A stretch of DNA of 31,519 nt from a virus, in IMG/VR virus record IMGVR_UViG_3300033183_000153, positions 1-31,519 of that record; one strand, 5' to 3'. Both the position numbers and the translations under genes were made by a program. The notes under the pieces were generated by a model, which was not told the DNA's origin, did not search any database, and saw only the letters and a list, made by a program, of their open reading frames with translations. Shown one piece after another: positions 1-31,519 of this stretch (its first letter is position 1; the number at the start of each line of letters is the position of its first letter).

Positions 1-56
1 ACCGCTTGAGTCTCTTCTTTGATGATTTGTTTTAATTGTTCTTTTGTAATATTCAT
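1..56 (-). CDS. Leader-bearing protein, 5' fragment only
   Basis: Only the first 18 full codons are in the window; the gene runs off the left edge. They read MNITKEQLKQIIKEETQA. The ATG at 56 follows an AAGGAG SD eight bases upstream, 13 bases after the stop of the preceding gene. The N-terminus matches the leader seen on the two genes upstream (MKLT..LRRIIKEEL and MKLT..LKRIIKEEL), including an I-K-E tripeptide, so this is probably a third tandem gene carrying the same leader. Nothing can be said about its body. Confidence 0.7.
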   Translation of the reverse strand, partial: MNITKEQLKQIIKEETQA

Positions 57-69
57 TTGTATCTCCTTG

Positions 70-672
70 TTATGGTAATGAAGTTTTTGGAAGATTATCT
101 AGACCTAAGTCCATGTAGAGCGAGTTCATCAATTCGAAAAGATCTTCGGCTTGTAGCGTGTAATAACTTAAGATTTCCGTTAAATTGTCCACAAGGTTTT
201 GTCCTTCGATTATCATCAGTTCGTCAATCTCAAATCCACTGATACCAGCCGATTTCATTACAAATGAAAAATATCCTGCTCGGTCAAGAACTAAATCCAT
301 AGTAATTATTTTGGGCGAAATCTTTTCTTTGAAAAGGTCTGATTTAAACATCGGGAGACTCTCTCCAATCTTTCTGGTTATTCGAGCTTGGCCACTCAAG
401 ATAAGAGATCTCCAAGGCTCTTCTGTCTCATCCCCACTCAATTGATCGAGAGCGTTTTCAATCGTAAAGTTCTCCAAGTAATGACCTCTGTCATCCCAAA
501 AGGTAATTCCTTCCTCCAGTTGCTCGGAATTGCTGCTAGCAAAAATGGTGTCGGAGAGTTTTTCCAAGTAGTTTCTTGTTCTATCCGATCTTTTTGTCTT
601 TGTTTTTTCGCTCAATACGTGAGAAAGCTCTTCTTTGATAATTCTTCGCAGATCTTTGTTTGTAAGTTTCAT
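70..672 (-). CDS. Unknown 200-aa protein with KLT/IIKEEL leader
   Basis: I do not recognise the body of this protein. The N-terminus MKLTNKDLRRIIKEELSHVL is a basic amphipathic helix followed by S-E, giving two (I/L)-x-E tripeptides (IKE and LSE) within 22 residues. A short basic stretch follows (KTKTKRSDR), then an acidic, mainly helical globular region without signal peptide, membrane segment or cysteine pairs. The ATG is one base after the stop of the upstream gene, with AAGGA as SD, so the two are translated together. The leader is shared with several neighbours on unrelated bodies, which suggests a targeting signal. A capsid-internal or virion-associated role is inference only. Confidence 0.8.
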   Translation of the reverse strand: MKLTNKDLRRIIKEELSHVLSEKTKTKRSDRTRNYLEKLSDTIFASSNSEQLEEGITFWDDRGHYLENFTIENALDQLSGDETEEPWRSLILSGQARITRKIGESLPMFKSDLFKEKISPKIITMDLVLDRAGYFSFVMKSAGISGFEIDELMIIEGQNLVDNLTEILSYYTLQAEDLFELMNSLYMDLGLDNLPKTSLP

Positions 673-673
673 A

Positions 674-1336
674 TTAAAGTCCTTGCAATTGCTGATTTGC
701 CCAGTCCCAAAGGGTTACTTGATCCTTATCTAGAAACGCTTCGATCAGAGAATAAAGTGTTGAGTCGTTTTTAAGAGCGTCGCCTTCGAACTTGACCACT
801 TTTTCATGATGAATCCGATCTTTCCCTATGAAAATTCTAAACTGGATACTCGGGACGCGGCTGGTGCTTGGACCTCTGTCGAGTGGGTTCGGTACACTAA
901 ACTTCATGACTACATTTTCTGGACTATTTTGAAAGAATTCCCAACGCTCTTCTTCTGGAAGTGTGCCCATAATTGCCTCTAGATGACCTAGTAAAGGCAT
1001 TGCTGCCTTAAAATAAGCTTCTGAAAACCTTTTTAGGCCAATCCACCGAAAAGCCTCAATGGGTGTTCCACCCTTGTGTTCTAACATGGTTTCAATTGCT
1101 TCCTCGATTGTTCTTGGTTTCAATAAGGCGTCTGGGTCATTTTTTCTTGTTTCGTCATCAAATGTCAATGGGTGGCTAAAAAGCACTACCGATCTCAATG
1201 AAGAGGCTAGGCTGTTCAGGAATTCTAAATTTGCAATTGTTTCATCCGCAACTTGACGCTTATCACCTTTTTCCTGAAGAACATTGGTTAGTTCTTCCTT
1301 GATGATTCTTTTCAATGTTTCTTTTGTAAGTTTCAT
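674..1336 (-). CDS. Unknown 220-aa protein with KLT/IIKEEL leader
   Basis: I chose the ATG at 1336 because the protein then begins MKLTKETLKRIIKEELTNVL, matching the leader of its neighbours, and because this ATG overlaps the upstream stop as ATGA. The longer open frame upstream only reads through the preceding gene. The leader contains IKE and LQE, both (I/L)-x-E tripeptides. The body is acidic and soluble, with a helical first half and a probable beta-rich second half around the stretch VPSIQFRIFIGKDRI. It resembles its 200-aa neighbour in size and position, and both have a TIE(N/E)A stretch, but I cannot show that they are paralogs by eye. Function unknown. Confidence 0.8.
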   Translation of the reverse strand: MKLTKETLKRIIKEELTNVLQEKGDKRQVADETIANLEFLNSLASSLRSVVLFSHPLTFDDETRKNDPDALLKPRTIEEAIETMLEHKGGTPIEAFRWIGLKRFSEAYFKAAMPLLGHLEAIMGTLPEEERWEFFQNSPENVVMKFSVPNPLDRGPSTSRVPSIQFRIFIGKDRIHHEKVVKFEGDALKNDSTLYSLIEAFLDKDQVTLWDWANQQLQGL

Positions 1337-2169
1337 CCTTTCTTTCCTTTGGCTGATTTCTTGCCCCAAGATTTACCTTTGCCCTTCTCCTTACATGCGC
1401 CCGGGGTAGGTCTGCACGAGGGGTACTTGCTTCTCTTTTCGCCTTCGGCTCTTCCGCAAGATTTATATCCACCTTTACCGTCAGGAGCATTACAGTCAAC
1501 CCAGCCGCCTTTTGAACCTTTGGCTCCTTTGCGACCGAACCAATCTCTTAAAGACGACTCTTTTGAGGACTCAGTACCGGCTTTTTTTTTCTTTTCTTCG
1601 TCAAGCATCGGACCTTCGCACATTTCTTTTGCTTCTGCCTGACTTAGTCCTTCGGGCCTATCAGCTCCTTCTTCTGCCATAGCGCACATATATCGCCTTT
1701 GTTTTTCAGAATAAACCTCGTCAAGCTCAAGTTCTTCGTTCTTCTTCGAGTTGCCCCAATTTTTTGCTCCAACCTTGCGACATTTAACTAAGGCACCAGA
1801 AGCATAAGCGGAAGGCCAAGTATCATAGCGAGACTTTACTTTATGATAGCAAGCGTCTTTCTTGCCTTTTGACTTCTTCTTTTTTTTCTTTTTGCGCTTT
1901 TTCTTTTCTTCAATTGTATCAAGTTTGGTATAATATTTTGGATCCTCGATCAAATGATCCATTGCGATTTCATGCGCATAAGCTTGATCGCTTGTATGCT
2001 CCATTTCAACCTCAATTCCTTTCTGCAATTCGGCTTCAATTTCTTCAACGGGAACACCATGAATTTTAGCGATTTGGCGGTGTTGCGCTTCCATATTGCC
2101 TTGCAGGTTGGCTCCTAAACCGCCGGGAATCTTTTCTTTACTTTCCCTAATAATGACTCTAAACTTCAT
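1333..2169 (-). CDS. Modular Lys/Cys-rich protein with DUF5661-like domain
   Basis: A 278-aa protein built of several modules. Residues 1-14 (MKFRVIIRESKEKI) form a short leader with an I-R-E tripeptide. Residues about 38-88 resemble DUF5661, with EHTSDQAYAHEIAMDHL followed by YYTKL. A lysine block (about residues 89-105) comes next. A cysteine module with WPSAYASGALVKCRKVG follows, then a CAMAEE..RPEGLSQAEAKEMC segment. The C-terminal module (WFGRKGAKGSKGGWVDC to YPSCRPTPGAC) is Gly/Lys/Cys-rich and ends in basic KGK repeats. These modules recur, as I remember them, in marine phage proteins of unknown function. The strong basic charge suggests binding to DNA or RNA, possibly inside the capsid. 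SD is GAGGG, 9 bases upstream of the ATG. Confidence 0.85.
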   Translation of the reverse strand: MKFRVIIRESKEKIPGGLGANLQGNMEAQHRQIAKIHGVPVEEIEAELQKGIEVEMEHTSDQAYAHEIAMDHLIEDPKYYTKLDTIEEKKKRKKKKKKKSKGKKDACYHKVKSRYDTWPSAYASGALVKCRKVGAKNWGNSKKNEELELDEVYSEKQRRYMCAMAEEGADRPEGLSQAEAKEMCEGPMLDEEKKKKAGTESSKESSLRDWFGRKGAKGSKGGWVDCNAPDGKGGYKSCGRAEGEKRSKYPSCRPTPGACKEKGKGKSWGKKSAKGKKG

Positions 2170-2189
2170 AATAAACCCTCTTATTGCTT

Positions 2190-2199
2190 ATAAATAGTT
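2190..2199 (-). promoter_or_regulatory. Candidate late promoter element AACTATTTAT
   Basis: The minus strand reads AACTATTTAT here, 20 bases before the ATG at 2169, followed by GAGGGTTT. The same ten bases, then GAGGGTTT, lie 19 bases before the tape measure ATG. There is no -35 hexamer, as in T4-type late promoters, although the T4 consensus TATAAATA is not matched. Calling it a promoter is inference from this repetition. Confidence 0.35.
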
Positions 2200-2204
2200 T
2201 CTTT

Positions 2205-2810
2205 TTAGCCTTTCCAACCAAATAACTGTCTTAGGAAGGCTTTAACGACCAACTCTTTATCGGCGTCGGTCTCAGCTTCTTGTAGCAACCAAGAGTATGT
2301 AGATTTTTCTCTTTTTATCTCCATATCAACTCTGCCAATATCTTCTCGCAAAGATTCAATCGCCTCGTCGTATTCTCCGATCCAAATCTCATATTTATCA
2401 ACAATATCAAACAACTCTCCCCATTTTGCTTCAGACCTAGCAGACATTGCTTTCTTAAAAGCTTCAGAATACTCCCATTTTCTTGGGTCGTCATTGTCTA
2501 GTTTATCGGGGTGAAGCTTTTTTGCTATTTCTTTAAATATCTTTTTAAATTCTCTTTTGTTTGCCTCAAGCTTTTGAATGACTTGTGTGCTTAATTCAGA
2601 AGATTCAATCTTCTCAAATACTGCTTCAATCTTTTGCTGGTTTTGCTTATTAAGTTCTGTTAGATCTACATCATTCTCAGCGCACCATACCCTATAATAC
2701 TCTTCAAATTCCAAATGTCCTTCTTTAAGGACTTCCTTGATATATTGTAACTCATAATCCAAAGTCCTGAACTCATTAAGTAATTTTAAAAACTTGAGCT
2801 TTTCTTTCAT
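2205..2810 (-). CDS. J-domain (DnaJ-like) protein
   Basis: 201 aa. Residues about 86-142 form a J-domain: a basic helix II (KKIFKEIAKKL), the diagnostic HPD tripeptide at 100-102, and a helix III (YSEAFKKAMSARSEA). J-domains stimulate the ATPase of Hsp70/DnaK. Here the domain is in the middle of the protein, flanked by long charged helices that are probably coiled coils (residues 1-70 and 145-190). There is no Gly/Phe region, zinc domain or DnaJ C-terminal domain, so it is a specialised J-protein rather than a full DnaJ. The start overlaps the upstream stop (ATGA). With the GroES-like gene it gives this phage two chaperone-related genes in this window. Confidence 0.85.
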   Translation of the reverse strand: MKEKLKFLKLLNEFRTLDYELQYIKEVLKEGHLEFEEYYRVWCAENDVDLTELNKQNQQKIEAVFEKIESSELSTQVIQKLEANKREFKKIFKEIAKKLHPDKLDNDDPRKWEYSEAFKKAMSARSEAKWGELFDIVDKYEIWIGEYDEAIESLREDIGRVDMEIKREKSTYSWLLQEAETDADKELVVKAFLRQLFGWKG

Positions 2811-3703
2811 TCTAAATCCTCCGCAACTCTATTATATTTAGTTCTCACAAGGACTGATTTCGGTCTCTTTACGCTCATTTGTCTCGAAGCAACGATAAAG
2901 TCAGTATATTCCTCCCAGCTTCTAACATTAAAGAAGTTTTTGACAGGGATGATTTCACTTTCTTCAAGCTTTAATGGGGCAAAAACTTTTTCAACCCCAA
3001 ACCAGCGAGCAGACCACCTTTCTTCAACAGGAAGAAATTCATTGCTCATGGGGGCGGAGCCGGGTACCTTTATACCTGTACCCGTTCTAATGACTCTCCT
3101 GAACTCTAACCAATCATTTTTGTCGAAAGTGAACGAAGTGAACATTCCGTCTTTAACACCAAAGCCATTAGAAGTCATATAGACGTTTTTTGAGCCATGA
3201 ATGATTTTCCTGTGTTCTCGGATTTGAAATGGCTCTGTGTAAGACTGCGCGAAGGATACATAATATCTTGAAGGAGTCGCCCACTTTGTTAAAGAGCTAG
3301 TTACCTTAAAGGCAGTTAAGGCCCCATGAATCACCGACCAAGAAAGACAGTCAATCTTGTCTCGATTCTTTAATGGAACAGGCACATAAAAAACAGGAAT
3401 TCTTCTTTTAGACTCATGAGGAATTGGGTCAAACTTTCGGTTGTTCCAAATCGGGTCAAATACCCAGTCTCCAATCTTCTTTCTTATGATAGGAGCTAGA
3501 TTGTCATTTGCAACAATCCAGATAGATTTGCAGCCAGCCCAAGCACACTCAACAACTGCTGCTTCTATCAAAGAATATCCGCTTGCTATTGGCATAAGAC
3601 AGTCGGGCCAAGGTTGATTAAAGTCGTATTTATCGTGTCCTGCTATGGGAATTATCCCAACCAAGTTTTTTCCTGTGACGTGAGTTTCTTCCACATTATC
3701 CAT
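2807..3703 (-). CDS. Sugar-nucleotidyltransferase-like protein
   Basis: 298 aa. The N-terminus (GIIPIAGHDKYDFNQPWPDC, then LMPIASGYSLIEAAVVEC) has the layout of a GT-A/nucleotidyltransferase fold: a hydrophobic strand, a loop, then a P-I/L segment and a helix, followed by a strand (SIWIVAND). The classic GxGxRxxPLT nucleotide loop is not present in standard form, so catalysis is uncertain. The ATG at 3703 has a strong SD (AGGAAGG) and the gene overlaps the end of the upstream gene by 52 bases. The two are probably co-translated and may act together. Related phage proteins are, as I recall, annotated as nucleotidyltransferases. No substrate can be assigned. Confidence 0.6.
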   Translation of the reverse strand: MDNVEETHVTGKNLVGIIPIAGHDKYDFNQPWPDCLMPIASGYSLIEAAVVECAWAGCKSIWIVANDNLAPIIRKKIGDWVFDPIWNNRKFDPIPHESKRRIPVFYVPVPLKNRDKIDCLSWSVIHGALTAFKVTSSLTKWATPSRYYVSFAQSYTEPFQIREHRKIIHGSKNVYMTSNGFGVKDGMFTSFTFDKNDWLEFRRVIRTGTGIKVPGSAPMSNEFLPVEERWSARWFGVEKVFAPLKLEESEIIPVKNFFNVRSWEEYTDFIVASRQMSVKRPKSVLVRTKYNRVAEDLE

Positions 3704-4407
3704 TCTTTACCTTCCTTTTGTTTCATGTTGTATACTTCTTTAAATGACATTTTTTGTTCTATTCTCGGCAATATCTTTCTGTCAACAAAATCAAACTTAA
3801 CCTTCTTGTGATATCTTTTGTCTCCTCTCTGCCATGCAAACTCGCCTTTAATGTCCTCAGATTTGAATATCCTATGCGTTTTGATTCTTGTCATACCATT
3901 TCCCCAGTCAGGACTTAAAAGCTCGCTGTCGGTCAAATATGAGGCCACAGTGAAGTCTTTTACGCTCTTGTGAACTGAGTGTCTTTGAGTTTCATAAAAA
4001 TAAATCCTGTTGCAGAAATTATCTTCGGTTTGAACAAGGGTTCTGTCGTGGCTTTGTCCAGCTCTCCAGTAAAACTCGTCAAAAACTTGATTAATTCCTA
4101 AATTTTTTCCGTCGAACCTTTTCGGCCTATCTTTGAGCTGGATTCTTGTGTTGTCTTTTGTGATTATCACATTGTCTTCTTCTCGATATGTTGCAATGCG
4201 ATTAGGATACATTAGCAAATTCGTAATGCCCATTATTATGAACAAATTCTGGCAAAATTGTTCAGAATTTTGTACATTAAACTCTGAGAAGTCTATATCG
4301 TCAAATTCGTCGCTTAGCCAGTGAAAACAAAAAGGCTCCTCAAGAATACATTTCTCTTGGAGCCTCCATGCATAAAGAAGCGACGCTATTGTTCTTCCTA
4401 CTATCAA
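3652..4407 (-). CDS. Unknown 251-aa protein, partner of nucleotidyltransferase-like gene
   Basis: I do not recognise this family with confidence. The start is a TTG at 4407 with GAGAGG five bases upstream; no ATG fits better. The N-terminus MIVGRTIASLLYAWRLQ looks like the strand-loop-helix of a dinucleotide-binding or related Rossmann fold, but lacks the GxGxxG signature. The middle is rich in aromatic and charged residues, and no signal peptide or membrane segment is seen. Its 3' end overlaps the nucleotidyltransferase-like gene by 52 bases, which argues for a linked function, perhaps modification of a sugar or glycan. That is inference. Confidence 0.7.
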   Translation of the reverse strand: MIVGRTIASLLYAWRLQEKCILEEPFCFHWLSDEFDDIDFSEFNVQNSEQFCQNLFIIMGITNLLMYPNRIATYREEDNVIITKDNTRIQLKDRPKRFDGKNLGINQVFDEFYWRAGQSHDRTLVQTEDNFCNRIYFYETQRHSVHKSVKDFTVASYLTDSELLSPDWGNGMTRIKTHRIFKSEDIKGEFAWQRGDKRYHKKVKFDFVDRKILPRIEQKMSFKEVYNMKQKEGKEWIMWKKLTSQEKTWLG

Positions 4408-4419
4408 TATTACCTCTCT

Positions 4420-5193
4420 TTAGTCTTCGTCTTCGATTCCTTGCATTGCCATAATTCTCTTTAATCTTTGCATATAATCGTCGTCAAATCTTTTTCTATG
4501 CAATTCTCGACCCTTTTCGGTGCTAGAGTAGGCTTGAACAACGTCTCCCTTTGTTAGCTTAGCTTCTAGCTCTTCTCTTGGAATCGCTCTTAGCATTTCA
4601 AGGACAGAGCCAAAGGCTCTTTTGAAGATTGGATATCCACCTGTCGGATCTCCGAGCCACCAGTCTTGCATTTGACCTAAGAGACCCGAACCTCTTTCCG
4701 TATTCTCAACCTCACCTCGTGAACCGTGAACAGCCACCAAAGAGTCAAAGAATTCTTCAAAATTGTCAAGGAAGAATAGGGCCTCGTTCGCGCTATGGGG
4801 AGCGTTTGAGTTTAAGGCGGTATTCAAATCATCCTTATATAGACTTACCATATATTCAATCAAATCCTCAACAGCTTCTCTACCTAGAACAGTCCACCAC
4901 CAAAAAGTCCAGCCTTCACGAAGCTTTCTTTTGATTGTTGAGTTGGGAGAAGTTCTCAGAGAAGCTAACTCAGGAAAAGAGTTTCTAGCCGTATGAATCA
5001 TTGTATCGAGATCTAAGTTAGCCATGTACTTTCTAGTCCAAGACTTAATATCTCTACCGTGAGAAACAGCGTCAATAAAGTTTCCCATAAAGATTCTTAG
5101 ATTGTCCTCGGACAACTCAGAACCAAGTCTTGTGTTGATTTGTTGATAAACGCCTCTATGACCTTCTCTTAAGAGCTTTAATTTAAATTTCAT
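4420..5193 (-). CDS. Unknown 257-aa protein with MKFKLKLLRE leader
   Basis: Function not recognised. The N-terminus MKFKLKLLREG is basic and hydrophobic and contains L-R-E, resembling the MKFRVIIRES start of the Lys/Cys-rich protein and, more loosely, the KLT leaders nearby. The rest is a mostly helical soluble protein with an unusual tryptophan-rich segment (EGWTFWWWTVLGREAVEDL, about residues 94-112) and a second one (MQDWWLGDPTGGYP). The C-terminus is highly charged. The ATG overlaps the upstream stop (ATGA). A virion or capsid-internal location is suggested only by the leader. Confidence 0.8.
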   Translation of the reverse strand: MKFKLKLLREGHRGVYQQINTRLGSELSEDNLRIFMGNFIDAVSHGRDIKSWTRKYMANLDLDTMIHTARNSFPELASLRTSPNSTIKRKLREGWTFWWWTVLGREAVEDLIEYMVSLYKDDLNTALNSNAPHSANEALFFLDNFEEFFDSLVAVHGSRGEVENTERGSGLLGQMQDWWLGDPTGGYPIFKRAFGSVLEMLRAIPREELEAKLTKGDVVQAYSSTEKGRELHRKRFDDDYMQRLKRIMAMQGIEDED

Positions 5194-5420
5194 ATCAATA
5201 ATCCTTTTAGTCCTTCTTCTGGTACGTTCGTGAAAATCTTACCTTCAATTATAATGTCGTATGCCCAGAACTCCCTTAAAACTTCAGTAGATTCCCAGTC
5301 GCATACATACATAAGTCTAGCTTTATTAGATATTATTCCAAAGCTAGACTTATTTGGTATTATAGAGTAAATAGGTGAATTTCGTTCAAAATTCACGATA
5401 TCACCTATCTCAAACCTCAT
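5190..5420 (-). CDS. Small unknown protein, 76 aa
   Basis: The protein starts MRFEIGDIVNFERNSPIYSI. I use the ATG at 5420, which overlaps the thyX stop as TAATG and has GAGG ten bases upstream; an in-frame extension upstream would only read through thyX. It looks like a small beta-barrel (GDIV, FGIIS, YVCDWE), reminiscent of the many small phage proteins of this size that begin with a GDIV-type turn. A similar GDLV start occurs in the 65-aa protein near 18.3 kb. It overlaps the next gene by four bases. No function assigned. Confidence 0.75.
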   Translation of the reverse strand: MRFEIGDIVNFERNSPIYSIIPNKSSFGIISNKARLMYVCDWESTEVLREFWAYDIIIEGKIFTNVPEEGLKGLLI

Positions 5421-6109
5421 TATTTGCGTACCTCGCGATATGCGCCAACTGTAAATGGCCAAAGAGTTTCTGCAATCTCAAGACAAGCTTCTGCTACTCT
5501 CTGAATCTCCCATTGGGCTCCCTCATGAATTCTCAAGTCGATAAACTTCAAGAGATTATTGAGATTCACAGTTCCATAATATCGAGTGTAGAGATTTTGA
5601 GGCAATACACCTCTTGCTTGTTCTCGACATACTCCCGTATCAACTAACCGATTAAACAACCTTAAAGAGTCTCTATGGTGAGCTCTCACTAGATCACTGG
5701 CTTTGAAGTCTGGTAAGTCGTTGTCAACAATTGGGTCAATTAGCTCGTCTTTAGAGGCTTGTCTATTTGACTCATGTTGAGTGCGGAAACCTTTAGGAAC
5801 ATAAAACTTCATATCTACCTCAGTATATCGTCTCGAAATCTCATTATAGCTCCAAGTTCTATGTCTGTGGTGTTGAGACCTAATGAACAAAGGCACTTCA
5901 AACATAAAAGTAATAAGGTTATGCTCTAAAGTTGAAGTATGTCTATGTTTAATCAAATATTTGATTAATTTCTTGTCTCTTGCATTTAAGTCTCCATCAT
6001 TATCCTGCCCGAAGGATACTCGGGCAGAATTAACGATAGTTTTATCTGTTCCAATGTGATCTACGAGAGATACACTACCAATTCCGTCGCCATATAAATC
6101 AATTTTCAT
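5420..6109 (-). CDS. thyX: Flavin-dependent thymidylate synthase ThyX
   Basis: 229 aa, normal length for the family. ThyX makes dTMP from dUMP with methylene-tetrahydrofolate, FAD and NADPH. The signature RHRX7S is present at 82-92 (RHRTWSYNEIS), followed by RRYTE. The upstream HTSTLEH (57-63) and downstream CREQARGVLPQNLYT segments, which contribute to FAD and dUMP binding, are both intact. It starts three bases after the DUF3293 gene with an AGAGG SD formed by that gene's last codons. With the class II ribonucleotide reductase and thioredoxin it forms a dNTP-supply set. Confidence 0.97.
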   Translation of the reverse strand: MKIDLYGDGIGSVSLVDHIGTDKTIVNSARVSFGQDNDGDLNARDKKLIKYLIKHRHTSTLEHNLITFMFEVPLFIRSQHHRHRTWSYNEISRRYTEVDMKFYVPKGFRTQHESNRQASKDELIDPIVDNDLPDFKASDLVRAHHRDSLRLFNRLVDTGVCREQARGVLPQNLYTRYYGTVNLNNLLKFIDLRIHEGAQWEIQRVAEACLEIAETLWPFTVGAYREVRK

Positions 6110-6111
6110 TA

Positions 6112-7008
6112 TTACCTCTTGTTAATCATTTCAGCTAATTGTCGTTTTGCTTTCAATAAACGGTGTCTTCCATAATATTTTGAAGAGCCCAATCTATTTG
6201 ATTCGCAAATTTGTTTAGACAATCTTCTAATTTGCTCTGCAAGCTTTTGAGCTTGGATTGTATTTGGAACAGCAGACTCCTTAATAAAGATATACTTTGC
6301 TTCTCGAACATATCGTGGAGACTTCAAAGGATCTGTCAAAGGAAGGCCTTGTTGGTTGCTACCCTTAAAGAAGTCAATAGAGAATTTCTTACCTCGCTTG
6401 TATCCGCTAGGTCTGATCTCTCCACCTTTCTTTTTTGTAGTCCAAACTTTGTCTGGAACATGAGAGTAATAATCTGTTGCTGAGGCCATTTCGTCATGTC
6501 CTGAGATAGTACCAGAAAACTCTTCTGATTCAATGGGAACTTGTGCTGGAACAGTGTAAACTGGGCCGTATTCTTCCATAGGAAACTCAGGGTCTTGTTG
6601 AGCGCCTTCAAAGTCAATATAGTACATTGTGTGATCCATTTCATTTTGAGTTTTAACTGAATGGATAAATGATTCTTGGCCATACTTGTAAGATAGTTTC
6701 TTAGCGTCTTCCAAGGTCATGTGAGGCACCATATAAGAATCTTCAGGACCTTCATACATTCCAGAAACGATTCTAAACCCATATCCCATTGAAGCCATTT
6801 CTTGCTCAAATTTTTGAGCTCTCAATCCATTTTGTTTAGGAGTCAAAGGTTTAGCATGAGGGTTCTCAGGTGTCAATATAGCTACTTGGTCTACAGAGTC
6901 AACATTGCCTTGAAACATGTTCATGATTCTATCATACTCTGTATTTTGTGTAGCTTCGTTAAGTACCTCATTAATAAGGCTTTTTAATAATTTAGTGGTT
7001 ATCTTCAT
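6112..7008 (-). CDS. DUF3293-like protein with KIT leader
   Basis: 298 aa from the ATG at 7008, which has GGAG eight bases upstream; the longer frame only reads into the GroES-like gene. Residues 1-18 (MKITTKLLKSLINEVLNE) are the family leader, here with INE and LNE. Residues about 40-125 match the DUF3293 pattern: a strand ending in TPENPHAKPLTPKQN, then a G.YEGPEDSY.VP segment and the LSYKYGQES motif. The C-terminal third ends in a strongly basic helical tail (RLGSSKYYGRHRLLKAKRQ). DUF3293 has no established biochemical function. The gene overlaps the GroES-like gene by 17 bases. Confidence 0.8.
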   Translation of the reverse strand: MKITTKLLKSLINEVLNEATQNTEYDRIMNMFQGNVDSVDQVAILTPENPHAKPLTPKQNGLRAQKFEQEMASMGYGFRIVSGMYEGPEDSYMVPHMTLEDAKKLSYKYGQESFIHSVKTQNEMDHTMYYIDFEGAQQDPEFPMEEYGPVYTVPAQVPIESEEFSGTISGHDEMASATDYYSHVPDKVWTTKKKGGEIRPSGYKRGKKFSIDFFKGSNQQGLPLTDPLKSPRYVREAKYIFIKESAVPNTIQAQKLAEQIRRLSKQICESNRLGSSKYYGRHRLLKAKRQLAEMINKR

Positions 7009-7282
7009 TGTCAATTCTCCCGTAGACATAATTTTGTAAAACAATGTAAATAGTCTCTCCATTTACAATTATTTGGTGCAGCATTCGGTTTTCAACAATA
7101 ACTCGATCTCCAATATCTAATGAAATATCGCAATCTCCAGCGATCCCAATTACATCACAAATGACATAAGGCTCTTGGGGTTGTTGAAAATCGTCAGGCA
7201 TGATAATCAAGGGAGTATCTTGCTCCTCTTCTTCTAAGATTGGTAAAACATAAAGATGTCTATTCATTGGTGTAAAGTCCAT
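6992..7282 (-). CDS. GroES-like co-chaperonin (T4 gp31 analog)
   Basis: 96 aa, the length of GroES. The pattern is that of phage co-chaperonins: an N-terminal strand (NRHLYVLPILEEE), a mobile-loop-like segment with hydrophobic residues and PDDFQQPQ, then VIGIAGDCD...GDRVIVENRML and a closing strand YIVLQNYVYGRI. Such proteins cap the host GroEL chamber, often to fold phage capsid protein. It is the first gene after promoter 7319-7347, with GGAGG as SD. Sequence identity to GroES is low by eye, so the call rests on length and strand pattern. Confidence 0.75.
   Translation of the reverse strand: MDFTPMNRHLYVLPILEEEEQDTPLIIMPDDFQQPQEPYVICDVIGIAGDCDISLDIGDRVIVENRMLHQIIVNGETIYIVLQNYVYGRIDNEDNH
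7047..7054 (-). promoter_or_regulatory. Third copy of ACTATTTA element
   Basis: The minus strand reads ACTATTTA inside the GroES-like gene, 38 bases before the ATG of the leader-bearing DUF3293 gene. It matches eight of the ten bases of the elements at 2190 and 28327 but has different spacing and no GAGGGTTT after it. It may be chance. Confidence 0.2.
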
Positions 7283-7296
7283 AATTCCTCCATAAT

Positions 7297-7333
7297 AAAA
7301 AAAACGTGTTATACATATAATATAACACGTTTT
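7297..7333 (-). terminator. Palindrome plus T-run overlapping a promoter
   Basis: A perfect 13-bp inverted repeat (AAAACGTGTTATA and its complement, seven-base loop) is followed on the minus strand by eight T. It can act as an intrinsic terminator after the Hc1-like gene, though the stem has only four G-C pairs. The same palindrome covers the -10 box of the promoter for the GroES-like gene, so it could also be an operator. Confidence 0.6.
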
Positions 7334-7347
7334 GGTTAGCTTGTCAA
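7319..7347 (-). promoter_or_regulatory. Sigma70-type promoter for the GroES-like operon
   Basis: TTGACA at 7347-7342 and TATATT at 7324-7319 on the minus strand, with 17 bases between and a TG one base upstream of the -10. It belongs to the eight-member set with the shared ACTTGACAA context. A start near 7312 would give a leader of about 30 bases before the GroES-like ATG. Confidence 0.85.
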
Positions 7348-7357
7348 GTAATTTTTA

Positions 7358-7552
7358 TTACTTTTCTTCGTGAGCCTTTTTGATCTCTTGAACTTGAGTT
7401 CTCACTTCTTTCATTTTCTTGGAAGCTTCCATCAATGCCTTTCGAGCTCTCGGGGCAGCAGATTTAAAACCATAGCCTCCAGCTTCAACCTTGTCCAAAT
7501 CGTCCAAGATAGCTTGAAGTTCTTTGATCGTTTGTTCTACTTCTTCTCTCAT
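7358..7552 (-). CDS. Hc1/histone H1-like small basic protein
   Basis: 64 aa. An acidic N-terminal helix (EEVEQTIKELQAILDDLDKV) is followed by a conserved-looking GGYGFKSAAPRARKALMEASK segment and a charged helix rich in Lys and Glu. Phages of T4-like type often carry this small family, annotated as histone H1/Hc1-like. A role in DNA compaction is assumed from the name and not proven. It lies between the ribonucleotide reductase gene, ten bases upstream and with its own AAGGAG SD, and the terminator/promoter at 7297-7347, so it is the last gene of the helicase-reductase operon. Confidence 0.6.
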   Translation of the reverse strand: MREEVEQTIKELQAILDDLDKVEAGGYGFKSAAPRARKALMEASKKMKEVRTQVQEIKKAHEEK

Positions 7553-7562
7553 AAATTACTCC

Positions 7563-9482
7563 TTAAAAAATTTCACAGGATCCACCACCACAGGCAATTT
7601 CTCCCGACAGATCTGTTTCATCTTCTGCTTCTATAACTAGATTCAAGTCAACGTTTTTGACCAACTGAAGCATTCTTTCGTACTCTTCTTCAGTACAATC
7701 TTCAAAAGGAGCTTGTACATAAGTGCCTCCGTCATACGGTAAAACTGAGAGTCCATTATAATATTCTCGGTTCTCCCACATCCACTCTCCAACAGAATCC
7801 CACTCTTCGTCTTTGATAGAAACTGTAGCGGAAACATTGTGCCCATTAGAGCCTTTTTGGTGGCCTCCACGAACCCATTCATTTGAAACTTTCTTAATTC
7901 TCTCAAGCAAGTCATGAGCGCTTTCATGGCGAGTGATTGCGCCTTCAGGAGCTTTTTGTGGAATAGTGATAATCGCAGTGTCGTGAGGTCTAAACTTATC
8001 ATCTTCAACTAACTCAGGAAGATTGTCTCTAAGGTAGCTGTAAATCGCTTCATTTTTTCCTACGCGCAATCTGCGTAGATAAAAGTCATTATGCCACGCA
8101 TGGATTCCAGAAGAAGTTCCCAAAGTTAAAGAGGTTGTTCCAGCAGGCTTAACGCAAGTTGTTCTAGCTGCTTTGTTGATTCCAATTTGCATTGCCACTC
8201 TTCTGTTTTCTTTATTAACTTCCAATGAGGCCTCAGACATATCAAGTTTAAGAACGCCTCCAGAAGCAATGCCGGTCATAGAAACGCCAATAAGGGCCTC
8301 TTTTTCCGTTGTTCGCTTCCAGATAGGTCTTAGGTAGTGAAAGTCCGTATAAGAGGCTTGAAGGGTCGCTATGAAGCTCGCAGCGCGTGATCTAGCATTT
8401 AAATCTTCTTGGGTTTCAATATCAGATACATTGATCTCAACCAAGTTACAGAATTGGAAAGGTCGGAGACCAATCTCGCAGCAAGGATTACAACCCCAAT
8501 CTTTGTCGTTTGACAGATAGAATCCGGGCTCACCAGAGCGAGACTCTTCTGTTCTTTTCCAAACCTTCATAAAGGTTTCTTTATCAATCTTATGACGCAT
8601 AAGAACTACAGAGTTGTTTGCTCTTCCTCGCTGTGGGTTAAGTTCCCACCAAGCTCCCGCCTTGGCTCCAAGCATTTCTTCATCATCAGCGGAGAAAAGA
8701 GAAATGAGAGCAGCCCGTCGAATACCACCAGCCAAAACAGCGTCCGCAATATAGCAGACGATATCATGCACCTCAATAGGAGTGAGTTGTTCACCATCTT
8801 CTTTAGCATCTAATAGACCCTCAATTTTTACCAAGCATTCTTTCAGTGGTTGTGGGCCGGGAGCCTTTCCACCGGAAGTAACTAGTCTCGCACCTTTCGG
8901 ACGGATATCAGAAAAATCAAAACGCAACTTTGAAGAGCCTTTGAAGTAAGATTGGATCAAAGCTTTTACAGCGTCAGCCCAACCTTCAATTGAGTCTCCA
9001 ATAAGAAAACGACGAGTTCTTTTTGTGCTTGGCTTATGAATCTCTGGAAGTTTTTCTACGTGGTGGTGTTGAACTGAATATCCAACTCCAGTTCCACCTA
9101 ACAACAAAAACATGATCTCACCAAATACTCGAGGATCATCAATTGGAGCATAAGCGCAGTTAAAAATTCGATTAGGAGAAACCTCAATTGGTTTTCCACC
9201 AAATTGCATTGAGCGCATTGAAGGAAGAACCTGTTTGTTAAATACGTACTGATATACTTCTCGAATCTCAGACTCTAAGCTAGGGAACTTCTTAATGTGC
9301 ATATTCATATTGCGAGTTACCAACTCGTCCCAGTTCTCTCGACGTTGTTTTTCGTCAATATACTTTGCGTACTTCATGTGGACAGTAATGTCCGATAAGA
9401 TTGATTTTTCCAAATCCATAGTTTTTCTCCTGTTTCTATAAGCTTTTTTTTCTTCTAATGTGTAATATGTTGACTCTTCCAT
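7563..9482 (-). CDS. nrdJ: Class II (B12-dependent) ribonucleotide reductase
   Basis: 639 aa; probably a monomeric adenosylcobalamin-dependent reductase like the Lactobacillus enzyme, which reduces ribonucleoside triphosphates. The catalytic residues fit: C109 (in NCAYAP) and C345 (in QFCNLVEIN) as the disulfide pair, and the NPC-x-E motif at 332-336 with thiyl C334. The 11-residue distance between C334 and C345 equals that in the Lactobacillus protein. The C-terminal redox pair CGGGSC, three residues from the end, shuttles electrons from thioredoxin, which this phage also encodes. The glycine-rich segment LLLGGTGVGYSVQ is present and no intein is seen. SD is AGGAGG. The host or medium must supply cobalamin. 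Confidence 0.96.
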   Translation of the reverse strand: MEESTYYTLEEKKAYRNRRKTMDLEKSILSDITVHMKYAKYIDEKQRRENWDELVTRNMNMHIKKFPSLESEIREVYQYVFNKQVLPSMRSMQFGGKPIEVSPNRIFNCAYAPIDDPRVFGEIMFLLLGGTGVGYSVQHHHVEKLPEIHKPSTKRTRRFLIGDSIEGWADAVKALIQSYFKGSSKLRFDFSDIRPKGARLVTSGGKAPGPQPLKECLVKIEGLLDAKEDGEQLTPIEVHDIVCYIADAVLAGGIRRAALISLFSADDEEMLGAKAGAWWELNPQRGRANNSVVLMRHKIDKETFMKVWKRTEESRSGEPGFYLSNDKDWGCNPCCEIGLRPFQFCNLVEINVSDIETQEDLNARSRAASFIATLQASYTDFHYLRPIWKRTTEKEALIGVSMTGIASGGVLKLDMSEASLEVNKENRRVAMQIGINKAARTTCVKPAGTTSLTLGTSSGIHAWHNDFYLRRLRVGKNEAIYSYLRDNLPELVEDDKFRPHDTAIITIPQKAPEGAITRHESAHDLLERIKKVSNEWVRGGHQKGSNGHNVSATVSIKDEEWDSVGEWMWENREYYNGLSVLPYDGGTYVQAPFEDCTEEEYERMLQLVKNVDLNLVIEAEDETDLSGEIACGGGSCEIF

Positions 9483-9491
9483 GTCGGCCTC

Positions 9492-10850
9492 CTATTTTGC
9501 CTTTACTTCTGCATATTTTTGCTTTAACACCGCTAAAGCGTCATTTGTTGACTGAATTTTCTCAACACTTTCGTCTCGATCTAAAATCTTGATTGTAACG
9601 TCAGTCCAGTCAACAAAAGCGTCAAATACAAGGCCGTCAGGTCCATTCCGGTTCTTTGCGATAAACAGACGACCTTTGTTTGCTTGCTTATCTTGAACTG
9701 TTCTTGACAGTGAAAAGATAAAGTCCGCTACGAAGCATTTGTTGAACGCTTCCGAGATCGCTTCCATCGTGATGACTTCCGCGTTGAGTCCTCCCCTATT
9801 GGTTTGGCTAGCGGTCCAAATGGGAACTTCATAGGTTTGAGCAAGTCCTCGAAGGCCTTCGTAAGTTTCTTCCAATTCGTGTCGTTTTTCACCTGTACTC
9901 CTTGTCGGACGCAATAAGTCCGCATAATCTACTAGAACCATATCTGGTTCAATACCACGCTTCCGAAGCTTCTCAATATGATTCTTGAGAGTTTGCACGG
10001 AAGCAGATTTAGTTGGGTATTCTTTAATTATAAGAGTACCATCTATATCTTCAATTTTTCTTAAAATTTCTTGTTTTCTCATTCTATGATCTTGAAGAGG
10101 AACGTCAGCTATACAGCAATCAAAGCGTTGTCCCACAACAGTGTCTTTAAGCTCCAAGGTATAGTATACAACAGTCTTTCCTTCAAGCAAAGCCCTAGTA
10201 GCTAGGTGAACCAATACCATTGATTTTCCGGCCCCTGTTGGAGCAATAACGACACCTAATTCAGAAGAGCCAAGTCCACCTTTGCAGATTTCGTCCATTT
10301 GAGACCAGCCAGTTGTGATTGGATTTCTTGAGATAAGTTCAAAACGCTTCAGGAGATCTTTGTGGTAATCATGACCAAAGTTGTTGTCTGTTCCAAGAAC
10401 TAATGCGTCCTTGATTACCTTTTCAATCTCGTCAAAAGAGGAAGAGTTCAAAAGCTTTGCTGATTTTAACATTGCTCCTTTGAGAGCTTGCTTACGACAA
10501 AAGTCGATAGCTTTATCTTTTACATACATTGCCTCTTCTACGCCTTCAGACTTATGAATTCTAGCATAGAACTCTCGAACCAGTTTTGCCACTGCTTTGT
10601 CGTGGTGATTTAATTCTGTTCTAAGAAGAGACATCATAACCTCTGCATTAGGGTGAGTATTATATTTATTTCGATATCCTATCAAGGTTTGTGCAAAGAT
10701 CTGCAAATATTTTGTCTCAAAATAATTTACATCTAAAACCTCTGTGATTTGGTCAAAGAATGGTCTGTCCTCCAACATAAGTTGGCAGATATTCTCTTGG
10801 AATTTCTTTCCAAATTTTGAAAATGAGTCTTTTTTAGTAAATTCGTTCAT
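9492..10850 (-). CDS. DnaB/gp41-like replicative helicase
   Basis: 452 aa. The C-terminal RecA-type ATPase domain has Walker A APTGAGKS at 203-210, a Walker B strand with MVLVDYADLL, a sensor segment PIWTASQTNRGG, and an arginine-finger region near KNRNGPDGLVF. The N-terminal ~170 residues are helical, like the DnaB N-domain. As a hexamer it would unwind DNA at the phage fork and load primase, which is not in this window. It is the first gene after promoter 10878-10906, with a GGAGGACATT-ATG start region. The position between exonuclease and reductase fits a replication operon. Confidence 0.93.
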   Translation of the reverse strand: MNEFTKKDSFSKFGKKFQENICQLMLEDRPFFDQITEVLDVNYFETKYLQIFAQTLIGYRNKYNTHPNAEVMMSLLRTELNHHDKAVAKLVREFYARIHKSEGVEEAMYVKDKAIDFCRKQALKGAMLKSAKLLNSSSFDEIEKVIKDALVLGTDNNFGHDYHKDLLKRFELISRNPITTGWSQMDEICKGGLGSSELGVVIAPTGAGKSMVLVHLATRALLEGKTVVYYTLELKDTVVGQRFDCCIADVPLQDHRMRKQEILRKIEDIDGTLIIKEYPTKSASVQTLKNHIEKLRKRGIEPDMVLVDYADLLRPTRSTGEKRHELEETYEGLRGLAQTYEVPIWTASQTNRGGLNAEVITMEAISEAFNKCFVADFIFSLSRTVQDKQANKGRLFIAKNRNGPDGLVFDAFVDWTDVTIKILDRDESVEKIQSTNDALAVLKQKYAEVKAK

Positions 10851-10877
10851 AATGTCCTCCGTTGTTGATTATATGAT

Positions 10878-10906
10878 AATATAACCTGTCTTGAATCACT
10901 TGTCAA
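10878..10906 (-). promoter_or_regulatory. Sigma70-type promoter for helicase operon
   Basis: TTGACA at 10906-10901 and TATATT at 10883-10878, 17-base spacer, in the shared ACTTGACAA...GTTATATTA context. It starts eight bases after the stop of the 68-aa gene and leads into the helicase ATG 28 bases downstream of the -10. Confidence 0.85.
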
Positions 10907-10913
10907 GTAAAAA

Positions 10914-11120
10914 TTATAAATTTATCCAACCACATTCTGTAGCTGCGATTTTTGCTGTCTCGAGTGCGGTGCCTAGGTCTCTGCATTGATAGGTTTTTTG
11001 TTGACCTAGGACATTTACACTCCAAGTTTCGTTGAATTTAAAAAGATGTATGGCAAGTGTGTCGTCAAAGAAGAATTTTAACTCATTGTCTGATGATTCA
11101 AGTCTCCATCTTTCTATCAT
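10914..11120 (-). CDS. Small unknown protein, 68 aa
   Basis: Begins MIERWRLESSDNELKFFFDD. It appears to be a small alpha/beta protein: two or three strands (ERWRLES, ELKFFFDDTLAIHLF, TWSVNVLGQQKTYQC) followed by a helix (LGTALETAKIAATECG). The SD is GGAGG, embedded in the last codons of the exonuclease gene, and its ATG follows that gene's stop by one base. Close coupling suggests an accessory role in replication, but no function can be assigned. Confidence 0.75.
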   Translation of the reverse strand: MIERWRLESSDNELKFFFDDTLAIHLFKFNETWSVNVLGQQKTYQCRDLGTALETAKIAATECGWINL

Positions 11121-11121
11121 T

Positions 11122-12072
11122 TTACCTCCGTATATTTCTAAAAACTTGTTGTAAATCGTTAAAGTTCAAATGCCCAGCGTCATCGTCAAATAGCATTTGA
11201 GTGAACTTAATTTTGTCAAAATAAGGCTCGAAATCAGCCAAAGCTTTATCGATCATCATTCTGTTGATAGGTCTAATGTTCGGATAATATAGCTGCATTA
11301 TTTTGAAGTTGTCCTTAACTAGTTGCTCGTTAGCCTCAATGTTCTCATGTAATTTTAGTTTTTTTGTTTGCATGGCGCAGTCTCTGATAATATCGGAAGT
11401 TTCATAAGCGTCCTCTCTTACCAAATAAGGAAAGCGCTTTGCAATGGTTTTAAGGCCAGCACCTTTAATGCCGGGAAGGTTATCGCTTGGATCTCCTGCC
11501 ATTGCTCTTGCTAATGCAAAATTCTTTGGATGAATCTTGAATTCTTCCAAAACAGAATCTTTTGTCACGACTTTCTTTTGAATTGGGCGATAAATTTGAG
11601 TTTCCTCGTCGCACAACTGAAAGAAGTCTTTGTCTGAAGATATAATTGTTTTTCTCCAGCCTTTGTATTGCTTTGTTTTGACAACGTGTGCAATGATATC
11701 GTCTGCTTCTGTAAAGTCTACAATAAGCTGAATTACAGGCATTTGATTGAGGTATTCCATCAACCTTATTTGTTGATATCCTTTGTTTGCCGCTTCTTGA
11801 TCCTCTGGTAATTCAATCATTCTTCGATTGAATCTCACAGGCTTACGGCCACCTTTATAGTCTTTGTTCATAGAACGCTTTCTTTGAGAACCTTCATGGC
11901 CGTCCCAAGCTACGATTATCTCGTCAGCGTTGAAATCCCTAGCCACCTTTTGAAGGCTTTTTAAAAAGCCAATAGTGCCGCCTACAGGCATACCTTTTTT
12001 GTCTAAATGAGGGCTAATCACATAGCTTCTCAAAAACATGTTTAGTGCGTCAATAATAATAACGTTTTTCAT
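11122..12072 (-). CDS. 5'-3' exonuclease / RNase H (FEN family), internal start
   Basis: 316 aa from an in-frame internal ATG at 12072 that has a strong GGAGGACAAATG start site, the same one used by the DNA polymerase gene. The family removes RNA primers and 5' flaps, like T4 RNase H. Metal-binding acidic motifs are visible: IIIDALN near the N-terminus, AWDGHEGSQRKR, TEADDI, and SSDKDFFQL. A helix-three-turn-helix-like GDPSDNLPGIKGAG follows. This is probably the original replication gene, into whose 5' side the endonuclease was inserted. The free form is expected beside, or instead of, the 537-aa fusion. Whether both are made cannot be told from sequence. Confidence 0.75.
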   Translation of the reverse strand: MKNVIIIDALNMFLRSYVISPHLDKKGMPVGGTIGFLKSLQKVARDFNADEIIVAWDGHEGSQRKRSMNKDYKGGRKPVRFNRRMIELPEDQEAANKGYQQIRLMEYLNQMPVIQLIVDFTEADDIIAHVVKTKQYKGWRKTIISSDKDFFQLCDEETQIYRPIQKKVVTKDSVLEEFKIHPKNFALARAMAGDPSDNLPGIKGAGLKTIAKRFPYLVREDAYETSDIIRDCAMQTKKLKLHENIEANEQLVKDNFKIMQLYYPNIRPINRMMIDKALADFEPYFDKIKFTQMLFDDDAGHLNFNDLQQVFRNIRR

Positions 12073-12735
12073 TTGTCCTCCGTGTTTTTCAAGCAACCTT
12101 AGTTGCTCAACTGTTAATGTTAAATTGTATATGTCAATGTTGGCATTTATATGCTTCCTGATTTCTCTAGCTTCCTCCAACAGGAGCGTACTTTTGTCTT
12201 TTTCAACTTCTTTAAGGATTGAGAATTCAAAAGATTCCTCGCCATATTTCAAATAATCTTCTTGCAAATATTTGTTTCCGTGATATCCGCCTCTCAACCT
12301 TGAGATGTGTTGAGATTTTCTGGTGTCAAACATCAGCGTTTCACCAATGTAAATTCTACCGGTAGATGCGTTAGTTATCGTATAAATACATGACTTCTCT
12401 ATGTTCTTTCTTTTATACTTTGCTCTAGCAGTAGCTTTTGATATTATGTCAGGATTTTTTTTAGCATACACTCTATTGTATTCAGCATTTTTTTTCTTTA
12501 TATCTGGTTGAGAGCGGTATTCGTTTTTTTTCTTTAAAATATCTTCTTTATTTTCTTTATAATATTTTTGACTACATTTAGTTCTTCTTGACTTAACCTC
12601 TGGTCTACTGTTGTATTCTTTTGCATGCTTATTGCAACATTCTTTACAAGAAGATTTTAAGCCGGACTTCAAACGAGGGTCTTTGTGAAACGCTGATATT
12701 GATTTTTCGATTCCGCATTTAGAACATTTTTTCAT
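11122..12735 (-). CDS. GIY-YIG endonuclease fused in frame to 5'-3' exonuclease
   Basis: 537 aa in one uninterrupted frame. Residues 1-35 form a four-cysteine zinc module (CSKC...CKEC). Residues 45-110 hold degenerate Tyr/Asn/Lys repeats common in phage homing endonucleases. Residues 116-190 are a GIY-YIG nuclease: IYT at 117-119, YIG at 129-131, R139, H143 and a candidate catalytic Glu at 187/188. Residues 222-537 are the exonuclease described separately. No DNA-binding NUMOD tail lies between them. The ATG directly follows the upstream stop, with GGAG as SD. The protein may be a true fusion or an endonuclease whose stop was lost. The endonuclease part is typical of mobile intronless homing genes. 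Confidence 0.85.
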   Translation of the reverse strand: MKKCSKCGIEKSISAFHKDPRLKSGLKSSCKECCNKHAKEYNSRPEVKSRRTKCSQKYYKENKEDILKKKNEYRSQPDIKKKNAEYNRVYAKKNPDIISKATARAKYKRKNIEKSCIYTITNASTGRIYIGETLMFDTRKSQHISRLRGGYHGNKYLQEDYLKYGEESFEFSILKEVEKDKSTLLLEEAREIRKHINANIDIYNLTLTVEQLRLLEKHGGQMKNVIIIDALNMFLRSYVISPHLDKKGMPVGGTIGFLKSLQKVARDFNADEIIVAWDGHEGSQRKRSMNKDYKGGRKPVRFNRRMIELPEDQEAANKGYQQIRLMEYLNQMPVIQLIVDFTEADDIIAHVVKTKQYKGWRKTIISSDKDFFQLCDEETQIYRPIQKKVVTKDSVLEEFKIHPKNFALARAMAGDPSDNLPGIKGAGLKTIAKRFPYLVREDAYETSDIIRDCAMQTKKLKLHENIEANEQLVKDNFKIMQLYYPNIRPINRMMIDKALADFEPYFDKIKFTQMLFDDDAGHLNFNDLQQVFRNIRR

Positions 12736-12981
12736 TTATTCTCCAAATTTGTCCGGACCCCATGTGTTAAAGGATCCATCATCATTTATAAAGTCATAAG
12801 GCATGTCTCCAACAACATACGACTTGACTCCATAAGTGTAATTGCAATCTAAGACAACCTCTAAGTGGGTTGCCAAAGTCTCTGCCATTCTTTCGGCTTG
12901 CTCCCAATTCAATGCAACTCCACGTATTCTGTCTTCTGTTTTGTTTTCTGGCTTGAACCAGACAAGGTAAATTTTTTTCAT
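12736..12981 (-). CDS. Small unknown protein, 81 aa
   Basis: Starts MKKIYLVWFKPENKTEDRIR at an ATG with GGAGGG six bases upstream. The longer open frame that begins at 13032 uses a TTG that is part of a promoter -35 box, so I reject it. The protein looks like a small alpha/beta fold with a helix at NWEQAERMAETLATHL and an acidic C-terminus. It is the first gene after promoter 13004-13032 and abuts the endonuclease-exonuclease gene. No function recognised. Confidence 0.75.
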   Translation of the reverse strand: MKKIYLVWFKPENKTEDRIRGVALNWEQAERMAETLATHLEVVLDCNYTYGVKSYVVGDMPYDFINDDGSFNTWGPDKFGE

Positions 12982-13003
12982 ATACCCTCCCTTTTGTATT
13001 ATT

Positions 13004-13032
13004 AATATAACACGCAGAGAGCAGTTTGTCAA
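13004..13032 (-). promoter_or_regulatory. Sigma70-type promoter for exonuclease operon
   Basis: TTGACA at 13032-13027 and TATATT at 13009-13004, 17-base spacer, followed by AATA as in four other members. It lies just after the uvsX terminator and before the 81-aa gene, so it restarts transcription for the exonuclease operon. Confidence 0.9.
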
Positions 13033-13041
13033 GTCGAAAAT

Positions 13042-13074
13042 AAAAAAAACCCCGAAGGTAAAACCAACGGGGTT
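13042..13074 (-). terminator. Intrinsic terminator after uvsX
   Basis: On the minus strand AACCCCG pairs with CGGGGTT across a loop that itself contains GGT/ACC, followed by a run of eight T. It is the most GC-rich terminator stem in the window and lies about 40 bases after the uvsX stop. Confidence 0.92.
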
Positions 13075-13112
13075 AAAGGAGGTACATCATGAAACTAACA
13101 GCTTTACACTAA

Positions 13113-14210
13113 CTAGTCCTCAGAATCGATATTTACATTTTTACCCTCTGTTTCGAACTTTTTAATGATTTCTTCGTCCATTATATCGAATACAGCTTGT
13201 CGAAACTCTGGGTCTTGCAGCTTCTGAATCCATTGGGTTCTTTGGAACTTAAACTCTTTTCCCTCTCGCGAGTGAATTCTATTCCAAGCTCCAGCCTTGA
13301 ACCTATCTGAGCCAGAAACCCTCAATGCTTCAAGCCAAGATTCTTCGTCCTGAATGCCAACGTCTTTACCCCAAAGGATTTTAAACCCACAGGTTCGACC
13401 CTCAGAGCCAAAGCGAGATTTTTCAACCTTCACTTTTACTTCGGAGCCAATCCGAAGACCTGATTCGTCTTGAACATATGATGCTTTGGCTTTACGCTTT
13501 GTAAGCCAAATACGAAGCGAACAAAAGTATTCAATTGCCTTACCACCGGGAGCGACATAAGGAGTCGTCATGGCTTCTGCAACATTTGAAGTAATGTTCG
13601 TCTTAAGTTGATTAATCAACAACAAAGTGCACTGCTGATTTGCCAATGGGATAGTGAGTTTCGGGAATGCTTTCGCAAAGATCCGAGGCTTTACCGCCAT
13701 TGTTGACTGTGGGTTGAAATCGCTTTCAAGTTCTTTTTCCGAACTTGTAGCAGCAATTGAGTCCCACACAAAAAAGAATTGAGTATCAGGATATTGAGTC
13801 ATCATTCTCTCAATGGTCTCCAAAACTTTCTCAACAGATACTGCTTGAACATACATAAAGTCGTCACTTGTATTGATACCACACTTCTCAAGGAAATCGG
13901 GATCAATAGCAGACTCTGCGTCGAAATAAACCACAAAATGGCCTTTCTTTTGAGCCTCAGCAGCAATCTGGCAAGCCATGAAAGACTTACCAGCGCTGGA
14001 GAGACCTGCGAGTTCGGTAACCTTACCTACCGGGATTCCCGCCATTTTACCTCGACAGACGATTGAATCTAACCATCGAGAACCGGTCGGGATCCACTCT
14101 CTAACTTCAGTAGGATTATCTTCTCGCAAATCGTGGGCCACGTCAAGACCAACGGTTTTGTTGATGAACTTCTTCATCTCTGCAATGTTAATCTTGCCGG
14201 GTTTTGTCAT
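13113..14210 (-). CDS. uvsX: UvsX/RecA-like recombinase
   Basis: 365 aa. It forms filaments on ssDNA and drives strand exchange and recombination-dependent replication. Walker A is GLSSAGKS at 69-76, in the RecA position. YFDAESAID, FFFVWDSIAAT (Walker B) and LLLINQLKTN (the glutamine switch region) follow in order, with PGGKAIEYFCSLRIWL typical of the UvsX/RecA core. The C-terminus is acidic. It starts at a TAATG overlap with the lipoprotein gene, with AAGGAG as SD, and is followed by a strong terminator. With gp32, helicase and exonuclease it makes a T4-type replication-recombination set. Confidence 0.95.
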   Translation of the reverse strand: MTKPGKINIAEMKKFINKTVGLDVAHDLREDNPTEVREWIPTGSRWLDSIVCRGKMAGIPVGKVTELAGLSSAGKSFMACQIAAEAQKKGHFVVYFDAESAIDPDFLEKCGINTSDDFMYVQAVSVEKVLETIERMMTQYPDTQFFFVWDSIAATSSEKELESDFNPQSTMAVKPRIFAKAFPKLTIPLANQQCTLLLINQLKTNITSNVAEAMTTPYVAPGGKAIEYFCSLRIWLTKRKAKASYVQDESGLRIGSEVKVKVEKSRFGSEGRTCGFKILWGKDVGIQDEESWLEALRVSGSDRFKAGAWNRIHSREGKEFKFQRTQWIQKLQDPEFRQAVFDIMDEEIIKKFETEGKNVNIDSED

Positions 14211-14386
14211 TACTCTTCTCCTTCGGTGCCTTCTTCGGTTTCCTCTTCAGATTCTTCAGGGGAAGTATCTTCAGGCTCTTGAGTTGAAGTGTCTTGACTT
14301 TCTTCTTGTTGAGTTTCCTCAACTGAAGTATCTGCTTGTTCTTCTTTGTCTCCACAAGCAAGGAGCATACCAAGTAATAGTGTCAT
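14210..14386 (-). CDS. Small acidic lipoprotein, 58 aa
   Basis: The protein begins MTLLLGMLLACGDKEEQADT. LLAC is a lipobox, so C11 would be lipidated after signal peptidase II cleavage. The signal peptide is very short and lacks a basic n-region, so export should be tested. The mature part is almost entirely Glu, Thr, Ser, Gln and Asp, probably disordered and strongly acidic. AGGAG is the SD, and the stop overlaps the uvsX ATG (TAATG). Phage lipoproteins of this size are often made early and block superinfection, as T5 Llp does. That role is inference. Another frame over the same bases gives a Lys/Leu-rich peptide, which I reject. Confidence 0.75.
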   Translation of the reverse strand: MTLLLGMLLACGDKEEQADTSVEETQQEESQDTSTQEPEDTSPEESEEETEEGTEGEE

Positions 14387-14410
14387 TTTTTCTCCTAATT
14401 GACTTATAAT

Positions 14411-14449
14411 AAAAAAGGGGTGTCTTTTTTAACCGAGGGAAAGACACCC
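14411..14449 (-). terminator. Intrinsic terminator after the ssDNA-binding gene
   Basis: A perfect 10-bp stem (GGGTGTCTTT with AAAGACACCC, 12-base loop) is followed by C and six T on the minus strand. It separates the gp32-like gene from the lipoprotein-uvsX pair. No consensus promoter follows it, so uvsX may depend on readthrough. Confidence 0.9.
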
Positions 14450-14480
14450 AAAACCCTTAACAACACAGGAGGCTTATGAC

Positions 14481-15251
14481 TTAATTCTCATTCATAAAAG
14501 CTGCGAATTTCTCGTCTACGCTACTGTTAGGCTGCTTATATTGTGTTGTTTCTGAAGAAGAGGACTCTGCGGAAGAGTCAGAGGACAAATAACCGTCCAA
14601 CAATTCTTGAATTTGATCAGCAGTCTTAACGTCGAATAACTCGTCGATAACAGGAACGGAGTCCAAAAGTTCTTGACAGTCAGCGATAGCGTCGTCGCAG
14701 AGGACAGAAGGACGACGTCGTGGCTGTAAAGCGGTCTTAGGGAAAGCACCGGGGCCAGAGGCCAAAGTATAGGTTAGCTTAATGTCTGTACCTGTTTGAG
14801 GATCTGTAATATCTCCATAATCAGGATCAAGAACATAGCCAAGCAAAGTTTCATATGCAGTCTTTCCATAAGCCCAGATTTTAACACCTTCGGACTCAGA
14901 ACCACGTACCAATACAGGAGAATAGTAACGTTTTCGAGCAAACAGCTTTTTTGCTTCATTCTTTAAAGTGGTATCATCATTCTCAACACCGTCACGCCAT
15001 AGTTTTGAGGCAAAGTCGCAGATAGGACATTCGCCGCCGTCGTTACGCTTGTTGCAATAGATACCGGGATTCTTTCCAACATTATAATGGAAATGAAATT
15101 CGCGGAACGGGTCTCCGTCCGCAGTTGGGAGGATACGGATATTTTGATCTCCCGCTTTTGGCTTCCACATTGTAGAAGTTTTACCAGTTGGTTTTCCGCC
15201 AGTTTTAGATGCATTCAATTTGGCTCGCATCGCTTCTAAATTCAAAGACAT
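14481..15251 (-). CDS. gp32-like single-stranded DNA-binding protein
   Basis: 256 aa, close to T4 gp32 in size. The N-terminal basic region (KTGGKPTGKTSTMWKPK) precedes an OB-fold core with a zinc site: His at 53 or 55, then C66, C75 and C78 (YCNKRNDGGECPIC), as in gp32. The Ser/Glu-rich C-terminus (SSDSSAESSSSE) ends in an acidic tail that in gp32 recruits the helicase, polymerase and recombinase. It is driven by tandem promoters at 15351 and 15436 and ended by a strong terminator, so it is probably the most strongly expressed gene of the replication module. The leader is A-rich, discussed in the findings. Confidence 0.93.
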   Translation of the reverse strand: MSLNLEAMRAKLNASKTGGKPTGKTSTMWKPKAGDQNIRILPTADGDPFREFHFHYNVGKNPGIYCNKRNDGGECPICDFASKLWRDGVENDDTTLKNEAKKLFARKRYYSPVLVRGSESEGVKIWAYGKTAYETLLGYVLDPDYGDITDPQTGTDIKLTYTLASGPGAFPKTALQPRRRPSVLCDDAIADCQELLDSVPVIDELFDVKTADQIQELLDGYLSSDSSAESSSSETTQYKQPNSSVDEKFAAFMNEN

Positions 15252-15350
15252 AATATTTCTCCTATTGTCATTTTATTTTTTTGTGTTTTATCACTAAGGT
15301 AGTCAGACTATTTTTTCATTCCGACCCCGTTGCAATTCGTTTATATTATT

Positions 15351-15379
15351 AATATAACATGAAACTCAAAGGTTGTCAA
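15351..15379 (-). promoter_or_regulatory. Proximal promoter of the ssDNA-binding gene
   Basis: TTGACA at 15379-15374 and TATATT at 15356-15351, 17-base spacer, followed by AATAATATA. It is the downstream member of a tandem pair and gives a leader of about 95 bases before the ATG at 15251. Confidence 0.88.
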
Positions 15380-15435
15380 GTAATTTTTTTATTTTTTTTC
15401 ATTACTAATTAGTTTTCATTTCAAGTTATATTAGT

Positions 15436-15464
15436 ATTATAACACTTTATTTTGGGTTTGTCAA
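15436..15464 (-). promoter_or_regulatory. Distal promoter of the ssDNA-binding gene
   Basis: TTGACA at 15464-15459 and a perfect TATAAT at 15441-15436, 17-base spacer, TG one base upstream of the -10. All twelve consensus bases are present, making it the strongest-looking promoter in the window. Its -35 starts within four bases of the thioredoxin stop. Confidence 0.92.
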
Positions 15465-15467
15465 GTG

Positions 15468-15779
15468 TTATTTTAAAGTTTTTTGAAAAATTTCTTTTAG
15501 TTCAGATTCGTTCTTCATTCCTGTGAATTCTCCGACTTCGCTTCCATTTTTCATTAAGATAACTTTTGGAATTCCTCGAACTCCATATTGCTGTGCAATA
15601 TCTCGATTTTGATCTACGTCAACTTTTACAAAAGTAATATCTGTTTCTGTATCTTCAATCGCTTCAATTGTTTTTGTTAGCATTTTGCAAGGCCCACACC
15701 AATTAGCAGAGAATTGAACATAAACTGTTCCAGTGCTTGTAATTTGGTTGAACTCTTCTGTTCCATTAATGTTTTTCAT
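15468..15779 (-). CDS. Thioredoxin
   Basis: 103 aa, normal for a thioredoxin. The active site WCGPC lies at 27-31, preceded by VYVQFSAN and followed by the conserved strand FVKVDVDQN and the cis-proline loop RGIPKVI, then G-E-F-T-G. It would reduce the C-terminal cysteines of the phage class II reductase, so it links to dNTP synthesis. The start overlaps the stop of the preceding 35-aa gene (ATGA). Confidence 0.96.
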   Translation of the reverse strand: MKNINGTEEFNQITSTGTVYVQFSANWCGPCKMLTKTIEAIEDTETDITFVKVDVDQNRDIAQQYGVRGIPKVILMKNGSEVGEFTGMKNESELKEIFQKTLK

Positions 15780-15883
15780 TGTACTTCTACTCCAAGTTGT
15801 TTTAATTGTTCTATTGTTCTCTTTGTTACTTCTTCAAAGATTAATTCAACGAGCAGTTGATCTATTTGTTTATCTAATGTCAT
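15776..15883 (-). CDS. Very small protein, 35 aa, upstream of thioredoxin
   Basis: An ATG at 15883 with an AAGGAG SD opens a 35-codon frame (MTLDKQIDQLLVELIFEEV...) whose TGA overlaps the thioredoxin ATG. The peptide is one amphipathic acidic helix. The good SD and the coupled stop suggest that it is translated and may serve mainly to couple translation into thioredoxin. Confidence 0.6.
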   Translation of the reverse strand: MTLDKQIDQLLVELIFEEVTKRTIEQLKQLGVEVQ

Positions 15884-15904
15884 TATTTCTCCTTTGTTAA
15901 ATTG

Positions 15905-15989
15905 TGCTCGGGTAGGGATTTGAACCCCACAATTCTGATGTTTTTAATTGCCTGCCCACATCAGTTATCTGCAACCGTACAGCCGAGCA
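15905..15989 (-). tRNA. tRNA-like element, anticodon not assignable
   Basis: 85 bases. TGCTCGG pairs perfectly with CCGAGCA, and a good T-arm is present (TGGGG, loop TTCAAAT, CCCTA). The middle is irregular: a weak CTG/CAG D-like arm and a 7-bp CTGATGT/ACATCAG stem closing a 16-base loop instead of a 7-base anticodon loop. It may be a degenerate long-variable-arm tRNA. I cannot assign an anticodon, and no CCA is encoded. Confidence 0.45.
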
Positions 15990-15992
15990 AGA

Positions 15993-16060
15993 ATGCGGAA
16001 CTCTTACTAGAAAATGAGTATCTAGACTGGCGAGCATTTCTTAATGCGACCAAACCGCAT
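15993..16060 (-). ncRNA. Cloverleaf-like element lacking a T-arm
   Basis: 68 bases closed by a 6-bp ATGCGG/CCGCAT stem. Inside are a GCATT/AATGC hairpin (loop AAGA) and a CTAGA/TCTAG hairpin with a nine-base loop containing CTCAT. There is no canonical TTCRA T-loop. Size and tandem placement three bases from the next unit suggest a decayed or unusual tRNA gene. Confidence 0.35.
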
Positions 16061-16074
16061 TAACCGCAAAAAAG

Positions 16075-16147
16075 TACATCCGGTAGGACTCGAACCTACA
16101 ATCGTCCGATTAGAAGTCGGAAGCATTATCCATTATGCTACGGATGC
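16075..16147 (-). tRNA. tRNA-Arg(UCU)
   Basis: A complete 73-base cloverleaf. The acceptor is GCATCCG with CGGATGT (one G-U pair) and the D-stem is GCAT/ATGC. The anticodon stem TCCGA/TCGGA carries loop CTTCTAA, which gives anticodon UCU. The T-arm is GTAGG/CCTAC with loop TTCGAGT, and the discriminator is A. CCA is not encoded. It would read AGA/AGG arginine codons, which AT-rich phages favour and many hosts use rarely. Confidence 0.95.
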
Positions 16148-16154
16148 AAGAAGA

Positions 16155-16207
16155 AGACGCTGATTCAGCAATCTCAGTTAAGTCGAGAAGGCTTACTAGC
16201 AACGTCT
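16155..16207 (-). ncRNA. 53-base miniature cloverleaf at transcript 5' end
   Basis: AGACG pairs with CGTCT (extendable to 7 bp with a G-U pair). Inside are three small hairpins: GCT/AGC, TCTC/GAGA with a nine-base loop GACTTAACT, and GCTG/CAGC. It lies between the promoter at 16216 and tRNA-Arg, and the predicted start site falls at its first bases. It may be a decayed tRNA or a protective 5' structure. Confidence 0.3.
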
Positions 16208-16215
16208 ATATTATT

Positions 16216-16244
16216 AATATAACACATTCAAAATGGTTTGTCAA
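16216..16244 (-). promoter_or_regulatory. Sigma70-type promoter for the tRNA-thioredoxin unit
   Basis: TTGACA at 16244-16239 and TATATT at 16221-16216, 17-base spacer, followed by AATAATATA. The stop of the DUF3310 gene is inside the -35 box. The 357 bases from here to 15884 contain no protein gene, only tRNA-Arg and the three tRNA-like units. Confidence 0.9.
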
Positions 16245-16684
16245 GTATTTTTTTCATTTTTTTCAATAAATCTTTCAAGGTACCATTTTGCCTTCTTTAA
16301 ATCCTCAATGGCGTCTTGGTCAGGCTTTCTTCCTGCTCTAGAAATGTATTTAACAACATTCCCCAAATGAAAACCCAAATCCCATTCTTCAATAACAGAT
16401 ATTGCTTCATGTTTTGAATCCTTGCCTCCATAATGCTGAGGATGATCAATGAATTCATAGTCTCCCGGACCTTCGTTATACATTCTTGCAATAACTAAAG
16501 CATTTTTTAGAGCCTCCAGTTCAGTTGACCCTCTGACAATCTCTTTTACTCTTCCTATTGTTAATTCAGCAATCCAATATCCTTGGTGCTCATTGACTCT
16601 TAGTTCGTCAACCAATTCGATAATCTCTTCTCTCGCCATTGATATTAAGTTGTTTGTTTCTCTAATAACTGATTCTAAAATCAT
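16241..16684 (-). CDS. DUF3310 protein
   Basis: 147 aa. The C-terminal ~65 residues match the DUF3310 pattern: HPQHYGGKDSKHEAISVIEE, then FHLGNVVKYISRAGRK and DLKKAKWYLERFI. This small domain is widespread in phage replication and nucleotide regions, sometimes called nucleotide-kinase-like; its activity is not settled. The N-terminal ~80 residues are an additional helical region. The ATG at 16684 has AGGAGGGCAA as start site and overlaps the upstream stop (ATGA). It is the last gene before the tRNA promoter. Confidence 0.88.
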   Translation of the reverse strand: MILESVIRETNNLISMAREEIIELVDELRVNEHQGYWIAELTIGRVKEIVRGSTELEALKNALVIARMYNEGPGDYEFIDHPQHYGGKDSKHEAISVIEEWDLGFHLGNVVKYISRAGRKPDQDAIEDLKKAKWYLERFIEKNEKNT

Positions 16685-16860
16685 TTGCCCTCCTTTATTG
16701 TTTGAATGATTTCTTTAAGGCTCACAATAAGCCCTGCTACTTCAAATATTTTCTTAACTGCTATATGAGCGTGATCAGGTTCCTCTATAAGGAAATTAAG
16801 CAATCTGCTTTCAACGCTCTCTAATCTCTTCAGTTCTTTCTTTAAATGTTTTAAGTCCAT
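16681..16860 (-). CDS. Small helical protein, 59 aa
   Basis: I place the start at 16860 (MDLKHLKKELKRLES), which has GGAG nine bases upstream; the longer frame has no SD and would overlap its neighbour further. The protein is almost entirely helical with a heptad-like Leu pattern, so a coiled-coil dimer is likely. It overlaps the 61-aa gene upstream by 50 bases and the DUF3310 gene by four. No function recognised. Confidence 0.7.
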   Translation of the reverse strand: MDLKHLKKELKRLESVESRLLNFLIEEPDHAHIAVKKIFEVAGLIVSLKEIIQTIKEGK

Positions 16861-16996
16861 TGTTATACTCCAAAAGTTTCTTTGCCAATGTATTTTCAAC
16901 AGCAAAGGGTGCTCCATCAATAAGTAATATGGTAATTCCCAAATTTGTCTTTCTTAGCGTCTCAACTCTTGAGTTCTTGTACCTCTCAAAAATCAT
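16811..16996 (-). CDS. Small unknown protein, 61 aa
   Basis: Starts MIFERYKNSRVETLRKTNLG at an ATG overlapping the stop of the tubulin-like gene, with AGGGGGAAG as SD. It combines a basic N-terminus, a hydrophobic strand (GITILLIDGAPFAV) and a charged helical C-terminus. The 50-base overlap with the next gene is unusually long, but both have SD sites. Function unknown. Confidence 0.65.
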   Translation of the reverse strand: MIFERYKNSRVETLRKTNLGITILLIDGAPFAVENTLAKKLLEYNNGLKTFKERTEEIRER

Positions 16997-17805
16997 TCTT
17001 CCCCCTGAATAAAATGCGTATAGTGCATAGAATAGTATAGATTCTCATCCGAAGCTTTCCAGATCGCATAAGAGGTTTCTCTTTCTAATAGCTTGTTCTT
17101 GCGGATTCTATCTTGAATCTTTGGCAAGACCGTTTCGTCATTGTCTAAGTCCTCTTCGTCTATATTATAAAGATAACATGTTTCTGTTATGTTGTCAAGT
17201 GGAAATATTAACTTTTCTTCATTTTTTTCTAACGAACCCAAACCAATTGTTGAGATTCTCGAGATATTCTTTGGCTCTTGAATTTGTCCGAATTCTGGTT
17301 TTGTATGCAAGCAGAAAAATATATTTTGTAGCAAAGAGTAAATGCCATAGTTCACCTTTTCATAGTATCTCGAGATTGAACCAGAGCCAAATATCTCTAA
17401 CAACACCTTGTTTGAGGCCAAAATCATATTTGATATCTTTCCTGATCTTGCATATTGTTGCAAGACATTGAAGTGCACTTTATTTCTCATTCTTTCTTCT
17501 CGAGAAGAAAATTCAAGGTCGGGTTCAATATAAAAAACAGTCACTTTAAGGTCTTGTAATGCCTCTAGAATCCTTAGAGAGGCTCCAGCCACCTTACCGG
17601 ACCCACAAACAAATAAAATGCCCTCAGACTCATTTTTGAGGCTTTTAGAGGGTAGTTTTATTGGGTTTTCGTCATATTGTTCGACTGTATCATAAGCCTC
17701 AAGGCCTTCGCCGGCGTCCAAAGAGATTATTTTGTAAATCTTAGAGTGTGGCTTGAATAAATTTGCAATTTCCTTACCTGCTTGTCCTAATCCTACTATT
17801 ACCAT
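16993..17805 (-). CDS. Tubulin/FtsZ-like candidate protein
   Basis: 270 aa. The N-terminus VGLGQAGKEIANLF (4-17) has the strand-GxGxAG-helix shape of the FtsZ/tubulin T1 loop. Residues 64-82 (LFVCGSGKVAGASLRILEA) sit where the tubulin signature GGGTGTG and its helix should be, in degenerate form. The order strand, CGSGK loop, helix, strand (VTVFYIEPD) fits this fold. The C-terminal half is not recognisable, and the protein is shorter than FtsZ (about 380) or PhuZ (about 315). GTP binding is unproven. The start overlaps the upstream gene by seven bases. A promoter for downstream genes lies inside it. Confidence 0.4.
   Translation of the reverse strand: MVIVGLGQAGKEIANLFKPHSKIYKIISLDAGEGLEAYDTVEQYDENPIKLPSKSLKNESEGILFVCGSGKVAGASLRILEALQDLKVTVFYIEPDLEFSSREERMRNKVHFNVLQQYARSGKISNMILASNKVLLEIFGSGSISRYYEKVNYGIYSLLQNIFFCLHTKPEFGQIQEPKNISRISTIGLGSLEKNEEKLIFPLDNITETCYLYNIDEEDLDNDETVLPKIQDRIRKNKLLERETSYAIWKASDENLYYSMHYTHFIQGEE
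17170..17198 (-). promoter_or_regulatory. Promoter embedded in the tubulin-like gene
   Basis: TTGACA at 17198-17193 and TATCTT at 17175-17170, 17-base spacer, in the family context ACTTGACAA and ATGTTAT. The -10 has one more mismatch than the other members, perhaps because these bases also encode protein. It would express the 61-aa, 59-aa and DUF3310 genes. Confidence 0.7.
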
Positions 17806-18191
17806 TTTGGGTCTCCTATTTTTACTGGAATTCCGTCATACAATTCGACGTTCATTTTGGTTAACCACACTTGGCCATTCTTATAGACCTTTTCGGTGTA
17901 CAATAGATAGTCTGAGCGGTCTAAACACATTTTCCAATCACTTTTTATGATATAGCATTTGGTGTCTCCGTCGTCTGTTATGTTTGAAAAGTAAGTTTTC
18001 TTGTTATCAATCTCAAAAAAGCCGTCATATACAATAACTTTCTTAAAATCTTCTGGGACATAGGTAAATCCCTTTTGATATCTCCAACTTTCAGCCTCTT
18101 CATTCCAAAGATACTGTGTTTTGCTGCTTACTTCGAATACTTCAGCTGCATTTGCAATCTGTAGTCCTAATAAAAATAATATATTAATCAT
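17799..18191 (-). CDS. Secreted/periplasmic protein with signal peptide
   Basis: 130 aa. MINILFLLGLQIANAAEVFE is a probable Sec signal peptide with cleavage after N-A-A. The mature part is small, beta-rich and aromatic (LWNEEAESWRYQKGFTYV, IVYDGFFEIDNKKTYF), with two cysteines (CYIIKSDWKMC) that could form a disulfide in the periplasm. It resembles no family I can name, though its general form is like small bacterial secreted proteins. In an early phage operon such a protein could act on the envelope, for example in exclusion, which is inference. It overlaps both neighbours by a few bases. Confidence 0.75.
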   Translation of the reverse strand: MINILFLLGLQIANAAEVFEVSSKTQYLWNEEAESWRYQKGFTYVPEDFKKVIVYDGFFEIDNKKTYFSNITDDGDTKCYIIKSDWKMCLDRSDYLLYTEKVYKNGQVWLTKMNVELYDGIPVKIGDPKW

Positions 18192-18385
18192 TTGTCCCCC
18201 AATTTTTTTAAAAATTCCATAGCAAGTATTTGTGTTCTCCTGCTATTATTCCCTGTTAGCCAATTAACCCTCACTAAGTAAAAGGAAGTGCAATACTCAA
18301 AAGAATCATACCATTCAATGTTCCTTACTAGACCCAACGACTGATTGTCTCTAAGGTCTAAAACTAAATCTCCGATTTCTACCAT
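18188..18385 (-). CDS. Small unknown protein, 65 aa
   Basis: Starts MVEIGDLVLDLRDNQSLGLV. A beta-rich N-terminus (GDLV turn, SLGLVRNIEWYD, TSFYLVRVNWL) and a short C-terminal helix (ILAMEFLKKLG) suggest a small barrel-like protein, similar in type to the 76-aa protein near 5.3 kb. The start overlaps the polymerase gene by seven bases and the stop overlaps the next ATG. Function unknown. Confidence 0.75.
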   Translation of the reverse strand: MVEIGDLVLDLRDNQSLGLVRNIEWYDSFEYCTSFYLVRVNWLTGNNSRRTQILAMEFLKKLGDK

Positions 18386-19566
18386 GTGAACTCCTTCATT
18401 TTGCCAAGATTCTTCCCCAAAGAAACATTAGCCTTGAATTTGCCTAACTTCGTATCCTCAAAGATCTGTTTTAATTGAGGAATCAAGTGTCTATCGTCTC
18501 GGTGAAGATCGATGACAATGCTGTCATGAACAGTAAAAGCAACATGGGATCTTGTGTCGCTAAGGAAGCGAAAAATTTTGTTAAATCGGTCGAGCGTGTT
18601 GTCGGACGAACTCGATTGTAAAAGGTAATTGAGGGCTTTAGACCCGGGACAAACAATTGATCGCCCAAATGGGGTTTGTACTTCTCCGTCAATATAGTAT
18701 TTTTCCAAGATGCTTTGTCTATCGTAGTAATCTGATTCAATGGCATTGGATTCTTGGTTATAGAGCCAAGCGAATATTTTTTGTTTTGCTTTGTCTCGAG
18801 TAATTTCTTCAGTAAAGACATTTTTGATATTCCATTCATGGATATCCTCCTGTGGTTGTTCAATATTTTGTAAAGCAAGAAGAGTTCTTATCTCCGAAGC
18901 GTTGAAATCAAGCTCCAAGAACACATCATTTTGTGGAAAAACGTCATTTTTCAACTCTCCTTTTAAATTAAGAATGGGAAAAGAGTCTTTCTTTGTTGTT
19001 AATCGGCCTGTCACTGTGCCAAATAAATCATAATCAACGTGGACAGGTCTTCCCTCAAACTGCTTGTAAAGATATTCTGCTTTCTTGTCTGTTGCAGAAG
19101 TACAATATAAAGAAAACATATTGAGTTTTACGGGATATTTTGACAGTTTTCTAAGGTTGCCAAACGTCTCCTTTAAAAAAGAATAATTTCTTGGTTTCTC
19201 GACATTCTCGAACACCCATTTTGTAATCTCGTTCTTGCAATCGAAATAATGCTGAAGGTGTTTTTGAGGAACAAGGTCGTAAAAGCAAACGTCAGTTAGC
19301 TTTACTCCCGAAGTCCCAAAGGCCTTGAAATGGCTCTTCAGCAGCTTGTTTGCTGCCTCCCAGCGTTCCTTAAGGTGTTCAGGGCAAACCTCGTTTAATG
19401 AGCGTCCTCCGGCCCATATTTGAGCATATTCGATATCCATACCGTCAAGGTGTGGAGACCAAGACCAAGTCTTTGTCAATCCTGTTGGGATTTTGTCATA
19501 AACAAAGCGGTTTGGGAGATAAACTCCCGCACAATCTACTTTGCTGTCCATTAGTTGAAATATCAT
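18379..19566 (-). CDS. Minimal family A DNA polymerase (palm/fingers only)
   Basis: 395 aa. The order of pol I motifs is clear: FGTVTGRLTTKKDSFPILN, motif A LELDFNASEIRTLLAL with the catalytic Asp, motif B DKAKQKIFAWLYN (shortened from RxxxKxxxFGxxYG), and motif C FTVHDSIVID with the second Asp. Motif C reads HDS instead of the usual HDE. There is no recognisable 3'-5' exonuclease domain, and the N-terminal ~150 residues are unfamiliar. A separate exonuclease gene may lie outside the window. The start has GGAGGACAAATG. It is the first full gene after the promoter at 19722, at the head of the replication module. Confidence 0.88.
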   Translation of the reverse strand: MIFQLMDSKVDCAGVYLPNRFVYDKIPTGLTKTWSWSPHLDGMDIEYAQIWAGGRSLNEVCPEHLKERWEAANKLLKSHFKAFGTSGVKLTDVCFYDLVPQKHLQHYFDCKNEITKWVFENVEKPRNYSFLKETFGNLRKLSKYPVKLNMFSLYCTSATDKKAEYLYKQFEGRPVHVDYDLFGTVTGRLTTKKDSFPILNLKGELKNDVFPQNDVFLELDFNASEIRTLLALQNIEQPQEDIHEWNIKNVFTEEITRDKAKQKIFAWLYNQESNAIESDYYDRQSILEKYYIDGEVQTPFGRSIVCPGSKALNYLLQSSSSDNTLDRFNKIFRFLSDTRSHVAFTVHDSIVIDLHRDDRHLIPQLKQIFEDTKLGKFKANVSLGKNLGKMKEFTW

Positions 19567-19586
19567 TTGTCCTCCGTTTGGTAAGA

Positions 19587-20819
19587 CTAATAACTTCCTC
19601 CGAATGGATCTTCCCCAGATAGATCTCGTTGGGATTTGGCAGTCGTCTTACCATTAAGTTTCTTAGCGAGATCATCGTAGCCAAAGTCCTTGTTCCACAG
19701 CTGGTCTCGAAATATACTATTAATATAACTCATTCCTTCAGCTTTGTCAAGTGTTTTTAGTAAAAATTTTGATCTTTTATAAATGTTCTCGATCTTTGCG
19801 GGAGAGAACGGGATCCCTTCTTCAACATTCCTGATCTGAACATAGAGGTGAAGTTCTTCTAAGTCTGAATAAATTCTTGTGTTTGTCGATTCTGTCTGCA
19901 TTGTTGAATACGTTGTATGAGGTCTGCCGCATTTAATCGAGTCTTTTCTCAAAACGGAGTTTTTCTGAGCATATTTATTATAATATATATTAATATTATT
20001 AATTAATAATTCCATGTCTAATGTATATGTCTTAATAAAATTATTAGTAAAGAATGTCTTAAGATTATAATTTCCATAAGATCCTAATATACCAGCATTA
20101 GCTGGATTAGCTATATCATATATCAGAATGTTAGGATTAGAGTTTGATATACAGAAACCCATGTTTAAACAAAGATTCCTGAAATATTCAAAGTTTTCAT
20201 TATCAATGATCTCATTTACTTTTCTTTGATCTTCATCCATTGGAATGTTTGAGAAAGAGAATGCTAACCCTGTATCTAAAATACTTGATCTATAAGAAGT
20301 ATTCCATCTTGTGAGGGTTATAGGAGTTTCCTTAGTATTTTCTAAAATAAATTTAAAAAAGTTCTTGACATAGGATTTGTGAGATGATATACTGTGTATA
20401 CCAAGTGCGTTTGGTATGTGTGTGTCGTTGTAGAAGCGGAGAATATTCCCCAAGTATTCTCCGTATTTTAACCTAGGATTTTGATATGCTTTCAATACGG
20501 TCATATTACCGAATATCTCTCCTTCTTGAGAGATATGGCCTCTCTGAATTGCGGCCTGCAAGTTCAGCTTCATTAATGACACCGAATCAGCAACTGGAGG
20601 TAGCAACCTTCCGTTATCGACAGAAACAAGAGAATCAGCAATCGGAATGATAGAGTTGTTTTGCTCGTCAACGACTCCGTAATGAAGTCGCTCTTTGAAG
20701 TGAACGTCTTTCAAGGCAGGATCAAGAGAGTCTTCGAATGCTTGCGCTTGATATTTCTTTGAGAAGACGAATTTCTTAAATGCACCGTCGCGGTTTGTTG
20801 AGTTAAAGTCTCTTGTCAT
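19587..20819 (-). CDS. Probable virion structural protein, 410 aa
   Basis: No enzyme motif is seen. The middle part resembles a structural protein found in many T4-like marine phages: PITLTRWNTSYRSSILDTGL followed by a helix and the segment NLCLNMGFCISNSNPNILIY, then YNLKTFFTNNFIKTYTLDM. The start overlaps the stop of the 1122-aa gene (TAATG) and it is the last gene of the tail module, so a baseplate or tail-fibre-connecting role is likely. Its C-terminal coding region contains the promoter for the polymerase operon. Function is inferred from context and pattern only. Confidence 0.65.
   Translation of the reverse strand: MTRDFNSTNRDGAFKKFVFSKKYQAQAFEDSLDPALKDVHFKERLHYGVVDEQNNSIIPIADSLVSVDNGRLLPPVADSVSLMKLNLQAAIQRGHISQEGEIFGNMTVLKAYQNPRLKYGEYLGNILRFYNDTHIPNALGIHSISSHKSYVKNFFKFILENTKETPITLTRWNTSYRSSILDTGLAFSFSNIPMDEDQRKVNEIIDNENFEYFRNLCLNMGFCISNSNPNILIYDIANPANAGILGSYGNYNLKTFFTNNFIKTYTLDMELLINNINIYYNKYAQKNSVLRKDSIKCGRPHTTYSTMQTESTNTRIYSDLEELHLYVQIRNVEEGIPFSPAKIENIYKRSKFLLKTLDKAEGMSYINSIFRDQLWNKDFGYDDLAKKLNGKTTAKSQRDLSGEDPFGGSY
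19722..19750 (-). promoter_or_regulatory. Promoter embedded in the last tail gene
   Basis: TTGACA at 19750-19745 and TATATT at 19727-19722, 17-base spacer, followed by AATA. It lies inside the 410-aa structural gene, about 155 bases before the polymerase ATG. It is the rightmost of the eight promoters and marks the junction of tail and replication modules. Confidence 0.85.
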
Positions 20820-23800
20820 TATTCTTCCTCCTCTGCATTAGGTTCTGAGGTGTTGGAGTCCATATTGCCAATGTTCTTGATTTCTTCTAAGATATCAGAA
20901 CATTGTTCGTCACTATTCTCAGCATTTTCAGTCTTCTTTCTTCCAATAACAGGTTGGTGATTTGAGCCAATGAATTTAGAGCTTACTTTGATTGTATAAT
21001 CTTGGTTTGTATTTCCTAGGTTATATTCAACTTTTTTCACAATATAGTATCCTCCCAACCCTAGAATGTTAGAAATTGTCCCTGATTTATGTGGATTGGA
21101 ATCTCCAAATATTTCATAATCCTTGCCATTCGTCTCTAGTTGGATTAACGGATCTTCTCTCATTGTGTTTCCCCAATCGTTCAAGATAAACTCGAACACA
21201 ACACCGGGATAAAAGAAGGTGTTAGCATTTCGATCCTTAAACATAAAGTCCAAATCATATACGTTAGCTAATAGAGACAAACTTCCATAGTCATTATTGA
21301 AATATCTAGCTTCTCTTAAATACGGAGCTGAGTTTTTTGAAAGGCTTACATCGGATAATGAGTTGTATCTTGTGTTCTTTGTTCCATACACTATGCAAGG
21401 TGTGTGAGGGTTTTCGTTGAATTTCTTTTGCACAAAGCTTGCATTGGTTTGTTGATAAAATATTATGTAGTCTCTTGTTTCTCCAATTTTTGCTTGAGGC
21501 ATTCTTGGGAGAAGAGGAGAATCTGAATCAGGAATATTTAAGAAATACCCTTCAATTGTCTTATCTACTTGAGTCGGTGCAAGTTTTAGATCCTCAGTTC
21601 TGGAAGTAGTGTGAAACATAAACCTATAGTTTGGAGGTCGAGAGTCCGTTCCTTTATTGCATTCTAATCCCAAATATCTGTCGATAAATCCAATCAAGAA
21701 GCTTCTCAAGAATGTTACAGCAGGATAAAAAGATAAATCTTTTGAGGTAACATTATCGTCAAACCACCTTGCAAAGGCTCCTAGGTCTACCGGTAGATCC
21801 AATGGCTTAACAATCCTATCGTTATCAAGTTTTATATTCCCAAATATGGCAGTCAGGTTCTCCAAAGCTCCTCCGTCATTTGTTAGTACACCAGAGGTTA
21901 CAACGTCAAGCAAATCTCCGAGAGCGCAAAAGGTGGAGGTATAAACTCCTCCAATACCAATTTTACTTCGAGAGTCTACATTTTCATCAGATTCTGGGTT
22001 CAATGCCTCTTCTAAGTCCTTGTCTGTTGTTGCTTGTATGGTGTTATCTGCGGAAACCTTTTCGATGAAATATCTAACATTAGTGTTCCCGTCTGCTCTG
22101 AATATACCCTTTGCCGAGGAAATCAGTTGAGACTTGTTTATTAATGCCTTATACGCCTTACCTTCCGATATTAGCTTGTTGATTATTGTCGATACTTTAT
22201 TTTTGGATACATTGTTGTCAATCCATTGTTGTTCGAGTTGTTTTGCTGCATTTAAATGAACCTCTTTACAGCTCCCAAGAGACTTTAGTTCGCTTATTTT
22301 TTCTTTTATCTGCTTTCTTTGAGAGCGCAATTCAGCAGTAGACAAGATATCATTCTTAGGCATAGAATAGTTTGTCTCGAAGTATCCTCGATAGTTTATG
22401 GTAAACAAGGTGGAGCCTGTATTTGAATCTCGAGATATTGAATGATCAATCGTCGTTAGATCAACTATGATAGAGTTTGCTTCGCTATCTTTTAGTTCGT
22501 CCTTGAATACATGCAGTCTTACTCGCGAAAAGCTTGGATCATATTCGTTGATATCTGTTTTGTTTTTGGCTTCTAAGGATTTATTTTTTGATATCTTTCC
22601 TGTATTTGGAAGTGTAACCAAATGAAACAATTCTAAGACTTCTGTGTTCTCTCCAAACTGTATAGGTTCTGAAATTGGACACTTCAAGGTATCCAAAGAG
22701 CTTACCTTAAATGTCATAGTAACTTGAACGTCCTTTCTTGCTGTAGAAGGATTTGTTCCTTCATAAACAATGTCAATAGAGTCAATGTTAAACTCGTCTC
22801 TTTTGAAAATATTGTTATTAGTTATTGTTTCCCACAGGCCCTGATTGTCTGCTTTGTAATAATTGCTTTTCATGTTGTTTTTATTTAAGAAGATTCTTGT
22901 TTGTTGTAAATTTCCCTCATCGTCGCTGTAAATCCAATAAAGTCTAGAGTTCAATGTTGCCTTTTTGTTTGAGCCCATGAAGTCTCTAGATACTCCGCCT
23001 GATCCCCAATATTTATTTAAGATCAACTTGTTTAATAATCCGTCGTCCTCTTGCGTGGCAATAAAGTGAGGAGGCAGAGTTCGGTTAAAGTAATTTGCTT
23101 CTCTTAGTTCTTCTTCATTTAACTTTGGGTTAAAATCTTTATACCAAGGAGGAAAGATAAAATTCTGTTTTGTGTTTTGAATTGGTAATTCTCTTCCAAT
23201 CTTATTAACCAAGAAGCATTGCATAAGTTCTGTGATTTTTGCTGGGTCTGACTTTAAGTCAATTACCTGAAGACCAGACTCTCTAGCTACGTTGTTGTAA
23301 GCATTTAAGAGATCCTCTGTGCCTTCTCCAACTGAGGCGTCTCTTAACTCTTCGAGTGAGGGGGTTTCTCCCTCTTCGGTCTTAAATTTTTGCAAGAACT
23401 TTAGAACTTTGATATCAAATGTGACATCTTGAGGATAATCATTTAGAAAGATTCTTCTGTATGAGTCTCTTAATCTTTGTTCGATTATGATACTATCTGG
23501 CTCTTTTCTTTTATTGGGGCCTTCAATAAGATTCCAAGGGTAGCTAATTTTGGAACTTGCATTAGGTCTATATAGGTTCATAGCAAAGTCCCAATCGAGT
23601 ATTTCAGAACCAGAATCTTTAGAGTTTACGTGGCTTAATAATATAGAGTGAATTTCTGAATTATTTATGTGTTTTATCACCTCTTCTTTAGAGACCCAAT
23701 TTTTTATTTTTTCTCTGAAGTAAGAATTATATATGTAATTCTTAAGCTCTTTTAGCTCATATAGCTTTTCCAAGTGCGGATATTGCATTTGTCTAATAAA

Positions 23801-24187
23801 AAGAAATAAGTAATGAAGATCCTCTTCATTATTTATATCTAAGACTCTAGAAGTGGAATAGTTTGCTTCGTCATAAAAAGGGTGTGCTTCTTTAAATAAT
23901 CTTTTAGGCACCCCTAATAAATGACCAACCAATGAAATGCGCTGTTCTTCCCAGATCTCATTCCATTCAACAGTTAAGAAGTGCATACCCTTTAGGAACC
24001 ACTTTGGGCTACTTATTTTTCCGCTAATTTTTCTGGCACCAGCATAGATATCATAAGAGGGATCTGAATTTTTGGAAATTTGCTTTAGCTGCTCCTCGTA
24101 TCTCTTAGATATTTCGAAAGAAGCCACTCCTTTAAAATTCAAAATCTCTCCAGTCGGAGGATTATAGTAATCTTCGTAATTTATCAT
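20819..24187 (-). CDS. Giant tail/baseplate protein, hub candidate, 1122 aa
   Basis: The largest gene in the window, and not clearly recognised. The C-terminal region (about 1010-1090) has a pattern common in phage baseplate hub and late-control-D-like proteins: FYPGVVFEFILNDWG, later GLGGYYIVKKVEYNLGN and DYTIKVSSKFIGSNHQ. The N-terminal ~250 residues are helical and aromatic. The centre is mixed, with a helical stretch around RSQRKQIKEKISELKSLGS that may be a coiled coil. It ends in an acidic tail. GAGG is the SD, formed by the end of the LysM gene. Position after tape measure and LysM genes supports a hub or central baseplate role (T4 gp27/gp5 region), which is inference. Confidence 0.6.
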   Translation of the reverse strand: MINYEDYYNPPTGEILNFKGVASFEISKRYEEQLKQISKNSDPSYDIYAGARKISGKISSPKWFLKGMHFLTVEWNEIWEEQRISLVGHLLGVPKRLFKEAHPFYDEANYSTSRVLDINNEEDLHYLFLFIRQMQYPHLEKLYELKELKNYIYNSYFREKIKNWVSKEEVIKHINNSEIHSILLSHVNSKDSGSEILDWDFAMNLYRPNASSKISYPWNLIEGPNKRKEPDSIIIEQRLRDSYRRIFLNDYPQDVTFDIKVLKFLQKFKTEEGETPSLEELRDASVGEGTEDLLNAYNNVARESGLQVIDLKSDPAKITELMQCFLVNKIGRELPIQNTKQNFIFPPWYKDFNPKLNEEELREANYFNRTLPPHFIATQEDDGLLNKLILNKYWGSGGVSRDFMGSNKKATLNSRLYWIYSDDEGNLQQTRIFLNKNNMKSNYYKADNQGLWETITNNNIFKRDEFNIDSIDIVYEGTNPSTARKDVQVTMTFKVSSLDTLKCPISEPIQFGENTEVLELFHLVTLPNTGKISKNKSLEAKNKTDINEYDPSFSRVRLHVFKDELKDSEANSIIVDLTTIDHSISRDSNTGSTLFTINYRGYFETNYSMPKNDILSTAELRSQRKQIKEKISELKSLGSCKEVHLNAAKQLEQQWIDNNVSKNKVSTIINKLISEGKAYKALINKSQLISSAKGIFRADGNTNVRYFIEKVSADNTIQATTDKDLEEALNPESDENVDSRSKIGIGGVYTSTFCALGDLLDVVTSGVLTNDGGALENLTAIFGNIKLDNDRIVKPLDLPVDLGAFARWFDDNVTSKDLSFYPAVTFLRSFLIGFIDRYLGLECNKGTDSRPPNYRFMFHTTSRTEDLKLAPTQVDKTIEGYFLNIPDSDSPLLPRMPQAKIGETRDYIIFYQQTNASFVQKKFNENPHTPCIVYGTKNTRYNSLSDVSLSKNSAPYLREARYFNNDYGSLSLLANVYDLDFMFKDRNANTFFYPGVVFEFILNDWGNTMREDPLIQLETNGKDYEIFGDSNPHKSGTISNILGLGGYYIVKKVEYNLGNTNQDYTIKVSSKFIGSNHQPVIGRKKTENAENSDEQCSDILEEIKNIGNMDSNTSEPNAEEEE

Positions 24188-24189
24188 TT

Positions 24190-24516
24190 CTACCTCATTG
24201 CCTCAGCTATTAAGTAAGCGTTTTCTGGGATATAAATCACGTCTCCGATTGAACAGTGGTTATCCGTTGGCTTCTTGTTGATAATTGCAAGAGTCCACCA
24301 TAGACTAGTGTCTCCAATGTATTTGTCCGCTAGCTTCCAAAAGGTATCTCCTTGAGACCAAATATGTTCTTCGAGGATTTGAAATTCTTTACCTGAGAGT
24401 TTGCTGAAATTCTTTGTTCTCGTAATTTTTATATGCTTTACGCCTCTTTTCTCAAAGAGATCGAAGTATAAATCATTATTGAGGATTGCCTCTCTATCAT
24501 TATAGAATTTTGCCAT
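24190..24516 (-). CDS. LysM baseplate protein (gp53-like)
   Basis: 108 aa. Residues about 51-96 have the LysM layout: HIWSQGDTFWKLADKYIGD, a tryptophan-rich turn (TSLWWTLAIINK) and the closing GDVIYIPEN. Small LysM proteins in contractile-tailed phages belong to the baseplate (T4 gp53 in the wedge; a related one near the hub in other myophages). The N-terminal 45 residues form a separate segment. It lies three bases before the 1122-aa gene. The SD is weak, so it may rely on coupling to the gene upstream. Confidence 0.75.
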   Translation of the reverse strand: MAKFYNDREAILNNDLYFDLFEKRGVKHIKITRTKNFSKLSGKEFQILEEHIWSQGDTFWKLADKYIGDTSLWWTLAIINKKPTDNHCSIGDVIYIPENAYLIAEAMR

Positions 24517-24519
24517 ATC

Positions 24520-25959
24520 TTATTTGAACCTCACTGTCTTTCTATTGAATGGAAAAAGGTAGTTGTCATTTGTTATCTTTATTTTTCCTCCGTCTAGCTT
24601 TTCAACTTCGTAGGGGTATATCACTGAACCGTCTTCTTCTTCTCCGTCTGAGCTTAGATCTATAGAGATCTTAAAAGCTTTTGGGTACATTTTTCCACTT
24701 GAATCTTCAAAGAATCCTGAATCTGATACGATATCTAAATTCATTGTTTCAAAGTTTAACTTAATTAGTCCACTTTTTAAACTATTTTCTTGGCTAATTG
24801 GGTCTGGGATTGCTCGAGGTGCGCCACCTTTTTCAATAAAGCCGGGTATATATATTTCTGCCGGTGCTCCTCTTTCGCCTGTTTCATTTTGGTCAAATGG
24901 TCGATAAAACATTCGCATTAGTTTTTGAATTTGATAGCAATTGAATTCTGCTTCCTCAGCGTTTCTTGAAGGAATACTGAATTCTACCAAATAAGAAAGT
25001 TTCTTTGGGGTGGTTGGGATACCGTGATCCCTACCTCTACCAACATTAATGTTTTTGTTTTCAACTTGATAATGATTTGTTGCGTAATCTCTCTTGAAGT
25101 TGTCAATAAATCCGGGAAATAAAACTTTGTTTCCATTTCTTACAATGTAAATGTAGGTAGATTGTGAACCCAAAAAGGATAGTTTCTCTGTAAACACTTT
25201 GTTTAAGGAAGTTTCTTCTGGTATAGATAAGAATGGGAAAAACTTGTTGTCCCCCGTTGCGTACTTCCCCTCTGTTGTAAAGGCTAGGATTGGTCTTTTC
25301 TCTGTAACGTCAGAGTTGGCGTCATAATTCAATGTTAAATTCAATGATATGACCTTTGGAAAAGGAAAGTTATTTGCCTGCCCTCCGGATATTCCCGAGT
25401 CATATTCAAAGAATCCCATATCCATATCCGGCTCAAATGTTATTTTCTCGAGATAACAAGGAAAGCCATGTTTCTTGATTTGACTAAACGAACTTATATT
25501 TGGAAGCTGTCCTCCAAAGTCTTTTCCGGAGTTTATTAAGTTTCTCATGAAAACATAAAATGGAGCCAATACATCATCGTCCATGTCACTAGGAGAATCC
25601 AATAACAGGTTTTGCAAAGCTTCAATTTTTGCTAGATTATTTCGAGACTCATTAACGGAATGGGCAGGAATCTTTAAGGACAAATCAAAAGTCATATCCC
25701 CAACTGCTTCCTTATATACTTTTCCCCACTTATCTTTCTCGTCTGAAAACTCAATATCTTTTGTTAGATTTAGTTTTAAATCTTGAATAAATGCTTTAAA
25801 TGGGAGAATAAACTTTGTTTCACCATGCCCAATCCACAGAATGTCTCGTCCATTGTTGGAGCCGTCAATACCATAGTTTTGCCAAGTTGGAGATACCGGC
25901 GAGGAATGATATAACTTGCTTAACTCATAGGGTCCTTTGGCTCTCGGTTGTCTGCTCAT
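24520..25959 (-). CDS. Tail/baseplate structural protein, 479 aa
   Basis: Not assigned to a named family. The protein is beta-rich with repeated strand patterns (GDMTFDLSLKIPAHSVNE, ISLNLTLNYDANSD, LSYLVEFSIPSRNAEE), followed by GAPAEIYIPGFIEKGGAPRA and a C-terminal ISIDLSSDGEEED. The repeated F-x-L-x-L-x-I-P segments near helices suggest that it contains tube-like or duplicated domains. The start overlaps the tape measure stop (TAATG). In T4 the genes after the tape measure (gp48, gp54) initiate the tail tube on the baseplate, so a similar job is plausible here but unproven. Confidence 0.6.
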   Translation of the reverse strand: MSRQPRAKGPYELSKLYHSSPVSPTWQNYGIDGSNNGRDILWIGHGETKFILPFKAFIQDLKLNLTKDIEFSDEKDKWGKVYKEAVGDMTFDLSLKIPAHSVNESRNNLAKIEALQNLLLDSPSDMDDDVLAPFYVFMRNLINSGKDFGGQLPNISSFSQIKKHGFPCYLEKITFEPDMDMGFFEYDSGISGGQANNFPFPKVISLNLTLNYDANSDVTEKRPILAFTTEGKYATGDNKFFPFLSIPEETSLNKVFTEKLSFLGSQSTYIYIVRNGNKVLFPGFIDNFKRDYATNHYQVENKNINVGRGRDHGIPTTPKKLSYLVEFSIPSRNAEEAEFNCYQIQKLMRMFYRPFDQNETGERGAPAEIYIPGFIEKGGAPRAIPDPISQENSLKSGLIKLNFETMNLDIVSDSGFFEDSSGKMYPKAFKISIDLSSDGEEEDGSVIYPYEVEKLDGGKIKITNDNYLFPFNRKTVRFK

Positions 25960-28307
25960 TATCCTGCTCCCGATATAACGTCTTTGATTATTGAACGAAG
26001 CTCGGAGCCGTCAAGGAACACCTTAACATTGACCTCGGGGCTCTTGATCTTTGGAATATTAACATCAACAGTGATATTACCAGCGTTTATTCCGCCCAAT
26101 GCAGCCCCATTTGCCATTATAGCAGAGGTTGCTTGGGGTGTTGCGGTAATAGCAATGAAAGAGTCCTTTAAGGCACCTTCAAGGCCCGCTACGACGCCTT
26201 TAACTTTTGAGAGTCCGGAGACCATTTTGTCAACACCAACTCCCATCATATATACTGCACTAGCAACAGAAACAAGAGAAGCAACAAACACGGCCATTCC
26301 AATTGCAACTAATGGATTTGCAAACATCATTCCGATTGAGGATAGAGCTATACCAAGTTGCATTAAAGGCGCAGCTAGTTTTGGAAGAACTTCTTCGAGG
26401 CCTGCGAGGGTCACCAAAAATTCCTTAAGAGAATACACCAACAATGCAACTGAAGCAAACATTAGTGCCAAAGCTCCTGCCACCAAAGCTCCTCCGGAGT
26501 AATTCAATACAGCAAAGGCAGCTGCTAAAACAAGAACAGTTCCGGCCAAGAACATGAATACATGAACGAATCTAGGGTTAATCTTCATATTAAGCAAGGT
26601 CGCTATACCAAACATTACTAACCCAAAAATACCAGTAGCCGCATTTAATCCATAGAAGGCAATAGCTAAACCTGACACCCCAGCAGCCATTAAATATAGT
26701 CCTGACGTAATATGACCACTCATAAGAAGGTAAGCAGCAACTCCCATTACCAACCCGAAGACTCCCAATGAGACATTGAGTTTTTTAAATGAGACTTCTG
26801 CGATTAAATTTGCTTTGGCTAAGGCTTGCATGCCCAAAGCAACGTCAGATAATAACTTAAGTGTTCCAAGTACGGCAACAGTAGCTTTTACGGCAATTCC
26901 AAATGCCATAAGCATTTTAATTAACTCTTTGTTTTCAATTATGAATTTACTGAAGGCTTGTACGCTTTTGATAATCCCTGTCATTAAATCTTTGTTTTCA
27001 ATTATCATTTGCTGAAATTGCATTTGAAGCTGTTGCATAATTGGAACAAACTTTTCTGTAACTTTGTTTAGTTCCTCTTGTGTTTTCTTGGCTTCTTCTT
27101 GTTGAAGTTTGTATTGTTCAACTTCTGCTGCGGACATGTTAATGAACCTTCCGGCTGAGCCTACGTCCATTCCAAGAGTGTCTGCAATATATTGTTGAGT
27201 GAACTTATCTAGGGTATTGAAGTCTCCGATTGTTGTTTGGATTTGATTTCTCAGCATATCCAACCTTTCTTCGTGATCCATATTTAACATATCAACTGTC
27301 GAAAGCTGAGTTCCCAAGACTGCATTTAACTTTCCTGCTGAGTCTGCTGCTGAATCAAAGGTGTCAAACTTATCCGCCAAAGTAATCAATGCTGATATCT
27401 CTATACCTGTGGCCTTTGCTTGTGCCGCTAGACCCTTGAATACTTGGCCTATTCTGTCTCCGTAGATTGCAAAGCGTCCTGAGACTGATTGGAAGTCGCT
27501 AATCATTTTTGAGGCCGTTACACCCATTCCTTCGCCGGAGGTTGCAATCTCTCTGGTTAAATTCATTGCCGCTTGCTCACTCATTCCAAGAGAACGATTC
27601 AAGAAATCTGCACTACCTGCTGTGGACTCCATTGATACGCCCAACTTTGACATTAGAGCCATATTTTCCACTAATTGAGTGTTTAATGCTGAATTGCTCT
27701 GGTGAAAAGCTGAGAATGAGGAGGCTAGAGTCTGAAATCCTTGCCCTGCTTCTTGCAATGTGACGCCTGCACGACCTGTTGCGGCAACAACGTCTGTCAT
27801 TTCATGAGCTAGATTTGCAGCAATACCAGTTGAGCTACTGAATGCTTTGGGCACCTCGTCAACTGCTTTGATCAAATTAAATATAGAATCTAGAGATACG
27901 CCTAGATATTTGTTCATTGAATCAATAGCTTCTACGGCCTTCTTTTTTGCTGAGGTAATGGCGTTCATTCCTTTTTCAAGGTTTGCTAATGTTTTCTGAG
28001 CCTCTTTGTTTCCATTGATTGCTTCTGTTGTTAATTCTGCTAGTTTTTGTTTAGCGTTTTTACCTAGAATCCCCATTGCGTCTAGTTGTTTTTCTAGAGC
28101 CTTAAGGGTTTCCTGCACAGCATCTGCGCCCTGCTCTTGGATCTTTTTCCATTGCTCTTCTGTCATTTTGAGTCTCTTGGAAAGATCCTCGAGTCCCTCA
28201 AAAGCTTTGCTAAAATCTTCTACTACTGTTTTTTTTGTTCCGCTTTCACCTTCTAGAGCGCTATCTACTCCACCTTCGGTTATGCTTCCTGATCCGCCTG
28301 TTGCCAT
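25959..28307 (-). CDS. Tail tape measure protein
   Basis: 782 aa. The first ~450 residues are long Ala/Lys/Glu-rich helices typical of tape measures (for example KQLDAMGILGKNAKQKLAEL). From about 460 to 690 several hydrophobic Ala/Gly/Leu segments follow (GLYLMAAGVSGLAIAFYG, GTVLVLAAAFAVLNYSGGAL), as in tape measures that insert into the host membrane on DNA ejection. Residues after 700 are a beta-type tail (VDVNIPKIKSPEVNVKVFLD). Tape length sets the tail length; by the usual ~1.5 A per residue it would allow a tail near 110 nm. It follows a terminator and the AACTATTTAT element, with GAGGG as SD. Confidence 0.9.
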   Translation of the reverse strand: MATGGSGSITEGGVDSALEGESGTKKTVVEDFSKAFEGLEDLSKRLKMTEEQWKKIQEQGADAVQETLKALEKQLDAMGILGKNAKQKLAELTTEAINGNKEAQKTLANLEKGMNAITSAKKKAVEAIDSMNKYLGVSLDSIFNLIKAVDEVPKAFSSSTGIAANLAHEMTDVVAATGRAGVTLQEAGQGFQTLASSFSAFHQSNSALNTQLVENMALMSKLGVSMESTAGSADFLNRSLGMSEQAAMNLTREIATSGEGMGVTASKMISDFQSVSGRFAIYGDRIGQVFKGLAAQAKATGIEISALITLADKFDTFDSAADSAGKLNAVLGTQLSTVDMLNMDHEERLDMLRNQIQTTIGDFNTLDKFTQQYIADTLGMDVGSAGRFINMSAAEVEQYKLQQEEAKKTQEELNKVTEKFVPIMQQLQMQFQQMIIENKDLMTGIIKSVQAFSKFIIENKELIKMLMAFGIAVKATVAVLGTLKLLSDVALGMQALAKANLIAEVSFKKLNVSLGVFGLVMGVAAYLLMSGHITSGLYLMAAGVSGLAIAFYGLNAATGIFGLVMFGIATLLNMKINPRFVHVFMFLAGTVLVLAAAFAVLNYSGGALVAGALALMFASVALLVYSLKEFLVTLAGLEEVLPKLAAPLMQLGIALSSIGMMFANPLVAIGMAVFVASLVSVASAVYMMGVGVDKMVSGLSKVKGVVAGLEGALKDSFIAITATPQATSAIMANGAALGGINAGNITVDVNIPKIKSPEVNVKVFLDGSELRSIIKDVISGAG

Positions 28308-28326
28308 ATAAAAACCCTCGCTAACA

Positions 28327-28336
28327 ATAAATAGTT
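28327..28336 (-). promoter_or_regulatory. Candidate late promoter element AACTATTTAT
   Basis: The minus strand reads AACTATTTAT, 19 bases before the tape measure ATG and directly after a terminator-like hairpin. It is identical to the element at 2190-2199, with the same GAGGGTTT downstream. The terminator on its 5' side makes a promoter here plausible. Confidence 0.4.
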
Positions 28337-28340
28337 CGCA

Positions 28341-28369
28341 AAAGAAAAGGTTGAGAAACTCTCAACCTT
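28341..28369 (-). terminator. Intrinsic terminator upstream of tape measure
   Basis: A perfect 9-bp stem (AAGGTTGAG with CTCAACCTT, five-base loop) followed by TTCTTT on the minus strand. The stop of the 54-aa gene lies at the foot of the stem. It would reduce transcription from the sheath-tube genes into the tape measure gene. Confidence 0.7.
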
Positions 28370-28532
28370 ACTTGTTCATTGCCTTCTTTGTATTTTCGGC
28401 TTCTTTCTCGTATTCCTGAACGGTTCTTTTTAGGAACCATTCTCGAAGACCAATCGGTAAGCTATATATTTCGGTTATAGACCAGCCGCCATAATGTTTG
28501 AGAATAAAGAAGGACTCATAGACTCCTTCCAT
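28368..28532 (-). CDS. 54-aa protein, tape-measure-adjacent, possibly frameshift-expressed
   Basis: A short frame reading MEGVYESFFILKHYGGWSIT, then EIYSLPIGLREWFLKRTVQE. The YGGWS..E.Y.LP..LR.WF pattern is what I recall from small proteins encoded next to gp26-like or tape measure genes in other myophages, so I believe it is real. It has no SD. It starts four bases after the stop of the gp26-like gene, in the +1 (equal to -2) frame relative to it, and the frame is open back through a run of seven T. It may be made by reinitiation or by frameshift. Its position is that of tail assembly chaperones. Confidence 0.65.
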   Translation of the reverse strand: MEGVYESFFILKHYGGWSITEIYSLPIGLREWFLKRTVQEYEKEAENTKKAMNK

Positions 28533-28536
28533 GTAC

Positions 28537-29361
28537 TCATCGGTCAGGCCAAAAAAAGTCAGTTCCTAATGGAACCGTTATTACCTCCTCATGATCGCAA
28601 TTACCACAAGCGAAGTTGGCCTCCATTTTAATATCGGGAGAAATGTTCTTTGAAGCTTCTCTCAAGACTCTTGAGTCTCCTGCTGGAAGATTATCAATTA
28701 CTTGATTGATTGTCATTGAATCCTTATATCCATTAAAGGCAAGGCAGAATCTTCTCATTTGTTCCGTTAGAATATTTTCGAGAGGATCTTTTTTGTCTTT
28801 CATGATTTCAATTTCGTCATGCCCTGTCATTGGAGCAATTGTGGCAACAATCTTAGACATTGGAAGAGTTACATTAAAAGTTCCATCTCCATTGTCGACA
28901 ATCTCTTCTCCGTATTGATCTCCGTGATAAACTTCGTGATCTGACAATTTAAACACAAATGGGTTGCTGTGTTGACAAGCTGGGCATTTGATTTTTGTTT
29001 TGTAGTCGTCTCCATAAGCTGAAGCTCTTGCGTGAATCAAAATAGAGTTTCTGTCTCCGACATACAAGTCCGAAGCATTAACTCCTGAATCTCTAACAAC
29101 ATTTTGAATCAATCTATCAATAGCCAACCCTTTCTTTAGCAAAGAACGATTTGTTAAGATATCTTCATCTTTTGCGGTCATGTACTTGATCTCAATTGAT
29201 TCTTTTCCATGCATTGGGTGGCCTTCCGGATATCTTCCCTTTGAGGGCAAGTCCACAAATTGGGTTGGGGTGATGAAGTCTAATGGGTTTGCCATTGGCA
29301 CTTCTTCCGTTTGCTGAGGTTTGTGTCCCTGCATTAAACGGTCTTCGTTGTTTCTTCTCAT
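28537..29361 (-). CDS. T4 gp26-like baseplate/hub assembly protein
   Basis: 274 aa. It matches the T4_baseplate family: FVDLPSKGRYPEGHPMHGKE near the N-terminus, then KYMTAKDEDILTNRSLLKKG and the helix IDRLIQNVVRDSGV. A zinc-ribbon-like site is visible as CPAC (about 129-132) and CGNC near the C-terminus. T4 gp26 is needed to assemble the baseplate hub. The gene follows two tube genes and precedes the tape measure, where other phages have tail assembly chaperones. Its last codons contain seven consecutive T just before the stop. GAGG is the SD. Confidence 0.75.
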   Translation of the reverse strand: MRRNNEDRLMQGHKPQQTEEVPMANPLDFITPTQFVDLPSKGRYPEGHPMHGKESIEIKYMTAKDEDILTNRSLLKKGLAIDRLIQNVVRDSGVNASDLYVGDRNSILIHARASAYGDDYKTKIKCPACQHSNPFVFKLSDHEVYHGDQYGEEIVDNGDGTFNVTLPMSKIVATIAPMTGHDEIEIMKDKKDPLENILTEQMRRFCLAFNGYKDSMTINQVIDNLPAGDSRVLREASKNISPDIKMEANFACGNCDHEEVITVPLGTDFFWPDR

Positions 29362-29375
29362 TATTACCTCTTTTA

Positions 29376-29969
29376 TTAATTAAGGGAGACTGTAGTTGTG
29401 TCTCCGTCTTTTTTTATTTGATTTGCGTCCTTGTAGACTGCATAATCATATTCAATCGTGAATGACAATTGAACAAATTCTGCTTCCCCATAAGCGTAGT
29501 CTCCCCAATCTACTTTTGAAATTATGGGGTTGTGAAGCTGCCAAAGCTCCATTATATCTCCAGTATCTTTGTCTAAGTGAGCCAATTTGACAACACTATC
29601 TGCAAAAGTTCTGCTCATAAAGCTGGCCTTTTCAGGCGTTGTCACATAAGGAGTATTTGGATAAGCCTCAACTTCTTCTGTGGGAGGTCTATATCCAGAT
29701 TTTCTTAACATATCCCAGAGGGCCTTGGTATCTTTCCAACCTTCTCCACCACCGGGAACCTTAACATCAGCTAAAGTCACTTCTACAGGATCCCATTTAA
29801 CAACACCGGGATATTTGTAGAAGTGATTTAAAAGCTTGTACTCTTGAGTTTCAACTGTAGCTGAGGGCTTCTTTACTGTTTTAACATTGTAGACAGCTTG
29901 ACCACCAATCATCAAAAGAAAATTGGATTTGGTCTTAGCTTGTATAGATTGATTTGTCCACCATGTCAT
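29376..29969 (-). CDS. Second gp19-like tail tube protein
   Basis: 197 aa. The pattern parallels the upstream tube gene: SNFLLMIGGQAVYNVKTVKK, then YKLLNHFYKYPGVVKWDPVE and VTLADVKVPGG, a helix at WDMLRKSGYRPP, and a closing WGDYAYGEAEFVQLSFTIEY. The duplicated set NH-x-(F/Y)-x-(F/Y)-PG-V-x-W is diagnostic of the T4 gp19 tube family. It may form a separate ring or tail-end segment, or mix with the other tube protein. SD is GAGG in the 13-base gap. Confidence 0.87.
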   Translation of the reverse strand: MTWWTNQSIQAKTKSNFLLMIGGQAVYNVKTVKKPSATVETQEYKLLNHFYKYPGVVKWDPVEVTLADVKVPGGGEGWKDTKALWDMLRKSGYRPPTEEVEAYPNTPYVTTPEKASFMSRTFADSVVKLAHLDKDTGDIMELWQLHNPIISKVDWGDYAYGEAEFVQLSFTIEYDYAVYKDANQIKKDGDTTTVSLN

Positions 29970-29982
29970 TTAGTGCCTCTGA

Positions 29983-30558
29983 TTAGTTGAATTTAGTTCC
30001 GTCTGGAGTGTAGTATTCTTGACCACCGATTGTACATTCAGCCCAGTCGTACTTAAAGCCAATATTTACTTCAATCAATTCGGCGTCACCATAAGCAAGG
30101 TCTCCGAATTCACATTTAGTCAAGATTGGGTTTTTAAGAACCCACTCTTCGATTGTCTCACCGTCAGCTCCAATTTGTTGAATAATAACTTCACCCAAAG
30201 CGTCAACCATAGAGTTTTTTGAAATAGATTCAAGCTTAGAGTTTGGTTGAGCTGGGACTACATATCCTGAATTTCTTGCGATTTGAGATAAGTGAGCAAC
30301 AGCATCACGACCACCAGCTGGATCAACCAATGTCATATCAACGTCTGTCCACTCAACGTTTCCGGGAAAGTTGAATTGATGATTCAAGAATTTGTGTTGA
30401 ACATTGGTAATAGTAAATTTAGGCTTTCCAGAAGACTTGGCCCACCAAATGAAAGCTGCCTGATCTCTACCACCCAAAAATACTTTAAATCTAAATTTTC
30501 TTTTAGGGTCTCCAAAGTCTGCGCCTTGTGCTCCCAAATCTGTACTCCAAAAAGCCAT
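29983..30558 (-). CDS. gp19-like tail tube protein
   Basis: 191 aa. Tube subunits stack as hexamer rings inside the sheath. Visible family pattern: KFRFKVFLGG near the start, then HKFLNHQFNFPGNVEWTDVD and MTLVDP, ARNSGYVVP, and the terminal strand FGDLAYGDAELIEVNIGFKY. It follows the sheath gene by 34 bases with an AGGAG SD, the usual sheath-tube order, so it is the better candidate for the main tube protein of the two. Confidence 0.92.
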   Translation of the reverse strand: MAFWSTDLGAQGADFGDPKRKFRFKVFLGGRDQAAFIWWAKSSGKPKFTITNVQHKFLNHQFNFPGNVEWTDVDMTLVDPAGGRDAVAHLSQIARNSGYVVPAQPNSKLESISKNSMVDALGEVIIQQIGADGETIEEWVLKNPILTKCEFGDLAYGDAELIEVNIGFKYDWAECTIGGQEYYTPDGTKFN

Positions 30559-30592
30559 AATATAAATCTCCTATTTTACTTTAATTAGTTGG

Positions 30593-31519
30593 TTATACGA
30601 AATCCGCGCCGGTCTTTGTGATAACAAAGTCAACAACGATATACTCAATAGCACGAGCTGGCTTAATGAAGATCTTTGCATACATAATGTTGCGATCAAC
30701 CAAGTCAGGAGTGGTTGTAGTTTCGTCCAATACAACTTTATAATCTGCCAATCCGAAACGTGCTCTTACGTCAGAAAGAATTGGGTTAACTTGCGCTCTG
30801 AAACGAGACCAAGTAACTTGCAAGTTTGGATCAAACAACAAGTTTTTAGAAACTGTATTAACACGAGACTTCAAGTAAAGAACCAAACGACGAACGTTGA
30901 TACGATCCAAAGCAGAAGCGTCAGCTTGCAATGTTTTTTGTCCAAAGATTACAACGCCTTCAGCAGGGAATGTTGCAATTGGATTAATATTGATTGCATA
31001 CAAATCGTCTCTCTCGCGAGAATCCAATCGTTGACGAGCCTGAATAACTTTAGGTCCACGAGAACCGCCCAAATATCCTAATCCGCCGCGACTAAAACCA
31101 GCAGGGGCAAACCATACGTCTGATTGAGATTGAGACTTTCCAAAGGCTCCTAGGGCCGCTACAGAAGGTGGAACCCAAACAAGCTTGTTGTTGTTCAAAT
31201 TATCAGAGATTTGAACCCAAGGATAGAAAGCACAGCCATAAGAGGAGTTCATTTGTCTATCTTTCAATGAGGATACAGCAGTAGCTACACTTCCTAAAGA
31301 ACCTTCTTCTGTATCGTCTTTAAGTCTTTCAGCAGAAGGTTTGTAGTCTCCTTCAAGATCAATAATAGCAAGAACGTCTTTTCTTCTCTCAGCAGTTTGA
31401 ATCATGCGAAGAGTTACGTCTTCATTTTGGATACCCGGCATTAACAACAAGTTAGCTGGTACAACTTCTGGATCAGCAACAGAGTCCAAAGCTTTGTTCA
31501 AAGAGTATTTAACATAGCT
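30593..31519 (-). CDS. Tail sheath protein (gp18-like), C-terminal part
   Basis: About 308 codons are in the window and the frame stays open to the right edge, so the N-terminal part is missing; the TTG at 31501 is not a start. The C-terminal sheath domain is clear: RGGLGYLGGSRG, then NPIATFPAEGVVIFGQKTLQ, SALDRINVRRLVLYLKS, and ARAIEYIVVDFVITKTG at the end. This domain joins neighbouring sheath rings and drives contraction. It precedes the tube gene as in all sheath-tube pairs. Confidence 0.95.
   Translation of the reverse strand, partial: SYVKYSLNKALDSVADPEVVPANLLLMPGIQNEDVTLRMIQTAERRKDVLAIIDLEGDYKPSAERLKDDTEEGSLGSVATAVSSLKDRQMNSSYGCAFYPWVQISDNLNNNKLVWVPPSVAALGAFGKSQSQSDVWFAPAGFSRGGLGYLGGSRGPKVIQARQRLDSRERDDLYAININPIATFPAEGVVIFGQKTLQADASALDRINVRRLVLYLKSRVNTVSKNLLFDPNLQVTWSRFRAQVNPILSDVRARFGLADYKVVLDETTTTPDLVDRNIMYAKIFIKPARAIEYIVVDFVITKTGADFV

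Follow-up and report, generated by a model that had tools for sequence, protein, structure and literature searches.

Capsid targeting in T4 and comparable observations in other phages

The internal proteins IPI, IPII and IPIII of phage T4 carry a capsid-targeting sequence (CTS), of which ten residues are enough to direct a protein to the head (PMC9026906). According to the T4 record, ipII and ipIII begin with MKTYQEFIAE↓A (arrows mark cuts), gp24 with MAKINELLRE↓S and gp22 with MLKEQLIAE↓A, while gp23 carries FLTE↓A; gp21, gp22, gp23 and gp24 are structural head proteins cut by gp21. Many ejected head proteins, from which propeptides are removed by the prohead protease, are also described for Salmonella phage SPN3US and for phiKZ (PMC9026906, PMC10052503). 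The genomes of these two phages are not T4-type, unlike those of the phages discussed below, and the phiKZ cleavage motif is S/A-x-E and thus differs from the (I/L)-x-E of the leaders presented here.

S-CREM2 is a T4-like phage with a prohead protease, in which non-structural proteins detected in the virion have a common leader ending in FL(T/E)E. In its published virion proteome (PMC10665884), starts of the type MKxFxxFLxE mark proteins detected by mass spectrometry (Fisher P 0.001-0.007), namely the SAM hydrolase gp6, gp13, the kinase gp14, the cytidylyltransferase gp154 and gp136. This test counts four of five leader proteins, as the kinase gp14 was missed in the selection of reading frames; with it the count would be five of six. 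The authors note that co-purification is possible; leaders are not a topic of the sections consulted, and N-terminal processing is not reported there. The leader of S-CREM2, MKxFxxFLTE, belongs to another sequence class than the one described in the following, and no protein with exactly the latter is known from virions.

Leader-bearing genes of the window

The window comprises the 31,519 nucleotides of the IMG/VR virus record IMGVR_UViG_3300033183_000153, from a T4-like phage of marine type. Within positions 1-7008 the first-pass annotation had proposed six genes with similar short basic leaders. Starts and coordinates of all six agree with the window translations and all of them lie on the minus strand, but the similarity holds for four only: the intact genes 70-672, 674-1336 and 6112-7008, and a truncated gene start at 1-56 with the leader MNITKEQLKQIIKEETQA. 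These four share the consensus MK(I/L)TKxxLKxIIKEExxxVLxE. The leader of gene 70-672 is MKLTNKDLRRIIKEELSHVLSE (607-672; candidate cuts IIKE↓E and VLSE↓K), that of gene 674-1336 is MKLTKETLKRIIKEELTNVLQE (1271-1336; IIKE↓E and VLQE↓K) and that of gene 6112-7008, which encodes a DUF3293 protein, is MKITTKLLKSLINEVLNE (6955-7008; VLNE↓A). Genes 1333-2169 and 4420-5193 do not match the long leader and merely have a short basic start ending in IIRE or LLRE, i.e., MKFRVIIRE followed by S (2143-2169) and MKFKLKLLRE followed by G (5164-5193). Gene 4420-5193 is the weakest member of the set, and a search for a homologue bearing the full leader found none. For the body of gene 70-672 there was no Pfam or PHROG match, and no close relatives of gene 674-1336 were found in viral contigs; the likeness of the latter to two unrelated proteins of a relative (G024) is confined to the leader region.

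Like the CTS of the T4 internal proteins, the long leader is short, N-terminal and placed on unrelated, fast-changing bodies, and it ends in (I/L)-x-E, although not in every case. It differs from the T4 CTS in its length (about 18-22 residues vs. ten), shows no sequence similarity to MKTYQEFIAE, occurs on far more genes and is only presumed to enter the virion. A second leader class among the relatives, MKLLLENWRxFLxE, is nearer to the T4 CTS. The two short starts of the window, with putative cuts MKFRVIIRE↓S and MKFKLKLLRE↓G, resemble gp24 (LLRE↓S), gp22 (LIAE↓A) and the predicted capsid site of the clade, LL(K/R)E↓(A/S); the window proteins themselves are not homologous to the T4 head proteins.

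Specificity of the leader

It had been noted that every one of the six starts contains (I/L)-x-E within its first 22 residues. This is correct but a weak test, as 12 of the 40 window proteins (30%) pass it and the motif is found in 24% of the internal 22-residue stretches; plain counting of (I/L)-x-E, being near background, was dropped. Of the 40 window N-termini two contain the more specific string (I/L)(I/L/V)(R/K)E(S/A/G), and of the 684 internal stretches none does; yet the string was picked after viewing the two weak leaders that it fits, and no enrichment was present in the relatives.

The long leader is almost confined to N-termini and far from chance. When the four leaders of the window were combined into a profile (threshold 18), it gave N-terminal matches in relatives, for instance eight in each of G024, G038 and G033, where about zero is predicted from the internal rate. 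The corresponding DNA pattern was found in at least 120 stretches of viral contigs, and in 264 Gb of prokaryote genomes in a single stretch, which lies inside a phage-like gene cassette. Chance resemblance or the composition bias of an AT- and Lys-rich phage would fit the near-background frequency of plain (I/L)-x-E, but is contradicted by this N-terminal specificity and virus-only distribution and is hardly credible.

In marine phage contigs the leader is present on 341 distinct proteins. Grouping of their bodies by similarity gave 251 clusters, with 222 singletons among them. The bodies are often short (median 115 aa) and without known domains. A Pfam scan of 82 leader proteins matched 14 families, nearly all of them repeat or SAM lyase models, and some bodies resemble enzymes or binding folds (DUF3293, pentapeptide repeats, leucine-rich repeats). 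Positions +5 to +11, which were not selected on, are still conserved across the 341 leaders, and the information falls to background past residue 22, near the second (I/L)-x-E. This second (I/L/M)-x-E ends at one shared offset in 112 of the 341 leaders, compared with about six expected (an estimate from residue frequencies), while 101 have none within 20 residues. In the leader of the DUF3293 protein the (I/L)-x-E at residues 16-18 is invariant in all six aligned relatives and the following residue is variable. A tblastn search of isolate phages with the bare 22-residue leader, a query too short for this purpose, gave no match.

Tandem leader genes in several genomes might also result from duplication of gene starts, with the leader as by-product of a mobile cassette of promoter, ribosome-binding site and start codon. 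Codon identity among the leaders slightly exceeds the random value (0.53 vs. 0.41), but codon choice has for the most part become random under an unchanged peptide, so that we regard the leader as maintained at the peptide level and not as recent DNA copies. Two near-identical leaders of the window have only 14% of codons in common at identical residues (seven pairs only) and copies of the leader also occur within proteins. The codon comparison thus disfavours a gene-start cassette, which we consider very improbable.

Relation of the leader to S77 protease and head genes

Neither a prohead protease nor capsid or head genes were found within the 31.5 kb window, and the protease of this phage is therefore inferred from relatives. 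G018 and G024, which are syntenic with the window, encode an S77 protease of the gp21 type, and leader and S77 are also linked statistically. Leader-blind contigs with a length of 70 kb or more contain 23.8 leader cores per Mb if S77-positive (2.1 with a reversed-pattern control) and 6.8 if S77-negative; the latter value drops to 2.2 when one fragment that belongs to an S77-positive phage is left out. At least two leader cores were present in 10 of 13 S77-positive and in one of 10 S77-negative contigs (Fisher P 0.002). On the other side, of 29 contigs that bear leaders and measure 30 kb or more, only 17 show S77, although these contigs are mostly fragments. The leader-bearing phages are in this respect, like T4 with its internal proteins, linked to a gp21-type protease.

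The S77 gene lies at most two genes from leader genes in nine of 10 relatives. The corresponding P of 3e-7 is overstated, because the genomes are not independent of one another and many of them contain one and the same orthologous family; the conservative figure without this family is five of 10 (P 0.011). A conserved head-module leader gene of G024 had no match among isolate phages. In the relatives, the predicted maturation sites of the major capsid protein read LL(K/R)E↓(A/S/Q). L162, from a near-identical phage, has the predicted site LLKE↓A and shares with it the leader core (I/L)(I/L)(K/R)E; L162 and L083 have identical neck proteins, and the tail tube protein of L083 is 99% identical to that of the window. 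A cut at IIKE↓E would leave Glu behind the cleaved bond, whereas T4 and capsid-protein sites have Ala or Ser.

In the relatives, the leader genes stand between portal and protease, the place of genes 67 and 68 in T4, or directly after the protease. Position and short domain-free bodies would suit prohead-core or scaffold components like gp67 and gp68, which are targeted and cut but consumed in head assembly and not delivered to the host. The 251 body clusters are, however, more numerous and variable than a scaffold requires, some bodies resemble the enzymes or binding folds named above, and a SAM hydrolase and a kinase are among the S-CREM2 leader proteins; we regard a scaffold role as unlikely.

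Less likely still is an uncleaved docking helix, in which (I/L)-x-E would be incidental and whose partner, from phage or host, would have nothing to do with the head. The leader is predicted as helical at residues 5-20 in a low-confidence model of the DUF3293 protein, Leu, Ile and Glu are frequent in amphipathic helices, and IIKE↓E is unusual as a site. Such a helix would leave unexplained the association with the S77 protease and its gene neighbours, the end of conservation near the second (I/L)-x-E and the invariance of that motif next to a variable residue in the DUF3293 relatives.

The leaders probably serve as capsid-targeting propeptides in the manner of T4 and represent a new class by sequence. 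Protease association, protease neighbours, predicted capsid site, end of conservation and the analogy to S-CREM2 speak for the T4-like targeting and gp21-type cleavage suggested initially. Points against it are the Glu that would follow a cut at IIKE, the 101 leaders with no second motif nearby, the different class of the S-CREM2 leader and the 12 longer leader-bearing contigs in which S77 was not seen. Bare (I/L)-x-E as a marker, being near background, and the inclusion of two starts of a different, weaker kind are the parts of the initial proposal that find no support. Judged from sequence, targeting and cleavage of the leader proteins appear likely.

Proteins behind the leaders

The identification of DUF3293, of DUF5661 and of a Lys/Cys-rich protein among the window genes was confirmed. 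The DUF3293 body (6112-6954, minus strand; DUF3293 match 5e-10) also matches S-AdoMet_lyase weakly (0.021). The SAM lyase family profile PF23780 scores it with 15.2 bits, below the curated cut-off of 28. In a Foldseek search with a low-confidence model of the DUF3293 protein (mean pLDDT 58), SAM lyase of phage T3 took ranks 1-3 (probability 0.97-1.00, E 0.017-0.047), and hhalign against gp6 of S-CREM2 gave E 0.0018 but a probability of 15%. A comparison of the DUF3293 family profile with T3 SAM lyase gave no significant match, and a PDB sequence search with the six-sequence DUF3293 alignment yielded nothing; this alignment replaced an iterated profile which had drifted onto the leader and gathered 402 leader proteins. 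On the basis of the model, the DUF3293 body is a possible SAM-degrading anti-restriction cargo. The T3 enzyme (SAMase) is made in the cell and has no such leader; SAM lyases are known to rescue an ilvA auxotroph of E. coli.

Gene 1333-2169 (minus strand) encodes a multi-module protein with DUF5661 and Lys/Cys-rich parts, according to domain matches and module comparison. Its I-E-E at 1906-1914 precedes a poly-Lys/DACYHKVKSRY module, an L-D-E at 1717-1725 precedes a VYSEKQRRYMCA module and a further L-D-E at 1597-1605 precedes a KKKAG-TESSKESSLRDWF module; in all seven instances of the VYSEKQRRYMCA module (I/L)-x-E stands before it. A cyanophage protein likewise contains ACYHKVKSRY. This module arrangement suggests a putative polyprotein in which (I/L)-x-E separates the modules. 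The DUF5661 homologue of Flavobacterium phage immuto begins with MKKSQLRQIIKEA and not with MKFRVIIRE. This culturable phage (vB_FspM_immuto_2-6A, locus L159) has leaders at 7295, 7881, 16185, 18189 and 28356 and is the best leader-bearing isolate that was found.

Proposed function and implications

In the proposed mechanism, an amphipathic basic N-terminal helix (MK(I/L)TKxxLKxIIKEE...) would bind the prohead core, and a gp21-type S77 protease would cut after (I/L)-x-E at the leader end (LSE, LQE, LNE, possibly IIKE too). Once the leader is removed, the body would stay inside the head, be present in the virion and be delivered with the DNA. For delivery of active leader-borne proteins into the host we see the chances as evenly balanced. 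Somewhat short of that stands a broader, tentative reading, in which one exchangeable tag of about 22 residues, together with the MKLLLENWRxFLxE class and copies inside Lys/Cys-rich polyproteins, would load hundreds of unrelated families, including SAM-degrading anti-restriction enzymes, into the heads of marine T4-like phages and make the virion a programmable protein-delivery particle.

A large, exchangeable protein set is probably carried inside the particles of the leader-bearing phages. If this is true, one could predict from a simple signature at the N-terminus what the virions of a large marine group of uncultured phages carry, new targeting peptides would become available for loading proteins into phage heads, and hundreds of “hypothetical proteins” would become candidates for early take-over and counter-defence.

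Gene Content and Related Phages

The 31.5-kb viral fragment derives from a contractile-tailed phage. The six genes cited as leader-bearing in the first-pass annotation lie on the minus strand at 1-7 kb, genes for a DNA polymerase, a RecA-like protein, a helicase, a reductase and ThyX occupy the middle of the window, and tail sheath, tube, hub and baseplate genes are found at 18-31.5 kb. The gene order is kept in the full-size relatives G018 (191.7 kb) and G024 (183.9 kb), in which most window proteins are collinear. The reductase (7563-9482) has a G024 homolog in two reading frames (60441-61484 and 62323-63624), a split which suggests an intron or insertion there. The exonuclease gene (11122-12735) carries an in-frame N-terminal addition resembling a GIY-YIG/HNH-type homing endonuclease with a zinc-finger-like start; the addition is absent from the near-identical phage L082 (446-1432), and in its place the exonuclease of contig L081 (4299-5887) carries a distinct insertion.

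A Specific Leader on Unrelated Proteins

All six N-terminal starts quoted initially are present as described, but only four of the genes (three intact, one truncated) share a leader of the type MK(I/L)TxxxLKxIIKEE, while MKFRVIIRES and MKFKLKLLREG, both shorter, are of a different kind. As sole criterion, (I/L)-x-E near the N-terminus is weak: 30% of the N-termini in the window contain it, as do 24% of internal stretches. The complete motif is specific: at a threshold of 18, a profile of the window leaders gave eight N-terminal matches each in the related genomes G024, G038 and G033, where internal positions predict none, and a few internal matches in other genomes. The leader DNA pattern has at least 120 matches in viral contigs; 264 Gb of prokaryote genomes yielded one, and the contig concerned bears a phage-like cassette. 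The six genes are better treated as two groups, a strong class of four and a weak class of two; within the latter, the gene at 1333-2169 is helped by a DUF5661 homolog in phage immuto starting with MKKSQLRQIIKEA. No description of the leader was found in the open-licence full texts searched.

For 341 distinct leader proteins, selected only by positions up to the first EE, the consensus MK(I/L)TKxQLKxIIKEELxxVLxE was obtained. Alignment across relatives, proposed earlier as a check, showed that positions +5 to +11, outside the selection, are also conserved and that information falls to background level beyond residue 22. A second (I/L/M)-x-E is enriched at one fixed offset (112/341; about 6 expected by our own estimate from residue frequencies), and 101 of the proteins lack such a motif within 20 residues. 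At E 1e-3 the bodies fall into 251 clusters, of which 222 have a single member, although distant kinship may stay hidden in short bodies. Relatives of the DUF3293 protein (6112-7008), with bodies 26-33% identical to that of the window, keep (I/L)-x-E at residues 16-18, and the following residue is variable. Codon agreement among leaders is near random; it is therefore the peptide that was kept, rather than a recent DNA copy.

Association with the Prohead Protease

Within the 31.5-kb fragment neither a capsid gene nor the expected gp21-like protease gene was found; relatives do encode an S77 (gp21-type) protease, whose presence leader density tracks and whose gene adjoins leader genes. Among contigs of at least 70 kb picked by ThyX, and hence blind to the leader, S77-positive ones contain 23.8 leader cores per Mb and S77-negative ones 6.8, or 2.2 after omission of one fragment with the same matches as an S77-positive phage; the reversed-pattern control gave 2.1-3.9 cores per Mb. 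Leader genes directly adjoin the protease gene on both sides in G024, before it in G033 and G038 and after it in G001 and G007, slots which in T4 are held by genes 67/68 and their neighbors. The major capsid proteins of relatives carry LL(K/R)E|(A/S/Q), a cut predicted by position and motif in the region that in T4 gp23 contains the cleavage site FLTE|A. In contig L162 the site, predicted likewise, reads NQAKSLLKE|ANTM; L162 and L083 have identical neck proteins, and the tail tube of L083 is 99% identical to that of the window.

Candidate Cargo Proteins

The Lys/Cys-rich protein (1333-2169) consists of serial modules which recur elsewhere reordered or as separate leader-bearing proteins. By raw count, 7/7 SEKQRR modules have (I/L)-x-E in front of them, and, with V and M also allowed, the motif lies at most four residues from the start of the poly-Lys/DACY module in 41/54 instances; several relatives have complete leader copies between modules. 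This placement, and the occurrence of SEKQRRYMCAM as an independent protein with its own N-terminal leader, suggest polyproteins processed by the same protease. Leader-like stretches within multi-module Lys/Cys-rich proteins also occur in contigs L017, L024, L044, L253 and L396.

An anti-restriction role by SAM degradation is plausible for the DUF3293 protein. The S-AdoMet_lyase profile matches weakly (E 0.021, below cut-off), and the best three PDB matches of a low-confidence model (pLDDT 58) are T3 SAM lyase (probability 0.97-1.00, E 0.017-0.047). The family aligned with the virion SAM hydrolase of cyanophage S-CREM2, a clear PF23780 member (2e-19), at E 0.0018 but a probability of only 15%. 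DUF3293 is also embedded in an 11-kb structural-protein gene (L541; Flavobacterium phages elemo), possibly encoding an injected multi-domain protein.

The same phages carry another leader class, MKLLLENWRxFLxE, which in form comes closer to the T4 capsid targeting sequence (23 N-terminal and 0 internal matches in the genomes scanned) and is also seen on tandem unrelated genes (L416, 986-5239; G054, G038, G048, G007). In T4, the first ten residues of IPIII suffice for targeting, and residues 8 and 10 are required for processing (PMC9026906). Among proteins of non-structural type detected in the published S-CREM2 virion mass spectrometry (PMC10665884), we recognized related starts in the SAM hydrolase (MKDFDSFLEE), a kinase (MKRFDAFLTE), a cytidylyltransferase (MKNFSSFLTE) and two further proteins (MKDLHSFLTE, MQTFSMFFSE); this motif is over-represented in the detected set (P 0.001 to 0.007), for which the authors consider co-purification possible. 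Because this leader is of another class than that of the window, S-CREM2 supports the principle by analogy, without bearing directly on the window proteins.

Protease association, gene adjacency, predicted capsid sites and the S-CREM2 analog make capsid targeting and removal by a gp21-type protease the best explanation of the leaders, and quite a probable one, with two of the six genes originally proposed as cargo belonging only to the weak class. In a leader protein of contig L113 (541-1350, minus strand), the leader MKLNSVELKKLILEVMEE runs straight into RRDFLKGVAGAAGLAAA, a stretch that resembles a twin-arginine signal (E 0.0018 for Pfam TAT_signal, below cut-off) and would be exposed as an export signal by leader removal. 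If packaged, the leader proteins may also be delivered to the host.
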